Below, piece after piece: positions 1 through 64,000 of a DNA stretch of 64,000 nucleotides; position 1 is the first letter of the stretch; each line of letters starts with the position of its first letter. Below the pieces are notes generated by a model. The model was not told the DNA's origin. It did no database searches and was given only the letters and a program-made list of their open reading frames with translations. A program made the translations under genes and the position numbers. The stretch spans positions 434,001 to 498,000 of the forward strand of contig CAJYDM010000002.1 in assembly GCA_913757435.1 (NCBI GenBank), written 5' to 3'. The DNA is from Syntrophomonas sp. DTU019 (lineage in GTDB: Bacteria; Bacillota; Syntrophomonadia; Syntrophomonadales; Syntrophomonadaceae).

Positions 1-1
1 A

Positions 2-349
2 CGCCTGGTCTTGCAGCTCAAAGAAAAGGGGCTGAATACCACCGCCATCAAACTGGCCCTGGAGACCGCCCAGGAAAACAGGATGGTTGAGGAAACCGGG
101 CTGGTCAATGTTACCCCCTCAGAGAATAATCTCAAAGAAATGGTGGGCATTGCAAAACGCATCGTAGAACAGAATGAGGAATTGATGCAGCAGAACCGCA
201 AGCTGGAAGAAAAGATGGCCCGGCTGGAGAAAAAAATCGATGAGCGCAACCTGGAGAGGGAGAAGAAAATAAATGAATTTCTCGACCTGTGGAAAGCGGA
301 ACAGGAAGGTAAGGGGCGCTCCTGGTTCTCCTGGCTGCGCGGTAAATAA
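2..349 (+). CDS. MerR/RacA-like coiled-coil DNA-binding protein, C-terminal part (5' truncated by window)
   Basis: The reading frame is open from base 2, so the gene starts outside the window; the TTG at 11 is probably internal. The visible 115 residues begin with a short helical segment, then a strongly charged coiled coil (roughly residues 45-95, many E/K/R/Q heptads) and end in an aromatic-basic tail SWFSWLRGK. This arrangement is typical of the C-terminal half (DUF3967 type) of MerR-fold proteins related to the chromosome-anchoring protein RacA and plasmid regulators, which carry the DNA-binding helix-turn-helix at the missing N-terminus. The family call is an inference from architecture only. 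It ends 15 bp before the convergent stop of the next gene. Confidence 0.5.
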   Translation, partial: RLVLQLKEKGLNTTAIKLALETAQENRMVEETGLVNVTPSENNLKEMVGIAKRIVEQNEELMQQNRKLEEKMARLEKKIDERNLEREKKINEFLDLWKAEQEGKGRSWFSWLRGK

Positions 350-363
350 TTGCTTAACCTGCA

Positions 364-1179
364 TTATGGTGCTGGTTTTTCCTGCATGAAACAAGGCTGT
401 TCACATTCGGCACAGGTCTGGCGCCTGATTTTGAGAGGTGAGACCTGATTGGCCTTTTTGGCCATCTGCAATACCTGACGACAATGCGCCTCATCGTTGC
501 ATTCTACTGCCAAAACGCTGGCCCCTTCCATTCCTCCCACCCCGCCTGCTGCTACCTGTACTGCTTGCGCACCGCTGAGTATTTTTATACTCTCGATTTC
601 GTTCACTATCATGGTGTTGGCCACAGTCAGATAACCGCACTTCAAGCCCAGATGCAACCTGCTGCGGACCGCACCCTGCATCCACCTCTCGGCAGTAATG
701 CAGCAGGGTATGAGTTTTTCCAGACCTATGGGAGCAATCCAGGTTATTCCCCGGGCTTTGATCGTGCCTACTGCCTGGCCTGCTGTCCCGCCACGATCAT
801 TTCCCAGCATTATGCCTATCAAGCCGGCCTGGTCGTAAGCGTTGGCCCCTTTGATAAAAACATCCCCGGCTTGCATACTGTCCAGGAAATCTAGCCAATC
901 AGCCTGGACTGGAACCCCTTTGTCCAAACACCAGGGCCCGACTCGGGACGATCTCGTGGTGATGCAGGCAACCCGTTGGGTAATGATGCCTGCCGCATAA
1001 GCCTCCAAGTCTTTGACTTCCACACCTAGCAAGGCTTTGGCCACCATTACATTGGTAGTTCCCGCCCCGATAATTATCTTCCCATTACTAAAGGCTTGCT
1101 GCACCTCGGGCAGCGCTGCCACCGCCTGTCCGATTATAGTCTTAGCCGCGGCCGGATGCAACGCCAGAGTAGTGATCAT
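364..1179 (-). CDS. Conserved-looking protein of unknown function with C-terminal Cys cluster
   Basis: I do not recognise this 271-residue protein. It starts at ATG 1179 behind AAGGATG. The N-terminal half has Gly-rich turns (IIIGAGTTNVMVAKALLG near residues 35-52) and DVFIKGANA near 105, reminiscent of Rossmann-like sugar-phosphate or eIF2B/DeoR-type folds, but not enough for a family call. The middle has a Gly-rich stretch (GGVGGMEGA). The C-terminus carries CAECEQPC, which could bind a metal or Fe-S cluster. No signal peptide or membrane segment is visible, so it is probably cytoplasmic. It stands alone, convergent with the coiled-coil gene and divergent from the MerR/TipAS regulator. Confidence 0.6.
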   Translation of the reverse strand: MITTLALHPAAAKTIIGQAVAALPEVQQAFSNGKIIIGAGTTNVMVAKALLGVEVKDLEAYAAGIITQRVACITTRSSRVGPWCLDKGVPVQADWLDFLDSMQAGDVFIKGANAYDQAGLIGIMLGNDRGGTAGQAVGTIKARGITWIAPIGLEKLIPCCITAERWMQGAVRSRLHLGLKCGYLTVANTMIVNEIESIKILSGAQAVQVAAGGVGGMEGASVLAVECNDEAHCRQVLQMAKKANQVSPLKIRRQTCAECEQPCFMQEKPAP

Positions 1180-1314
1180 AGTAATTATTCATCCTTTCCA
1201 GACAAAATCATTACTCAAATTATACCGTATTTATTCGGTTTGGTTCGGTTAAACAATGCGGCTGAATGAGTTTAGGCAAGCGTGATATACCATATAGTAC
1301 CATGAAAGATTCGG

Positions 1315-1345
1315 TTGACCTTAACGCAACGTAAGGGTGTATAGT
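1315..1345 (+). promoter_or_regulatory. MerR-type promoter/operator with 19-bp spacer
   Basis: TTGACC at 1315-1320 and TATAGT at 1340-1345 are separated by 19 bp, the overlong spacing characteristic of promoters activated by MerR proteins through DNA untwisting. The spacer carries an interrupted inverted repeat with CCTTA (1319-1323) and TAAGG (1332-1336) arms. It lies 25 bp upstream of the MerR/TipAS gene, so autoregulation is the natural reading. Confidence 0.7.
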
Positions 1346-1369
1346 GATTTCATGAGGAGGTGACAACAC

Positions 1370-2140
1370 ATGGAATATACGGTGCAGCGATTGAGTCGTC
1401 TGGCTGGAGTAAGTCCACGGACGCTGCGATACTACGACGAGATCGGTCTCTTAAAGCCAGCGCGCTTGAACTCGGCCGGGTACCGCATCTATGGACGGGA
1501 TGAGGTGGACCGCTTGCAGCACATCTTGCTATATAGGGAATTAGGCCTCGGTCTGGAGCAAATCGCAGCGATAATGTCTACTCCCGGTTTCGATGAGGTC
1601 GCCGCCCTGCAGGAACATCACCGCCAGTTGCTCAACCGCAGGCAGCAACTGGATCAGCTCATAACCAATATCGAAAAGACTATCGCTAGCCGAGAAGGGA
1701 GCATTGCTATGTCTGATGAAGAGAAATTCGAGGGTTTTAAACGCAAGCTGGTAGAGGACAACGAGAAGAAATATGGAGCAGAGGCTAGAGCCCGATACGG
1801 TGATCGGGAAGTCGAGGCCTCCAACCAGAAGGTGCTGGATATGACCCCTCAGCAAATGGCTGAAGTTGAGAAACTGACTGCCGATTTCAATAAGACTCTG
1901 CAAGAGGCGATGAAAACCGGCAATCCAGCCGGCGAACTGGCCCAGCGGGCTGCTGACCTGCACCGCCAGTGGCTGTGCTACTTTTGGAAGAGCTACAGCA
2001 AAGAGGCCCATGCTGGAGTGGTGCAGATGTATGTGGATGATCAACGCTTCACTGAACACTATGATAAGATTCAACCCGGGGCGGCGCAATTCTTGCGCGA
2101 AGCAGTATTGAGATATACCGGCATTGAGCAGCCGGATTAA
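1370..2140 (+). CDS. MerR-family transcriptional activator with TipAS ligand-binding domain
   Basis: A 256-residue cytoplasmic regulator. Residues 1-70 form the MerR winged helix-turn-helix (start YTVQRLSRLAGVSPRTLRYY, then DEIGLLKPAR and GYRIYGRDEVDRL). About 70-110 is the dimerisation coiled coil. Residues about 115-250 match the TipAS antibiotic-recognition domain, with the KYG..A..RYGD and HRQWLCYFW segments. TipA-type proteins bind thiopeptides or other drugs and activate their own and efflux or sequestration genes. ATG 1370 sits behind GAGGAGGTG at good spacing. The 19-bp-spacer promoter just upstream suggests autoactivation. No efflux gene is adjacent, so the regulon is not visible here. 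Confidence 0.9.
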   Translation: MEYTVQRLSRLAGVSPRTLRYYDEIGLLKPARLNSAGYRIYGRDEVDRLQHILLYRELGLGLEQIAAIMSTPGFDEVAALQEHHRQLLNRRQQLDQLITNIEKTIASREGSIAMSDEEKFEGFKRKLVEDNEKKYGAEARARYGDREVEASNQKVLDMTPQQMAEVEKLTADFNKTLQEAMKTGNPAGELAQRAADLHRQWLCYFWKSYSKEAHAGVVQMYVDDQRFTEHYDKIQPGAAQFLREAVLRYTGIEQPD

Positions 2141-2228
2141 GCATTGGCGAGCTTCACCAGCCAGGATTGACGGCCTGGTCCTTAACAGCATGCTGGTATG
2201 GGGATCAGGCCGCTAATTGTTGCGTATC

Positions 2229-3626
2229 TCAGGGATTCATTATCTGCAAGGCACAGAGCAGCCGGTAATAAGAGGCCTGGAGCTGGCCAAAGCAAGCGTC
2301 AGCAGAGTTCCCCGGGCTGGATTCTAATTGGTTTGTTAAGTGGGTTATTAAGGTCTTTATCAGTTCCTGGTCAACATTTTTATAGGCTGACAGGTATTTA
2401 GCCAGAGACAGCTGCCGGCTCGGCCAGTCGACCAGGATTTCTGTATCAACTCGGCTCACCGGGTCAGTTGTGAAGTTGATAAATATTTGTGAAGTGGACA
2501 CATCCAATTCGATGTTGAGCAGTTCATCTCCTCCCCAGCCCTGCTGATGCCAGTGCATCACCAGATCAGGAGCCGACCATTCTTCCATTTCAGCCCTGCC
2601 TGCTCGGTTTTGTGATGCATACAGCCTGATCTCAACTTCCTCTGGGGCTGTGGCCAGATTATAGTCGGAGCGCACTGCAAGCGAAGTGAGAATATACCTT
2701 TCACCTAAAGTGAGCTCCAAATTGACAGTATCAAAAGGTATTAATTCCAATACCGAGCCACCCTGCCCGGTCTGCTTTTCTAAGTAAAATTTGAAGGGAT
2801 AAATAAAGCTGATCTGGTCGGCCGCTTCCTGCCACAGGCAGTCCCCCACTGCGTGATAGGGATGTTCAGTCTCGCCCTGGTAAACAGGAACACCCGGAAA
2901 GAGATCTTCGATGTTCCTGAGCAGACCTGAGGTCCCAGAGTCACTGTTCAGCAGCAGGATGTTGTCCAGTCGCCAGCTGTGCTGGTCAAATAAGCCCAGC
3001 TTTTGGGCATGGGGTTTAACAATGGTATCTATGAAAAAATTGAGACTGCTCTCTTCAGCCAGCGGCAGCTCTGTTTCCAAAACCATCTGCGCTGGCCTCA
3101 CGGTGCTTAGGAAACTGAATTGAGCAGTCCCGGCGAAGCAATCTACTAGCAGTACATCCCCTTCCAGCAGCGTCTCCGGATTCAAGGCACGATAGCCTAT
3201 GAAGGCTGCCAGTGGCTGAGGCAGGAGATATGAGGAGGTTTCCGGGAAGGTGTGCTGCAGTGCTCTCGAAAGGATCTGCCGCTCTTTTAGCCCCAGGCAA
3301 TTGGGAATTGAAACGGTAACGGATTCGATCGGCTCATTTGCATGTGGCGGCAGGTAATTTTGCAGATGTTTTAAGTAGGCTGACCACATGAGTTCAGACT
3401 GTAGGCAATCCCAGGCTGGCCCTAAGCTGCTCCTCCCAGCTGGCAGGGATGTGCCGGACTGGTGGTTGACTAGGTGGCCTTCCAGGCTGAGACCCTGTAA
3501 GGCAGGCTGATGAGGGATTACACTGATGAATGGCTGCGGCCGATCACCGCCTCCGTATATTAAAGGGCCTTCGCTGTAGGCTGCGATTGTGGAAGAAACA
3601 GTGCCGATATCAATACCCAGTCTCAT
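2229..3626 (-). CDS. Divergent short Hsp70-like ATPase
   Basis: A 465-residue protein with the Hsp70/actin fold in a divergent form. Visible motifs: phosphate-1 loop GIDIGTVSSTIAAY at the N-terminus (DnaK has [12 protein letters not shown]); connect-1 region SIPNCLGLKERQ followed by QPLAAFIGY (Dna[12 protein letters not shown] and [10 protein letters not shown]); a degenerate phosphate-2 motif VDCFAGTAQFSF in place of [10 protein letters not shown]; and an adenosine-type end AVGDCL. About 150 residues follow, rich in beta strands like a substrate-binding sandwich; the helical lid is short or absent. It is last in a four-gene minus-strand operon, with its ATG 1 nt after the preceding stop and AGGAGGTT as RBS. 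True dnaK is elsewhere in the window (57291), so this is a specialised paralogue. Loss of the GGG in phosphate-2 raises doubt about ATP turnover. Confidence 0.75.
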   Translation of the reverse strand: MRLGIDIGTVSSTIAAYSEGPLIYGGGDRPQPFISVIPHQPALQGLSLEGHLVNHQSGTSLPAGRSSLGPAWDCLQSELMWSAYLKHLQNYLPPHANEPIESVTVSIPNCLGLKERQILSRALQHTFPETSSYLLPQPLAAFIGYRALNPETLLEGDVLLVDCFAGTAQFSFLSTVRPAQMVLETELPLAEESSLNFFIDTIVKPHAQKLGLFDQHSWRLDNILLLNSDSGTSGLLRNIEDLFPGVPVYQGETEHPYHAVGDCLWQEAADQISFIYPFKFYLEKQTGQGGSVLELIPFDTVNLELTLGERYILTSLAVRSDYNLATAPEEVEIRLYASQNRAGRAEMEEWSAPDLVMHWHQQGWGGDELLNIELDVSTSQIFINFTTDPVSRVDTEILVDWPSRQLSLAKYLSAYKNVDQELIKTLITHLTNQLESSPGNSADACFGQLQASYYRLLCALQIMNP

Positions 3627-3627
3627 C

Positions 3628-5181
3628 TCAAACCTCCTGAGCCGAAGGCTGCCGGGTCAGAATCATAAATGGAATCTCCACCTGTTCTTCATTGAGTACC
3701 TGGATGATGAACAGGTCTCCTTCCTCATGGAGGATGGTGTAGTCGGGCCGGGAGGTATCAGTTCGCGGTTCCCACCTGGCCTGCTCCAACAGGTGAATAT
3801 AATCGGAGGGGAATGCCTGTCCGTTTTGCAGAGGAACCTTTACCAGCCGGACTCCCATGTCCTTCCAGGTGCGGGCTACATTGCGCGGCGCCAGCAGCCG
3901 ATCCAGGTCTGATTTCAGCTGCCCCAGATGGGCCAGCTGAGTCTCAGCCAGGGTTCGCATCCGTTCCACCTGATCCTGATTATAAGCTGAACGCCGCCTG
4001 GCCGTTTCTATCATGCTGAGCTGGTGAGAAAGCATGGAAATAGCCCCTCTGGCCTGGTGTAACAGAGCATTAAGGTGAGGCGTCTGGCGAACCTCGGCTT
4101 CATTGCTCATACTGCGCAGGAAAGGCGACCAGAAAGCCAGCCATTCCCTGACCTGAACCAGGATCTGGTAACTCGGTTCGGGGTTATGCTGCAGGGCGGT
4201 TGTGAGCTGGCCTAACTGGTTAAGAGCGAATTCCACATCGCGCAGCGATTCCTGCAGACTTTCGGCTGAGGTTGGGCCCATAAACATCAAGGAACTTAAC
4301 TCTGCACCTGGGGACAGCTGGTTTGAGGCCCGCAGTTGTAAAAACTTCTGCCAGCCCTTCAAGCGTTCCAGTATCAGAGCTTTTATATCAGCAGCAGTCT
4401 GCTCCGATAACAGGGCCTGGCAGTAGAGTGACAACTCCAGGGTGAACTGGCCAGTGATCCAGGCGCTTATGGGATCGTCGCTGTCATTAGCTGCTTTCAG
4501 GTGTTTGATACGCTGCTGCATATCCATGGCCAACCTGGTCTGCCCGGCTTGATTATTTAGCACTGGGCTGTTAAGCAATGCTATCAGATAGGTCACCTCG
4601 CTGATCGCCTGGATGAGTGCGCGGGGGCAGCGAGCCGGCCCCTGAAAAGGCGCTTCGGCTACATTCAGGATAGCGGCATAGCCGGGGTATTGAGCCAGGT
4701 AGCTCATCAGTTCCTGGTCCTCCAGATATGGAACTATTCTTAACAAATAAGTCTGCAGAGACTGCAATTGATGCTCCAGATCAGTCAGAACCAACAATAA
4801 CTCAGTGCCCTGACGCATAGTTTCTTCTTGCATCAGTCGGGCTTCCTGCTCATTTATATGGAAGAAAACCTGAATGCTCTGCAAAAGGGTTTTTAGCAGG
4901 TTGTGTAAACGGGTATACCGCTTTAAGGTGGACATGATATTGGTTTCCAGAACCCCTTGCTGCTGGGAGAGCATGAGCAGTTCCTTGACCTCTTGATGCC
5001 AGCGCTGCTGGTATAGGGGCAGATAATGCTCCAGGAAACTCTGGTAATAGAAGCTGTTTATGTGCAAGAGGTATTGATCTATATCAGCCTCGCCAGGTAT
5101 CTTTGCCATGGTGCTTTGGGCGTCAACTTCCCGCCGCAGGCGAGCCAGCAATTCTTCTAGTATCTGAGTATAGGCCTGCAT
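3628..5181 (-). CDS. Unknown large helical protein of the Hsp70-like operon
   Basis: A 517-residue protein I do not recognise. It is almost wholly alpha-helical, with Gln/Leu/Glu-rich stretches predicting coiled coils (around residues 55-150 and again around 385-420, just before a small beta-rich C-terminal domain of about 80 residues, VRLVKVPLQNG to FMILTRQP). A long helix followed by a small beta domain is faintly GrpE-like in outline, but I see no GrpE sequence motif. No signal peptide or membrane segment. Third gene of the operon, 23 bp after its upstream neighbour and 1 nt before the Hsp70-like gene, so co-translation and a physical partnership with that ATPase are likely inferences. Confidence 0.6.
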   Translation of the reverse strand: MQAYTQILEELLARLRREVDAQSTMAKIPGEADIDQYLLHINSFYYQSFLEHYLPLYQQRWHQEVKELLMLSQQQGVLETNIMSTLKRYTRLHNLLKTLLQSIQVFFHINEQEARLMQEETMRQGTELLLVLTDLEHQLQSLQTYLLRIVPYLEDQELMSYLAQYPGYAAILNVAEAPFQGPARCPRALIQAISEVTYLIALLNSPVLNNQAGQTRLAMDMQQRIKHLKAANDSDDPISAWITGQFTLELSLYCQALLSEQTAADIKALILERLKGWQKFLQLRASNQLSPGAELSSLMFMGPTSAESLQESLRDVEFALNQLGQLTTALQHNPEPSYQILVQVREWLAFWSPFLRSMSNEAEVRQTPHLNALLHQARGAISMLSHQLSMIETARRRSAYNQDQVERMRTLAETQLAHLGQLKSDLDRLLAPRNVARTWKDMGVRLVKVPLQNGQAFPSDYIHLLEQARWEPRTDTSRPDYTILHEEGDLFIIQVLNEEQVEIPFMILTRQPSAQEV

Positions 5182-5204
5182 ATCGACTACATTGGAATCC
5201 AGTT

Positions 5205-6635
5205 TTATCGCACCCCCAAAAATGCACCTGCCAGTATATTGCGCTCCCAGATACGGTCACGCTGTTTGAACAGATCCGGCCGATGCTGTAATTCGAATTG
5301 CAGGTCGTCTCCCTGCAGTTCACTCATCCGTGACAGGAGACGATCCCCCGCCTGCCTGTCGCCATGGTCAAGATACCTGCTTAACTGCTCCCATAAGCGA
5401 GCATTAAAAAATATCGCACTCGGCACCCAGGCCCACATTTCCTGGCAGAGGGACATTAGCCAGGTACAGCTTTGCTTATTTAGACCGGATTCAAAGCTGC
5501 GATTCACCCATAGCGCACACATAGCCAGGGTAAAGGCTTGCTGTGGCTGGGCTTGTTTGAGGCTGTCAACCAGTTGGCGCATTAACCCCAGTCTAATCAT
5601 GCCCTCGGCATCGAACCAGGCTTGCTGTTCCTGGTTCAGCTCGCGGCTGATTTGCAGCAGCCATAGTCTGAGGGAGGCCACAATAGCTGGCCCAGAGGGG
5701 CTGTCCGATTGCAGCCGCTCCAATATCCCCAGGCTGGTATAGGTGGGAGCATGGTCGGGAAACAGGGGAAAATAGCGCTTGTGTATAGAACGGTAGGCTG
5801 CCGCGGCTGATGGGCCATGCTCCAGCATGGCGTATGCCGGTGCCACCTTGAGCAGTAGTCGCGACCACCGTTTATATAGCCGATTACCGGCTTCAAGCCC
5901 TTTGAAGCGACCCTTTTTAACCCCATCCTCATAGGCTTCGAGCAGAATAGCCATGCTGTCAGGCACCAATCCGGCTTCAAATATAGCCTCGGCTGTCTCT
6001 ATGACCTGGAGCATATGATCTGTTCCTGGATGGTTTTGTATATCCCGACTGCACATACTGCTCATCTGTAAAGCTTGTAACAAACACTTATTTTTATCGC
6101 CATACAGGCCGGGCAGAGTATTTTCCGAGAGGCGGTTCAAAACCGTGCCATACAACTCTTTAGCCTCAGTATGTGCCGGGGCTTTTAGCAGTTGGCGCAG
6201 GCTGGGGTTGGCGGTCCGGGACATCAAATAATGACTGGCTTCCTGACTCAGGCTTTCAGCGATGGCGCTATACCAGGGGGATAGTTCCTCGCGGTATAAG
6301 CTGACCAAAAACTGTAATTCCACCGGGCGGGGCCGGTAGAGCAATAAATACCAGGGAAGGAACTCGAGAAAGCCCTGTATGACAACTGGCGGTGAAGTTG
6401 TCAGCCACTTCAGTATGGGCATTTTGTTCATATTGTGGAATAAGGCCACATACAGGTCACGGCTTCTGCCGCAATAGAACCAGGCTCGTACCAAAAGGTC
6501 CACTTCTTCAGGGCGGTTTAAAACCATGTCTGCCGGATTGAGCTGCGAATCGCGTATTTCCCGACGTTCTGCCAGTTCCTGTCCCCATAGCTGAAATAGG
6601 TCTATTGCTTTATCGGCACGGTTCTCAGCTTTCAT
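5205..6635 (-). CDS. Unknown helical-repeat-like protein of the Hsp70-like operon
   Basis: A 476-residue protein of unknown function. The frame is open to an ATG at 6659, but the ATG at 6635 is preceded by GGAAGGAG at good spacing and is preferred; it overlaps the upstream gene by 11 bp, indicating translational coupling. The sequence is rich in Leu, Ala, Trp and Gln with amphipathic helices throughout, resembling TPR/HEAT-like solenoids without a clear repeat register. There is no Walker, Cys-cluster or membrane motif. Its position second in the operon, between two other unknowns and upstream of the Hsp70-like gene, suggests a scaffold or client-recognition role, which is inference only. Confidence 0.6.
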   Translation of the reverse strand: MKAENRADKAIDLFQLWGQELAERREIRDSQLNPADMVLNRPEEVDLLVRAWFYCGRSRDLYVALFHNMNKMPILKWLTTSPPVVIQGFLEFLPWYLLLYRPRPVELQFLVSLYREELSPWYSAIAESLSQEASHYLMSRTANPSLRQLLKAPAHTEAKELYGTVLNRLSENTLPGLYGDKNKCLLQALQMSSMCSRDIQNHPGTDHMLQVIETAEAIFEAGLVPDSMAILLEAYEDGVKKGRFKGLEAGNRLYKRWSRLLLKVAPAYAMLEHGPSAAAAYRSIHKRYFPLFPDHAPTYTSLGILERLQSDSPSGPAIVASLRLWLLQISRELNQEQQAWFDAEGMIRLGLMRQLVDSLKQAQPQQAFTLAMCALWVNRSFESGLNKQSCTWLMSLCQEMWAWVPSAIFFNARLWEQLSRYLDHGDRQAGDRLLSRMSELQGDDLQFELQHRPDLFKQRDRIWERNILAGAFLGVR

Positions 6636-7341
6636 GCGGTTCTCCTTCCGGCAAGCCATACAAGGCCAGATTCATCAAGCGGCAGGCCTCACCGGCCTTA
6701 GCCCAGTTCGATTCGGTCAGGTAAATATAGAAATAGATGGATTTCTCTTTATTGGTAAAAATGCCTCCCAGGCGGTCTGCTGCCACGACTTCTATACGGT
6801 CCTGTTTGGCTTTATGTACGGTCAGATACCTTATACTCTGCAGCCGGGTGATGAAACTGAAACGGCTCAAACGATCGAAATGGGCCTTTAAGCCGGGCTC
6901 TTTGAAGGGGTTGCGGTCTTCGAACAGCATGACCACCTCGCCATCATGGGGAGGGGGCAGTTCGTTAAGGCGCTCCGGCTTCATCGCCATTTGGTCCACG
7001 ATCTCATAGAACAAGCGGCCTTCGGCTTGCATTTCTGAACAGGCCTTGAGAAAAGGCTGGTAAGGGGTTGGAAAGTACTGCCATTGCACCGGACGCTGCT
7101 GGGCATATATCAACAGTTCCGGCTCTCTTGCCAACAAAGAGATCACATCACCCAGAGTGTATTCGAATTCGGGAAGGTAAGTGGCATATTGCTCATGGAG
7201 CACCCTGCTGTATCTGCGGTGAAACACCTGATAGGAAAATGAAGAATGGACCTGCAAATGTCTAATGTAGTCCATCAGGTTTTTGTATTCATCCTGGCAC
7301 AGCTCCTGCTGCCGCAGCAGTTTCTTCAAAATGGCCCGCAT
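6625..7341 (-). CDS. Unknown first gene of the Hsp70-like operon
   Basis: A 238-residue soluble protein, unrecognised. It begins with a basic amphipathic helix (MRAILKKLLRQQELCQDEYKNL), then an aromatic-rich helical region, and ends with a compact mixed segment (VVAADRLGGIFTNKEKSIYFYIYLTESNW) that looks like a small alpha/beta domain. ATG 7341 follows a GAGGG element. It overlaps the next gene by 11 bp. As first cistron it is presumably made in similar amounts to the three downstream proteins. No homology-based function can be assigned from the sequence alone. Confidence 0.6.
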   Translation of the reverse strand: MRAILKKLLRQQELCQDEYKNLMDYIRHLQVHSSFSYQVFHRRYSRVLHEQYATYLPEFEYTLGDVISLLAREPELLIYAQQRPVQWQYFPTPYQPFLKACSEMQAEGRLFYEIVDQMAMKPERLNELPPPHDGEVVMLFEDRNPFKEPGLKAHFDRLSRFSFITRLQSIRYLTVHKAKQDRIEVVAADRLGGIFTNKEKSIYFYIYLTESNWAKAGEACRLMNLALYGLPEGEPHES

Positions 7342-7558
7342 ATGATGCCCTCAATACTTTTTTACTATTTTACCGCAAAGCTTAATGGAAATCCGTATTT
7401 ATATCCTGGATGGCGGTGAGGAACGATTCGTCTTCAACATGCCTGGCTGATGAAGGTCTATCTTTGAGCAGGGGGCATCTGCTTGCCGTATGTCCAGCCG
7501 CAGCTTGATGCCGTTTTCTGCATATCACTATGATAGAATAATGTTAGAGGTGATGTTA

Positions 7559-7942
7559 ATGCAAGTTAAGGACATCATGACCAAGGCGGTGGTCAGTGTA
7601 GAAAGCCGTAAAACGCTGAACCATGCCCTGGAACTTATGGTGGAGAACAATATCCGCCGCCTGCCGGTTCTGTCTCAAGGCAGTTTGATCGGCATGATCG
7701 TACAGCATGATATAGAAAAAGCACTGCGCTCACCTGAATTCGTGGGTGATAGCCCGGTTGACTGGGTCATGACCAAAACGGTGATCACCGTACCGGCCCA
7801 GGCCGATCTGACTGAAGCCATCGACCTTCTGCTGAAGCATAAGATCAGCGGAATACCGGTAATTGAAGGCGGTGCCATGGTGGGGATAATAAGCGAGACG
7901 GATATACTGCAGCTCTGCAAAACATTATTAGAAAGGCCGTAA
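7559..7942 (+). CDS. CBS-domain pair protein
   Basis: A 127-residue cytoplasmic protein made of two tandem CBS domains: VKDIMTKAVVSV...LPVLSQGSLIGMIVQHDI and VDWVMTKTVITVPAQ...GIPVIEGGAMVGIISETDI. Such stand-alone Bateman modules bind adenine nucleotides or S-adenosylmethionine and modulate partner proteins. The frame is open further upstream, but ATG 7559 has AGAGGTG at 6-nt spacing and begins right at the first CBS strand, so it is chosen. It is the first of three co-directional genes; the next starts 55 bp downstream. The ligand and partner are not shown by the sequence. Confidence 0.85.
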   Translation: MQVKDIMTKAVVSVESRKTLNHALELMVENNIRRLPVLSQGSLIGMIVQHDIEKALRSPEFVGDSPVDWVMTKTVITVPAQADLTEAIDLLLKHKISGIPVIEGGAMVGIISETDILQLCKTLLERP

Positions 7943-7997
7943 AGCAAGACCGAATCCAGCTGTTGGGGCGGCCATTTTATTTGAACTGGGGTTTAAG

Positions 7998-8606
7998 ATG
8001 AAGCAGGCTTTCAATATTTGGATATTTCCGCTGTTGACCTTACTGGCAGGTCTGGCCATTTTCATTAATCATCAAGAGATCATAACTTCTGCCCATGGGG
8101 CTACCAGCACTTATATCAACAGCGCACGGTCAGGCAATATCGGCTATGGCAATCCCCAGCAGGCCCACAACAGCATCTCCTTTGAGGGCTTGGAGCCGGG
8201 GGATATTATATTGGGCGCATACCCCGACTGCGCCTACGGATATTACTCACATGCTGCTATGTATGTCGGCTCTGGACAGATTATTGAGGGCTATGCTGAT
8301 CTGGGGATTACCCTGCAGCCTGTAGATCATTTCCGCGAATACCCTCAAATTTGTATTTTGCGGGTCGAGGCTGATAAGGCCCTCAAACAGGCTGCGGTCG
8401 ATTATGCGCTGCGGCAGCTGGATGAGGTGTTTTATCCGGTGGCCTTTAAATCTGGGGACAGAAGCTGGAATTGCAGCAAGATCATGTGGAAAGCTTATCA
8501 GACCCAGGGATTGGATTTCGACACTACCGGGGATTTATGGGTGCCCCCGGATATTTTTTATCACAGCCCCTATGTCAGTGTAATCAGGGAAGGGGGGCAG
8601 TTATGA
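7998..8606 (+). CDS. YiiX/YaeF-type permuted papain-like hydrolase, membrane-anchored or exported
   Basis: A 202-residue protein with an N-terminal signal/anchor helix (residues 6-23, FNIWIFPLLTLLAGLAIFI). The rest matches the permuted NlpC/P60 (YiiX/YaeF) fold: GDIILG at about 72, the His motif SHAAMYVG at about 92 and the Cys motif NCSKIMWKAY at about 160. In this fold the circular permutation puts His before Cys. Family members are cysteine peptidases, amidases or lipid hydrolases acting at the envelope. Its TGA overlaps the next ATG (ATGA), so it is coupled to the small membrane protein. The substrate is unknown. Confidence 0.75.
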   Translation: MKQAFNIWIFPLLTLLAGLAIFINHQEIITSAHGATSTYINSARSGNIGYGNPQQAHNSISFEGLEPGDIILGAYPDCAYGYYSHAAMYVGSGQIIEGYADLGITLQPVDHFREYPQICILRVEADKALKQAAVDYALRQLDEVFYPVAFKSGDRSWNCSKIMWKAYQTQGLDFDTTGDLWVPPDIFYHSPYVSVIREGGQL

Positions 8607-9061
8607 TCACCTTGCGCCTCTTATGGATTCACATCTTTGCCTGGGGAGCGGTATGGCTGATGAGTTATTGGTCCGGTTGGGAGTATCTGGCCGCGGTTTT
8701 GTACCTGTTGGTAATCACCCTGGAAGCTGACAGTCTGCGGGGAGTTGAGTGGGGAAAACGCTTGTTATCGTCATTGGCCTGGCAGATACCAGGTTTTTCC
8801 ATGGCCTTTATACTGCTAACGGGCTGGGATCCTGGAGGGATTTATAATTATGCCATCTTCTTGTTGCTATTCTGGATGACCCCTATTTTGCCCTGGCTGG
8901 CTCTTTTACCACCCAGTGACCTGGCCTATCCTTCCTATTACTACGGATTGATTGGCGGCGCCCCTCTGCTCGCTTTATGGATATGGACCTTCAGCGGCAA
9001 AATAAATCCGCTGGCAGTGTTCAAACACAATAAGTTGGGCAGTGCCAAGGATTGTGTTTGA
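8603..9061 (+). CDS. Small integral membrane protein, unknown
   Basis: A 152-residue hydrophobic protein with about four predicted membrane helices (near residues 3-22, 25-43, 53-90, 115-137) and few charged residues. ATG 8603 overlaps the stop of the YiiX-like gene in an ATGA arrangement, with AGGGGGG just upstream, so it is the translationally coupled third cistron. I do not recognise the family; coupling suggests it anchors or assists the neighbouring hydrolase. A hairpin plus T run follows 10 bp after its stop. Confidence 0.65.
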   Translation: MITLRLLWIHIFAWGAVWLMSYWSGWEYLAAVLYLLVITLEADSLRGVEWGKRLLSSLAWQIPGFSMAFILLTGWDPGGIYNYAIFLLLFWMTPILPWLALLPPSDLAYPSYYYGLIGGAPLLALWIWTFSGKINPLAVFKHNKLGSAKDCV

Positions 9062-9068
9062 TTTAATC

Positions 9069-9102
9069 TGCCAGCGGTTTTTAAAGAAACCGGCAGTTTT
9101 TT
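9069..9102 (+). terminator. Rho-independent terminator
   Basis: CTGCC...CGGTTT (9069-9080) pairs with AAACCGGCAG (9087-9096) around a short loop, followed by TTTTTT (9097-9102). It sits directly after the membrane-protein gene and should end the CBS-YiiX-membrane-protein transcript. Confidence 0.7.
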
Positions 9103-9160
9103 ATCAATAAGACTTATCCGTTTTTCAGGTGCTTATTGATCTGTGGTGACTGCCGGTTTC
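9086..9160. repeat. Nested inverted repeats overlapping the terminator
   Basis: GAAACCGGCAG (9086-9096) is the perfect complement of CTGCCGGTTTC (9150-9160), and inside it ATCAATAAG (9103-9111) complements CTTATTGAT (9132-9140). The two perfect stems, 11 and 9 bp, lie in register in one long interrupted hairpin that shares a strand with the terminator. The rest of the 308-bp gap to the next gene (9161-9369) shows no recognisable feature besides the RBS GGAGGAGG before 9370. Confidence 0.65.
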
Positions 9161-9369
9161 TAATCATATTGTGTACCAAAAAGATAATCATATACTGTTA
9201 AATAAATCCAATTATACAATCCGGACAGCATCCGTCCAGTTCTGGGGGCAGGCGGATCACTGCAGTATGACACCGCCAATTCAGCACCAACCGGAATGGT
9301 CTGTTAATCGCAGTTCGGCTCGGATAGGTTTTATAGGTCAAGCCATTAATTTTGTGGAGGAGGAAAAAT

Positions 9370-10131
9370 ATGCCATTGCCGCAAGTGCTAGTGGAAAAAA
9401 CCCCGGGGATCGCATGGATTACCATGAACCGTCCGGAGGCCCTTAACGCTTTAACCCCGGAGATGATGAACGGGGTCAAGCGCGAAGTGCTGGCTGCAGA
9501 CCAGGATGCCGATGTAGGGGTGATGGTCATCACTGGAACCGGTCGTGCCTGGTGCACTGGATTGGACCTGAAATCATTGGGGCAGATACAGTTCAGTGGA
9601 GGGGCAGTGGGCCCGGAAATAGATGAATATGGCAGGTCCTTTATAGCAGCGGTGCAGAATGCCTCCAAACCAGTTATTGCCATGGTGAATGGATTTGTAT
9701 ACACCGGAGGACTGGAGCTGCTGCTCAGTGCGGATATAGTCGTTGCCGCGGAAGAAGCCCGTTTCGGGGACACGCACTGCAAATTCGGCATCCGCCCCAG
9801 CTGGGGGATGAGTCAGCGCATGCCGAGGATAATCGGGCTTAACCGGGCGAAGTATTATACCTTTACGGCCCGCACCATGTCGGCTCAGGAAGCCATGCAA
9901 TTCGGACTGGTTAATGTGGTGGTGCCGTCATCCAGGCTGCGCGCCGAAGTGGAAGAGATCTGCCAGGACATCCTTAGAAACAGTGCACAGACGATTGCAG
10001 CCTGTAAAGTCATGTACAACCAGGGTTGGCAGACCACTCTCCAGGAAGGCCTGGAGAATGTCGAGTATAAGCTGAATTTTAAGATCGATGACACCGATCA
10101 GCGATTGAAGGGATTTAGTGGGCAAAGTTAA
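9370..10131 (+). CDS. Enoyl-CoA hydratase/isomerase (crotonase) family protein
   Basis: A 253-residue crotonase-fold protein. The oxyanion-hole segments are present: GRAWCTGLDLKSLG near 58-72 and VNGFVYTGGLELLLSADIV near 100-118. The first catalytic Glu (GGLEL) is kept, but the second, in the FGxPE segment of true hydratases, is replaced: here FGDTHCKFGI. Such proteins may be isomerases, hydrolases or other CoA-processing enzymes instead of canonical hydratases. ATG 9370 follows GGAGGAGG; an in-frame TTG 18 bp upstream lies before the RBS and is rejected. Monocistronic. Fits a fatty-acid or aromatic CoA-ester metabolism, with the exact reaction unknown. Confidence 0.85.
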   Translation: MPLPQVLVEKTPGIAWITMNRPEALNALTPEMMNGVKREVLAADQDADVGVMVITGTGRAWCTGLDLKSLGQIQFSGGAVGPEIDEYGRSFIAAVQNASKPVIAMVNGFVYTGGLELLLSADIVVAAEEARFGDTHCKFGIRPSWGMSQRMPRIIGLNRAKYYTFTARTMSAQEAMQFGLVNVVVPSSRLRAEVEEICQDILRNSAQTIAACKVMYNQGWQTTLQEGLENVEYKLNFKIDDTDQRLKGFSGQS

Positions 10132-10521
10132 ACCCGTGGAGTGATCTTGCCCAATCTTCGTAGCCTGTATCTGGTGACTGAGAAATTGGTGCGGGGAAAA
10201 ATCTGTCTAATAATTTGCCAAAATATGAACAGGGGCTGTAGTCCCGCTGTTATCGGCGACAAAGCGGTATCTTGCGCATAATTACTTAATGACACATCTT
10301 GCGTTAATTGTATTTAGCATACTCTTTTTCCAATCTGCTGGTATCATTAACAAACTTTTAACACCAATATGATGCACATTTATATTATAATAAACTAGCT
10401 GTGGTTCGACTATTTTAAAGAAATGTCGAAAAACGGTACACTATTGCTGCGGTAATCGATTCGATGTCAAATCCCGCCATGCGGGTTAATAATAGATTGT
10501 TTAAGGGAAGGAGAGAAGACT
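10132..10521. other. Long intergenic region upstream of the Hdr/Flx operon
   Basis: 390 bp without a credible gene. It holds an AT-rich stretch with a TATAAT at 10386-10391 but no well-spaced -35, and an inverted repeat TTCGAC (10405-10410) / GTCGAA (10425-10430) that could be an operator for the redox operon. A short CCCGCCATGCGGG hairpin lies near 10475. I could not match a known riboswitch here. The operon RBS is GGGAAGGAG just before ATG 10522. Confidence 0.4.
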
Positions 10522-11091
10522 ATGAAGGAGGCTGTGACCCTGATTCCAATGCCTGGATCGGCTCAAGCCATGATCGAGCAAATCGAACATGAAGCCCATA
10601 CCAATATAAAATCATGCTATCAATGCGGCAAGTGTTCGGCAGGGTGCCCGGTGGCATTTGCCATGGATTACCCGCCCCGGCAGATAATCCGCCTCTTGCA
10701 GTTGGATTTGGTAGAGGAGGCCTTAAAAGCTGACAGCATCTGGGTCTGTGCTTCATGTGAGACCTGTTCGGCTAGATGTCCCCGCAATGTGGATATAGCA
10801 TCACTGATGGATGCAATGCGTCGCAAAGCCTTAGCTGAAGGAAAAGTAACCGACAAAAAGGTGGCTGCGTTCAATGAAGGTTTCCTGGGCGGGGTAAAGA
10901 ATTTCGGACGCTCCTTTGAAGCCGGGATCCTTCTTTATCATAATCTTAAAACCGGGCAGTTGTTCAAGGACATGGAACTGGGGCTGCCCATGATGCAGCG
11001 TGGCAAAGTGGAAGTTTTGCCCCATAAAATCAAGGGCAGTGCCCAAGTAAAAGCGATCTTTGACCGGGTCGATAAAATGGGGGGGGAATAG
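10522..11091 (+). CDS. hdrC: Heterodisulfide reductase subunit C-like (two [4Fe-4S] ferredoxin)
   Basis: A 189-residue HdrC-like subunit. Two cluster motifs are visible: CYQCGKCSAGCPV near residue 32 and CASCETCSARCPR near 74, each Cx2Cx2Cx3C, binding two [4Fe-4S] clusters that pass electrons between HdrA and the catalytic HdrB. The C-terminal 85 residues include the helical GFLGGVKNFGRSFE segment common to HdrC. ATG 10522 follows GGGAAGGAG. It is first of seven tightly packed genes and ends 3 bp before hdrB. Cytoplasmic soluble complex. Confidence 0.92.
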   Translation: MKEAVTLIPMPGSAQAMIEQIEHEAHTNIKSCYQCGKCSAGCPVAFAMDYPPRQIIRLLQLDLVEEALKADSIWVCASCETCSARCPRNVDIASLMDAMRRKALAEGKVTDKKVAAFNEGFLGGVKNFGRSFEAGILLYHNLKTGQLFKDMELGLPMMQRGKVEVLPHKIKGSAQVKAIFDRVDKMGGE

Positions 11092-11094
11092 CAT

Positions 11095-12315
11095 ATGGAA
11101 ATCGGTTATTACCCCGGTTGCTCCGGAGGCGGCAGCGGAGTTGAATATAAGCTGTCCACCTTAAAGACTGCGGAGATGTTTGGTATAAAACTGCGGGAAT
11201 TGGAGGATTGGAATTGCTGCGGGGCCACTTCAGCCCACAATACCAACAAACTCCTTTCCCTGGCCTTGCCGGCGCGCAACCTGGCCATAATGGAAAAAAT
11301 GAATCTGGACACCTTGCTGGCTCCCTGTGCGGCTTGCTATAACCGCCACCGGGCGGTGGAGGTGGAGACTAAAAACGATGAGGCCTTGCGCGAGAAAATA
11401 CAGCAAGCTATCGACATGGAATTTTCAGCCCGGACCACTACCATCTCAATACTGGAATGGCTTGTCAGGGATGTGGGTATCGAGGCCATACAAAACAAGG
11501 TGGAGAAGCCCTTAAAAGGCATGAAGGCCGCTTGCTATTATGGCTGCCTCTTGGTTCGGCCCACAGCTCATACCGGATTCGATGATCCCGAACAACCGAA
11601 CACCATGGATCAGGTAATGACTGCCCTGGGTGCGCAAGCAGTGGACTGGCCGTATAAGACCGAATGCTGTGGAGCGGCCCTGGCAACCTCGCGGCCCGAT
11701 ATCGGCAGCAAAATAATATACGAGGTAATCCGCAATGCCAAAGATGCCGGGGCGGAATGCATTGTAACCGCCTGTCCCCTGTGCATGTTGAACCTGGATA
11801 TGCGCCAGGCCAAAGTAGCAAAGACCATGGGCGTGAAACTGGATATGCCCATCTACTATATCACTGAAATGGTGGCCTTGGCCGGAGGCTATACACCTAA
11901 TGAAATTGGTGTGCCGCGGCACTTTGTAGAAGCTATGGGCTACTTGAACAGTCTGCCCGAAAAGGCCGCTGCCCTGGCAGCGGAAGAAGAGGCCCAAAAG
12001 CCTAAAAAAGCGGCGAAAGCGGCAGTCAGCCCTGGTGCCGGCCAGGCGGACGGCGCAGCCGAGCCTGCAGTTGATGCAGAGGCTGTACAGAAGAAAATCG
12101 AGGCTATGCTCAAGGGCATTCAGAAGAGCCCGGATAAAATCGCCGCCCGGTTGATCGAAGACCCTGAGAGGGCCAAAGTATTGGCCGAACTGATGGCTCA
12201 CGACGAGAAGAAAAGCCTTAAAATAGCAGAACTGATGGTTACAGATAAAGACAAAGCCACTAAAGTGGCAGATGCCTTTGTGACCGGGGAGCTCAAGAAA
12301 CGGGACAAAGCATAA
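11095..12315 (+). CDS. hdrB: Heterodisulfide reductase subunit B-like (catalytic CCG-domain subunit) with long C-terminal tail
   Basis: A 406-residue HdrB-like protein. The first CCG domain shows YYPGCSGGG, NCCGA and LAPCAACYN; the second shows ACYYGCLL, TECCGAAL and TACPLCMLN. These motifs bind the two noncubane [4Fe-4S] clusters that cleave disulfides. Usual HdrB is about 290-300 residues; here about 110 more follow: an Ala/Lys/Pro linker (about 298-325) and a Lys/Glu-rich helical tail (about 330-406). The acceptor disulfide is unknown; in Desulfovibrio the related Flx-Hdr complex acts with DsrC. hdrA starts 29 bp downstream. Confidence 0.92.
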   Translation: MEIGYYPGCSGGGSGVEYKLSTLKTAEMFGIKLRELEDWNCCGATSAHNTNKLLSLALPARNLAIMEKMNLDTLLAPCAACYNRHRAVEVETKNDEALREKIQQAIDMEFSARTTTISILEWLVRDVGIEAIQNKVEKPLKGMKAACYYGCLLVRPTAHTGFDDPEQPNTMDQVMTALGAQAVDWPYKTECCGAALATSRPDIGSKIIYEVIRNAKDAGAECIVTACPLCMLNLDMRQAKVAKTMGVKLDMPIYYITEMVALAGGYTPNEIGVPRHFVEAMGYLNSLPEKAAALAAEEEAQKPKKAAKAAVSPGAGQADGAAEPAVDAEAVQKKIEAMLKGIQKSPDKIAARLIEDPERAKVLAELMAHDEKKSLKIAELMVTDKDKATKVADAFVTGELKKRDKA

Positions 12316-12343
12316 GCTCATGTCGGGCAAGGAGGGTTAGTGA

Positions 12344-14335
12344 ATGAAAAAGCGAGTGGGCGTATTTGTGTGCCAGTGCGGCACCAATATTGAAGCCAAT
12401 GTGGATACCGAAAAGGTTGCTGAATACGCCAGAAACCTGCCCGGGGTGGTATATTCGACCACATATAAGTATATGTGCTCAGACCCGGGACAGGAGATGA
12501 TAAGAAACGCGGTCAAAGAACAGCAATTACAGCAAGTGGTGGTGGCCTCTTGTTCACCGCGCATGCATGAGAACACCTTCCGTCGCGCGGTCGAGGCCGG
12601 GGGTTTAAACGGCTACTTGTTCGAGATGGTCAACATCCGCGAACAGGACTCCTGGGTTCATCATGACCGCGGGGAAGCCACCCGCAAAGCCATGGACCTG
12701 GTGCGTATGGGTGTGATGAAGGTCTTAAAGAACAAACCTTTGAATATATCCACCATCCCCATTACCAAGAAAGCCCTGGTGGTGGGGGGAGGCATTGCCG
12801 GGATGCAGACCGCGCTAGACATTGCTGAAGCCGGGCATCCGGTGATACTGGTAGAGAAGGAGGCCTCCATCGGGGGCAAGATGACACAGATCGATAAGAC
12901 CTTTCCCACCATGGACTGCGCCGCCTGAATAGGCACCCCCAAGATGGTTGCTGTGGCGCAGCATCCTAACATCGAACTGATGACCTATAGTGAAGTGGTG
13001 AAGGTTACAGGATATATCGGCAATTTTACCGCCACCATCAAAAAGAAAGCCAAGTACGTGGACTGGGATCTGTGTACCGGTTGCGGCACCTGCTGGGAAA
13101 AATGCCCCAGCAAAAAAATTAAAGATGAATTTGAGATGGATATGGCCAACCGCACCGCCATTCACAAATTGTTCCCGCAGGCAGTGCCCGGTAAGCCCCG
13201 GATCGACGCGGCCAACTGCACCAAACTGACCTCGGGCAAATGCGGCATCTGCGAGAAGCTGTGTCCCACCAAAGCCATTCGTTTTGATGATAAAGACGAA
13301 TTGGTGGATGTGGAAGTAGGGGCTATGGTTATGGCCACCGGTTATGATTTGATCGACTGGCAAAACAGCTATGGCGAATACGGCTACGGCAAATACCCGG
13401 ATGTTATCACCAGCCTGCAGTTTGAGAGGCTGGTCAGTGCGGGCGGGCCTACCACCGGCAAAATCAAAAGGCCTTCAGACGGTAAGGAACCCAAGAAGGT
13501 GGCTTTTATCAAATGCGTGGGTTCGCGTGATGACAGCAAAGGCAAGAGCTACTGCTCGCGGGCCTGCTGCATGTATACCGCCAAGCATGCTTATCAGGTG
13601 AAAGACAAGATCCCCGGCAGTGAAGCTTACGTCTTCTATATGGATGTGCGCACCGGCGGGAAGAATTACGAAGAGTTTTATCAGCGCTCCCTCAACGCAG
13701 GAGCCAAATATATTCGCGGCAGGGTCAGCAAGATCTACCCTAGAGGCGATAAGCTGATACTGAAGTCTGAAGACACCTTGCTGGGTCGTCCCATGGAATT
13801 CGAGGCGGACCTGGTGGTTTTAGCCACTGCCATGGTGCCAGCCCAGAATTCTTTGCAACTGGCCAAGATGATCGGCTTTTCGGTGGACAAAGACGGCTGG
13901 TATCAGGAGGCCCATCCCAAGCTGCAGCCGGTGGAGACATTCGCTGCCGGGGTGTATCTGGCCGGAAGCTGCCAGGGGCCTAAGGATATTCCTGACAGCG
14001 TAGCCCAGGCCAGTGCGGCCGCGGTCAAGGTATGCGGGCTGTTCTCCAAGACCAGGATGGCAGTTGAGCCTATGACTTCGGAGGTAGATATCAGCAAATG
14101 CTCGGGATGCCAACTGTGTGTGCCCATCTGTCCTTATAGCGCCATCTCGATGAAAGAGATCCAGGAGCGGGGCGGACATGGACACGGACCATTTACCCGG
14201 CAGGTAGCCGAGGTCAACAGCAGTCTTTGCCAGGGCTGCGGAGCCTGCTTGCCGGCTTGCCGCACTGCGGCCTTAAACCTAAAAGGGTTTACCGACGAAC
14301 AACTGGTAGCGGAGGTGGATTCACTGTGTCTATAA
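12344..14335 (+). CDS. hdrA: Heterodisulfide reductase subunit A-like flavoprotein, selenocysteine-containing (TGA codon 195)
   Basis: Read through one in-frame TGA (12926-12928), this is a 663-residue HdrA. Order: N-terminal domain with Cys (VFVCQCGTNIE, ASCSPRMHENTF); FAD-binding VVGGGIAGMQTALDIA near 145 and KEASIGGKM; the segment MDCAA-U-IGTPKMV, where HdrA families normally have Cys at the U position; an inserted ferredoxin region (CTGCGTCWEKCP and CGICEKLCP); the rest of the thioredoxin-reductase-like domain (AGSCQGPKDIPDS); and two C-terminal clusters (CSGCQLCVPICP, CQGCGACLPACR). Both halves are in the same frame with no gap. HdrA carries the bifurcating flavin. Selenocysteine HdrA is known from some archaea and bacteria. 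Overlaps the next gene by 10 bp. Confidence 0.92.
12947..12965 (+). promoter_or_regulatory. Candidate bacterial SECIS hairpin of hdrA
   Basis: GTTGCTG (12947-12953) and CAGCATC (12959-12965) pair with one T-T mismatch around loop TGGCG. The loop starts 25 nt after the UGA, within the distance seen for bacterial SECIS elements, and has G at its second position. A competing bulged hairpin (12931-12952) is also possible, so the exact fold is uncertain. Confidence 0.5.
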
Positions 14336-14760
14336 ATGAAGCCAATGCATGGCAGCCTAAAGTAATCGTTTTTGCCTGCAACTGGTGCAGCTATGCGGCT
14401 GCCGATCTAGCCGGCTTAAACCACCTGGAGTACCCGGCCGAGGTTAGAATTATCAGGACTCCCTGTTCAGGCAGAATGGACCCGCTTTTAGTGATGCGGG
14501 CACTGAACCGTGGAGCGGACGGAGTATTGCTCTCGGGGTGACACCCGGGTGAATGCCACTATGGTAGTGGCAATTATTACAACCGGCGCCGGCATACCAT
14601 GATGAAGAGCATAATGGAATATATCGGCATTGAGCCGGAAAGATATCAGACCGCATGGATTTCAGGAGCTGAGGGACCCAAGTTTCAGGAAACCATGAGT
14701 AATTTTGTAGAAGGTGTCAAGAAACTGGGCCCCAATAGAAAGCTGAGGGATGCGCGATGA
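14326..14760 (+). CDS. mvhD: MvhD/FlxD-like [2Fe-2S] electron-transfer subunit, selenocysteine-containing (TGA codon 72)
   Basis: A 144-residue MvhD/FrhD-family subunit that links HdrA to its electron donor. GTG 14326 has GGAGGTG at 8-nt spacing and overlaps the end of hdrA. Motifs: FACNWCSYAAAD (Cys18, Cys21), RTPCSGRMD (Cys47), then LLSG-U-HPGECHYGSGN, where the family has GCHPGDCHY; the TGA at 14539-14541 replaces that Cys. The frame then continues through a normal C-terminus to TGA 14758, overlapping the next ATG. Without readthrough the product would lose half its length and two cluster ligands. The Cys residues bind a [2Fe-2S] cluster at the HdrA interface. Confidence 0.92.
14554..14572 (+). 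promoter_or_regulatory. Candidate bacterial SECIS hairpin of mvhD
   Basis: TGCCACTA (14554-14561) and TAGTGGCA (14565-14572) form a perfect 8-bp stem with loop TGG. The loop lies 20 nt after the UGA, close to the geometry of the E. coli fdhF element, and contains G early in the loop. It is preceded by the palindrome CACCCGGGTG directly after the UGA. Confidence 0.75.
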
Positions 14761-15662
14761 AAGCAATAAGCGATAAAATCAAAACTATTGCTGCCGGGCT
14801 ATTCGACGCAGGTAAAATCGATGTATTCATCGGCTGGGAAGAAGGCAATCCCGATTTTGCCATAAGGCCCTATATAGCCAAGAGCAAAGCAGACCTGGAG
14901 AGAATGGCATTCAATGAATATGCCATCCACAACAGCAGCAACTATCTGCTCAAACTGCGCGACGGGCATGAAAAGATCGGCATAGTGGTCAAAGGCTGCG
15001 ACTCCCGGGGTGTAGTAAGACTCCTGGAAGACAACCAGATCAAACGGGAGCGGCTCTACATCATCGGAGTGTCTTGCCCGGGGATGAAAGATCCCTTGCT
15101 GGCGATAAAAGCCCAATCTGGCCTGCTGCCCCAGCGGGACAGCGATGGGTTAGCGGTTAAATGCCAGAACTGCCTGGTCCCCAACCCGGTGATCTATGAT
15201 GAACTGATCGGCGAAGAGCAGCCCCCGCATATGACGACAGAGCGCTTTGCACAAGTCAAGGCCATTGAGAACATGACCGTTGAGGAACGTTATCAATTCT
15301 TTGAGAAAGAGTTTTCAAAATGCATCAGATGTTATGCCTGCCGCCAGGCTTGCATAGCCTGTGACTGCCGCACCTGCATCTATGATGAGATGCGTCCCCA
15401 GTGGGTGGGACGGGAAAACAGCACATCCGACAATATGATGTACCATTTGGTAAAAGCCCTGCATATGGCGGGACGGTGCATCGAATGCGGGGAATGCGAA
15501 CGGGTTTGCCCGGTCGATATACCTCTGATGCTGATCAACAACAAACTGGCCAAAGATGCCAACCACTTCTTCGGCCCTTATGAAGCAGGAATGAGTTATG
15601 TGGAAGGGCAGAAGCCGGCTTTGAGTGTCTACCGGGAAGACGATCCCGATGACTTCATATAA
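14757..15662 (+). CDS. flxC: FlxC-like iron-sulfur subunit of the Flx-Hdr complex
   Basis: A 301-residue protein. The N-terminal 175 residues resemble the FrhB-like fold (FIGWEEGNPDFAIRPY, VVKGCDSRGVVRLLEDNQI), followed by a Cys-rich region (KCIRCYACRQACIACDCRTC near 183-203) and a second cluster motif RCIECGECERVCPVDIP near 240. At least two [4Fe-4S] clusters are expected. This matches the FlxC-type linker described for FlxABCD-HdrABC complexes of sulfate reducers; symbol by analogy. ATG 14757 overlaps the mvhD stop. Ends 12 bp before flxB. Confidence 0.8.
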   Translation: MKAISDKIKTIAAGLFDAGKIDVFIGWEEGNPDFAIRPYIAKSKADLERMAFNEYAIHNSSNYLLKLRDGHEKIGIVVKGCDSRGVVRLLEDNQIKRERLYIIGVSCPGMKDPLLAIKAQSGLLPQRDSDGLAVKCQNCLVPNPVIYDELIGEEQPPHMTTERFAQVKAIENMTVEERYQFFEKEFSKCIRCYACRQACIACDCRTCIYDEMRPQWVGRENSTSDNMMYHLVKALHMAGRCIECGECERVCPVDIPLMLINNKLAKDANHFFGPYEAGMSYVEGQKPALSVYREDDPDDFI

Positions 15663-15674
15663 GGGGGGAGAAGC

Positions 15675-16694
15675 GTGAAAATACTAGCCAAGGATAAAGT
15701 GCAAGCTTTACTGGATAAAATCGCCCAACAGGCTACTGTGTACGTACCCATGGCAATCGAACAGGGTAGCGGCTTCTACCCCTGGAATGAGGATAATAAA
15801 GAAAAGCCATTATTGCTGGACGCCTTAAATGTCTATAATTCGCCTAAATACGTCGTGTTTCCGCAAACCGAGCGGATGTATGATCTCAAACAACAGGGCC
15901 AGGAACTGAGTATCGACAAAACCTATGAAGATAGCAGCGAACGGGTGATTTTCGGGGTCAGAGCCTGTGATGCCCGGGCTATGCGCAGCTTGGACGATGT
16001 GTTTTTAACCCGGGGCTTTGAGGACAGTTTTTACAAAGCCCGGCGCGACAATGTAACCGTTATCGGCAATGCCTGCTACAATCCGGGAGTTAACTGCTTC
16101 TGCGGGGCTATGGGGGTAGCTATGACCGAGCCGGAGACCGATGTCATCATAAGAGACACCGGTAATGACGGTTACATCTGGGAAGCAAAAACCGAAAAGG
16201 GCGAAAAGCTGACCGCTCTGGTGGCAGAATTCCTGGTCGATAAGGAGCTAAAATACCCGGAGGCCAAATCGTTCACCACTCAAGTGGATTATGAAGGAGT
16301 GGCTGAGAAACTTAAAAGCATGTTCGATCACCCGCTGTGGCAAAAGATGGCTGAACCGTGTGTTAACTGCGGAGCTTGCACCTATATCTGCCCCAGCTGC
16401 CATTGTTTTGACATACAGGTCAAGATGTGGGGAGATTCCGGCTATCGGTTCCGCTGCTGGGACTCCTGCATGTATGCGGAATACTCCGCCGAGGCTGGGG
16501 GAGGCAATCCACGTCCCACCGGAGTGGAACGCTTCCGCCAACGCTTTTTGCACAAACTGGAGTTCTTCAACGAACGCTACGGGTATTCCTTATGCACCGG
16601 CTGCGGGCGCTGCACTATAGTATGCCCGGCTGGGGTGAGGATAACTGATATAATCAATGAGATCAAGGAGGTGGACAGCAGTGTCGAACTGTAA
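15675..16694 (+). CDS. flxB: FlxB-like iron-sulfur subunit (hydrogenase/sulfite-reductase-A type)
   Basis: A 339-residue protein starting at GTG 15675 behind GGGGGGAG. The N-terminal two thirds resemble anaerobic sulfite reductase subunit A / sulfhydrogenase beta-type proteins (VIFGVRACDARAMRSLD, NCFCGAM). The C-terminal third has PCVNCGACTYICPSCHCFD near 225 and SLCTGCGRCTIVCPAGV near 310, for two [4Fe-4S] clusters. In Flx complexes this subunit relays electrons from the flavin subunit FlxA toward HdrA. It overlaps flxA by 14 bp, indicating coupling. Confidence 0.8.
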   Translation: MKILAKDKVQALLDKIAQQATVYVPMAIEQGSGFYPWNEDNKEKPLLLDALNVYNSPKYVVFPQTERMYDLKQQGQELSIDKTYEDSSERVIFGVRACDARAMRSLDDVFLTRGFEDSFYKARRDNVTVIGNACYNPGVNCFCGAMGVAMTEPETDVIIRDTGNDGYIWEAKTEKGEKLTALVAEFLVDKELKYPEAKSFTTQVDYEGVAEKLKSMFDHPLWQKMAEPCVNCGACTYICPSCHCFDIQVKMWGDSGYRFRCWDSCMYAEYSAEAGGGNPRPTGVERFRQRFLHKLEFFNERYGYSLCTGCGRCTIVCPAGVRITDIINEIKEVDSSVEL

Positions 16695-17514
16695 TTGCGA
16701 ACAACCGCTGGTGCCTCACATCGTGGAAGTGATAGACATCGTTGAGGAGACCCCGGATGTGAAGAGCTTTTATGTAAAAAGCGTGGGTGGCGGCCTGCCA
16801 TATCAAGTCATGCCCGGACAGTGTTCCATGCTGTCCCTGCCGGTAGGTGAAGGCATGTTTTCCTGCACCTGGCAGGAAGGACAGGAATACCAGCAGTACG
16901 CCATCAAGAGAGTGGGCCTTTTAACCGAGGAGTTGCACCGAATAGAAGTTGGACAGAAGCTGGGCTTAAGGGGACCCTATGGCAATGGCTTCCCCATCGA
17001 AACCAGCCGGGGCAAGGATATGCTGTTTATTGCCGGAGGCATCGGGCTGGCGCCATTGCGCTCCTTTATCAAGCACTGCTTCAAAAACCGTTCTGATTAT
17101 GGCAAGATCACTATCATTTACGGTTCCAGAAGCTATAACGACCTGTGCTTCAAAAAGGAGTTGTTCGAGGAATGGCCCAGTCAGCCTGATACCGAAGTCC
17201 ATATCACCATAGACAACCCTGAAGAGATCTGGAAAGGTCATGTGGGGTTCGTGCCGGCCTACGTTGAAGAGTTAGCGCCCGACCCGGCGGGCAAGGTATC
17301 AGTAACTTGCGGTCCGCCTATAATGATCAAGTTCGCCCTGCAGTCCTTGCAGAAACTCGGATATCAAGACGAACAGATCGTAACCACCCTGGAGATGCGC
17401 ATGAAATGCGGCATCGGAAAATGCGGGAGGTGCAATATCGGCAGTCAGTACATCTGTCTGGATGGCCCGGTATTCGACCTGACCCAACTGAAACAACTGC
17501 CGCAGGAGTGGTAA
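16681..17514 (+). CDS. flxA: FlxA-like FAD/NAD(P)H oxidoreductase with C-terminal [2Fe-2S] site
   Basis: A 277-residue ferredoxin-NADP-reductase-fold subunit, like PyrK and sulfhydrogenase gamma. N-terminal FAD-binding beta barrel (VMPGQCSMLSLPVGE), NAD-binding domain starting FIAGGIGLAPLRSFI, then TCGPPIMIKF and the C-terminal [2Fe-2S] ligands in MKCGIGKCGRCNIG...YICLDGP. It should oxidise NAD(P)H and feed the complex. GTG 16681 has AAGGAGGTG at 7-nt spacing; the further-upstream in-frame ATG 16657 lacks an RBS. Last gene of the operon; a long GGGGACGG palindrome follows 20 bp later. Confidence 0.88.
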   Translation: MSNCNCEQPLVPHIVEVIDIVEETPDVKSFYVKSVGGGLPYQVMPGQCSMLSLPVGEGMFSCTWQEGQEYQQYAIKRVGLLTEELHRIEVGQKLGLRGPYGNGFPIETSRGKDMLFIAGGIGLAPLRSFIKHCFKNRSDYGKITIIYGSRSYNDLCFKKELFEEWPSQPDTEVHITIDNPEEIWKGHVGFVPAYVEELAPDPAGKVSVTCGPPIMIKFALQSLQKLGYQDEQIVTTLEMRMKCGIGKCGRCNIGSQYICLDGPVFDLTQLKQLPQEW

Positions 17515-17533
17515 AAATTAAAGTTTCCACAGC

Positions 17534-17600
17534 GGGGACGCGGGGACGGTTCTTCTGCCTGGGGTGGAACCCCAGGCAGAAGAACCGTCCCCGCGTCCCC
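17534..17600. repeat. GGGGACGG palindromic repeat, copy 1
   Basis: A perfect 31-bp inverted repeat (17534-17564 and 17570-17600) with loop TGGAA. Core units GGGGACG and GGGGACGGTTCTTCTGCC recur at 34904 and around the IS at 36021. It lies between flxA and a convergent small gene, so it may act as a bidirectional terminator or mRNA 3' stabiliser, although no T run follows. Confidence 0.9.
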
Positions 17601-17615
17601 GTGCCTTCCAACCGC

Positions 17616-17771
17616 TTATCTGAATATAGCACCCCCAAACAGATAGCCCAAATAGAATACGCCAGCGATGGCGACTATATGTAAGATCCACCATCCGCTG
17701 CGCAGGAAACTGAAACTGCCCAGCTGCATATCACTCAAATTTCCGTCGTCTCGTCTCATCTCATCAGTCAT
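17616..17771 (-). CDS. Small single-span membrane protein (51 aa)
   Basis: An unlisted short gene: ATG 17771, RBS GGGTGAG, stop at 17616. The 51 residues have an acidic/basic N-terminal tail (MTDEMRRDDGNLSD), then FLRSGWWILHIVAIAGVFYL and a GYLFGGAIFR end. One hydrophobic helix of about 20 residues is clear, with Trp and Arg at its border. It is convergent with flxA across the palindromic repeat. The good RBS and membrane-type composition argue that it is real; function unknown. Confidence 0.6.
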   Translation of the reverse strand: MTDEMRRDDGNLSDMQLGSFSFLRSGWWILHIVAIAGVFYLGYLFGGAIFR

Positions 17772-17876
17772 TTTTACTCACCCTTTTCTTGCCACAGTGC
17801 GGCTTTTTACAATTAATATGGCTGTATTTGTTAATTGATATACATGCTGCCAATTTGCTGAATCGGGGCATCATAT

Positions 17877-17904
17877 TTGACAAAGGGTATATATTCACTA
17901 GAAT
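17877..17904 (+). promoter_or_regulatory. Sigma-A-type promoter
   Basis: TTGACA at 17877-17882 and TAGAAT at 17899-17904 with a 16-bp spacer, about 50 bp upstream of the fusion gene start at 17957. Confidence 0.6.
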
Positions 17905-17956
17905 GTATATAGCAGAAACTATTGCACAAATGTGTGCACATTCAAAGGAGGCGCCT

Positions 17957-20641
17957 ATGACCAACCTGCGCAAAGATCTTTTGAACCCTACGCTGAAAGA
18001 GGTCCTGGAAAATTTCTGCCTGGATAAAACCTATACCTTAGGTCAAGGCAGTTACCTGATAGACGATAAAGGCATCCGTTATCTGGATTTCATAGCTCAA
18101 TACGGATCGGTGCCCTTTGGCTACAATCCTGATTTCGTTTGGGATCGGCTGGAAATGGTGCGCCGGCAGAGCATCCCCAGCCTGTGCCAGCCATCCCTGC
18201 CCGCCGAGGCTCTGAAACTGGCCAATCTGCTGGCTGAACTGACGCCTGGCGACCTATGCTATTGTACCTTTTGCCAGAGCGGCACCGAAGCGGTGGAGGC
18301 AGCCATCAAACTGGCCAGATCATCCACCGGCAGGGAATTGATCGTATCCACTACCAACAGTTTTCATGGTAAGACCCTGGGATCCCTGTCTGCAACCGGC
18401 AAAAGCTCTTATCAAGAACCGTTTCGGGCTCCAGCCCCGGGTTTTATAAGCCTGCCTTACAATGATATCGACGCTCTTCGAGAGGTGTTTATAGCCTGTC
18501 AGGGAGAAATCGCGGCTTTTATAGTTGAACCGGTGCAGGGTGAGGGCGGCATTGTCGTGGCCAGACCGGGGTATCTCCGGGAAGTCCAGGATTTGTGCCG
18601 CGAGCATGGAGTAATCTTCATGGTTGATGAGATTCAGACCGGGTTAGGACGGACCGGGCGTTTATTTGCCTGCGAACATGAAGGCATTGAGCCTGATGTC
18701 TTGCTATTGGCCAAGGCCCTGGGTGGCGGACTCTTGCCCTTGGGGGTCTGTATTAGCACTCCTAAGGTGTGGAATGAGGATTTCGGCATGCTGCACAGCT
18801 CCACCTTTGCCAATAACAATGTAACCTGCGCGGTCGGTCAGGCGGTATTGGAAATGCTGCTAATGAACGACCAGGCTCTGATAAAGGACGTGGCCCGTAA
18901 GGGCAGTTATATGCTGGAACAACTGCAGATAATCGCCGGACGCTACCCCGGTGTGATCAAAGAGGTACGCGGGCAGGGGCTTATGATGGGAGTGGAGTTC
19001 AATTCGCTGGAAGACTGCGGTTCCTACGATATGGCTTATCTGGTCGATCAAGGCGGGTTCTCGGCCTTATTAACCGGCTTCCTGCTGAATTGCTATCAGA
19101 TCAGATTGGCGCCATATCTTAATAACTCTATGACGCTGCGTTTGGAGCCTACCCTTACCATTGAAGATGAGGATATCGAGAGAGTCCTAAGGGCCGTGGA
19201 TGACACCTGCCGGATAATGTATTATAAGGATTACGCCAGACTTTACCGCTATCTGATCGGGGATAACAGCCGACCTGGCAGAATCACCAATTATCGGGCC
19301 AAACACCGTAAAACTCAGGCCTCTGAGCTCCGTGCGGGTGAAGCCCCCAGCAAAAGGTTCGCCTTTATAATTCACTATCCCGGACCTGAGGATGTGGTAT
19401 TAAACAATCCTTCGTTCGATACTTATTCGCGCGAGGAGTTGTACCGCTTTATGGAGTGGGAGAGCCGCGCTGCGGAGCCTGGAATGGTATGTCACCTGCC
19501 GGCCTTGCGATCCAAAGACGGCACTGTAGCCGAAGGCTGGCTTATCGGGGTTCCCTATGGCGGACGGGAGATCATGGGTTCATGCCGTGAAGATGCGGTG
19601 GAAGCCATCCGCAATGCGGTAGACATCGGGCGCGAGTTGGGCGCCGGGATCATCGGCCTGGGGGCCTTAACCTCGGTGGTTACCCGCGGCGGACGGTCAG
19701 TCTTGGGCAGGGATGTTGCCATCACCAGTGGCAACAGTTTCACTACTCTGATGGCCATGGAAGCTCTGGCTGCGGGCGCCCAGAAAATGCACATTGATCT
19801 GCAGCAAGCCCGGGGAGCAGTGGTAGGTGCAACCGGTTCCATCGGTCGGGCTTGTGCAGTTATGTTGTCCGAGCAGATCGCCAATATCACCCTACTGGGA
19901 AATCCAGCTCATGTCAGAAGCAGCCATAACCGCCTGAATTCACTGGTTTCCGAACTGTTGAACTGGGCCTGGCAGCGCTGTCAGGAGGGTAATCCGACCG
20001 GATTAGCGGCATGGCTTGCTGAGGCCTTGAACCAGGCTGACCAATTCAGCCTGCCCCTGACTGAGGCTATAAAGCATAACCTGTCTAACGATACGCAGAT
20101 ATCACAGCAGATGTTGCAGGAATGGTGCCAGCAAATGGGCATCTGCTGTCCTTTGCACATCTCGCTGGACATCGAAGCTACCTTGCCGGAATGTCATTTG
20201 GTGGTAGCAGCCAGCAATTCCCCCGAATACTTGATTTTCCCTCACCACCTGCGTTCTGGAGCGGTGGTATGTGATGTAGCTCGTCCGGCTGACGTTTCAC
20301 CGGAGACCATCTCTTCCCGGCGTGACGTCCTGATTTTGGAGGGGGGCTTGGTTCAGCTTCCTGACCAGGTGGCTTTTGGGGCCAATCTGGGCTACCGCGA
20401 AGGGGTCACTCTGGCCTGCCTTTCTGAGACCATACTATTAGCTTTGGAAGGGGATTATCAGGACTACAGCATAGGCAACAATCTCAGCATGACTACTATC
20501 ACTTACCTGCGCGATCTGGCCGCCAAGCACGGTTTTGGCCTGGCGGGGCTGAAGATGGGCAATGATGAATTAAACGATGAGGCTATTGCCCGGATTTACC
20601 AGAATTCACTAATCAGTCTGAAAAGGGTCGGCAGCCTCTAA
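17957..20641 (+). CDS. Fusion: class III aminotransferase + acyl-ACP-reductase-like (AAR) domain
   Basis: An 895-residue cytoplasmic fusion. Residues about 25-430 are a class III PLP aminotransferase (FCQSGTEAVEAAIKLAR, IVEPVQGEGGIVVARPGYL, MVDEIQTGLGRTG, Schiff-base Lys253 in LLLAKALGGGLLPLG). Residues about 465-895 resemble cyanobacterial fatty acyl-ACP reductase: TSGNSFTTLMAMEAL, the nucleotide-binding AVVGATGSIGRA, CDVARPADVS, ILEGGLVQLP and TLACLSETILLALEG, whose Cys821 is in the place of the acyl-accepting Cys. The second domain would reduce an acyl thioester to an aldehyde and the first could aminate it, giving an amine; that product is inference. ATG 17957 follows AAAGGAGGCG. The frame is open upstream, but the promoter lies inside that stretch. 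Confidence 0.85.
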   Translation: MTNLRKDLLNPTLKEVLENFCLDKTYTLGQGSYLIDDKGIRYLDFIAQYGSVPFGYNPDFVWDRLEMVRRQSIPSLCQPSLPAEALKLANLLAELTPGDLCYCTFCQSGTEAVEAAIKLARSSTGRELIVSTTNSFHGKTLGSLSATGKSSYQEPFRAPAPGFISLPYNDIDALREVFIACQGEIAAFIVEPVQGEGGIVVARPGYLREVQDLCREHGVIFMVDEIQTGLGRTGRLFACEHEGIEPDVLLLAKALGGGLLPLGVCISTPKVWNEDFGMLHSSTFANNNVTCAVGQAVLEMLLMNDQALIKDVARKGSYMLEQLQIIAGRYPGVIKEVRGQGLMMGVEFNSLEDCGSYDMAYLVDQGGFSALLTGFLLNCYQIRLAPYLNNSMTLRLEPTLTIEDEDIERVLRAVDDTCRIMYYKDYARLYRYLIGDNSRPGRITNYRAKHRKTQASELRAGEAPSKRFAFIIHYPGPEDVVLNNPSFDTYSREELYRFMEWESRAAEPGMVCHLPALRSKDGTVAEGWLIGVPYGGREIMGSCREDAVEAIRNAVDIGRELGAGIIGLGALTSVVTRGGRSVLGRDVAITSGNSFTTLMAMEALAAGAQKMHIDLQQARGAVVGATGSIGRACAVMLSEQIANITLLGNPAHVRSSHNRLNSLVSELLNWAWQRCQEGNPTGLAAWLAEALNQADQFSLPLTEAIKHNLSNDTQISQQMLQEWCQQMGICCPLHISLDIEATLPECHLVVAASNSPEYLIFPHHLRSGAVVCDVARPADVSPETISSRRDVLILEGGLVQLPDQVAFGANLGYREGVTLACLSETILLALEGDYQDYSIGNNLSMTTITYLRDLAAKHGFGLAGLKMGNDELNDEAIARIYQNSLISLKRVGSL

Positions 20642-20731
20642 CTGCCCTCAGGAATATTGGGTTTTGTATTGAGTGGGAAAAAAAGTTATCATAAACAGAG
20701 AGAACCCAGTTGATTTCAAGGGGGTAGGGAT

Positions 20732-21151
20732 GTGGACCTAACAGAGATAGTAATTAAAGAGAATGGCAAATGGTATTTCGGTCAAGCCGAGATGTTTCGA
20801 CGCAACATTGTAAATATTCTGGCCCAGCATATTGAGAAGGGCGAAGACGGCAGCTATGGCATACGCCTGGGCAACGATTACAACCCATTGACGGTGGAAG
20901 ACGTGCCGTTTTTGGCCAGCGGATACTCTGAAGAAGAGGATGGCAGAATCAAGCTCACCTTTCACGATTTACAGGAAATGTACCTGGAGGGGGAGATACA
21001 ACTGTTCTTAAAAGGGGATGTGCCCTATGTCTCGTTTCGCTGGGAGGCCGATACCCGACTGAGCCGCGGGGTATACTGGAAACTGAGCCAGTATTTCACT
21101 TTTCGGGGTGATGAGGTTTTCATCAGCATTCCCGCCATGCAGAAATCGTAA
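20732..21151 (+). CDS. DUF1285-like protein
   Basis: A 139-residue protein with beta-rich sequence. It starts GKWYFGQAEMFRRNIVNILAQHI and has DGSYGIRLGNDYNPLTVEDVPF; the combination of GxWYF, an Arg pair before a helix, and VEDxPF is the pattern of DUF1285 proteins. No known reaction. GTG 20732 follows AAGGGGGTAGGG. No signal peptide or membrane helix. It stands between the fusion gene and a convergent SRPBCC gene; no co-operon partner. Confidence 0.65.
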   Translation: MDLTEIVIKENGKWYFGQAEMFRRNIVNILAQHIEKGEDGSYGIRLGNDYNPLTVEDVPFLASGYSEEEDGRIKLTFHDLQEMYLEGEIQLFLKGDVPYVSFRWEADTRLSRGVYWKLSQYFTFRGDEVFISIPAMQKS

Positions 21152-21303
21152 GCTGACGGGACGGGTCTTTTGGATGCACCGCTAAAGACCGGCAAGATTG
21201 CCCTGGCCCACCTTAACGGGTTCCCGGTTATTACTAGCTGGGAAAAACAATATGCGTTTAAATCTCTTTTTTATAAGGCGCAGATTTGGTTTTAACTGAG
21301 CAG

Positions 21304-21326
21304 ACCCTGGGAATTAATCTCCCAGG
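21304..21326. terminator. Hairpin between convergent genes
   Basis: CCCTGGGA (21304-21311) and TCCCAGGG (21319-21326) form an 8-bp stem overlapping the stop codon of the minus-strand SRPBCC gene. Only short T-rich tracts follow, so termination is plausible but weak. The 160 bp before it, after the DUF1285-like gene, shows nothing else. Confidence 0.35.
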
Positions 21327-22000
21327 GCCTTTAATTTGGCTTGAAAATCCTTTTCTGACCGGATTTTGATACCCTTCAGGTTCTGGGACTGCTGTATACC
21401 CCCGCCGCCCGGCTCCATGATCAGATAATTGAGCAGTCTAAGCCCCCAGCCTTCGTTTTGATTACTGCGCCAGCGTACCAAGAGTCGGGTGTTTTCACGG
21501 CCAATCTCTTTGAGGTAATAGGTCCAGACTACAAGGTAATCATCTCTTACTCGGCCAGTCATCATCAAGGTATGAGGCGGTCTTACTATTTCAGCTTTCA
21601 TCCCTAATTGTGGGGTGAGATTGACTTTATCCCCCTCCCGTAAATGCTGTAGTTCCGGTATAATCCTCTGTGCTGACCGTTTGCCCTCATAAAAGTAGTC
21701 AGGCCCGGCTAGGCGGTTAATGAAATCCCAGTTGTACCAGCCCGCACGCTTATAGCCCATCTGTACCACATAGCCCCATACTATCTCCCGGGGTGCATGC
21801 ACATCCACCGCCTGGGTGTATTTCCAATTGGGGTTTACTACCAGACCGTCGCCCGGCAGGGCAGCGCGGATTTCCTCAGGAGTGGCGCCCATGCGCAACA
21901 TCCAGGGGCGTACCAGAAGAATATAAAGTGCTAACAGAATGGCAGTGACCAAAATAGCCCTTATTATCATAACCGAATCCATTGCCCAATCATTGACCAC
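21314..22000 (-). CDS. SRPBCC-fold protein with N-terminal membrane anchor
   Basis: A 228-residue protein: one membrane helix (about residues 10-30, IIRAILVTAILLALYILLV), then a START/polyketide-cyclase-like (SRPBCC) domain. The typical opening VDVHAPREIVWGYVVQMGYKRAGWYNWDFINR and the ELQHLREGDKVNL segment are seen in the DUF2867/SRPBCC-type group. The ligand is unknown. Either MVNDWAM or the internal MDSVMII may be the start. It is followed on the same strand, with transcription order reversed, by the radical SAM gene 49 bp upstream, so the two may form an operon. Confidence 0.7.
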   Translation of the reverse strand: MVNDWAMDSVMIIRAILVTAILLALYILLVRPWMLRMGATPEEIRAALPGDGLVVNPNWKYTQAVDVHAPREIVWGYVVQMGYKRAGWYNWDFINRLAGPDYFYEGKRSAQRIIPELQHLREGDKVNLTPQLGMKAEIVRPPHTLMMTGRVRDDYLVVWTYYLKEIGRENTRLLVRWRSNQNEGWGLRLLNYLIMEPGGGGIQQSQNLKGIKIRSEKDFQAKLKALGD

Positions 22001-22049
22001 AACCGTAGAACCGGTTTAAGCGCATAACAACTGTCGCCAGGCATTGACA

Positions 22050-22925
22050 TTACAGCACGCCTTTATGGGGCGTCCTGAATAGCCGTTCATCATAGGTCAG
22101 CAGCTCATCCAAATCAGCAATCATGAGGGCTTTATCCCGGGGTAAAAGACCGTTGACATTACAGTAATTGTTGCTGTGGTCACTTAGGAAGATGCTGCCT
22201 TCACATTCCAGGTTTTCTAATAGCAGTCTCACCTCGCGCAGGGTCTCATGAGGTGTCTGCAACACAAATTCCCCGCTCTTATATGCATCATACATAGGGG
22301 TACCGCGGTGAGGGAAAAAGGTTCGCAAGCGGATGAATTCGGGACTGAAGGCATTCAGGGTTTTGGCGCTGTTGATGGCATGCTGTTCGCTATAAATCCT
22401 GCCCCCAACACCGGCTAGAAAGTATTCGCTGACCTGAATGCCGGCCTGTTTCAGTTTTGTCCCGGCGGATATAATCTCCGCACTGCTGGTGCCCTTGCAA
22501 ATTTTCTCCAGTACCACGTCATCACCGCTCTCCATTCCCATATGCAGCCGATTCAAGCCCGCCTCCTTAAGAGCCCCCAACTCTTCCGGGCTTTTCTTAT
22601 TGACGAAACGGGCTGAGCCGTAGACGGTTATTCTCTCCAGATACGGAAAACAGGAGCGGGCATAACGAATTATGTCTACCAACTGCTCGGTCTTCATGAC
22701 GATGGTATTCCCGTCCGGGAAAAACAGGGACTGAACCCCTTCGCCATAATATTCCCGGGCTGCCCTCAGGTCGGCTTTGATATCCTCTACAGGGCGGACC
22801 CGGAACTTGCGGTCTTTGTATAGCCCGCAAAAGGCGCAGCGGTTGTGGGGGCATCCGATGGTAGCCTGTATGAGCAAACTCCCGGCTTCACTGGGAGGGC
22901 GATAAACGATTCCTTCATAGCGCAA
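22050..22925 (-). CDS. Radical SAM protein
   Basis: A 291-residue radical SAM enzyme with the cluster motif ATIGCPHNRCAFCGLYKDRKF (residues about 21-41: Cx3-like CPHNRCAFC) followed by SAM-site motifs YGSARFVNKKSPEEL and MGMESGDDVVLEKICKG. The pattern fits the YgiQ/Elp3-like B12-independent group often annotated only as radical SAM. TTG 22925 is set by AAGGAGG 8 nt upstream. The substrate is unknown. Upstream partner of the SRPBCC gene on the minus strand. Confidence 0.85.
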   Translation of the reverse strand: MRYEGIVYRPPSEAGSLLIQATIGCPHNRCAFCGLYKDRKFRVRPVEDIKADLRAAREYYGEGVQSLFFPDGNTIVMKTEQLVDIIRYARSCFPYLERITVYGSARFVNKKSPEELGALKEAGLNRLHMGMESGDDVVLEKICKGTSSAEIISAGTKLKQAGIQVSEYFLAGVGGRIYSEQHAINSAKTLNAFSPEFIRLRTFFPHRGTPMYDAYKSGEFVLQTPHETLREVRLLLENLECEGSIFLSDHSNNYCNVNGLLPRDKALMIADLDELLTYDERLFRTPHKGVL

Positions 22926-23139
22926 TTCTCATTCCTCCTTATAAATCAAACATAACAGATTGCGGAATGTTTTTGAAGGATTAGGCCATACCAATACCCA
23001 ATTTCCAGTTGTTTAAACGGCTTTTTACCGATATATTTACAATAAGTAGGCATATCACGTTTCACGGGGCGGTGTTGTTGCCACTTAATACCTGTACCAT
23101 CCCGGGGAATCACTATAAATGTCGCCAAGGAGCGAAGAT

Positions 23140-23922
23140 ATGACCATACAGGTTTTAATTGCAGCAGACCAGGAAAGAGAACGGGTTGTTTTGAGGTACC
23201 TCTTAGAACAGCTGAAAGCCGTGGAAATTGTCGGGGAGGCAGGAAGCGGTCAGGAGGCCCTGGCCTTCATACAGGAGCACAACATTGACCTGGTGATCCT
23301 TGATGTAAACGGAGCGGCCCGGGCAATGGAGGCGGCCGCTGCTATATTGGATTTGCACCACCCGCCGTTGCTGGCCTTGTTAGGTTCGGAAGCGGAGTTG
23401 GCGGTCAAGGCCTTTGATATCGGAGCTTTCGATTTTGTGCTCAAACCAATGGAGTTGAAGCGTTTACAGAAGATGCTTGAGCGCGCCCAGGAGCGCAGCC
23501 TGGAACAGGACCACCTTAAGTTACTCATACAATCCCAGCTTAAGGAGAAAATGAATCTGTTATTGGACAGATACCTGCAGACGGAAAAAACGTACCAACT
23601 CCTGCCGGTGCGGGGCAAAGGTAAAATCACTCTGTTGCGGCAGCAGGACATAATATACTGCGAGAGTCAGGCCAGAAAGACCGCCGTATGCACTAAAACA
23701 GGCAGTCATCTCTGCAATTTCACCCTCAACGAACTGGTCGACAAATTGAACCAAGAGTCATTTTTTCGTGCCCATCCGGCCTATATAGTGAACCTGGATT
23801 ATGTAAAGGAAATCCTCAACTTTGGAGAAGGCTCTTACATTCTTCGCATGCATTACAGTGAGCGGGATATTATCCTGAGCCGCTCCAGGTCAAAACTATT
23901 GCGGCAAAGGCTGGGAATATGA
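23140..23922 (+). CDS. LytTR-family response regulator
   Basis: A 260-residue two-domain regulator. Residues 1-125 are a CheY-like receiver (VLIAADQERERVVLRYLL, acceptor Asp in LVILDVNGA, Lys in DFVLKPMEL; the usual Thr is replaced in LALLGSEAE). After a helical linker, residues about 160-255 form a LytTR DNA-binding domain (DIIYCESQARKTAVCTK, FFRAHPAYIVNLDYVKEI). ATG 23140 follows AAGGAGCG; an earlier ATG lacks an RBS. No sensor kinase is adjacent. The receiver also has an Asp-poor start (AADQE in place of DDE), so phosphorylation chemistry may be weak. Confidence 0.88.
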   Translation: MTIQVLIAADQERERVVLRYLLEQLKAVEIVGEAGSGQEALAFIQEHNIDLVILDVNGAARAMEAAAAILDLHHPPLLALLGSEAELAVKAFDIGAFDFVLKPMELKRLQKMLERAQERSLEQDHLKLLIQSQLKEKMNLLLDRYLQTEKTYQLLPVRGKGKITLLRQQDIIYCESQARKTAVCTKTGSHLCNFTLNELVDKLNQESFFRAHPAYIVNLDYVKEILNFGEGSYILRMHYSERDIILSRSRSKLLRQRLGI

Positions 23923-24373
23923 TTTATACTGATAATAGTGCAAACAAGACCAAAAAACTCTTCGGCCAGACCGTATTTTATGCCTGTAAAATGTTTGCCC
24001 TGATTAACTGGACTCAGCCATGTACCTGTGAAAGCCGGTAATAAATCGAATGGTGGGTCTGTGTGGAGATGACTAATTGATTCAAACCGGGTTTGGGCGC
24101 AATCAAAGGCTTGCACAGTCAAATTGTCCAACGAAAACTACAAACGAAATAAAAATAGAGAAAATAATCACAAAATCTATTAATATAAAATGAGGGATAT
24201 AGTACGTGCTTTAGAAAAAGTGTGAGGAGGGAAGAAAGAGGAGCACAGAGAATGGATGGATGGGACGGAGCGTCCTCCATTCGCAGACTCCCGAGTGGAT
24301 ATGGCATAACATGAGGGGTGGAGTGTGCTTGAGTCGAGGGGACTTTAGCCGCGTGAGATTGGAGTGATAGAGA
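23923..24373. other. Long leader/intergenic region upstream of the AAA+/VWA pair
   Basis: 451 bp with no solid gene. The centre (24120-24210) is AT-rich and likely holds the promoter, but no well-spaced -35/-10 pair stands out. Further on there is a hairpin at 24250-24282: GAATGGA/TCCATTC outer stem and GGACG/CGTCC inner stem with loop GAG. A 20-codon frame (24252-24314, ATG to TGA) behind GAGGAGC covers it and could be a leader peptide; this is weak. Confidence 0.3.
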
Positions 24374-25585
24374 ATGTTACCGTTTTATGCATTAGAAAGG
24401 TATGAAGGTAACGAAGCCTTATTTAACCTGGTAATGATGTCGATCGTTTCTACCTATGCCGGAGAACCCCTGCATCTGCATGCTGAGGGACTGCGCGGCA
24501 CTGGCAAAACTACCATTATGAGATCTGCCCGGGGAATACTGCCGCCAATTGAACGCATCAAAGGATGCGTATACAATTGCGATCCTTATGACCCCCATTG
24601 CCCACACCATCGCTACCTGAGCCAGGAGGAGATCGACGCTATAGGAACGGAAATGATTCCCATGCCGTTTTTGGAGATTTCCCATTCTGCTAAAGTGGGC
24701 ACGGTAGCGGGCAGTATTGATCTGGCCAGATTGACCGATCCGAATCATCCAGAAGCCCACATGCTCCCGGGTTTAATCCCCCAGGCCCACCGCGGCATAT
24801 TATTCATCGACGAAATAAACCGCCTGGCCGATACTTCACCGGAGATCACCGACATCCTCCTGGATGTGATGGGCAATAAGCCTGGCCACCTGCAGATCGA
24901 AGAAGCCGGCCTGCCGGCAGTGGAGATCATCGTCAATGTGTCGGTGTGGGCGGCTTCCAATCCTGACGAGGATCCAGGCCCGTTAGAGGAGATCCGCCGT
25001 CAGCTTTCTGACCGCTTTGACATGGTATGTTATATGGGACGACCGCATTCCGTGGATATTCTTTCCAATATGTTGGCAGAGAATTCTCATCAAAAGAAAG
25101 CCCGACTCTACAAGCAGAGAAAAGTGGTGGTGGATGAGAGCAAAAATGAGGCTTACCGTCAGCAGATCGTGCGCTGGGCGGAACAGTATGACAAGACCGA
25201 ATTGCCTGACTTCCTGCGCAACTTTATCGCCCGGCTGTATATAAAACACAATCTGGAGAGTATACGTGCAATAGAGGCCATGCAGCAGGGTGCGGTCCTG
25301 CGCTGCTTGATAAAGAACCGTGATAAGGTGCAAATCAGTGATGTTACCGAAACTATCCCGCTGGTCTTGAAGCATCGTGTTGATGGAGATACTTTGGTGC
25401 GTATCATTAACGACCTGGATACTCGCGGCACCAAGGAAGGTATCTTAAGTTTCAAGAACCGTAAAGACAAAAAGAAAGAAGTGGAAGAGCCGGAATACTT
25501 CCAGCATGATGCCCGCTCCTTGAAGGATTTGAGCCGGGGTGAACTTATAAATACTGAGAAAAACCTGAATCCGACTGACTACTAG
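24374..25585 (+). CDS. ChlI/MoxR-like AAA+ ATPase
   Basis: A 403-residue AAA+ protein of the Mg-chelatase I type: Walker A in GLRGTGKTTIMRSA near residue 40, Walker B GILFIDEINRLAD near 140, sensor-1 VSVWAASNPDEDPGP and an arginine-finger region RRQLSDRFDM. Between Walker A and B is a Cys/His-rich insert CVYNCDPYDPHCPHH (about 62-76), probably a metal site, also found in stand-alone bacterial ChlI homologues. It pairs with the VWA protein 17 bp downstream, the usual ATPase-plus-MIDAS arrangement for remodelling or metal insertion. No ChlH or cobalt chelatase is nearby, so the substrate is unknown. Confidence 0.85.
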   Translation: MLPFYALERYEGNEALFNLVMMSIVSTYAGEPLHLHAEGLRGTGKTTIMRSARGILPPIERIKGCVYNCDPYDPHCPHHRYLSQEEIDAIGTEMIPMPFLEISHSAKVGTVAGSIDLARLTDPNHPEAHMLPGLIPQAHRGILFIDEINRLADTSPEITDILLDVMGNKPGHLQIEEAGLPAVEIIVNVSVWAASNPDEDPGPLEEIRRQLSDRFDMVCYMGRPHSVDILSNMLAENSHQKKARLYKQRKVVVDESKNEAYRQQIVRWAEQYDKTELPDFLRNFIARLYIKHNLESIRAIEAMQQGAVLRCLIKNRDKVQISDVTETIPLVLKHRVDGDTLVRIINDLDTRGTKEGILSFKNRKDKKKEVEEPEYFQHDARSLKDLSRGELINTEKNLNPTDY

Positions 25586-25602
25586 AAGGGAGTGGTCTTA
25601 AA

Positions 25603-27375
25603 ATGGCGTGGATGGAAAAATCCAAAGTCGACAAGGCCGCTTCGGTAGGCAATTATTTGGGGCTGTATCTAGGTCAGGGACAGGGGGTGCGCCTGGGAGA
25701 GAGCACGGTGGTGAGCTGCCATACCCATGGACGCATGCCGGAAAAAAGGGTCAAAGGGCAGATCAAGATATTCACCAACCGCGATGCCGGAAAATGCTTT
25801 TTAGATTTCGTCGACGAAGGTCAAGTGGTTCATATCGATGTTTTCCACCGCCCCGGTGAGATAGATCCGGTTGAGCTGGCCAAAGCCATTTTCTGGGCCT
25901 TCAACCAGTATTTTATGGTCAAAGATCCTCAATTGCAGTACGCTGAAGATGAACGCTTCAAAATAGCTGCTGATTATGCCACCAGAATTTTTTTAACTAC
26001 CGGAATGGGTAAGGGTACAGTCTACAACCTTATGCAGGAAAAAGTGGGTGCTTATGGAGAGGCAGATGAAGGCCACGATCATGTACATATCCTGGCCCAA
26101 CTGCAGAGAGACGAATATTATCTGGTCTATGTAATAGCCGAAGTAGTTGAAGAGTTTATACTCAACAACGAGTTGAAATTGGCCCGGGTGCGGAATATAA
26201 CCCATGGCAACCAGAAAAAAGAAGAAGAGAGCTATGCCGGCTACATGCGCCTGCCCTGGAAAAGGCTCAAAGGGCAGAATGCCCGGCAGCTTCCCGATAA
26301 AGAAAATGTAAACCAGCTGATTATCAAACTGGCCGAAAAATTTGGTGGTGTCGAAGAAATCGAGGAGTTCATGGAGAACTACTCCACCAATATTTTAAAG
26401 CGCAAGGGTATTGAACAGCAGAAGAAAAAATGGGGAGACATAGAAAACGATATCGAGCAACTTGAAGAGCTAGGCATACTCAAAGAAACCATGTTCGGTA
26501 AAGTTTTGACCAAGCAAGGCCAGGCCTTAAAGGATTTCGTTTTGAACAACAAATGTGAACTGGAAACCGAAATCCGCCGCAATATCCGCAAAATGCCTTC
26601 GGGAGGTAAAGGCCGCTACAAGAAGCTGGGCAAATCAGAGAGCAAGATGTCGGCGGTGGAACTGACTAACCGCAACCGCACCATCAACAACCCCGACAAA
26701 AACTGGTCCGGCGATCTGGCGGTTCCAGAGACCATTATTCAGGCCAAGAAAAACAGTATCCTGCGCGGCGACAATCATCTTGTAATTAAAAAAGACGATT
26801 TGCATTATCATGATAAAAAGACTTATGTCCCGGTGGACATCTGCTTTTTGATCGATGCCAGCGGAAGTATGGCCGGGGATAAGAGGCAGGCGGCCTGTTT
26901 TTTGGCCGAACATCTCTTGCTGTCAGGCAAGGAAAAAGTAGCTGTGGTAATATTTCAGGAAAGAACCAGCCAGGTGGTAGTGCCCTTCACGCGCAAGCAA
27001 TCAGTGCTCAAAAAGGGATTGGCCACCATTAACCCGGCTGGCCTGACCCCGCTGGCCAGCGGTATAATGACTGCGGTTAACCTGATTAAAAACTCCCGGG
27101 TCAAAAACCCTTTGCTGGTACTTATTACTGATGGGCTTCCCAATACTCCATTGTGGACCATGGATGCCAAAGCCGACGCTTTAGAAGCAGCCAGCAAGAT
27201 CCCGGAAGCCAATATCCGTTTTATCTGCATCGGGATCGAAGCCTACCGCCAATACCTGGAAAAGGTGGCAGAAAAGGCCAATGGAATCTTATATGTGGTC
27301 GATGACCTCAATAAAGACAATCTGATCAACATCGTGCGCGCTGAGAAAAAGCAGCTGCAGACCGCCAGACAATGA
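25603..27375 (+). CDS. VWA-domain (ChlD-like) partner protein
   Basis: A 590-residue protein. The C-terminal von Willebrand A domain has an intact MIDAS: DICFLIDASGSMAGDKR (DxSxS), AGLTPLASGI (Thr) and LLVLITDGLPNTP (Asp), around residues 405-580. The N-terminal 380 residues are mostly helical with Lys/Glu-rich segments (GIEQQKKKWGDIENDIEQLEEL) and are not recognised. ATG 25603 follows GAAGGGAGTGG. With the AAA+ gene it forms a two-gene operon. By analogy with ChlI/ChlD and MoxR/VWA pairs the two should make a ring complex acting on a third protein. Confidence 0.85.
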   Translation: MAWMEKSKVDKAASVGNYLGLYLGQGQGVRLGESTVVSCHTHGRMPEKRVKGQIKIFTNRDAGKCFLDFVDEGQVVHIDVFHRPGEIDPVELAKAIFWAFNQYFMVKDPQLQYAEDERFKIAADYATRIFLTTGMGKGTVYNLMQEKVGAYGEADEGHDHVHILAQLQRDEYYLVYVIAEVVEEFILNNELKLARVRNITHGNQKKEEESYAGYMRLPWKRLKGQNARQLPDKENVNQLIIKLAEKFGGVEEIEEFMENYSTNILKRKGIEQQKKKWGDIENDIEQLEELGILKETMFGKVLTKQGQALKDFVLNNKCELETEIRRNIRKMPSGGKGRYKKLGKSESKMSAVELTNRNRTINNPDKNWSGDLAVPETIIQAKKNSILRGDNHLVIKKDDLHYHDKKTYVPVDICFLIDASGSMAGDKRQAACFLAEHLLLSGKEKVAVVIFQERTSQVVVPFTRKQSVLKKGLATINPAGLTPLASGIMTAVNLIKNSRVKNPLLVLITDGLPNTPLWTMDAKADALEAASKIPEANIRFICIGIEAYRQYLEKVAEKANGILYVVDDLNKDNLINIVRAEKKQLQTARQ

Positions 27376-27415
27376 TATAGTCACATGGTCAGGCTACAGA
27401 GAAATTTGACATTAT

Positions 27416-27445
27416 TCAAGCTATTCTGCTAGAATTTTATTAATA
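27416..27445 (+). promoter_or_regulatory. Sigma-A-type promoter
   Basis: TTGACA (27416-27421) and TAGAAT (27440-27445) with an 18-bp spacer. Transcription from about 27452 would meet a strong terminator at 27506-27534, so the direct product would be a short RNA unless the terminator is bypassed into the gerM-like gene. Confidence 0.6.
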
Positions 27446-27451
27446 TATCAA

Positions 27452-27535
27452 GTGCTTTTTCTAATATGCAATTAAGTTTTCTTTTTAATAACTCCTCCTT
27501 CATACCGAGCACCGCAAGGTGCTCGCTTTTTTTTG
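27452..27535 (+). ncRNA. Candidate small RNA or attenuated leader with anti-Shine-Dalgarno segment
   Basis: About 84 nt between a promoter and a perfect terminator. The 5' part is AU-rich and unstructured; ACTCCTCCTT (27491-27500) is complementary to ribosome binding sites, including GGAGGAG (27588-27594) of the downstream gerM-like gene; the 3' end is the terminator hairpin with T8. Unpaired C/U-rich anti-SD stretches next to a terminator are a hallmark of many Firmicute trans-acting small RNAs. There is no coding frame in it. Confidence 0.45.
27506..27534 (+). terminator. Strong Rho-independent terminator
   Basis: CGAGCACC (27506-27513), loop GCAA, GGTGCTCG (27518-27525), then C and eight T. 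It ends either the AAA+/VWA operon or the candidate small RNA. Confidence 0.9.
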
Positions 27536-27602
27536 AAATGATTCATATTCACCAGGGGTTTCTAGTATCTATTAAAAGGAATATTATGGAGGAGGCATAG
27601 TT

Positions 27603-28211
27603 ATGGCAAAGAAGTTTATCGTTACGCTTACTGCGGTTGTATTGGGCGTTTGTTTGCTGAGCGGCGGCTGCTCTTCCGACCAGAGCGCCGATAGAGTAGA
27701 CGACCTGAAAAATCTGTTAAAGACCTCAATAAACCGGGAAAAGGACCCGCAGCCCACCACGCGTATACAGGACCTGCTTCCCGAAGCCCCTGCGGCTGTG
27801 CCGCTGGAGACAGTGAAAGTGACGTTGTACTATGGAAAACAAGATGGCCAGGGCCTGGTAGCGGAGACCCGGGATATAGAGAAGACCACCGGAATAGCGC
27901 GCACTACGGTGCAGGAACTCCTGCGGGGGCCGACTCAGGCGGAGAGTGTAAGACTATTCCCGGAAGGCACAGCGCTTCGTGACATAAATATTAAATCCGA
28001 CGGCACTTGCATAGTTGATCTTACCAATCATGTTCGTAATGCATCCACTAAGGCACAGACTGAGCTGATGGTTTACTCCCTGGTCAACACTTTGGGCGAA
28101 TATCCTACCGTCAAAGAGGTTACCTTGATGATAGATGGTGATTACGCCGACATCATTAATAATGTGGATTTATCCAAGCCTCGATCTCCTGACTATGGGC
28201 TGGCTAAATAA
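27603..28211 (+). CDS. gerM: GerMN-domain lipoprotein (spore germination GerM-like)
   Basis: A 202-residue exported lipoprotein: Lys-containing signal helix, lipobox LSGGC with Cys24, a short polar linker, then one GerMN domain (VKVTLYYGKQDGQGL, TVQELLRGPTQAES, LFPEGTALRDINIKSDGTCIVDLT, TLMIDGD). B. subtilis GerM has two such domains and acts in sporulation and germination peptidoglycan work; this single-domain version is shorter. ATG 27603 has GGAGGAGG 7 nt upstream. With murI, rph, rdgB and yfcE it matches the conserved racE-gerM-rph neighbourhood. Confidence 0.85.
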   Translation: MAKKFIVTLTAVVLGVCLLSGGCSSDQSADRVDDLKNLLKTSINREKDPQPTTRIQDLLPEAPAAVPLETVKVTLYYGKQDGQGLVAETRDIEKTTGIARTTVQELLRGPTQAESVRLFPEGTALRDINIKSDGTCIVDLTNHVRNASTKAQTELMVYSLVNTLGEYPTVKEVTLMIDGDYADIINNVDLSKPRSPDYGLAK

Positions 28212-28235
28212 TAAAAAGTTCAAAAATTAGGGAAT

Positions 28236-28266
28236 TGGGCATAGCCTTTGATGGAGGTTATGCCCA
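28236..28266. terminator. Hairpin after the gerM-like gene
   Basis: TGGGCATAGCC (28236-28246) pairs with GGTTATGCCCA (28256-28266), an 11-bp stem with one G-T pair and a 9-nt loop. It lacks a T run, so it may protect the 3' end or terminate weakly. The remaining 230 bp to murI holds a lone TATAAT at 28376-28381 without a good -35. Confidence 0.4.
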
Positions 28267-28496
28267 CAATTGTATATTGACAATAATGTGACCAGAATTG
28301 GTTAAAGTGAATGTGGCGGGACGGCTGGTTTGATCCTCGGCCAGGATTATTATTCTTTACGGGCATAAAAGTGGTTATAATATGGAAGCGGACTATTAAA
28401 AGTGATACATTAATTATTGGGTTTCAGCTTACAGACTCTGCTTTTCGGGTCTATTGCTGAACAACCTGGACTTAAAAGTTTAAAGAGGTGTAATTA

Positions 28497-29303
28497 TTGG
28501 GAAAAAACCATCCCGTGGGAATATTTGACTCTGGTGTGGGCGGCCTGACCGTTGTGAAGGCTTTTCTAGAACAGCTGCCAGGGGAGGATTTCATCTATTT
28601 TGGAGATACCGCCCATGTACCCTATGGAAATAAGACACAGCAACAGCTATTGCAGTATGCCCGGGATATCATGCATTTTTTTATAAGCCGGGGAGTCAAA
28701 GCGGTCCTGGTAGCTTGCGGGACCCATTCCTCAGTAACGCTGCCCTTCATCAAGGACGATTATCCCATTCCCATGGTGGGGATGGTCAAGGCCGGTGCCC
28801 GTGCTGCCTGTCGGAGCACCAGCAGCAACCGTATAGGGGTTATGGCTACTCAGGCTACAGTCAACAGTCACGCTTACTCCAGGGCGATACGGGACATTAA
28901 CCATACTTGCCAGGTGTTTGAGGTGGCCTGTCCGCGTTTTGTGCCCCTGGTAGAGGCAGGCCAGCTGGTTGGCGAAGAACTTGAAATGGCAGCCCGGCAA
29001 TATACGCTCCCGCTCCTGCAGGAGAACATAGACACCCTGGTATTAGGCTGCACCCATTACCCTTTTTTGAGCCCGGTGATTGCCGAGCTGATTGGAGAAG
29101 TATGTTTGCTCGATCCCGCCACTGAAGCGGTGGCTGAGTTAAAGGCCATTTTAGCTGGCAATAACCTGCTTAAGGATAGTGATTCTAACAGCCAGGCCGA
29201 GTTCCTGGTTAGCGGAGATGAGGCTTCATTTGCCCGGGTGGGGAGGAGACTTTTGGGGCAGGTTATTAACGAGGTAAAGAGCATAACCCTAGCTCACGGT
29301 TGA
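28497..29303 (+). CDS. murI: Glutamate racemase
   Basis: A 268-residue Asp/Glu racemase that makes D-glutamate for peptidoglycan. Visible: IFDSGVGGLTVVKAF, FGDTAHVPYGNK, first catalytic Cys in VACGTHSS (most MurI have ACNTAS) and second in VLGCTHYPFL. The Asn/Ala after the first Cys are Gly and His here, a subfamily variation or altered specificity. The start is TTG 28497 behind AGAGGTG. It is followed 15 bp later by an MBL-fold gene. The gerM-murI-rph-rdgB order supports the cell-wall role over amino-acid catabolism. Confidence 0.9.
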   Translation: MGKNHPVGIFDSGVGGLTVVKAFLEQLPGEDFIYFGDTAHVPYGNKTQQQLLQYARDIMHFFISRGVKAVLVACGTHSSVTLPFIKDDYPIPMVGMVKAGARAACRSTSSNRIGVMATQATVNSHAYSRAIRDINHTCQVFEVACPRFVPLVEAGQLVGEELEMAARQYTLPLLQENIDTLVLGCTHYPFLSPVIAELIGEVCLLDPATEAVAELKAILAGNNLLKDSDSNSQAEFLVSGDEASFARVGRRLLGQVINEVKSITLAHG

Positions 29304-29318
29304 TTGCAGGGAGGAATT

Positions 29319-30059
29319 ATGGAACTACAGGTGGTGGGCTGCTGGGCCCCATATCCCCAAATTGGCCAAGCCTGCAGCGGGTATCTGATCAAACAGGATC
29401 AGACCACCTGCCTTTTGGACTGCGGACACGGGGTGCTGTCATTTCTGGGGTGCTATACTGATGTATTGAAATTGAACCTGGTCATCATCAGCCATTTTCA
29501 TCCCGATCACTATGTAGACCTGCACGCCCTGCGCCACCTGATTAGGGGCGGCCTTATCAGTGGCCAAGCAGCCGGACCGGTAGACCTGTTCATCCCCGAT
29601 GAGCCCCGTGAACAGTGGGAATACTGGCAGAATGTCCCCGAATTTCGCGTCTATCGACTTCATCCGCAGATGCAGCTGGCCTATCCCGGCCTGAACATAG
29701 AGTTCTACCCTGCCATACACCCCCTGCCCACCTATGCCGTCAAGTTTTTTACGGGGCAGTCCAGCCTGTTCTACACTGCTGACAGTGCAGCCTCGGATGC
29801 CATGTGGGAATATGCCCGGAAGGTGGACATACTCTTGGGAGAAGCTTCATTTTTAACTGCAGACAGCCATTTGGCGAGTAAATTGGGCCACATGAGCACC
29901 ACGGATCTGGCCAGGGGGGCTTTGCAGACCGACCCTGGCATTTTGGTAGCCACGCATTTATGGCCCGGGTTCGATGCCAATGTAGTATCAGGGGAAATAC
30001 AGGCTGTTTACCCGGGCAAAAACATGCTGGCCTATTCCGGGTTGAATATAGAAGCATAG
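29319..30059 (+). CDS. MBL-fold metallo-hydrolase (RNase Z-like group)
   Basis: A 246-residue metallo-beta-lactamase-fold hydrolase with the metal motif ISHFHPDHYVDLHALR near residue 65 (HxHxDH) and later SLFYTADSA and LGEASF, GHMSTTDLA, ATHLWPG carrying further metal ligands. The DCGHG opening is typical of the RNase Z/ElaC-like branch, but the exosite is absent, so tRNA processing cannot be claimed. ATG 29319 follows AGGGAGG and lies 15 bp after murI, so it is co-transcribed. Cytoplasmic; substrate unknown. Confidence 0.85.
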   Translation: MELQVVGCWAPYPQIGQACSGYLIKQDQTTCLLDCGHGVLSFLGCYTDVLKLNLVIISHFHPDHYVDLHALRHLIRGGLISGQAAGPVDLFIPDEPREQWEYWQNVPEFRVYRLHPQMQLAYPGLNIEFYPAIHPLPTYAVKFFTGQSSLFYTADSAASDAMWEYARKVDILLGEASFLTADSHLASKLGHMSTTDLARGALQTDPGILVATHLWPGFDANVVSGEIQAVYPGKNMLAYSGLNIEA

Positions 30060-30197
30060 CCTTTACAGGTTCGTTAATGATTATAAACAACAGCAGCCTG
30101 GCACAGCGTTGAGCTAATGAAATATGACCGGGCTTATATGGCATAGCTGTGACATCTGTCAGTGCGTCAGCCTTTAAGGCTTGAAAAGGGGAGAATA

Positions 30198-31040
30198 ATG
30201 CGTGAAATACATTGTGAGCAGATAAAAGCCGCAGTGAAGGATTGTGTCCTTAAAGCCAATCTGGAACTTCCCGGGGATATTGTCATTGCTCTTCAAGAAG
30301 CCGCGGAAAAAGAAGAGAGCCCCCGCGCCCGAAGCTTGATGAAGATTATGCTGGATAATGCGGAGATGGCCATACAGCAGCAAATGGCGGTGTGCCAGGA
30401 TACCGGATTGGTCGCGGTGACTATTTGTATGGGGCAGGATGTACATATTGTGGGTGGAGATATCAGTGAGGCCGTCAATGCGGGCATACGCGACGGTTAT
30501 CGGGAAGGCTGGTTCCGCCAATCAGTAGTATCTGATCCCCTGGAACGCATCAACAGTGGTGACAACACACCGGCAGTGATCCATTATGAGGTTTCTGCGG
30601 GGGATCATTTTTCCATCACAGTATTTCCTAAGGGAGCAGGCAGTGAAAATATGGGACAGCTCACCATGCTCAAACCGTCTCAGGGTCTTGAGGGAGTACG
30701 GGAATTTGTGGTCAAGGTTGTAAAAGAAGCCGGGGGTAATGCCTGCCCGCCTTTAGTGGTTGGGGTGGGTATCGGTGGCAACATGGAGATGGCGGCCTAT
30801 ATGGCCAAGAAAGCCCTGCTACGACCGGTGGACAGGCGACACCCAAAGAATGAGCTGGCTGCCCTGGAAATCGAATTATTAGGGCTGGTCAATCAACTGG
30901 GATTGGGTCCGCAGGGATTGGGAGGGGAGAGCACCGCTCTGGCGGTCAATATCGAAACTTATCCGACCCACATAGCCTGTCTGCCAGTTGCGGTGAGCCT
31001 GAGCTGTCACGCCACCAGGCGCAGCAGCTGCGAACTATAA
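30198..31040 (+). CDS. Class I [4Fe-4S] fumarate hydratase, alpha subunit
   Basis: A 280-residue alpha chain of the two-subunit class I fumarase/L(+)-tartrate dehydratase family. Typical segments: AVCQDTGLVAVTICMGQDVHIVGG, NSGDNTPAVIHYEV, FPKGAGSENMGQLTML, VVGVGIGGNMEMAAYMAKKALLRP and the CHATRR end. The three cluster Cys expected are in VCQDTG, CPPLVVG and SLSCHATRR. ATG 30198 follows AAAGGGGAG. It converts fumarate and malate, useful in a C4 or syntrophic pathway. The beta subunit starts 13 bp downstream. Tartrate specificity cannot be excluded. Confidence 0.9.
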   Translation: MREIHCEQIKAAVKDCVLKANLELPGDIVIALQEAAEKEESPRARSLMKIMLDNAEMAIQQQMAVCQDTGLVAVTICMGQDVHIVGGDISEAVNAGIRDGYREGWFRQSVVSDPLERINSGDNTPAVIHYEVSAGDHFSITVFPKGAGSENMGQLTMLKPSQGLEGVREFVVKVVKEAGGNACPPLVVGVGIGGNMEMAAYMAKKALLRPVDRRHPKNELAALEIELLGLVNQLGLGPQGLGGESTALAVNIETYPTHIACLPVAVSLSCHATRRSSCEL

Positions 31041-31053
31041 AGGTGAAGTGGAA

Positions 31054-31639
31054 ATGGTGGTGGAGAGTATGGTTACCAGGAGATTAACAACCCCGCTGAC
31101 AGAAGATGAAGTGCGCAGCCTGAAGGTCGGAGATGAGATTCTGATTGATGGATACATATATGCGGCACGGGATGCAGCCCACAAAAGGATGATTACCTCT
31201 ATCGAGCAAGGTCAGCAACTTCCTTTCGACCCTCAGGGACAGATGATATATTATGTAGGTCCGTGTCCGGCTCCGCCGGGGAAGGTGATTGGCTCGGCCG
31301 GACCGACCACCAGCGGAAGAATGGATGCCTACACTCCCCCCTTATTAGAGCGGGGACTGAGAGGAATGATAGGTAAGGGCGATCGCAGTCAGGCAGTAGT
31401 CGATGCCATGAAAAAGCATGGTGCGGTCTACCTGGCAGCAGTCGGAGGTGCTGGAGTTTACCTGGCGGAGCGAATCGTCTCAGTCGATCCCGTGGCCTAC
31501 CCGGAGCTGGGCCCGGAAGCTCTTTTAAGGCTTGAGGTGCGATCTTTCCCCTGTGTGGTAGCCATTGACTGTGAGGGGAAAAATATATATGAGCAAGTCA
31601 GGCGAAAACTTGACGTCTCACCAAACAAGGAGGAGCTAT

Positions 31640-31656
<17 letters not shown>
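31054..31656 (+). CDS. Class I fumarate hydratase, beta subunit
   Basis: A 200-residue beta chain of class I fumarase: [59 protein letters not shown] and [18 protein letters not shown], all typical. ATG 31054 lies 8 nt after AAGGTG; an in-frame ATG at 31069 is a second possibility. It overlaps rph by 17 bp. The pair is inserted into the gerM-murI-rph-rdgB group, which is not its place in Bacillus. Confidence 0.9.
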
Positions 31657-32359
<703 letters not shown>

Positions 32360-32361
32360 GT

Positions 32362-32964
32362 GTGTATAAAACGCTCATTTTGGCTACGCGCAACCAGCAC
32401 AAACAGCGCGAATTGACGGAAATGCTGGCTCCGTTGGGAATCGAGATCAAAAGCTTGTTGGATTTTCCGGATTTTCCGGAGGTCGAAGAGGACGGCCAGA
32501 CATTTGCTGACAATGCCATCAAGAAAGCACGGGTTACCGCTCAATTCAGTGGTTTGACCAGCCTGGCTGACGATTCCGGCCTGGAAGTCAAAGCCCTGGG
32601 CGGCCAGCCCGGCATCTACTCAGCCCGTTTCGCTGGGCGGCCGGGTGATGACGAAGCCAACAACCGCAAGCTTCTGCAACTGATGAAAGGGGTGCCGGAG
32701 GACTCGCGCCAGGCCCGCTTCGTCTGTGTGATTGCCATTTGTGGACCGAATCAAGAGATTCAGACCGTGCGCGGGGTGTGCAATGGGACAATAGCCGCTG
32801 AACCGCGGGGCAAAGAGGGCTTCGGCTATGACCCGCTGTTTATCCCAGATGGTTATGAACTCAGCTTTGCGGAGCTTTCAGCGCAAGAGAAGAACCTTAT
32901 CAGCCATCGAGGCCGGGCACTACAGGAGCTGAAGCGATTGATGTCCAGGATGAAGCGTGATTGA
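32362..32964 (+). CDS. rdgB: XTP/dITP diphosphatase (RdgB/HAM1)
   Basis: A 200-residue house-cleaning pyrophosphatase that removes dITP and XTP. Motifs: LATRNQHKQRELTEML at the N-terminus, TFADNAIKKAR, SLADDSGLEVKALGG-QPGIYSARFAG, GFGYDPLF and SHRGRALQELK. Length and order match the family. GTG 32362 begins 2 bp after the rph stop. Same operon as rph and the phosphoesterase. Confidence 0.93.
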   Translation: MYKTLILATRNQHKQRELTEMLAPLGIEIKSLLDFPDFPEVEEDGQTFADNAIKKARVTAQFSGLTSLADDSGLEVKALGGQPGIYSARFAGRPGDDEANNRKLLQLMKGVPEDSRQARFVCVIAICGPNQEIQTVRGVCNGTIAAEPRGKEGFGYDPLFIPDGYELSFAELSAQEKNLISHRGRALQELKRLMSRMKRD

Positions 32965-32976
32965 GGAGGCCGTTAA

Positions 32977-33453
32977 GTGCGGATTGCCATAGTCGGTGAT
33001 ACTCATGGACGGGTCACCGGCATCAAGAAAGCCCTGGCCCAAAACCCGCCTGACCATCTCATCCATACCGGGGATTATTACGCCGATGCCAAAAGGATAG
33101 CGGTTCCATTAAAGCTGTCTTATGATGCTGTGACCGGCAATTGTGATGTCAAAAAGGGGGAACCCGCTGAATTACTGCTGGAACTGGCGGGCAGGCGCAT
33201 CTATGTGGTACACGGTCATCAATACGGGGTGAAACGAGACCTCAACAGTATCTTTTATCGCGGACAGGAAATGGAAGCTGATATCGTTGTCTTTGGTCAT
33301 ACTCATGTACCCTGCTGCGAAAAGGTCGGCGAAACCTGGCTGATTAACCCCGGCAGTGCCTCTCGGCCCAGGACTGCGAAACTGGGCAGTTACATTTGCC
33401 TGTCGGTCGATGAACAAGCGATTGTCCCGGAGATATGCAAGATTAGGCCCTAA
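32977..33453 (+). CDS. YfcE/MJ0936-type metallophosphoesterase
   Basis: A 158-residue calcineurin-like phosphoesterase: IVGDTHGR (D-x-H), HTGDYYADA (GD), VTGNCDVK (GNxD), VVHGHQYG and VFGHTHVP (GHTH), all five metal-binding blocks. Homologues (B. subtilis YsnB) act on phosphodiesters in vitro with unclear physiological target. GTG 32977 follows GAGGAGG. Last gene of the rph-rdgB group, 31 bp before lpdA. Confidence 0.88.
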   Translation: MRIAIVGDTHGRVTGIKKALAQNPPDHLIHTGDYYADAKRIAVPLKLSYDAVTGNCDVKKGEPAELLLELAGRRIYVVHGHQYGVKRDLNSIFYRGQEMEADIVVFGHTHVPCCEKVGETWLINPGSASRPRTAKLGSYICLSVDEQAIVPEICKIRP

Positions 33454-33483
33454 TAGGAGACAATAAAGTCTAGCTCAGCATGA

Positions 33484-34881
33484 ATGGGGATGAAACTTAT
33501 GTATGACGTAATAATCGTGGGCGCAGGCCCGGGAGGCTATGTAGCTGCCATCCGAGCCCGGCAGTTGGGCCTTAAAGTGCTTTTAATAGAAAAAGACCGG
33601 GTGGGGGGCACCTGTTTGAATAGGGGCTGTATTCCCACCAAAGCCTATTATAAGGATGCCACTTTCATACATGAACTGAACCAGAGCGCTCAATTTGGGG
33701 TTTCCCTGTCGGACTGGCGTTTTAATCTGGCTCAGGCCTGGGAGAAAAAGCAACAGGTGGTAGAAAAGCTGGTAAGTGGTGTGCAGCGTCTGCTTAAGGA
33801 CCACGGGGTGGAGGTATTAGCCGGTGAGGCCAGGCTTTCAGACCGCAACTCTGTGGTGGTCGATGGTGCCGTCCATCAAGGCCGGTTCATCCTGCTGGCT
33901 TCTGGTTCAACACCGGCCTCTTTAGATATTCCCGGGGTGGAATTGCCAGGGGTTTTGACCAGTGATGACGTACTTGAATTGAAAGAAATCCCGCAACGCA
34001 TGGTGATTGTGGGCGGAGGCGTGATTGGCTTGGAGTTTGCCTGCATATTCAAGGCCTTTGGCAGTGTAATAACTGTGATCGAATATCTTCCCGCCTTGCT
34101 CAACAGTCTGGATGCAGAAATGGGCAAGCGTCTGGGGGTTTTTCTTAAGAGACAGGGCATCAATGTCATGACTGCGACCGCTGTCAAGAGCATTGAGAGC
34201 ATGGAAGGCGCGCTTTCTGTTAAGACCGAAGACAAGAAAGGCATCAAGGATATGCCTGCCGATGCTGTATTGCTGGCTGCCGGTAGATTGCCTTGCACAA
34301 AAGGCTTGGGTCTGGATAGGATAGGGGTCAAAACCGGCAGCAAAGGCTTCATTGAGGTTGATGCCACCTACAAAACGAGTGTGGAAAACATCTATGCCAT
34401 TGGTGACGTGATAGGCGGGCAAATGCTGGCCCATGTGGCTTCAGAAGAAGGAATAGCGGCGGTGGAATCAATTGCCGGACTAAGAACCCGTTCAGCCAGT
34501 CCCATTGTGCCATCTTGTATATTTACCATACCTGAAATCGCCACTGTTGGCCTCAGCGAAGAAGAGGCCAGGGCACGGGGCATAAGCTACCGCAGCGGCA
34601 AATTTCAGTTTGCCGCCAATGGTAAAGCCCTGACTATGGGTGAAAGCGACGGGGTGGTCAAAGTGCTGGTGGACAGCGATGATATCATCATCGGGGTGCA
34701 TATCATCGGTCCTCATGCCAGCGACCTGATCATGGAGGGATTGGTTCTGGTTGAAAAAGAGGTTACCAGAGGACAGGCCATCGACATGATCCATCCTCAT
34801 CCCACCTTGAGTGAAGCCCTGCGCGAGGCTATATTGGATGCTGGCGGGGAAGCCATACACCTGGCCCCACCCCGCAAATAA
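33484..34881 (+). CDS. lpdA: Dihydrolipoyl dehydrogenase
   Basis: A 465-residue FAD disulfide oxidoreductase (E3). FAD motif VIIVGAGPGGYVAAIRARQLG, redox pair in GGTCLNRGCIPTKA, NAD motif MVIVGGGVIGLEFACIF, FAD motif VENIYAIGDVIGG, and the active-site His-Glu in HPHPTLSEALREAI. The start may be 33484, 33490 or 33499 since none has a strong RBS; the last would begin right before the FAD motif. No 2-oxoacid dehydrogenase E1/E2 or glycine cleavage gene is adjacent, but lplA follows, which supports a lipoyl link. Confidence 0.92.
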   Translation: MGMKLMYDVIIVGAGPGGYVAAIRARQLGLKVLLIEKDRVGGTCLNRGCIPTKAYYKDATFIHELNQSAQFGVSLSDWRFNLAQAWEKKQQVVEKLVSGVQRLLKDHGVEVLAGEARLSDRNSVVVDGAVHQGRFILLASGSTPASLDIPGVELPGVLTSDDVLELKEIPQRMVIVGGGVIGLEFACIFKAFGSVITVIEYLPALLNSLDAEMGKRLGVFLKRQGINVMTATAVKSIESMEGALSVKTEDKKGIKDMPADAVLLAAGRLPCTKGLGLDRIGVKTGSKGFIEVDATYKTSVENIYAIGDVIGGQMLAHVASEEGIAAVESIAGLRTRSASPIVPSCIFTIPEIATVGLSEEEARARGISYRSGKFQFAANGKALTMGESDGVVKVLVDSDDIIIGVHIIGPHASDLIMEGLVLVEKEVTRGQAIDMIHPHPTLSEALREAILDAGGEAIHLAPPRK

Positions 34882-34903
34882 GCTACATGCGGGCATGGGC
34901 ACA

Positions 34904-34970
34904 GGCATGGGGACGGTTCTTTTGCCTGTTTTCCCAGGGGAAAACCAGGCAAAAGAACCGTCCCCATGCC
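34904..34970. repeat. GGGGACGG palindromic repeat, copy 2
   Basis: Left arm GGCATGGGGACGGTTCTTTT then GCCTG (34904-34928), right arm ending CCCCATGCC (34970), with an inner CCC/GGG stem and small loop. Nearly the same unit as the one split by the IS at 36021. It lies between lpdA and lplA, which run in the same direction. Confidence 0.9.
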
Positions 34971-35003
34971 CGTTAACCAAGCAAACAACAGAGGAGAATT
35001 TAA

Positions 35004-35990
35004 ATGCTGAGAATCATCAACCCCTCCGACGACCCTTATTTCAATATGGCAGTGGAAGATTACCTGGTACATACTCCCGAAATAGCCGCCGACATCTTTA
35101 TGCTGTGGCAGAATCGGCCCACTGTGGTGATAGGCCGACATCAGAACAGCAGCGCTGAGATTAATTTGCCTTTGGTACGTGAAAAAAACATCGCTGTAGT
35201 AAGACGGCTGTCAGGCGGAGGAGCGGTATACCATGACAAAGGTAATCTCAATTTCACCTTTATCACCCGTGCTCAGGGCATAGGCCTCGATTTTGCGGCA
35301 TTTTCCGGGCCGGTAATTGAAGTTTTAAGGCAGTTAGGGGTTCCGGCGGAGCACACCGGGCGTAACGATATAGTAATTTCGGGGTGCAAGTTTTCTGGTA
35401 ATGCCCAATACCGTTTCAAAACTCGCCTCATGCACCACGGCACCATCCTATGGGATTCCAACCTGGAAGATGTTGCCGAGGTCCTGCAGCCCGATGAAAG
35501 CAAGACTGTGGCCAGGGGAATAACCTCGGTGCGCAGCCGGGTTACCAATGTAGCTGAGCATCTCGATCAACCTATGCCGTTAAAGGATTTTGAACAATTG
35601 CTGATCGAGCATATATTTCGTCATAGTGGGGAAGAACAGCAAAGGGAGCTTAGCAACCTGGAACTAAGGAAAATTGAGGAACTGCGGGATAAAAAATATT
35701 CCACCTGGGAATGGAATTACGGCCAGTCTCCGCAGTACACCCAGCGCCGCAAGGCCAAATTCCCCTGGGGCAGCATGGAGGCCTTCTTGCTGGTTAAGCA
35801 GGGCAGAGTAGCGCAATGCAAGTTCTACGGCGACTTTTTCACCATAGCTGATCTGTCGGTTTTGGAAACAGCCATTGAAAACCATCCGCTGCAACAAGAA
35901 GCTATCACCACGGCGCTGCAGTCCTTGGACCCAGGCACAGTCATCCCCGGCTCCACAGTGGAACAGATCAGAAGCTTGTTGGTAGACTAA
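35004..35990 (+). CDS. lplA: Lipoate-protein ligase A
   Basis: A 328-residue lipoate ligase that activates lipoate with ATP and attaches it to E2 or GcvH. Motifs: NMAVEDYLVH, WQNRPTVVIGRHQN, VVRRLSGGGAVYHDKGNLNFTFI (the RRxSGGGAVYHD core), KFSGNAQYRFKTRLMHHGTILWDSNL, and the C-terminal WEWNYGQSPQYT of the accessory domain. Full length for a two-domain ligase. ATG 35004 follows AGAGGAG. With lpdA it forms a small lipoyl-metabolism group separated by palindrome copy 2. Confidence 0.93.
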   Translation: MLRIINPSDDPYFNMAVEDYLVHTPEIAADIFMLWQNRPTVVIGRHQNSSAEINLPLVREKNIAVVRRLSGGGAVYHDKGNLNFTFITRAQGIGLDFAAFSGPVIEVLRQLGVPAEHTGRNDIVISGCKFSGNAQYRFKTRLMHHGTILWDSNLEDVAEVLQPDESKTVARGITSVRSRVTNVAEHLDQPMPLKDFEQLLIEHIFRHSGEEQQRELSNLELRKIEELRDKKYSTWEWNYGQSPQYTQRRKAKFPWGSMEAFLLVKQGRVAQCKFYGDFFTIADLSVLETAIENHPLQQEAITTALQSLDPGTVIPGSTVEQIRSLLVD

Positions 35991-36020
35991 AGCAGGAGGC
36001 ATGGGCAGGCATGGGGACGG

Positions 36021-37646
36021 CAGACTGTGTGAAAACTAGTCCGCAGAAAAAGGAAAAAAACATATAAAAGTCGAATGATAGGGTGATAGCGAGGTGGAAT
36101 AATGGCCTACATTAAGGGCGAAGACCGCATGCAGATCACCCTTTTTCCTGAAGCGGTCGATGACTATATATCAACTGATAATCCAGTTAGGGTAATTGAA
36201 GCATTCGTTAATTCGTTGTACATGAAGGACCTCGGGTTCCAAAAAGCGGAGCCGAAAAATACTGGTAGACCTCCATATGATCCTAGGGACTTGTTAAAGC
36301 TCTACTTGTATGGTTATCTAAATCGGGTTAGATCATCTCGGAGGCTAGAGACCGAAGCCGGTCGGAATCTTGAGTTGTTATGGTTATTACGGAAGCTAAA
36401 ACCCGACTTTAAGACAATAGCTGATTTTAGGAAAGATAACCCCAAAGCCCTAAAAGGAGTCTTCAAACAGTTCACCCTGTTATGCAAAGACTGGGACTTG
36501 TATGGCAAAGAGGTCATAGCTATCGATGGTTCCAAGTTCCGAGCCAGCAATTCCAAGCGCAATAATTACAACCAAAAGAAGTTACAAAGACACTTAAAAT
36601 ATATTGACGAAAAAATTAACGGCTACTTTAATGAATTAGATAGCAACGACCAGGACGAAGCCGATATCCATATCCCCAGTGCTGAAGAGATCCAGAGGCG
36701 CATAGAAGAACTAGAAAGCCGTAAAGGTAAATATACCGCCATGAAACAGCATATGGAGCAAACCGGGGCTACAGAAGTATCGACCACTGATCCAGATGCT
36801 CGGCTAATGGCTGTTAATAATAACGGAGTAGAAGTCAGCTACAATGTACAAACGGCGGTAGACCAAAAGCATAAGCTAGTGGTAGACAGTGAAGTCATAA
36901 ACAATCCAGCTGACCAAGGGCAGCTAAGCAATATGGCTAAGCAGGCCAAAGAAGTATTGGAAGTAGACCAAATTAAAGTATTGGCCGATAAAGGATACTA
37001 CTCAACCAATGATCTAATCGAATGCGAGAAAAACCACATAGAGACCTATGTAGCCAAGCAGAGATTTACCGGTAATATAGCCAACACCGACTTTCAAGCT
37101 GACAAATTCCAATATGACCAAGAGCAAGACGTTTACCTATGCCCCGCAAAAGAGATTCTCTATCCAGGCAGAATAAGAGAAGTCAACGGAGTAAAATATC
37201 GAACCTACAAAAACTACCGGGCCTGTAAGGGCTGCCCCTTAAAGGATCAATGCACCAAAGCCCAGAAGGGCCGAACAATTAGCCGCAACCTAGCCCAGCC
37301 ATTACTGGATGAAATAGACCGCCGGACCAAGGAAAATCGAAAACTGTATGTACAAAGGCAAATGATCGTAGAACACCCATATGGAACCGTAAAAAGGGGC
37401 TTGGGTTATAGTTACTTTTTAACCAGGGGATTAGTGTCTGTAAATACGGAAAACAAGTTACATATGTTGGCCTACAACATGCGAAGAGTAATCAATATTC
37501 TGGGAGTTGAAGAAATAGTAAAAAGGCTGGCCTCAGCATAAACTGCACCAGCCTGTTTTTTATCAAAATATCACTAGTAATACTAAATGACCAGTAAAAC
37601 CTATCACGTAGTTTTGGGATCTCATCGAAAGTTCTCACACGGTCTG
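36021..37646 (+). mobile_element. IS1182-family insertion sequence, intact
   Basis: A 1626-bp element with imperfect terminal inverted repeats: left CAGACTGTGTGAAAACT at 36021 and right, read inward from 37646, CAGACCGTGTGAGAACT (15 of 17 match). The flanks carry the direct duplication ACGG (36017-36020 and 37647-37650). It holds one transposase gene. The base composition is lower in GC than the flanking genes, consistent with recent arrival. Confidence 0.88.
36102..37541 (+). CDS. IS1182-family transposase
   Basis: A 479-residue DDE transposase. The N-terminal DUF772-type region (MQITLFPEAVDDYISTDNPV, GRPPYDPRDLLKLYLYGYLN) is followed by catalytic blocks: Asp in VIAIDGSKFRASNSK, Asp in KVLADKGYYSTNDL, and Glu in MIVEHPYGTVKRGLGYSYF. 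Between them, a coiled-coil insert (about 165-215) and a CKGCPLKDQCTK Cys motif are typical of IS1182. ATG 36102 follows GAGGTGG. No frameshift or stop, so it appears active. Confidence 0.93.
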   Translation: MAYIKGEDRMQITLFPEAVDDYISTDNPVRVIEAFVNSLYMKDLGFQKAEPKNTGRPPYDPRDLLKLYLYGYLNRVRSSRRLETEAGRNLELLWLLRKLKPDFKTIADFRKDNPKALKGVFKQFTLLCKDWDLYGKEVIAIDGSKFRASNSKRNNYNQKKLQRHLKYIDEKINGYFNELDSNDQDEADIHIPSAEEIQRRIEELESRKGKYTAMKQHMEQTGATEVSTTDPDARLMAVNNNGVEVSYNVQTAVDQKHKLVVDSEVINNPADQGQLSNMAKQAKEVLEVDQIKVLADKGYYSTNDLIECEKNHIETYVAKQRFTGNIANTDFQADKFQYDQEQDVYLCPAKEILYPGRIREVNGVKYRTYKNYRACKGCPLKDQCTKAQKGRTISRNLAQPLLDEIDRRTKENRKLYVQRQMIVEHPYGTVKRGLGYSYFLTRGLVSVNTENKLHMLAYNMRRVINILGVEEIVKRLASA

Positions 37647-37752
37647 ACGGTTCTTTTGCCTGGTTTTCCCTTGGGAAACCAGGCAAAAGAACCGTCCCCA
37701 TGCCTGAAAGAACCGTCCCCATGCCTGTGCCTCCCCTGCCTCCTGCCCTGCC

Positions 37753-38607
37753 TTACGAAGTTTTGGACTTGGCGGCGGGCTTTTGCTTCTTCTTCTTAAT
37801 CTTGGAGGCGGCGTCCTTGCTTTCGACCTGGCGGCTCTGCTGAGAGAGGCGCACACTTTCACGCAAGGCCTCCATCAGATCCACGATATTGCTGGTCTGA
37901 GCGGGCTGATCCGGAGTGACCAACTCCTGATCGTTTACCTTGGCAGTGATCAATTCCCATAAGGCCTGGCGATAATCATCCTGATATTTTTCCGGGTCAA
38001 AGTGCGAAGACAGATTCTCAATCAGGCTAACTGCCATCTTAACTTCATTTTCATGCAATGCATCCTCGTTGACCCCTGATGACAGGGAGGCCGCAGAGCG
38101 GATCTCGTCGGGGTAAAAAATGGTCTCCAGGAGAAGCCACTTTTCTTTTATGCGCAGCACCGCCAGGGCTGATTTGCTTCGGATAACCACTTTGGCTATG
38201 GCTATTTTACCGGTTTCTCTCATAGCCTTTACCAGGAGGGCATAAGCCTTCTCACCACCGGGGCTGGCCTGTAAATAATAGCTTTTGTCAAAATAGATGG
38301 GGTCTACCTCCGATAGTTCCACAAAATCTAGTATGTCCACAGTTTTGGTGTTCACCGCCGGAATGCGCTCCAGGTCCTCGTCGGCTATCACCACCCAGCT
38401 GCCTTTTTGGTACTGATAGCCGCGCACGATTTCATCAGTCTTGATCTCTTTCTGGCAGCGGGGGCAATATTTGCGATATTCAATCGGCCCCAGGCACTCC
38501 TTGTGCAGGTAATTGAACTTGATATCTTTATGTTCGGTGGCAGCATACATGTTGACCGGGATGTTCACCAGGCCGAAGCTGACGGCGCCTTTCCACAGAG
38601 TCTTCAT
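37753..38607 (-). CDS. ku: Ku protein (bacterial NHEJ)
   Basis: A 284-residue bacterial Ku homodimer subunit: MKTLWKGAVSFGLVNIPVNMY at the start, HKECLGPIEYRKYCPRC, VVIADEDLERI, FVELSEVDPIYFDKSYYL and VIRSKSALAVLRI, all typical of the Ku core ring. The C-terminus is a Lys/Ala-rich tail (about residues 262-284), as in other bacterial Ku proteins that bind DNA. It binds double-strand ends and recruits LigD. No ligase D gene is in the window. The stop sits 8 bp from palindrome copy 3. Confidence 0.94.
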   Translation of the reverse strand: MKTLWKGAVSFGLVNIPVNMYAATEHKDIKFNYLHKECLGPIEYRKYCPRCQKEIKTDEIVRGYQYQKGSWVVIADEDLERIPAVNTKTVDILDFVELSEVDPIYFDKSYYLQASPGGEKAYALLVKAMRETGKIAIAKVVIRSKSALAVLRIKEKWLLLETIFYPDEIRSAASLSSGVNEDALHENEVKMAVSLIENLSSHFDPEKYQDDYRQALWELITAKVNDQELVTPDQPAQTSNIVDLMEALRESVRLSQQSRQVESKDAASKIKKKKQKPAAKSKTS

Positions 38608-38707
38608 ATTTGGATCACCTACCCTTGCCTATTTGAATTAGCATTGAATAGACTGCAGGTAATTATGCTTGTTGCAGCGAAAAAGTAAGTAGTTGGCAGG
38701 CAGTGTA

Positions 38708-38736
38708 TTGTCAGGGGATGCTTTTTAAGTTATATT
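38708..38736 (+). promoter_or_regulatory. Sigma-A-type promoter
   Basis: TTGTCA (38708-38713) and TATATT (38731-38736) with a 17-bp spacer, 45 bp upstream of the CofE-like gene, in the divergent region shared with ku. Confidence 0.6.
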
Positions 38737-38780
38737 GTTCGAGGGTTCTATATAGCTGTTAGGAGGGGAAGGGATATTAC

Positions 38781-39965
38781 ATGAGTAGATTGCCAGATTA
38801 TATTGGGGTATCTGCGTTTGGCCTCAAGATGGGGGTTATTGTACCCGGCAGCGACGTAGTCTCAATGGTATGCGAAGTACTGCAGAAGTGCGACCAGGAT
38901 GGTTTATTGGATGACGGAGATACAGTGTGTGTAACTGAGTCGGTGGTGGCCCGGGCACAGAACAATTATGTAACCATAGAAGATATTGCTTCAGATGTAA
39001 GGACTAAGTTGGGGATAGGGCCTGCAGGACGGATAGGGGTGCTTTTCCCTATACTGAGCCGCAACCGTTTTTCCCTTATCCTTAAAGGTTTGGCTGCTGC
39101 GGTGCCCGAAGGTGAAGTCGTGATTCAGTTTTCCTATCCGGCCGATGAGGTTGGCAACCAACTGCTGCCCTACGATTTTCATGAAACTTTGGGAAAATGC
39201 GAAGGCGAATTGATTCTTATGGAGGATATCGGGGAGCAACGCTTTCTGCATCCGGTTACCCAGGTGGATTATATCGCCCTGTATGAAGACATCGTGAATC
39301 AGCAGGGAGCAGCCTGTCAGATTATACTGTGCAACGACCCGTTGCATTTGGTCAGCTACGAATTGGACGGAGTAATAGTGTCCAATGTCCATCAGCGCTT
39401 TCGCACCCAGGCTAAGCTGATTAAGCACGGGGTGAATTGCATCACCCTGCAGGACATATGCAACAGCGGTGCGGGCAGCTGGTCTGAATGGGGCGTGCTG
39501 GGCAGTAACCTATCATCCGGGAATAAACTTAAACTGGCTCCGCGCGATTGCGATCTCCTGGCCGATCAAATCCAAACACTGGTGGAAAAGGATATGAATA
39601 AAAAGATAGAGGTCATTATTTACGGTGACGGGGCTTATTGCGATCCCTCCACCGGGATCTACGAGCTGGCCGACCCCCAGCCGGCCTTCGGTATGACGAA
39701 AGGACTGCGCGGCAAATACCGTGAAGGCCTGAAATACAAATACCTGGTAGATAAGATGCTGGATGAGGGTTATGACATCGACACCATTGCCCAGCACATT
39801 GAGGAACGCAAAGAGGAACAGTTCGACCGCAGCAGTATTGAGACTGAAGGGACCACTCCCAGGAAATCGGAGGATCTTTTATCCAGTCTGGCGGATTTAA
39901 TCAGCGGTTCAGCCGATGCCGGCACCCCGTGCATTTTAATCAAGGGATTCCTGCAGAGGAATTAG
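38781..39965 (+). CDS. CofE-like protein (F420-0:gamma-glutamyl ligase family)
   Basis: A 394-residue protein resembling the CofE/F420-0:gamma-glutamyl ligase fold: VCVTESVVARAQNNYV near residue 50, IGVLFPILSRNRFS, LGSNLSSGNKLKLAPRD, and IEVIIYGDGAYCDPSTGIYELADPQP, which matches metal and nucleotide segments of that family. True CofE is about 250 residues; this longer Firmicute version occurs in organisms that may lack F420, so the substrate is uncertain. ATG 38781 follows AGGAGGGG. A terminator follows directly. Confidence 0.7.
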   Translation: MSRLPDYIGVSAFGLKMGVIVPGSDVVSMVCEVLQKCDQDGLLDDGDTVCVTESVVARAQNNYVTIEDIASDVRTKLGIGPAGRIGVLFPILSRNRFSLILKGLAAAVPEGEVVIQFSYPADEVGNQLLPYDFHETLGKCEGELILMEDIGEQRFLHPVTQVDYIALYEDIVNQQGAACQIILCNDPLHLVSYELDGVIVSNVHQRFRTQAKLIKHGVNCITLQDICNSGAGSWSEWGVLGSNLSSGNKLKLAPRDCDLLADQIQTLVEKDMNKKIEVIIYGDGAYCDPSTGIYELADPQPAFGMTKGLRGKYREGLKYKYLVDKMLDEGYDIDTIAQHIEERKEEQFDRSSIETEGTTPRKSEDLLSSLADLISGSADAGTPCILIKGFLQRN

Positions 39966-39990
39966 AATTCAATAAGCAAACGAAATACTG

Positions 39991-40025
39991 GCCATTTTCC
40001 GAGCAATTCGGGAAATGGCTTTTTT
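39991..40025 (+). terminator. Rho-independent terminator
   Basis: GCCATTTTCC (39991-40000) pairs with GGGAAATGGC (40010-40019) and is followed by TTTTTT. Ends the CofE-like transcript. Confidence 0.85.
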
Positions 40026-40194
40026 ATGCCAGGAAAGCGGGGGTGATATTCAGGTTCACGCTCCAGTATATCAGGGCAACCAAAGGCGTGCCAGTCGCCC
40101 TGCGAATAGGATAGGCAAGCCTTACGCCCAAGCCTGCCAGATGGTAAAACTTACTTACCGGTGGCGATACTATAAACTGTGCAAGTGCTTACGT

Positions 40195-40212
40195 CTATAC
40201 ATTGATGTATAG
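40195..40212. promoter_or_regulatory. Perfect 18-bp palindrome upstream of a PRC-barrel gene
   Basis: CTATACAT-TG-ATGTATAG is a perfect inverted repeat with 8-bp arms in the 260-bp gap between the terminator and the PRC-barrel gene. It could be a repressor operator or small hairpin. Nothing else in the gap is recognisable. Confidence 0.45.
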
Positions 40213-40287
40213 GCAGGATTTTGCATTTCTATGTCAAATATTCTTGTACATGATCATTAATTTGGCCTGAGAGTGAGGTGAACCTGG

Positions 40288-41007
40288 TTGAAAAAGGGCT
40301 TTTCATTATTGGGACTGCCGGTTATCTCCATAAAAGAAGGCAAGGAAGCGGGGCGGGTCATTGACCTTTTGGTGGCTCCTAAAGGCCTTAAACTGGAGTT
40401 CTTGCTGGTGGGTCGGCAAAGCAAATATATAGACCTGCGCTTGCTGGCTTTCTCTCAGGTAGTAGGCCTGGGCCAGTATGCGGTCACAGTGGAAACCGAA
40501 GCACAACTGCAGCAGATCGAAGCGGTGCCAGCGGTCAGAGACTGCCTGGAGGCGAGCGTTGATATTATGGACAAAATGGTGCTGACCCGCAGCGGTAATC
40601 TGGAGGGCTTGATTGCCGATCTATTCTTTGATGAAAAAAATGGGTCTATTGTGAGAATGGATTACAAGGATTTGCATAATGACATGGAGTTGCAGAGTAT
40701 TGACAGCAGGGAGATCATCAGTCTGGGCCAGGATGTGCTGTTCGTGAAAGACCGCCGTCAGGCGCATGCCAAAGCCGCCCCAGAGACCGTTCCCGCCATC
40801 CCTACCACGGCAACGCAGAAGAGATCAGGGGCTTTGCTGTTCAAACAGAAGCAGCGCCAATTTTTAATGGGCAAAGAGGTGCAGAAAGACATCCGCGACA
40901 GGCACAATCAGGTGATAATTCCCCGGGGCACGGTGGTAACCGGCGAAGTGCTGGATGTGGCCGAAGGCCATGATCGTTTCAGTGAACTCACCCAATGGGC
41001 AAAATGA
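40288..41007 (+). CDS. PRC-barrel domain protein
   Basis: A 239-residue protein with two PRC-barrel-like beta modules (LGLPVISIKEGKEAGRVIDLLV, residues about 7-75; MVLTRSGNLEGLIADLFFD, about 90-150) and a C-terminal basic region with KDIRDRHNQVIIPRGTVVTGEVLD. PRC barrels bind RNA-processing or photosynthetic partners in other bacteria; the role here is unknown. The start TTG 40288 follows GTGAGGTG. A second PRC-barrel protein is at 45334, so this genome uses the fold more than once. Confidence 0.8.
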   Translation: MKKGFSLLGLPVISIKEGKEAGRVIDLLVAPKGLKLEFLLVGRQSKYIDLRLLAFSQVVGLGQYAVTVETEAQLQQIEAVPAVRDCLEASVDIMDKMVLTRSGNLEGLIADLFFDEKNGSIVRMDYKDLHNDMELQSIDSREIISLGQDVLFVKDRRQAHAKAAPETVPAIPTTATQKRSGALLFKQKQRQFLMGKEVQKDIRDRHNQVIIPRGTVVTGEVLDVAEGHDRFSELTQWAK

Positions 41008-41075
41008 ATGGTATCTGAATCAAACCCGGACTTGTGATATAATTATCAGAGCATCATTAGGGGAGGTCAGACCGC

Positions 41076-41180
41076 ATGGAAGATCTGATAAAAATCGTTA
41101 AAATGGAAAGCATTCGCACTATTGTCTGGGTGGCAATAGCTATGGCGATAGCCGTAGGGTTATACTACCTGGTGTGGTAG
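41076..41180 (+). CDS. Small single-span membrane protein (34 aa)
   Basis: Short gene with AGGGGAGG 10 nt before ATG 41076 and TAG at 41178. Residues: MEDLIKIVKMESIRTIVWV, then an Ala/Ile/Val/Tyr membrane segment ending LYYLVW. One transmembrane helix and a clean terminator downstream (41191) support expression. A TATAAT lies at 41038-41043. Function unknown. Confidence 0.5.
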   Translation: MEDLIKIVKMESIRTIVWVAIAMAIAVGLYYLVW

Positions 41181-41190
41181 GGTTAGACTG

Positions 41191-41233
41191 AAAAGGGCGG
41201 GGGAATCCTTAAGGGATTATCCCCGCTTTTGTA
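41191..41233 (+). terminator. Rho-independent terminator
   Basis: GCGGGG and AATCC (41197-41208) pair with GGATT and CCCCGC (41214-41226), with a small internal bulge, followed by TTTT. Ends the small membrane protein transcript. Confidence 0.75.
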
Positions 41234-41252
41234 TTTTTGGTTGGTAACAATA

Positions 41253-41281
41253 TTGACAGTTAACATCATTTAACATATACT
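41253..41281 (+). promoter_or_regulatory. Sigma-A promoter of csoR-trxA
   Basis: TTGACA (41253-41258) and TATACT (41276-41281) with the ideal 17-bp spacer. Confidence 0.85.
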
Positions 41282-41295
41282 AACAGAAATCAAAT

Positions 41296-41312
41296 ATACC
41301 CAAGGGGGGTAT
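41296..41312. promoter_or_regulatory. CsoR-type operator
   Basis: ATACCCAAGGGGGGTAT has ATACCC/GGGTAT arms around a G tract, the form of CsoR/RcnR-family operators. It covers the likely transcription start region of csoR, implying autorepression relieved by metal or another ligand. Confidence 0.7.
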
Positions 41313-41322
41313 TTAGTTACAC

Positions 41323-41592
41323 ATGGAAAAAGATGCAGTGCGAAATGACTTGTTGCTCCGATTAAGGCGTATTGAAGGTCAGGTGCGCGGGCTGCAGCGC
41401 ATGATCGAAACCGAAGCTGAATGCGGCCAGATTCTCAATCAGGTGGCGGCAGTCCGGGCGGCCTTGAATAAAGTGGGTATGATTATGTTTCAACACCATT
41501 CCCGGGACTGCATCATCAAAGCTACCGCCCCGGATGGGAAACCGGAGAGTATTGATGAAATTGTCAACCTGTTGGGAAGACTAATCAAATAA
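41323..41592 (+). CDS. csoR: CsoR-family metal/thiol-sensing repressor
   Basis: An 89-residue all-helical DUF156 repressor (LRRIEGQVRGLQRMIETEAECGQILNQVAAVRAAL). The Cu(I)-type ligands are present: Cys in EAECGQ and then HHSRDC, giving a C-H-C pattern. Tetrameric, it binds the operator overlapping its own promoter. trxA follows 22 bp downstream in the same transcript, suggesting a metal- or thiol-stress response. Copper pumps are not in the window, so the metal could differ. Confidence 0.9.
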   Translation: MEKDAVRNDLLLRLRRIEGQVRGLQRMIETEAECGQILNQVAAVRAALNKVGMIMFQHHSRDCIIKATAPDGKPESIDEIVNLLGRLIK

Positions 41593-41614
41593 ATATTAAG
41601 GAGGGTAAGCCATT

Positions 41615-41941
41615 ATGAGTAATGTGATGGAATTAAATGAGGGTAATTTCGAATCCCAGGTGGTTCAAGCCGGGATTCCGGTATTGGTAGATTTCTGGGC
41701 GCCGTGGTGCGGACCTTGCCGTATGGTGGGACCGATCGTGGAAGAATTGGCGCAGGATTATCAAGGCCGCATGCAGGTGGCTAAGCTGAATGTAGACCAG
41801 AACCAGGACCTTTCCCTGCGTTTTAATGTGCGCAGCATCCCCACCCTGCTGTTCTTCAAGGACGGTCAGGAAGTAAAGCGCATCGTGGGCGCGCAGGGCA
41901 AAGCCCAACTACAGAAGGTGGTAGACGAAGTACTGGGATAA
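41615..41941 (+). CDS. trxA: Thioredoxin
   Basis: A 108-residue thioredoxin with VLVDFWAPWCGPCRMVGPI, active-site WCGPC at residues about 31-35, the cis-Pro RSIPTLLFFKDG and a Lys/Gly-rich C-terminus. Cytosolic disulfide reductase. ATG follows AAGGAGGG. Co-transcribed with csoR, so expression is probably released together under metal or thiol stress. Confidence 0.95.
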   Translation: MSNVMELNEGNFESQVVQAGIPVLVDFWAPWCGPCRMVGPIVEELAQDYQGRMQVAKLNVDQNQDLSLRFNVRSIPTLLFFKDGQEVKRIVGAQGKAQLQKVVDEVLG

Positions 41942-42033
41942 ATAGAAAATGACCATGCGAATGGCAACAGGGTGTTAGTCTTTTGACAAGACGCCGAGGT
42001 TTGGGGAATTTCGCCGCAGAAGCACATGCGCAG

Positions 42034-42063
42034 AGGGGTGTCAGTGTATTAGCCGACACCCCT
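42034..42063. terminator. Hairpin between convergent trxA and a small minus gene
   Basis: AGGGGTGTC (42034-42042) pairs with GACACCCCT (42055-42063). Followed by GCTTGATTTATT on the plus strand. Probable weak bidirectional terminator. Confidence 0.5.
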
Positions 42064-42070
42064 GCTTGAT

Positions 42071-42310
42071 TTATTCCTCCAGAAGTGACAGCAATTCTTC
42101 CTGGCTTAGGAAAAGGCGGCCCTCCTCCAAACAATCCAGCAAGCGAGTGATGATATCCCTTACCGCATAACCTTCTTCACCGGGCTGAGGCTGATAATCG
42201 CAGCGGTGATTATCTTCAGTTCCCGCCAGATATTGGCAGTCTCGACATACTAGTCCCAGCACCGAAGTTTGCATCATCGGGCAGTAGTTGAAATAACGTA
42301 GGTCGATCAA
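42071..42310 (-). CDS. Small Cys-containing protein downstream of rarA
   Basis: A 79-residue protein, unrecognised. It starts at TTG 42310 with a perfect AAGGAGGTG, 17 bp after rarA. Cys residues in NYCPMM, CRDCQYL and HRCDYQ could bind a metal; the C-terminal half is a helical acidic segment (LLDCLEEGRLFLSQEELLSLLEE). It is co-transcribed with rarA. No function can be assigned. Confidence 0.6.
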   Translation of the reverse strand: MIDLRYFNYCPMMQTSVLGLVCRDCQYLAGTEDNHRCDYQPQPGEEGYAVRDIITRLLDCLEEGRLFLSQEELLSLLEE

Positions 42311-42327
42311 GTTGTCACCTCCTTGGG

Positions 42328-43656
<1,329 letters not shown>

Positions 43657-43936
43657 GGAACTCCATCCTATAGAATTTCTGCGAAGCGCATGTGCTTTGG
43701 TCCAAAGGTGATCTTCCTTCGTAATCAAGGAAAGGTAATATAACCTTCATCCTGACACACCCCGGTTTGCTACACCGTATACCCCCGTGTAGTCGAAGGG
43801 TGACTGCCTGTAGTAAACCGCCTGTCTTAATAAATCTTAGGCCTAAACTGCAGGCTAACGCAATCATTATTTGCAATCCCTCCTGGTGTCCAGGCTGATT
43901 TTCAGATGTCCACTTCCGGCCTTGCCAAACCATGAT

Positions 43937-43963
43937 TTGACCAAGGTCGGCAACTGGTATAAT
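43937..43963 (+). promoter_or_regulatory. Possible mnmA promoter
   Basis: TTGACC (43937-43942) and TATAAT (43958-43963), spacer 15 bp, a little short. It would give a leader of about 230 nt before mnmA. Confidence 0.4.
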
Positions 43964-44020
43964 GTGATATTGGTTGTTACTAATAATTGTAAGGGCAGCA
44001 TAACCTGCATGCTCGGCATT

Positions 44021-44096
44021 CATAACCAGGGTTAAGCATTAACCTAGAAAATCAAGGAATTCTGAAATTCCACCAACCTTTCAGGCCATGGTTATG
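44021..44096 (+). promoter_or_regulatory. Three-way-junction-like structured leader upstream of mnmA
   Basis: Outer stem CATAACCA (44021-44028) / TGGTTATG (44089-44096); inside it two perfect hairpins, GGTTAA-GCA-TTAACC (44030-44044) and GGAATT-CTGA-AATTCC (44056-44071). It does not match a riboswitch that I know. The rest of the 540-bp rarA-mnmA gap shows nothing else. Confidence 0.4.
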
Positions 44097-44198
44097 ACGA
44101 AAATAAGGGACAAGTTGGGTTTGCTATCCTTAATGGGAAGCAGGCCACTCAGGTTAAGTGTTTCTGGAAATCTAAGGTCAAAAGCAGGAGGTGTGGCG

Positions 44199-45236
44199 GT
44201 GAAAATCGGAGTACTGCTCAGCGGAGGGGTAGATAGTGCTGTAACTGCTGCTCTGCTCCAGCGCAGTGGTCATGAGGTGGTCGGCATCACCATGGTCAAT
44301 TGGCGGCCTGATACCGCTCAGCAGGCAGCTCAGGTAGCTGCTTTTTTGGGAATAGAACACCATGTGGCCGATCTGCGCGGACCATTTGAAGCTGAGGTCA
44401 TCGACTACTTCTGTAATACCTACCTCGCTGGTGCCACCCCCAACCCCTGTATACACTGCAATGCGGTCATAAAATTCGGCAATCTGATGCAATATGCCCT
44501 CGGTTTAGGCTGCGATAAGGTGGCTACCGGGCATTATGCACGTATCCGTCAAGACGCGGGCAGCGGGTTGTACAGCCTCCATCAAGGAGCAGACCAGAGC
44601 AAAGACCAGAGCTACTTTCTGTATCGTTTGAACCAGCAGCAATTGCAGCGTATCATATTCCCGCTGGGGGAGAAGTCCAAGCAGTCGGTGTGGCAGCTTG
44701 CCGAGCAGTTAAAACTGCCCCTACCCCACGGTCTGGAGAGCCAGGAAATCTGTTTTATCGAAGGGGACTACCGGGATCTGCTATCGCAGCGGGTGCAATG
44801 CCAGCCCGGGGATATTGTAGATGCTTCCGGCCGGGTAATGGGCTGCCACCGGGGGCTGCCCTTTTACACCGTGGGGCAACGCCGCGGACTGGGCATAGCC
44901 GCCGGGGAGCCGCTATATATTGTGGATATGCTTCCTGAGCCGAATTGCATCATCGTTGGACCGGAAAAAAGCCTTTACCAGCCGGCTCTGATTGCCCGGG
45001 AAGTGCATTTCATATCGGGGCAGATCCCGTCCCTGCCCCTGGAGGTGAAAGCCAAAGTCCGCTACCGGGCAGCACTGGCTCAAGCAGTGATTTTCCCAGA
45101 AGGGGAGGGCATAAGGGTCGAATTCGATCAACTCCAGCGGGCCATAACCAGAGGCCAGTCAGTGGTTTTCTACCTTGGCGACCAGGTCCTGGGTGGAGGC
45201 ATTATCGAATCACCGTGTGCGGATAAAAACGATTAA
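44199..45236 (+). CDS. mnmA: tRNA-specific 2-thiouridylase
   Basis: A 345-residue MnmA that thiolates U34 of Glu, Gln and Lys tRNAs. PP-loop VLLSGGVDSAVTAALL at the N-terminus, TPNPCIHCNAVIKFGNLM with the first catalytic Cys, ATGHYARI, KDQSYFLYRL, and SQEICFIEGD with the second Cys. GTG 44199 lies 5 nt after GCAGGAGGTG; the open frame upstream to 44088 lacks an RBS. The segment between the PP-loop and the catalytic Cys is shorter than in E. coli. A terminator follows. Confidence 0.93.
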   Translation: MKIGVLLSGGVDSAVTAALLQRSGHEVVGITMVNWRPDTAQQAAQVAAFLGIEHHVADLRGPFEAEVIDYFCNTYLAGATPNPCIHCNAVIKFGNLMQYALGLGCDKVATGHYARIRQDAGSGLYSLHQGADQSKDQSYFLYRLNQQQLQRIIFPLGEKSKQSVWQLAEQLKLPLPHGLESQEICFIEGDYRDLLSQRVQCQPGDIVDASGRVMGCHRGLPFYTVGQRRGLGIAAGEPLYIVDMLPEPNCIIVGPEKSLYQPALIAREVHFISGQIPSLPLEVKAKVRYRAALAQAVIFPEGEGIRVEFDQLQRAITRGQSVVFYLGDQVLGGGIIESPCADKND

Positions 45237-45259
45237 TACAATTGATCCATATCTGATTC

Positions 45260-45285
45260 TGCGCCTTTAATGGCGCATTTTTTTT
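45260..45285 (+). terminator. Rho-independent terminator of mnmA
   Basis: TGCGCC, loop TTTAAT, GGCGCA, then a run of eight or more T. Confidence 0.85.
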
Positions 45286-45333
45286 GTTCTGTCGGGCAAT
45301 CTAAATCTAATCAAACAAGGAGGCCGGGCTAAT

Positions 45334-45795
45334 TTGAAATTGCGCAATATAATCAGCCTGCCGGTATTCTATGAGCCCACCGCCACTGTAGTTGGTTATG
45401 TAGAGGAGGTGGTCATAAATGACGATTACCGGATCGACTACCTGATCATTAACACCAGTCATAATGAATTGCGCATGATTCCCAGCCCTTGTTTTGAATT
45501 AGGTCCACATGCTGTGTTGATTAATGATATGGCGAGTATCAAACCATGCCCGGTCCGGGAAGAATATACCGTATACCAAAAAAAGCTGGGGGATACCATC
45601 TTTGACGCTCAGGGCCGGGAAATAGGGTCGATCAGTGACTTCGTCATCTGTATAGAGGACCACCGGGTGAAGGGAGTTGAAGTATACAGCGGGGCAGTAT
45701 GCGATATTCTGTACGGCCGCCGCGAGATACCCCTGACTGAGGTGACCTGGAAAAGTATAGCCAGCGGGGTCATTGATGCGGAAAGGAGAGCTTGA
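45334..45795 (+). CDS. PRC-barrel domain protein
   Basis: A 153-residue protein of two PRC-barrel-like modules (ISLPVFYEPTATVVGYVEEVVIN and LGDTIFDAQGREIGSISDFVIC). TTG 45334 follows AAGGAGG. It heads a run of short genes ending in an AI-2E-type permease and alaS; the next gene begins 2 bp after its stop. Structural paralogue of the protein at 40288. Probably a membrane-proximal or RNA-linked adapter, but that is a guess. Confidence 0.8.
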   Translation: MKLRNIISLPVFYEPTATVVGYVEEVVINDDYRIDYLIINTSHNELRMIPSPCFELGPHAVLINDMASIKPCPVREEYTVYQKKLGDTIFDAQGREIGSISDFVICIEDHRVKGVEVYSGAVCDILYGRREIPLTEVTWKSIASGVIDAERRA

Positions 45796-45797
45796 TC

Positions 45798-45974
45798 ATG
45801 ACATTAAGGTGCCCAGCGTGTAGAGGCCTGCAAGTAGGCAAAGTAGGAAGCGATCAGTATTATTGCTGGAATTGTTATTTGGAGTTCAACTTCCACAAAG
45901 GTCAGGTCAATCTATACGAAGTGGCTGAAGACGGAAGTCTGATCGCCATGGAAAATTCCTCTCAAATCCTTTAA
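45798..45974 (+). CDS. Small zinc-ribbon protein
   Basis: A 58-residue protein with LRCPACRGLQVGKVGSDQYYCWNC: two CxxC knuckles that should bind one zinc, then a short acidic tail. ATG 45798 follows AAGGAG; a TTG 6 bp earlier is possible. It lies in the PRC-barrel/YtxH/permease group. Function unknown; similar ribbons occur in nucleic-acid or assembly factors. Confidence 0.7.
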   Translation: MTLRCPACRGLQVGKVGSDQYYCWNCYLEFNFHKGQVNLYEVAEDGSLIAMENSSQIL

Positions 45975-45993
45975 TAGAGACGGGGGTGAAACA

Positions 45994-46197
45994 GTGAGAT
46001 ACCGCAGTCATAATCATTGGGGATACATGATGTTTGGTGCCGTCCTGGGTGCAGCCGCCACAGTGATGTATTATCATCAGGGCAGTGAGCTCAGCAAGCT
46101 GGGCAACCGGATGATGAACAAGTCCAGGCAAGTCATGGACGACACTATGAGCACAATTGGTGAACAGACCGATTATAGTACGGGAAGCGAGCAATAG
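45994..46197 (+). CDS. Small YtxH-like membrane-anchored protein
   Basis: A 67-residue protein with one hydrophobic segment (WGYMMFGAVLGAAATVMYY, about residues 9-27) followed by a polar helical tail with Lys/Met/Asp, the layout of YtxH-type small proteins. GTG 45994 follows GGGGGTGA. Ends 3 bp before the permease gene, so it is co-transcribed and might associate with it. Confidence 0.6.
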   Translation: MRYRSHNHWGYMMFGAVLGAAATVMYYHQGSELSKLGNRMMNKSRQVMDDTMSTIGEQTDYSTGSEQ

Positions 46198-46200
46198 CAG

Positions 46201-47220
46201 GTGTCCCTCTTAAACAACAGAGGTTGGCGCAGTATACTTTTTTTAGTGGTGGCGGCTGCCACCATCTATTTTTTATATCGGCTGCGGGAAGTGCTCTATG
46301 CCTTCAGTTTCGGCGGCATCATGGCCTATTTTCTGTACCGCCCGGTGAAGGCCCTGGAAAGACGAGGTCTTGCGCGGTTAGCTGCCATTTTGCTTATTTA
46401 TATACTGTCAGCGGCTTGCCTGGGGGCTCTAGCTTACTGGATGGTTCCAGCCATAGCAATCGAAGTGGGTGAGCTAGGTCGTATCTATCCGCTGTGCGTG
46501 GAAGACATACAGCGACTGCTGGCGCAGCTGGACGGTATGGCCAAACCGGAGCGGCTGCAAGTGTTTATCGACGATAACCTGGCACGGCTGGAGGCGGGGG
46601 TATACAATGCCCTGCAGCATTTCATCGACACTTGGTATCATCTCCTGAGCAGAATACTGGCCTTGATATTTGCGCCTATTCTGGCCTTTTACATCCTGGG
46701 AGACTGGGAAAAAATCAGGGACTCTTTTCTCAACCTACTGCCCCCGCGAGCCCGGGTGCAGATGCGCAGCTTATTTCAAGAAGTCGACCGTATAATGGTC
46801 GAGTTTATCAAAGGCTATTTCTTGATCGCAGTAATAGTAGGTCTCTTAACCGGGGTTTGGGCTGCGTTGTTGGGTGTGCCTTTCCCGCTGATCATAGGCA
46901 TCGTGGCTGGGATCACCAATTTGGTGCCCTATTTTGGCCCCATTCTAGGAGGCCTGCCGGCTATAGCCCTGGCCTGGACCGTGTCGCTGCGTCTGGCCGC
47001 CTTGATGGCATTAGGGATACTGATTATTCAGCAATTGGAGGCCAACCTGTTTACTCCTCGTATTATAGGGAAAAAATTAGGTATGCACCCATTGAGCATT
47101 ATCTTTGTGCTCCTGGCCGGGGGCACACTGTTCGGACTATGGGGAGTGATTCTGGCTCTGCCGGCAGCGGCGGTACTGAAAGTTATATTGCATTGGGCGC
47201 ACTTGAAAATTGCAGAATAA
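46201..47220 (+). CDS. AI-2E-family (TqsA/PerM-like) permease
   Basis: A 339-residue polytopic membrane protein of the AI-2E/UPF0118 family: about eight helices, with the signature GVPFPLIIGIVAGITNLVPYFGPILGGLPA near 225-255 and the C-terminal MHPLSIIFVLLAGGTLFGLWGVILALPAAAVLKV. Family members have been linked to autoinducer export, Na+/H+ exchange or envelope stress; the name does not prove signalling. GTG 46201 has no strong RBS, so coupling with the preceding gene is likely. Same operon direction as alaS, 109 bp upstream. Confidence 0.85.
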   Translation: MSLLNNRGWRSILFLVVAAATIYFLYRLREVLYAFSFGGIMAYFLYRPVKALERRGLARLAAILLIYILSAACLGALAYWMVPAIAIEVGELGRIYPLCVEDIQRLLAQLDGMAKPERLQVFIDDNLARLEAGVYNALQHFIDTWYHLLSRILALIFAPILAFYILGDWEKIRDSFLNLLPPRARVQMRSLFQEVDRIMVEFIKGYFLIAVIVGLLTGVWAALLGVPFPLIIGIVAGITNLVPYFGPILGGLPAIALAWTVSLRLAALMALGILIIQQLEANLFTPRIIGKKLGMHPLSIIFVLLAGGTLFGLWGVILALPAAAVLKVILHWAHLKIAE

Positions 47221-47329
47221 ACTTTTATTTCGGCCAGTGCTACAAATGTAGCGCCAAAAGTTGACATCGCAGCGGTTTTTCCCTGAAAATAGAGTATACT
47301 AGTATTTTTTCGGGATGGAGGAGGCCTAA

Positions 47330-49975
<2,646 letters not shown>

Positions 49976-50028
49976 TTAAGAGGAATATCCTGTCTCCAAG
50001 CCGAAAGAGTAACTGGGAGGGAACGAAT

Positions 50029-50283
50029 ATGGCACATGGACCTGGACATACGGTTAGTTTCAGCCTGGCCAAAGACGGCGAGGAAAGGGTCAAAAGCATT
50101 CTGCAGGCAGTGCACCAGGCCCTAGAAGAGAAGGGCTACAATCCTATAAACCAGCTGGTGGGGTTTATGATTTCAGGTGATCCGGCGTACATCACCAGCC
50201 ATAATGAGGCCCGCAGCCTGATTTGCAAAGTTGACCGGGATGAGATTATGGAAGTGCTAATCCGGGATTATCTGGGCAAATAG
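50029..50283 (+). CDS. ireB: IreB-family regulatory phosphoprotein (UPF0297)
   Basis: An 84-residue UPF0297 protein (B. subtilis YrzL, Enterococcus IreB): [51 protein letters not shown] is the family core. In Enterococcus IreB is a substrate of the Ser/Thr kinase IreK and modulates cephalosporin resistance. The N-terminus ([14 protein letters not shown]) differs from the usual one with phospho-Thr. ATG 50029 follows GGGAGGG. Second in the alaS block. Confidence 0.88.
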
Positions 50284-50328
50284 CGGCCAAAGCGGTCGCG
50301 GTACTAAGAGTTAGCGTTAGGACAGATA

Positions 50329-50775
50329 ATGAGAATAATGGGTTTAGATGTCGGTGACAAGCGTATCGGGATAGCCGTGAGCGACCCACTGGGATGGACA
50401 GCACAACCTCATTCGGTGTTGAACCGTAAAAGTCCCAGCCAGGATTATAAACGCCTGGCAGAACTGTGCACCAGCGAGCAAATCGATCTCCTGGTGGTGG
50501 GCCTGCCGCTAAACATGAATGGCACGGTCGGACCAAGAGCCCAGTTAGTCCAGGAATTCGCGGCGCAATTGTCTGCCTTTACAGGGCTTGAGGTGGAATA
50601 CTGGGATGAACGGCTTTCTACCAAAAGCGCTGAGCGGACCCTCTTGGCGGCTGATGTATCCCGTCAGAAACGCAAAGAGGTTATCGATAAACTAGCCGCG
50701 GTCCACATTTTACAAGGTTACTTGGACAACCGCAGCCGGTCGGATAGGTTTGACGAAAACCATAATAAACTATAG
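50329..50775 (+). CDS. ruvX: Holliday junction resolvase-like RuvX/YqgF
   Basis: A 148-residue YqgF-fold nuclease, involved in 16S rRNA pre-processing in E. coli and in junction resolution elsewhere. Motifs GLDVGDKRIGIAVSDPLG (first Asp), LLVVGLPLNMNGTVGPRA (Glu/Asp region), and VEYWDERLSTKSAE with the acidic pair, ending DKLAAVHILQGYLD. Usual length. The third member of the alaS-ireB-ruvX-DUF1292 block. Confidence 0.93.
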   Translation: MRIMGLDVGDKRIGIAVSDPLGWTAQPHSVLNRKSPSQDYKRLAELCTSEQIDLLVVGLPLNMNGTVGPRAQLVQEFAAQLSAFTGLEVEYWDERLSTKSAERTLLAADVSRQKRKEVIDKLAAVHILQGYLDNRSRSDRFDENHNKL

Positions 50776-50808
50776 AATGTCAATAGTTTGGAGAAAGAGG
50801 TGGCCGCT

Positions 50809-51096
50809 ATGCACGATGGAGACCTGTTAGATGAAGATTTTCCAGTGTTAGTTCTGGTTGATGATGAAGGTATAGAACATCAATTCGAACTTCTGGCTGA
50901 ACTGGAGATTGAGGAGAACTTTTACCGTGTCCTCATACCGCTGGAAGACGAAGACGAAGAGGAATGTGAAGTTGTCATCCTCAAGGTGGTGTACGATGAG
51001 GAGGGCAATGAATTCCTGAGTGATATCGATGATGAAGAAGAATGGGAAATGGTTGCCGATGCCTGGCAGGAACTGGTAGACAACGAAGAAATCTGA
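50809..51096 (+). CDS. DUF1292 acidic small protein
   Basis: A 95-residue highly acidic protein (VLVDDEGIEHQFELLAELEIEENFYRVLI, then DEDEEECEVVILKVVYDEEGNEFLSDI), the DUF1292 signature (B. subtilis YrzB). Function unknown. ATG 50809 follows AGAGGTGG; the upstream GTG is less likely. Last of the alaS block; a terminator follows directly. Confidence 0.88.
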   Translation: MHDGDLLDEDFPVLVLVDDEGIEHQFELLAELEIEENFYRVLIPLEDEDEEECEVVILKVVYDEEGNEFLSDIDDEEEWEMVADAWQELVDNEEI

Positions 51097-51106
51097 TATC
51101 ATCTAT

Positions 51107-51131
51107 AAAAGAAGCCTTAGGGCTTCTTTTT
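51107..51131 (+). terminator. Rho-independent terminator of the alaS block
   Basis: AAAAGAAGCC-TTAG-GGCTTCTTTTT: a 6-bp GC-containing stem extended by A/T pairs with a T run. Confidence 0.85.
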
Positions 51132-51219
51132 GTTCGCTCTGATTAAATAGCATACTGAAATAGAAATGTAATATAATCGTAATAGTGTATAGATGATTTT
51201 ACGCTTTGGGGGAAGGGTT

Positions 51220-52746
51220 TTGCCGACGATACAGTATGATACAAGATTTAAGAAGGCCGCACTCTGGGTAATTATCCTGATTCTGGGTATAATGTCAGCA
51301 GCAGGTCTTTTTTATTGGCAGGCTTACGGCAGCAAAGCGAATTTCTTCCCCGGCGTCAGCATTGCCAATACAGCGGTGGCAGGCTGCAATAAAAGCCAGG
51401 CCGCCAGTGCCCTGGAGTATAACATTAAGCAGGCCTACTTGCAGCCAGTGGTTTTCAGCTACGGCTCCTACCGCCATGAGACCAGCCTGGGAGAGTTGGC
51501 TTTTCCCGTGGAGACCGTCCGGGTAGTTGAGGAAGTTTATTCGCAGGAGAGCCAACGGGGATTGGTTTCCAAAGCCTCCAGTATTATCGGCAGCAAGACT
51601 ATGGAGTATTCAATTCCCATTGAGTACCGGGCCGAGGTGGTAGAACAGCTCATAAGTGACTGGCAGGCCACTTTAGGAACCCCAGCGGTAGATGCCCGTT
51701 TGGAGATCGACCGGGTGCAAGGTTTGGTAGTTGTCCCTGAAAAGGTCGGCCAGGAAGTGGATTATGATGCTACCTGGGCGCAGATGCCGAAACAGTGGAA
51801 CCCCTCAGCAGCCATCGAAATACCGGTCATAATGAAACAGAAAGAACCTGCCGTTGTAGCCCAGGATCTGAAAGGTATGGGGGAACTTTCTTCCTACACC
51901 ACCTGGTATAAAGTCGCCGAAGTGGACAGGACTCACAATCTGACCAAGGCTGCCAATATAATTAACGGAACCATGATTAGACCGGGACAGATTTTCTCCT
52001 TCAACCAGACCGTAGGACCACGCACCGGGGTTACAGGATACCGCGACGCACTGGTCATCGTGGGGGACAAATTTGAACCTGGCACCGGCGGTGGTATATG
52101 TCAGGTTTCTTCGACACTTTACAATGCTGCGCTGTTGGCGGGATTGGAGATCGTGGAAAGATTCAATCATGGCCTTGCAGTAGCTTACATACCTCCCGGA
52201 CTGGATGCTACCGTAGCTTACGGGTTGCAGGATTTTCGATTCAAAAACAATACCGACAGCCCGGTATACATTCGCAGCATAGCCGGGGGCGGAAAGCATA
52301 CTATAAGCATATACGGCAATCTGGCTTACAAGAAAAACGTCAAATTGAGCTACGTTATAGACCAGGTGATTCCCTTCCAGGAGATACGAGAATTTAAAGC
52401 GGACTTAACACCAGGTTCGGAGCAGGTTGATCACAACGGTTCACCGGGATATATAGTGCGGTCCTTCCGCAGTTATCTGAACGCCAATGGAGAAATTATA
52501 GCCTCGGAGCAATTAGCTCGGGACCGTTACAAGCCCCTCAATAAATTGATCTATGTGGGTCCCGCAACTACGGTCGGCAATCCCCCGGAAGATGAAATGC
52601 CAGTGGACAATCCCGTAAAACCAGGTGATGAACCCAAACCCGATGATAAGCCAGATCCTGAAGATAAGCCTGAACCCGAAGATAAACCTGAACCTGAGGA
52701 TAAACCCCAGGACCCTGAGCATGACGAGTTTGACCCTATGTCTTAG
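51220..52746 (+). CDS. VanW-family, YoaR-like cell-wall protein with Pro-Glu repeat tail
   Basis: A 508-residue envelope protein. N-terminal membrane helix (VIILILGIMSAAGLFYW), peptidoglycan-binding-like region (FPGVSIANTAVAGCNKSQAASAL), then the VanW domain (NINGTMIRPGQIFSFNQTVGPRT, GICQVSSTLYNAALLAGL, NHGLAVAYIPPGLDATVA), a G5-like segment, and a tail of repeats of the type DKPEPE (about 475-500). VanW-type proteins occur near vancomycin-resistance and sporulation genes; activity is not established. TTG 51220 follows GGGGGAAGG; ATG 51193 lacks an RBS. Faces mltG 27 bp downstream. Confidence 0.8.
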   Translation: MPTIQYDTRFKKAALWVIILILGIMSAAGLFYWQAYGSKANFFPGVSIANTAVAGCNKSQAASALEYNIKQAYLQPVVFSYGSYRHETSLGELAFPVETVRVVEEVYSQESQRGLVSKASSIIGSKTMEYSIPIEYRAEVVEQLISDWQATLGTPAVDARLEIDRVQGLVVVPEKVGQEVDYDATWAQMPKQWNPSAAIEIPVIMKQKEPAVVAQDLKGMGELSSYTTWYKVAEVDRTHNLTKAANIINGTMIRPGQIFSFNQTVGPRTGVTGYRDALVIVGDKFEPGTGGGICQVSSTLYNAALLAGLEIVERFNHGLAVAYIPPGLDATVAYGLQDFRFKNNTDSPVYIRSIAGGGKHTISIYGNLAYKKNVKLSYVIDQVIPFQEIREFKADLTPGSEQVDHNGSPGYIVRSFRSYLNANGEIIASEQLARDRYKPLNKLIYVGPATTVGNPPEDEMPVDNPVKPGDEPKPDDKPDPEDKPEPEDKPEPEDKPQDPEHDEFDPMS

Positions 52747-52773
52747 GAATGCAGTAATAGATTTTTTCTATGG

Positions 52774-53817
52774 ATGGACGAAATGAGTGAAGTCAAAGTT
52801 GTGCGTAAGAAAAATACCATATTAATGCTGGCCGCAGTTTTGATACTGATAAGCCTGGGTCTTTTAGGTGGACAATTGATATCCCAGCAATACCGGCCAT
52901 TAGATCCGAACGATACTAGCCTGATAGATATCCACATACCTCCGGCCAGCAGCGCGGCTGGGATAGCCGCCGAACTCAAATCTCAGGGCTTGATCCGTAA
53001 TGAGGATTTTTTCCTGGCTTATTGCCGTCAGAAAGGCTTGGACAGCCAGTTGAAAGCCGGCCACTACCGTTTTTCCAGGAGCCAGGGGCTGGCTTATATT
53101 GCCGAGGCCATAGCCGAAGGCAGGGTAGTCACCATGTCATTGACTATTCCCGAGGGTTACACAGTGGCCCAAGTAGGAGAACTTCTGGTTAGCCGGGGCA
53201 TATGCAGCTCAGAAGCCTGGCAGCAGGCGGTCAGCAAGAACTACGATTTCGCATTTTTGCAGGGAGGTCATCGCCCCGCAGTCCGGCATTCCCTGGAGGG
53301 CTTCCTTTTTCCGGACACATACACCATCGAGGAATCTACCTCCGCCGAGGATATAGTGAAGACCATGCTGAAAAGGTTTGAGACCGTATGGGACGAGCAG
53401 TTTGCCGCTCTGGCCAAATCGCAGAACCGTGACGTGCTGGAGGTGATTACCACTGCCTCTTTAATAGAAGAAGAAGCGCAGGTAGCAACGGAACGTGCCC
53501 GGGTCGCAGGGGTGATAGAAAACCGCCTCAGCCGGAATATGCTGCTGCAAATCGATGCTACTGTACTATACGCCCTGGGAATCAACAAACCTCAGGTTAC
53601 ATACGCCGACTTGAAGGTGGAATCACCGTATAACACCTACCTCCACCTCGGGCTGCCGCCCGGTCCTATTGCCTGCCCCGGTGAGGCTGCCATTCATGCG
53701 GCCTTGCATCCCGAACAGCATCAATATTTGTATTATGTGGCCAGGGGAGATGGAAGCCATGAATTCACCACTACCTTCCAGGAGCACCTGGCCGCTCAGA
53801 AGCGCTATGCGAAATGA
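52774..53817 (+). CDS. mltG: Endolytic murein transglycosylase
   Basis: A 347-residue MltG (YceG/YrrL): single N-terminal membrane helix, a LysM-like region (TIPEGYTVAQVGELLVSRG), and the catalytic core EGFLFPDTYTI, VITTASLIEEEAQ with the catalytic Glu, RLSRNMLLQIDATVLYALG, SPYNTYLHLGLPPGPIACPG. It cleaves nascent glycan strands and sets chain length. ATG 52774 or 52783 are both possible. Overlaps the U32 gene by 11 bp, mirroring the Bacillus yrrL-yrrN/O arrangement. Confidence 0.93.
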   Translation: MDEMSEVKVVRKKNTILMLAAVLILISLGLLGGQLISQQYRPLDPNDTSLIDIHIPPASSAAGIAAELKSQGLIRNEDFFLAYCRQKGLDSQLKAGHYRFSRSQGLAYIAEAIAEGRVVTMSLTIPEGYTVAQVGELLVSRGICSSEAWQQAVSKNYDFAFLQGGHRPAVRHSLEGFLFPDTYTIEESTSAEDIVKTMLKRFETVWDEQFAALAKSQNRDVLEVITTASLIEEEAQVATERARVAGVIENRLSRNMLLQIDATVLYALGINKPQVTYADLKVESPYNTYLHLGLPPGPIACPGEAAIHAALHPEQHQYLYYVARGDGSHEFTTTFQEHLAAQKRYAK

Positions 53818-55099
53818 TACCATCCAGGCCACAACATCAATAAGGATTTCAGAGCAAGCGCCTAAGCGGCCCGAGCTGTTGATTCCCGCAGGAGACCTGG
53901 AAAAACTGCACACTGCCCTGCTGTTTGGCGGAGATGCGGTATATGTAGGCGGCCAGGAGTTCAGCCTGAGGGCTTATGCCGACAATTTTGACCTGCCCTC
54001 TCTGGAGCAAGGGGTACGGTTTGCACATAACCAAGGGAAAAAAGTATTTGTGACGGTCAATATTTTGGCACATAATCGTCATCTCCAAGCTTTGCCCGCT
54101 TTCCTTGAGAAGTTGGGGGAATTGCAGGTTGACGGTCTTATAATATCTGATCCCGGGGTGATGAGACTAGCCGGGAATCTTGTACCCCACATACCCGTCA
54201 CTGTCAGCACCCAGGCCAATGTCAGCAATTATGAGAGCGCGGCAGTGTTTAAAGATCTGGGAGCCCAACGCATTGTCCTGGCCAGGGAATTATCGCTTGA
54301 AGAGATCGCTGCTATCAAGGCTAGAGTCCCGGTGGAGGTCGAGGTCTTTATCCATGGAGCCATGTGCGTTTCCTATTCCGGCCGCTGTCTATTGTCGTAT
54401 TATATGACCGGACGCAGTGCCAATCAAGGTGCCTGTGCACATCCCTGCCGTTATCGGTATGCCTTACAGGAAGAGAAGCGCCCCGGACAGTATTTCCCCA
54501 TCGAAGAGGATGAACACGGCACCTATATACTCAATTCCAGTGACCTGTGCCTGCTAGAGCATATACCGCAATTGATACAGGCCGGGGTCGATGCCTTCAA
54601 AGTGGAGGGGCGTATGAAGAGCCCCTTGTACACCGCCAGCACTGCCCGGGTTTACCGCCAGGCTATTGATTTTTGGCTGCAGACCGGGCAGCCGTATACT
54701 CCTGAGTTGATGGCAGCCTGGCAGCAGGAATTGCAGGGTATTGCCACCCGGCCTTACACCAACGGTTTCATTATGGGTCCTGCCCAGGACCTGCAGGACG
54801 CCTCTAAGAGCCGAGATGGGGATTACCGCCTGGAGTTTTGCGGGATAGTGAAAGGTTATGATAGCGGCTCAGGCCGGCTGGAAATTGAACAGCGCGCCAA
54901 TTTCGGGCCGGGAGACCAGCTGGAACTGATGATTCCCGGACAGCCCATAAAACCCTGGGACTGTCGGGAGATATATGACGAAAACGGACTCCTTCTTGAC
55001 CGAGCCCGCCATGCCCGGCAAAGGGTATGGGCACCATATGGGGCAGCGGTGGCGCCATACTCCATATTGCGGCGTGTTTCCAAGAGGGCGGTCAAATGA
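53807..55099 (+). CDS. U32-family peptidase (TrhP/RlhA-like)
   Basis: A 430-residue U32 protein: PELLIPAGDLEKLHTALLFGGDAVYVGG, VFIHGAMCVSYSGRCLLSYYMTGRSANQGACAHPCRYRY (the U32 signature with Cys ligands), and DAFKVEGRMKSPLY. Despite the peptidase name, homologues TrhP and RlhA hydroxylate tRNA or 23S rRNA. The long upstream open frame is spurious; ATG 53807 overlaps the mltG end. Ends overlapping the next ATG (ATGA). Confidence 0.9.
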   Translation: MRNDTIQATTSIRISEQAPKRPELLIPAGDLEKLHTALLFGGDAVYVGGQEFSLRAYADNFDLPSLEQGVRFAHNQGKKVFVTVNILAHNRHLQALPAFLEKLGELQVDGLIISDPGVMRLAGNLVPHIPVTVSTQANVSNYESAAVFKDLGAQRIVLARELSLEEIAAIKARVPVEVEVFIHGAMCVSYSGRCLLSYYMTGRSANQGACAHPCRYRYALQEEKRPGQYFPIEEDEHGTYILNSSDLCLLEHIPQLIQAGVDAFKVEGRMKSPLYTASTARVYRQAIDFWLQTGQPYTPELMAAWQQELQGIATRPYTNGFIMGPAQDLQDASKSRDGDYRLEFCGIVKGYDSGSGRLEIEQRANFGPGDQLELMIPGQPIKPWDCREIYDENGLLLDRARHARQRVWAPYGAAVAPYSILRRVSKRAVK

Positions 55100-55314
55100 C
55101 GACACCTGCTCCCGATACGATTCACCTTATGGTCAATCCCGCGCATATCGACTGTTTGAACCGCATCCTGGAAGGGTATGAACACCTGGGGGTCTTATCC
55201 ACCCTGGACCGCCGGCAGGGGTTGGCGGTGGTGCGCGGCACTGCAGACACCTATCAGGATTTAATGCACATTTTGAATCACCTGCCTTTTGAGATTGCCA
55301 TCAAATCTGAATAA
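55096..55314 (+). CDS. DUF4911-like small protein
   Basis: A 72-residue protein starting ATG 55096, overlapping the U32 stop in ATGA, so translationally coupled. The sequence (DTIHLMVNPAHIDCLNRILEGYEHLGVLSTLDRRQGLAVVRGT) has an alternating beta-alpha-beta look seen in DUF4911. Function unknown; its coupling to the U32 gene suggests assistance in RNA hydroxylation or a shared substrate. Confidence 0.7.
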   Translation: MTTPAPDTIHLMVNPAHIDCLNRILEGYEHLGVLSTLDRRQGLAVVRGTADTYQDLMHILNHLPFEIAIKSE

Positions 55315-55374
55315 CTGGTATAAGCCCGCAGAGATGAGCTAATGCTAAAAAAAAGCTAATGAGGGGGCACCAGG

Positions 55375-57084
55375 ATGCGCTGGCGCATCGCCATTATAGC
55401 AGCCATGATGCTGTTTATTTTCATTTTTCTGGGCGGCAAACTGGTCCATGACCAGTTGATAAACGGCCAGGGTATGGCCCGAGCTGCAGTGCAAATGAGA
55501 AGCCAGTCTATTCAGTTGAAAGAATATTCGCGCGGAGCCATCTTGGATCGAAATGGTATAGCCCTCACCGACTGCAGTAAAGACTATGCCCTTTATGCTG
55601 TGCCCGGGGTGATCAAAGCACAGCATGGCGATAATACCAGCCTAAAGGAGGCTCTGGCCTCGGTCGAATCTCTGCTTTCCCCCCATCTCCATGAAGACAC
55701 CCAACAAGAAATCAAAAACCACCTGGCTCATGCCCCGACAGAATCCCGCTCCCTGCTGAGGATTGCTTCCCATCTGGAGGAAGATGAGGTGGAAGCGGTC
55801 CTGGATATGAATCTGCAGGGGGTAATGGTGGCGCCCATAATCAAGAGATACCGAGAAGATGGTTTTGCCGCCCATATCCTGGGATATGTGGGAGCCTCAG
55901 GCGATGAAGGCCAGTCTGGCATTGAAAAGAGTTATGACCATATCCTGGCCCGGTCTGCTGCTGATCTGGAACTGGTTTCTATGGTCGACGCGCGCAATTC
56001 AGCTATCAAAGGTTTGATGTTTAGACTGCGCCAGGACCAGGAAGACAACCGGGGTACGGTGGCCTTGACCATTGACCGGCGTGTCCAGGAATTGGCGGAA
56101 ATGGCTATGAACCGTCATGTAGCTCGGGGCGCAGTAGTGGTCATGGATATCAACACCCGCCAGGTATTGGCTATGGCCAGTCGGCCCAGTTTCAATCCTT
56201 ATGATAACATCGGTCTGATCATTGCCCATGATCCCTACAGCACCCTTACTAACCGGGCCCTAAGCCGCTATTACCCCGGTTCCCTGTTTAAAATCCTCCT
56301 CACTGCAGCCGCCCTGGAAGAAGGGGTAATTACCTCTGGAGATTATTTTGACTGTGATGGGGCTTATGATTTCAATTCCGAGGTTTCCATCTCTTGCCTG
56401 AAGAAGGAAGGGCACGGCCATATCGATCTGACCACGGCTTTTATCCGATCTTGCAATCCCAGTTTTATCGCTATTGGTGAGCGGCTGGGCCGCAGCGCTT
56501 TACTGGAATATGTAGACCGCTTCCACCTCACCGACGAAACTTTGCGGGGGTATATAGAGGATCATGATTACAGCTATGTGGATATTGAGCCCGTGCCAGC
56601 AGCGTTGGGGAATGCCAGTGTAGGACAAAAAGGAGTCATGCTCACACCCTTGCAGCTTACCTCCATGATTGCCACTATTGCCGATGGAGGCGCATGGAAA
56701 GCCCCTTCATTGGTGAGGTACACTATCGACCAACAGGGGCAGGTACACAATTTGCCCGAAGAAGCCAAAGAGCAGGTGATCAGTCCTCAAACCGCTGCAG
56801 TGGTGCGTGATTTGATGGAAAAGGTGATCACTTCCGGTTCCGGGCAGAGCGCCGCATTGCAAGAAATCGCCATAGCCGGCAAAACCGGCACCAGTCAGAC
56901 TGGTGCTCTGGATTATAATAGCACTCCGCCCCGTGAAGTACTGAATGTATGGTTCGGAGGATACTTCCCCGCGGATAATCCCCGATTTGCCATCGTGGTC
57001 CTGGTAGAAGATGGTGAAAGTGGCAGTCAAAATGCCGCCCCGGTTTTTCGCGACATTGTCAAGGGGATGATGGACTATTACTAG
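55375..57084 (+). CDS. Class B penicillin-binding protein (transpeptidase)
   Basis: A 569-residue PBP. Short cytoplasmic start and membrane helix (IAIIAAMMLFIFIFLGGKL), dimerisation region (YSRGAILDRNGIALTDCSKDYALYAV), and a transpeptidase domain with YYPGSLFKIL (SxxK), RSCNPSFIAIG (SxN) and AGKTGTSQTG (KTG). Cross-links peptidoglycan outside the membrane. No PASTA domain; it resembles PbpA/SpoVD-type but is shorter. ATG 55375 follows GAGGGGG. Not in a mur-fts cluster. Downstream is the dnaK promoter region. Confidence 0.92.
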   Translation: MRWRIAIIAAMMLFIFIFLGGKLVHDQLINGQGMARAAVQMRSQSIQLKEYSRGAILDRNGIALTDCSKDYALYAVPGVIKAQHGDNTSLKEALASVESLLSPHLHEDTQQEIKNHLAHAPTESRSLLRIASHLEEDEVEAVLDMNLQGVMVAPIIKRYREDGFAAHILGYVGASGDEGQSGIEKSYDHILARSAADLELVSMVDARNSAIKGLMFRLRQDQEDNRGTVALTIDRRVQELAEMAMNRHVARGAVVVMDINTRQVLAMASRPSFNPYDNIGLIIAHDPYSTLTNRALSRYYPGSLFKILLTAAALEEGVITSGDYFDCDGAYDFNSEVSISCLKKEGHGHIDLTTAFIRSCNPSFIAIGERLGRSALLEYVDRFHLTDETLRGYIEDHDYSYVDIEPVPAALGNASVGQKGVMLTPLQLTSMIATIADGGAWKAPSLVRYTIDQQGQVHNLPEEAKEQVISPQTAAVVRDLMEKVITSGSGQSAALQEIAIAGKTGTSQTGALDYNSTPPREVLNVWFGGYFPADNPRFAIVVLVEDGESGSQNAAPVFRDIVKGMMDYY

Positions 57085-57138
57085 AAAGAGACCTTCTATT
57101 AGACCTGTCATTTTGGGTAGAAAATCTGCAAAAAATAC

Positions 57139-57178
57139 TTTGACCTTTATTGACTATTAATCAAGTACATACTATAAT
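57139..57178 (+). promoter_or_regulatory. dnaK operon promoter overlapping a CtsR-like heptad repeat
   Basis: TTGACT (57150-57155) and TATAAT (57173-57178) with a 17-bp spacer. TTTGACC-TTT-ATTGACT (57139-57155) is a direct heptad repeat close to the complementary-strand form of the CtsR operator (GGTCAAA-N3-GGTCAAA), with its second half covering the -35. No CIRCE element (TTAGCACTC-N9-GAGTGCTAA) was found before dnaK. Confidence 0.7.
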
Positions 57179-57290
57179 GATAGACAGATATAGGAAGGCA
57201 GTGTTGAAATAAGGGAAATATTGATCTAGCCGTAAAAAGAGCATACTGTTTCCATATGAATTTGGCACAAATTAAGGAGGAGGTGTCAAT

Positions 57291-59153
57291 ATGGCCAAAG
57301 CAGTGGGAATTGACCTGGGTACTACCAACTCCGTTGTCGCAGTGATTGAAGGGGGGAGCCCCACGGTCATAATAAATGCCGAAGGATCCAGAACAACTCC
57401 TTCGGTAGTCGCATTTAAAGAGGGCAAAGGCCGCCTGGTAGGACAGGTTGCCAAGCGTCAGGGGGCCTTGAACCCTGAAAAAACCTTTTACTCGATCAAG
57501 AGATTCATGGGCCGACGCTATACAGAGGTTGAAGCTGAGCGCCAGCTGGTGCCGTATCAAGTCACCTCAGGCCCTGCAGACGCAGTGCGCTTTAAGGTGG
57601 ACGACAAATTGATGGCTGCGGAAGAGATTTCCGCCATGGTTTTGAGCAAGCTGGTGGAAGATGCCTCCAATTACCTGGGGGAAAAGGTGGTCGATGCGGT
57701 CATCACTGTACCGGCTTATTTCAATGACGCTCAGCGTCAGGCCACCAAGGATGCCGGGAAAATTGCAGGACTGAATGTTTTGAGGATAATCAATGAGCCT
57801 ACTGCGGCAGCCCTGGCTTATGGACTGGACAAAAAGAACAATGAGACCATTTTGGTTTTCGACCTGGGTGGAGGAACCTTTGACGTATCCATTCTAGAGG
57901 TGGGCGATGGGGTCTTCGAAGTGAAGTCGACCAATGGCGATACCCACCTGGGTGGAGACAATTTTGACAAAGCTATTGTGGATTGGCTGGCGGAAGAGTT
58001 TAAGAAAGACTACGGCATCGACCTGCGCAAAGATAAGCAGAGCCTGCAGCGTTTGACCGAGGCGGCCGAAAAGGCCAAAGTGGAATTATCCAGTGTGTTG
58101 GAGACCACGGTCAGTCTGCCCTTTATCACAGCCGATGCCGACGGCCCCAAACATCTGGACATAAAGCTGACTCGGGCCAAATTCGAGGATTTGGTACATG
58201 AATCGGTGGAAAGACTGCGCGGGCCTATCAAAGCAGCTCTGAGTGATGCCAAGCTGACTGCTCAGGATATAGACGAGGTCATATTGGTCGGTGGTTCTAC
58301 CCGAGTGCCGATAGTGCAAAAGGTAGTGGAGGAGCTGACCGGCAAGAAACCAAATATGAGCGTTAACCCTGACGAAGTAGTTGCAGTTGGGGCAGCTATA
58401 CAGGCCGGAGTGCTCTCTGGTGAAGTCAAAGATGTGGTCCTTTTGGATGTGACCCCCCTGTCCCTGGGGGTGGAAACTATGGGCGGCATTATGACCCGCA
58501 TCATCGAGCGTAATACCACCATTCCGGTTCGGCGCAGCGAGGTGTTTTCCACCGCTGATGACAATCAGCCTGCAGTCGATATCCATGTCCTGCAGGGTGA
58601 GCGGGAAATGGCCCGCGACAATCGCTCTCTGGGACAGTTTAAGCTGGATGGTATTCCGCCTGCTCCGCGGGGGGTGCCACAGATCGAAGTGACTTTTGAC
58701 ATAGATGCCAACGGCATCCTCAAGGTTACCGCCAAGGACAAGAGCAGCGGCAAAGAACAGCAGGTGACTATCAGCGGTTCATCGAACCTGGATAAGGGCG
58801 AGATTGATAAGATGATCCGGGATGCTCAGGCCTTCAGCGCTGATGATCGCAGGCGCCGTGAGGAAGCCGAAAAACGCAATCAAGCCGACGCTCTGGCCTA
58901 TCAAGTGGAACGTCAATTGGCGGCGGTGGCGGAACAATTGGCGCCTACTGACAAGGCAGCCATTGAGAATAAACTGGAACAGTTGAAAAATGCCATCAAA
59001 GAAGGCAGTTCAGCTGAAACTCTGGAAACCCTGATGGCTGATTTAAATGCTGCCGCACAGGCTATGGCCAGTGCGGGGCACAAAACGGCGGATCCTAATG
59101 AAGCTACCCGCCCAGATGATGATGTCATCGATGCCGAATATGAAGAAAGATAA
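57291..59153 (+). CDS. dnaK: Chaperone DnaK (Hsp70)
   Basis: A 620-residue canonical Hsp70: [76 protein letters not shown], and C-terminal substrate domain with [24 protein letters not shown] and a lid ending [15 protein letters not shown] 57291 follows AAGGAGGAGGTG. First gene of dnaK-cbpA-cbpM-clpB; there is no grpE or hrcA here, unlike the usual hrcA-grpE-dnaK-dnaJ cluster. Confidence 0.96.
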
Positions 59154-59181
59154 ACTATTCCGCTAATTGGAGGCAGGAAAA

Positions 59182-60189
59182 ATGGCAGTGCAATATCAGG
59201 ATTATTACCAGGTTCTGGGGGTGGAGCGCAATGCTGACGCCAAACAGATCAAGGCGGCCTACCGTAAACTAGCGAGAAAATGGCATCCTGATCTGCACAC
59301 TGGTAAAAACAAAGAAGAAGCGGAAGAAAAGTTCAAACAGATAAATGAGGCCTATGAAGTGTTGAGCGACGCCGATAAAAGGGCTAAATACGATCGCCTC
59401 GGGAGCAACTGGCGGGCGGGGGACCAATTCACCCCGCCGCCCGGCAGTGAAGGCTTCTACACTTACAGCACGGCTGATTTTGACCCTGCTGATCTGGGCG
59501 GCTTCAGCAGCTTTTTCGATGTTCTGTTCGGAGAGGCCAGAAGAGGCAGGCAGACCCAAACCGATTTCGGAGCTTATTATGACCGCCCCCGGAGGGGTGA
59601 GGACATAGAAAGTCAGGTGGATATAAGTCTGGAAGAGGCCTTGCATGGCGGAACCCGCACCTTTACCCTGACCGGTTCGTCGGCTTGTCCGGAATGCCGC
59701 GGTCAGGGCTTCAAGGACCAGGGCTTCTGCCCGCGTTGCGGAGGCACCGGAGCCATACCTGAGCACAAAACCCTGCAGGTCAATATCCCTGCCGGGGTAT
59801 ATCAGGGCAGCCGCATCCGCTTAAAAGGCCAGGGAGGGGAAGGATTAAACGGAGGAGCGCGGGGCGATTTGCACCTCAAGGTAAACATTTTGCCCCACCC
59901 TCGTTTCAGGCTGCAAAATAGCGACCTGGAAACCGACCTGGTATTGACTCCTGAACAGGCGGTATTGGGTGATAAGCTACCGGTAATGACCCTGGAAGGC
60001 AACATTGTGATGACCGTGCCGGCAAATAGCCATAACGGTCAGCGCATGCGGATCAAGGGCAAAGGGATGCCCCGTAAGGAGGGTCAGCGCGGTGATTTAT
60101 ACGTGAGGTTGAAAATTGACATACCTAGTAACCTTAGCCCGGAAGAACTCGAACTGTACCGACAACTGCACGAAATCCGAAAAAGGTAG
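59182..60189 (+). CDS. cbpA: CbpA/DnaJ-like J-domain co-chaperone with reduced zinc site
   Basis: A 335-residue J-protein: J-domain with [33 protein letters not shown] (HPD present), G/F-like region rich in Phe and Gly (residues about 80-140), then only two Cys motifs ([16 protein letters not shown]) where DnaJ has four, so one zinc at most, followed by the C-terminal peptide-binding domains ([35 protein letters not shown]). ATG 59182 follows GGAGG. Partner of dnaK in the same operon. Confidence 0.9.
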
Positions 60190-60198
60190 GAGAACAGA

Positions 60199-60477
60199 AT
60201 GAGCATATACAGAGTTTTCTACCATGATGAAGGGGAAGCCATGCCATTATCTCAAATTGATATCCACCCCGAGTTTCTGCAGCTGCTGGCAGAGCTGGGA
60301 ATCATCGAGATAAGGGATCACCGTATCGCAGTCAGCCATCTGCGAAAGATGTCCAGAATCATGCGGATCAGGCAGAGGCTCAAGGTCAATGTCAACGCGG
60401 CGGCCATCATTGTGGATTTATTGGAACGAATTGAATCCCTGGAGGATGAAATCGAAGCTTTGAAGAAAATGAGGTGA
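60199..60477 (+). CDS. cbpM: Chaperone modulator CbpM-like protein
   Basis: A 92-residue protein of the CbpM family: FLQLLAELGIIEIRDHRIAVSHLRKMSRIMRIRQRLKVNVNAAAIIVDLLERIESLEDEIEALKK, an all-helical MerR-like fold ending in a coiled coil. E. coli CbpM inhibits CbpA through its J-domain. Its position directly after cbpA (9 bp) supports that role. 5 bp before clpB. Confidence 0.85.
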   Translation: MSIYRVFYHDEGEAMPLSQIDIHPEFLQLLAELGIIEIRDHRIAVSHLRKMSRIMRIRQRLKVNVNAAAIIVDLLERIESLEDEIEALKKMR

Positions 60478-60481
60478 TGAG

Positions 60482-63085
60482 ATGAATGTAGAACGCCTAA
60501 CCCAAAAATCGCGGCAGGCCTTGTCTGAAGCCCACCAACTCGCAGCAGAGAAGCACCACCAGGAAGTCAACAGCAAGCATCTGTTAAAAGCCTTGTTGAC
60601 ACAGGAAGAAGGCATTGTACCGCGTCTCTTGGAACAGGCCAACATCAACCTGAATGCCTTTGACCAGCAGCTCAACCGGCTATTAGAAAAGATTCCGGCC
60701 GTTTATGGATACGAAGGTTCGGTGTATATGAGCGGCTCGCTGGCCCGGGTATTAAACCAGGCGGAAAAAGAGGCCCAGCTATTAAAAGACGATTATGTCA
60801 GCGTTGAACATATACTTTTGGCTTTGATCACCGACAGTGAGAGCGACCTTAAAACCTTACTGCAAAATATGGGGTTAAGCCGGGATCAGATTTTCAATGC
60901 CCTGCGTACAGTGCGCGGTTCGCAGCGGGTGACCAGTGAGAATCCCGAGGAAAGCTATGAAGCTCTGAGCAAGTATGGCCGGGACCTGACCAAACTGGCC
61001 GGCGAGGGAAAACTGGATCCGGTGATCGGCCGGGATGAGGAGATACGCCGGGTGATCGAGATCATCTCCCGCCGCACCAAGAACAACCCCATATTGATAG
61101 GTGAACCGGGAGTAGGTAAAACCGCTATAGTGGAAGGACTGGCCAGACGCATAGTGGCCGGTGATGTCCCTGAAGGCTTGAAGGGCAAGCAGATCATATC
61201 CCTGGATATGGGGGCTCTGGTGGCGGGGGCAAAGTATCGGGGCGAGTTTGAGGAGCGGCTCAAAGCGGTTTTGAAAGAGGTGCAGGATTCCAACGGCACG
61301 GTGGTGTTGTTTATCGACGAATTGCACACCGTGATCGGTGCCGGAGCAGCAGAAGGAGCCATGGACGCCAGTAATCTGCTGAAACCGATGCTGGCCCGGG
61401 GTGAGTTGCGGGCCATCGGGGCTACCACCCTGGATGAGTACCGCAAACATATCGAAAAAGACGCGGCTTTGGAGCGCCGCTTTCAACCGGTGTTTGTAAA
61501 TCCCCCGTCAGTGGAGGATACCATTTCGATACTGAGAGGGCTAAAGGAACGCTATGAGGTGCACCACGGGGTGCGCATACAGGATGCTGCCCTGGTGGCG
61601 GCAGCGATGTTGTCGGACCGTTATATTTCAGATCGCTTCCTGCCTGACAAGGCCATCGACCTGATGGATGAATCGGCAGCGCGCTTGCGCACCGAGATTG
61701 ACAGTATGCCTGCCGAACTGGATGACATCACTCGCCGTATCATGCAGTTAGAAATTGAGGCTGCGGTTTTGGAAAAAGAGAAAGACCCGGCCTCCAAAGA
61801 GAGACTGAACAATATACTGAAACAGTTGCAGGATTTGCGCAGTGAATCCGATGTCATGAAAAGCCAGTGGCAGACTGAGAAAGAAGCCATCTCCCGGTTG
61901 AGGACCATTAAGCGTGACATCGAAGAGTGCCGTACCGAGATCGAACGGGCCGAGCGTGAATACGACCTCAACCGGATCGCCGAGCTGAAGTATGGGCGGC
62001 TCAATCAATTGGAAAGACAGCTTAAAGAAGAAGAGGCTCGCCTGGCTGAAAGCGAGATGCATCGCTTGCTCAAAGAGGAGGTCGATGAAGAGGACATCGC
62101 CCGGGTGGTGAGCCGTTGGACCGGTATACAGGTAAGCCGCCTGATGGAGGGTGAACGCGAAAAGTTGATGCACCTGGATGAAATTCTGCATGAACGAGTA
62201 GTCGGGCAAAATGAGGCGGTGGAAGCCGTAGCCGATGCCGTCTTGCGCTCCCGCAGCGGTCTTAAAGACCCCAACCGTCCGGTGGGCAGTTTCATCTTTC
62301 TGGGTCCTACGGGAGTTGGAAAGACGGAATTGAGCAAGGCTCTGGCAGAGGCCTTGTTCGATGATGAGCGCAATATAGTCAGACTGGATATGTCAGAGTA
62401 TATGGAAAAACATAGTGTAGCCAGACTGATCGGGGCTCCGCCCGGTTATGTAGGTTATGAAGAGGGAGGCCAGCTCACCGAAGCAGTGAGGCGCAAGCCT
62501 TATTCGGTGGTATTGTTCGATGAGATTGAAAAAGCCCATCACGATGTTTTCAATGTGCTTTTGCAGATTTTGGACGATGGTCGCCTAACTGATGGCAAAG
62601 GGCGTTATGTAGACTTCCGTAATACCATTATTATCATGACCTCCAATATTGGCAGCCATGAGATACTGAGTTTCTCCCAAAGCGGGGGACGGTATGAGGA
62701 GATGCGCACCCGGGTCCTGGATTTGCTGAAAATGCACTTCCGGCCAGAATTCTTGAACCGAGTGGATGAAGTGATAGTGTTTCATGCTCTGGAAGCAGAG
62801 CAGATCGAGCATATCGCGGCGATGTTACTGAAAAAGCTGGCTTTCCGCTTTCGCGAGAACATGCAGGGCATGTTTAGTTGGGATAAAAGCGCTCTGAAAT
62901 ACCTGGGCAGACGGGGTTATGATCCTAATTATGGAGCCCGGCCGTTGAAACGTTTGATACAGCAGGAAGTGGAAACTGCTTTATCCAGGCAGATCATCAG
63001 CGGAGCTATAGAGGCAGGGGACAATGTGGTCCTGACGGCAGTACAGGACGAGCTTAAAATGAATGTAGAAAAGGCTTCCAGATAG
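60482..63085 (+). CDS. clpB: Disaggregase ClpB
   Basis: An 867-residue Hsp100: N-domain ([30 protein letters not shown]), AAA1 with [17 protein letters not shown] and [12 protein letters not shown], a long coiled-coil middle domain (about 400-525, rich in E/R/K), AAA2 with [21 protein letters not shown] and [16 protein letters not shown], and the C-terminal oligomerisation region. It works with DnaK/CbpA to dissolve aggregates. ATG 60482 lies behind AGGTGAT. Operon with dnaK. Confidence 0.96.
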
Positions 63086-63095
63086 AAGATCGGTG

Positions 63096-63183
63096 TCAGG
63101 GGGACGGGGTTGTCACAGGGACGGGGTTGTTGACAACGATTGTTGTCAACAACCCCGTCCCTGTGACAACCCCGTCCCCTGAT
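63096..63183. repeat. GGGGACGG palindromic repeat, copy 4 (variant)
   Basis: Left arm TCAGGGGGACGGGGTTGTCA...GTTGTTGACAAC (63096-63137), loop GATT, right arm to TCCCCTGA (63183); two tandem GGGACGGGGTTGT units inside the arm and one G bulge. Same GGGACGG core but different spacer units from copies 1-3. Lies between convergent clpB and a ferritin-like gene. Confidence 0.88.
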
Positions 63184-63186
63184 CTT

Positions 63187-63675
63187 TCAAGCGGGCGAAA
63201 ACCCCTGTTGTTCATACCACTCCTCTTTTAGGTAATCGTATATCCGTTCAAGCTTTTCCATATGTTCGCGTTCCCAGCGGGACAAATACTGGCACAATTG
63301 TTTGACAGCCATATTATTTGTCTGTGTAAGAGCCCGGTCATAGTAATCCATAGAGGCTTTTTCCATCAATACCCCAGTGCTGATCACTGATATTTCCAAA
63401 TTGCTTTTTAACTTTCCCAGCTTCATGAGGTCAAAAATTCCGGTGGAAGGAATATCGCCCCAATCCGGTTCTTGAGACAGGTTCTGGCCGGTGCTCAATC
63501 CCTGGTAAAGCTTGCGCAAAGTCTGCTGATGTTTGACCTCTTCATCGGCCAGATGTAGCAGCAGGGTGCGGATCTCCCCAGAACCAAGGTGTTCTGCAGC
63601 CAGGCGGTAAAATGTCTCTCCTTCAACCTCGTTAAGGATCGCCACCTGCAATAATTGCAATTCTGTGGTTGACAC
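63187..63675 (-). CDS. Ferritin-like (rubrerythrin-type) protein
   Basis: A 162-residue ferritin-like diiron protein: LQVAILNEVEGETFYRLAAEHLG (Glu pair), LADEEVKHQQTLRKLYQGL (ExxH), then ISTGVLMEKASMDYYDRALTQ and SRWEREHMEKLERIYDYL (ExxxH). No C-terminal rubredoxin domain, so it is the erythrin-only type. Probably oxidant or iron handling, as typical for anaerobes. ATG 63675 follows GGAGGTG. The stop lies 4 bp from palindrome copy 4. Confidence 0.85.
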   Translation of the reverse strand: MSTTELQLLQVAILNEVEGETFYRLAAEHLGSGEIRTLLLHLADEEVKHQQTLRKLYQGLSTGQNLSQEPDWGDIPSTGIFDLMKLGKLKSNLEISVISTGVLMEKASMDYYDRALTQTNNMAVKQLCQYLSRWEREHMEKLERIYDYLKEEWYEQQGFSPA

Positions 63676-63821
63676 CTGTTATCACCTCCATGTCTGTTTA
63701 TTGCTTATTATACCAGGCATTGGCACCTCATATGTGAATTTTTCGATGGTCTTCACGGCGGCGAACTGCATAAAGTAAGGCTTGATGCGCAAAGACTAAG
63801 TGAAAAAGGAGGCAAAGCAAT

Positions 63822-64000
63822 ATGGCCTTACTAGGTGACCCTTTTATAGCTACCATATCCAAACAGTTATCCCCGCAGGAACTGCTGCAAGCTATCAGAG
63901 CGGACATGGCCGGAGAATTAGAGGCTATCATCGGTTATGAAGCCCATGCTATGGCCTGTAATGATGAAAGAGTAAAACAGATCCTGATCCAGATCGCAGA
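63822..64000 (+). CDS. Ferritin-like protein, N-terminal part (cut by window end)
   Basis: The start ATG 63822 follows AAAGGAGG. The 59 residues visible include QELLQAIRADMAGELEAIIGYEAHAMAC, with Glu pairs at helical spacing as in rubrerythrin-like domains. The gene continues beyond base 64000. It is divergent from the other ferritin-like gene at 63187, so the two may share a control region. Confidence 0.7.
   Translation, partial: MALLGDPFIATISKQLSPQELLQAIRADMAGELEAIIGYEAHAMACNDERVKQILIQIA

Follow-up and report, generated by a model that had tools for sequence, protein, structure and literature searches.

An aminotransferase-thioester reductase fusion of the TamH type, near-universal in Syntrophomonadia and matched by a split gene pair elsewhere in the phylum

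Several described enzymes resemble all or part of the Syntrophomonas protein reported here. The cyanobacterial long-chain acyl-ACP reductase (AAR; 6JZU, 6JZY), which hands its aldehyde to ADO for conversion to alkanes, has the thioester reductase (TR) fold and the catalytic cysteine, but it is a stand-alone protein without an aminotransferase (AT) domain and without the insert described below. Putrescine aminotransferase (YgjG/PatA; 4UOX) is likewise a class III AT, with terminal amines or aldehydes as substrates; however, it has no reductase domain, and the Syntrophomonas protein scores far below that family's cut-off. Both domains are joined in PigE of the prodigiosin pathway (4PPM), which performs the same two-step chemistry in the reverse order, TR-AT, on a functionalized 3-acetyloctanoyl thioester (PMC8341465). 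The AT-TR order is found in PtTamH of Pseudoalteromonas tunicata, encoded in the tambjamine YP1 cluster and assayed in 2022 (ACS Catal; PMC9594044), whose N-terminal transaminase carries K340 and whose C-terminal thioester reductase carries G707xxG710xxG713 and C887. Together with its partner TamA, PtTamH takes a C12 acid through C12-ACP and the C12 aldehyde to the C12 amine, using NADH and L-Glu, whereas C12-CoA is not a substrate (PMC9594044).

The window analyzed here, a stretch of 64,000 nucleotides from Syntrophomonas sp. DTU019, encodes an AT and a TR domain in one chain (Table 1). The open reading frame is a genuine gene, as judged by its start, its Shine-Dalgarno sequence and its domain matches. 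The N-terminal half matches Aminotran_3 (PF00202) at residues 26-414 with 297.6 bits (E 1.5e-88), well past the gathering cut-off of 30.5, and among solved structures it is about equally close to PigE (4ppm, 2.1e-84) and putrescine aminotransferase (4uox, 1.4e-83). Lys253 is invariant in 23 aligned fusions, which bears out the original prediction of a PLP aminotransferase built around this residue.

The NCBIfam PigE model recognizes the C-terminal half through its TR portion (E 1e-45), and this half also matches the solved structures of PigE (4ppm) and AAR (6jzq/6jzu); its match to the acyl-ACP reductase model TIGR04058 (E 6.7e-19) reaches 68 bits, below the curated cut-off of 449.7. GATGSIGRA and Cys821 lie where they had been predicted, and the proposed comparison with cyanobacterial AAR places Cys821 on the catalytic Cys294 of the Synechococcus enzyme (SeAAR). 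This cysteine is kept in all 28 TRs compared, whether fused, stand-alone or from PigE. The original prediction would have fallen had Cys821 been missing from homologs, leaving the C-terminal half non-catalytic. Such a half, non-catalytic or regulatory beside an active aminotransferase, would fit the low TIGR04058 score, yet it is barely credible given the invariant cysteine, the conserved GxxGxxG of fused, stand-alone and PigE TRs, and the strong co-occurrence of TR with AT genes described below.

Table 1. Features of the fusion locus (window coordinates) and of the stand-alone TR locus (coordinates of the loci named)
Feature	Coordinates	Strand	Basis or remarks
Near-perfect GC-rich hairpin, stem about 30 bp	17534..17600	.	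Between the asrB-like gene and the fusion
Promoter-like site, TTGACA-16-TAGAAT	17877..17904	+	Sigma-70-like; consensus match only (11/12), the regional total of promoter-like sites near the fusion being not above chance
Shine-Dalgarno sequence AAAGGAGG	17944..17951	+	Strong; read directly from the sequence, 5' of ATG 17957
AT-TR fusion open reading frame	17957..20641	+	894 aa; ATG start at 17957, stop at 20641
Class III AT domain, residues 1-440	17957..19276	+	PF00202, 4ppm and 4uox matches
Lys253, PLP Schiff-base lysine	18713..18715	+	Invariant in aligned fusions
TR domain, residues 463-884 (about)	19343..20608	+	PigE, TIGR04058 and PDB matches; alignment
GATGSIG nucleotide-binding motif, residues 624-630	19826..19846	+	Alignment; G624/G627/G630 of GxxGxxG; GATGSIGRA from 624
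Helical insert, about residues 651-735	19907..20161	+	In AT-TR fusions; absent from stand-alone TRs and PigE
Cys821, acyl-thioester cysteine	20417..20419	+	Invariant in aligned TRs; aligns with SeAAR Cys294
Conserved downstream gene, 139 aa, GTG start	20732..21151	+	90 bp 3' of the fusion; weakly DUF1285_N-like
dusB-HTH-c18-TR-greA-lysS run	L049 12888-16591; L050 to 13158; L051, L055, L057, L061, L062		

The best NCBIfam match of the whole protein is the PigE model NF053554, but at 537 bits it lies below the cut-off of 850, and the domain order is AT-TR rather than TR-AT. PigE also lacks the insert and forms a separate clade in both domain trees. In contrast, PtTamH shares the domain order, the arrangement of PLP lysine, GxxGxxG and acyl cysteine, and an AAR-like TR. 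The spacings calculated from its published residue numbers are 367 from lysine to first glycine and 180 from that glycine to the cysteine, compared with 371 and 197 in the Syntrophomonas fusion. With an N-terminal AT and a C-terminal TR in one chain, K253, GxxGxxG, C821 and the enlarged spacing, the Syntrophomonas protein is, by its architecture and motifs, a TamH-type AT-TR fusion, and the enzyme design is thus a known one. The original prediction knew of no characterized enzyme with this domain order and had held that a known pathway already using the fusion would count against it; PtTamH is such an enzyme and supplies such a pathway (PMC9594044). The two differ in setting: the PtTamH gene belongs to a secondary-metabolite cluster that also encodes TamA, the enzyme's own ANL-ACP partner, while the Syntrophomonas fusion is a conserved lineage gene outside any such cluster.

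The enlarged spacing reflects a helical insert. From the first glycine of GATGSIG to the acyl cysteine, the other AT-TR fusions measured span 173-222 residues, with the sole exception of one (locus L089) at 140, compared with 132-133 in stand-alone TRs, 133-135 in PigE and 132 in SeAAR (by alignment). Judging by its spacing of 180, PtTamH probably has the insert too. After the insertless fusion in L089 (9639-12368) comes a gene for a stand-alone PigE-like aminotransferase. In an AlphaFold model of the whole chain, which was built from 7 sequences and is poor overall (mean pLDDT 48.7), the insert helices are among the few confident parts, with pLDDT of about 81-91 over most of their length. The insert may help to dock the AT and TR domains.

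What is new here is the distribution of the fusion. It is a near-universal, single-copy gene in the class Syntrophomonadia and recurs across the phylum. A TR is present in 54 of the 63 Syntrophomonadia genomes, once in each, and almost all of these copies have reading frames of about 900 aa; those shorter frames that could be located lie at the end of a contig or are incomplete. The five genomes of one family, f2, all lack the TR. Across the phylum, 239 of 398 genomes have a TR, which is fused in about 53 and in most others is a separate gene of about 370 aa. A PigE-like AT (query from genome G060) was found in 212 of the 398. Sorting fused from stand-alone TRs by E-value is imperfect (G343 is truly fused, and G442 is stand-alone by frame length), but these errors leave the conclusion unchanged. 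Among non-fused genomes, 156 carry both TR and AT, 30 TR only, 3 AT only and 156 neither, a strong co-occurrence (Fisher 4e-62, with fused genomes left out and shared ancestry ignored) that extends across many families of the phylum. Each of the three genomes with an AT alone comes from a family (f28, f74 or f118) in which the remaining members do have a TR.

Gene order relates the fused and separate forms. Around the stand-alone TR the order is conserved: dusB, a small HTH gene and c18 precede it, and greA and then lysS come after it. In genome G131 the fusion comes after the HTH gene and c18 (L093), and in G259 it adjoins c18, with dusB and lysS on either side (L104). Given that the fusion occupies the slot of the stand-alone TR in these two loci, fused and stand-alone TRs are positional equivalents. 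The separate AT can also be close by: in family f64 it is encoded about 6-8 kb from the TR, 3' of lysS (L087, L088 and L091). The c18 product, of about 300 aa with 60 invariant residues, is near-universal in the class and had no match in PDB or Pfam. We considered it as a pathway partner and rejected it, as it is not strictly coupled to the fusion, being present also in family f2, where the fusion is absent.

In the AT tree, all fused ATs form one clade (100/100); in the TR tree, fused TRs also form one clade (99/91), with main subgroups matching those of the AT tree and with PigE apart. Two fusions (L080 and L081) sit at the ends of very long branches, which leaves their exact position uncertain. 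The simplest reading of these trees is that a single AT-TR fusion was inherited as a unit and later passed to Proteobacteria, with Rhodobacterales, Paraburkholderia, Leisingera and Photobacterium as receivers, and that the TR-AT arrangement of PigE arose in an independent fusion event.

We consider the Syntrophomonas fusion to be a bifunctional TamH-type enzyme converting an acyl thioester to a primary amine, the fused form of a two-gene pathway found elsewhere in the phylum, with a probability of roughly 0.78. The acyl group would arrive on a phosphopantetheine carrier, most likely ACP; the TR domain would transfer it to Cys821 and reduce it with NAD(P)H to the aldehyde. This aldehyde would then be handed to the N-terminal PLP site at Lys253 and aminated at the expense of an amino acid, which is Glu in TamH and has been proposed to be ornithine or arginine in PigE. 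No acyl-activating, ACP or ANL-ACP partner gene was found among the scanned genes around the Syntrophomonas fusion; we therefore infer general acyl-ACP as the substrate. Homology, the invariant residues and PtTamH all favor the predicted route from acyl thioester through aldehyde to primary amine, but the failure of PtTamH to use C12-CoA makes acyl-ACP the likelier of the two donors originally proposed.

Proteobacterial relatives lend support to the proposed mechanism, since they carry the ACP and acyl-activating parts that it needs. The protein of Paraburkholderia phymatum (L085, 7414-10356) is apparently ACP-AT-TR, its ACP-like N-terminal segment showing a DSIS motif read by eye, and an AMP ligase is encoded after it. 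In Leisingera (L080, 7594-11781) the ligase forms the C-terminus of the same chain, giving AT-TR-AMP ligase, and in Photobacterium (L081) the fusion lies amid ketosynthases and an ACP.

An alternative concerns the substrate of the enzyme. This might be a short or functionalized thioester, either CoA- or ACP-bound, with an amino-acyl, dicarboxylic or hydroxyacyl group, and the product a polyamine-like compound or a cofactor building block instead of a fatty amine. The TR fold is related to that of glutamyl-tRNA reductase, which likewise has a class III PLP enzyme as its partner, the AT domain is about as close to putrescine aminotransferase as to PigE, and PigE's own substrate is functionalized. 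Against this, the strongest homology is to enzymes that handle acyl chains of medium or long length (PigE and SeAAR, with TamH by architecture), and bacterial relatives in gene clusters sit beside acyl ligases and ketosynthases, so we regard this alternative as unlikely, though the best placed of those considered. Operation in reverse, with an amine deaminated to the aldehyde and this oxidized to an acyl thioester that enters fatty-acid oxidation, is much less probable. Both half-reactions are reversible in principle, and the class does include fatty-acid-oxidizing syntrophs such as Syntrophomonas; but the TR/AT pair also occurs in many other families of the phylum, the fusion gene is not adjacent to beta-oxidation genes, and the characterized relatives work in the biosynthetic direction.

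The lineage-wide conservation of the fusion is unexpected for a design known from one antibiotic pathway. The distribution of the fusion and its split counterpart point to a conserved amine-forming step hidden behind generic annotations. More tentatively, and at somewhat less than even odds, much of the phylum may possess an unrecognized, conserved pathway from acyl-ACP to an alkyl (fatty) amine or aminolipid, encoded by two genes (the PigE-like AT and the stand-alone AAR-like TR close to greA and lysS) or, after one ancient fusion, by a gene for one chain. In that case tambjamine biosynthesis would have branched off from it, and the cells would hold an amine of undescribed role; Syntrophomonas wolfei and its relatives are predicted to make a primary alkylamine or a lipid derived from one. 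A literature search on Syntrophomonas plasmalogens and Firmicutes acyl-ACP reductases returned nothing relevant. These enzymes also provide many naturally occurring candidates for acyl-to-amine biocatalysis, some with a built-in carrier protein or ligase.

The fusion gene had been described as a lone gene, which may not hold. A same-strand gene of 139 aa follows it closely; its family occurs in 30 examined loci and stands directly 3' of the fusion in most Syntrophomonadia fusion loci. The product matches PF06938 below the cut-off (E 6.5e-4). This gene may be co-transcribed with the fusion, as a possible operon partner. The remaining Syntrophomonadia context, with asr/hdr-like genes 5' and radical SAM, VWA and AAA genes 3', was considered for functional partners and judged unrelated, because these neighbors vary between relatives while the 139-aa gene stays. 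Just 5' of the fusion, the window encodes HdrA-like, AsrA-like and AsrB-like iron-sulfur/flavin subunits (12944-17514), a run of genes found in the same place in many relatives.

In the three Rhodobacterales fusion loci (fusions at L078 7765-10470, L079 7801-10389 and L086 7759-10413), a gene for a small secreted protein with a VPLPA-CTERM-type tail adjoins the fusion in every case (L078 6278-7012, L079 10530-11240 and L086 10558-11250), and in Rhodovulum the exosortase XrtD is also encoded near the fusion. The amine might have a role in protein sorting in these species, or the proximity may be due to chance, such secreted proteins being numerous.

An Rfam search near the fusion gene gave no match. 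The hairpin between the asrB-like gene and the fusion is one of several REP-like copies of a dispersed palindromic repeat, GGGGACGGTTCTTCTG, which recurs in the window at 34909-34965 and 37684-37720; matches to the hairpin arm number 7 in the window, compared with 0.5 expected.
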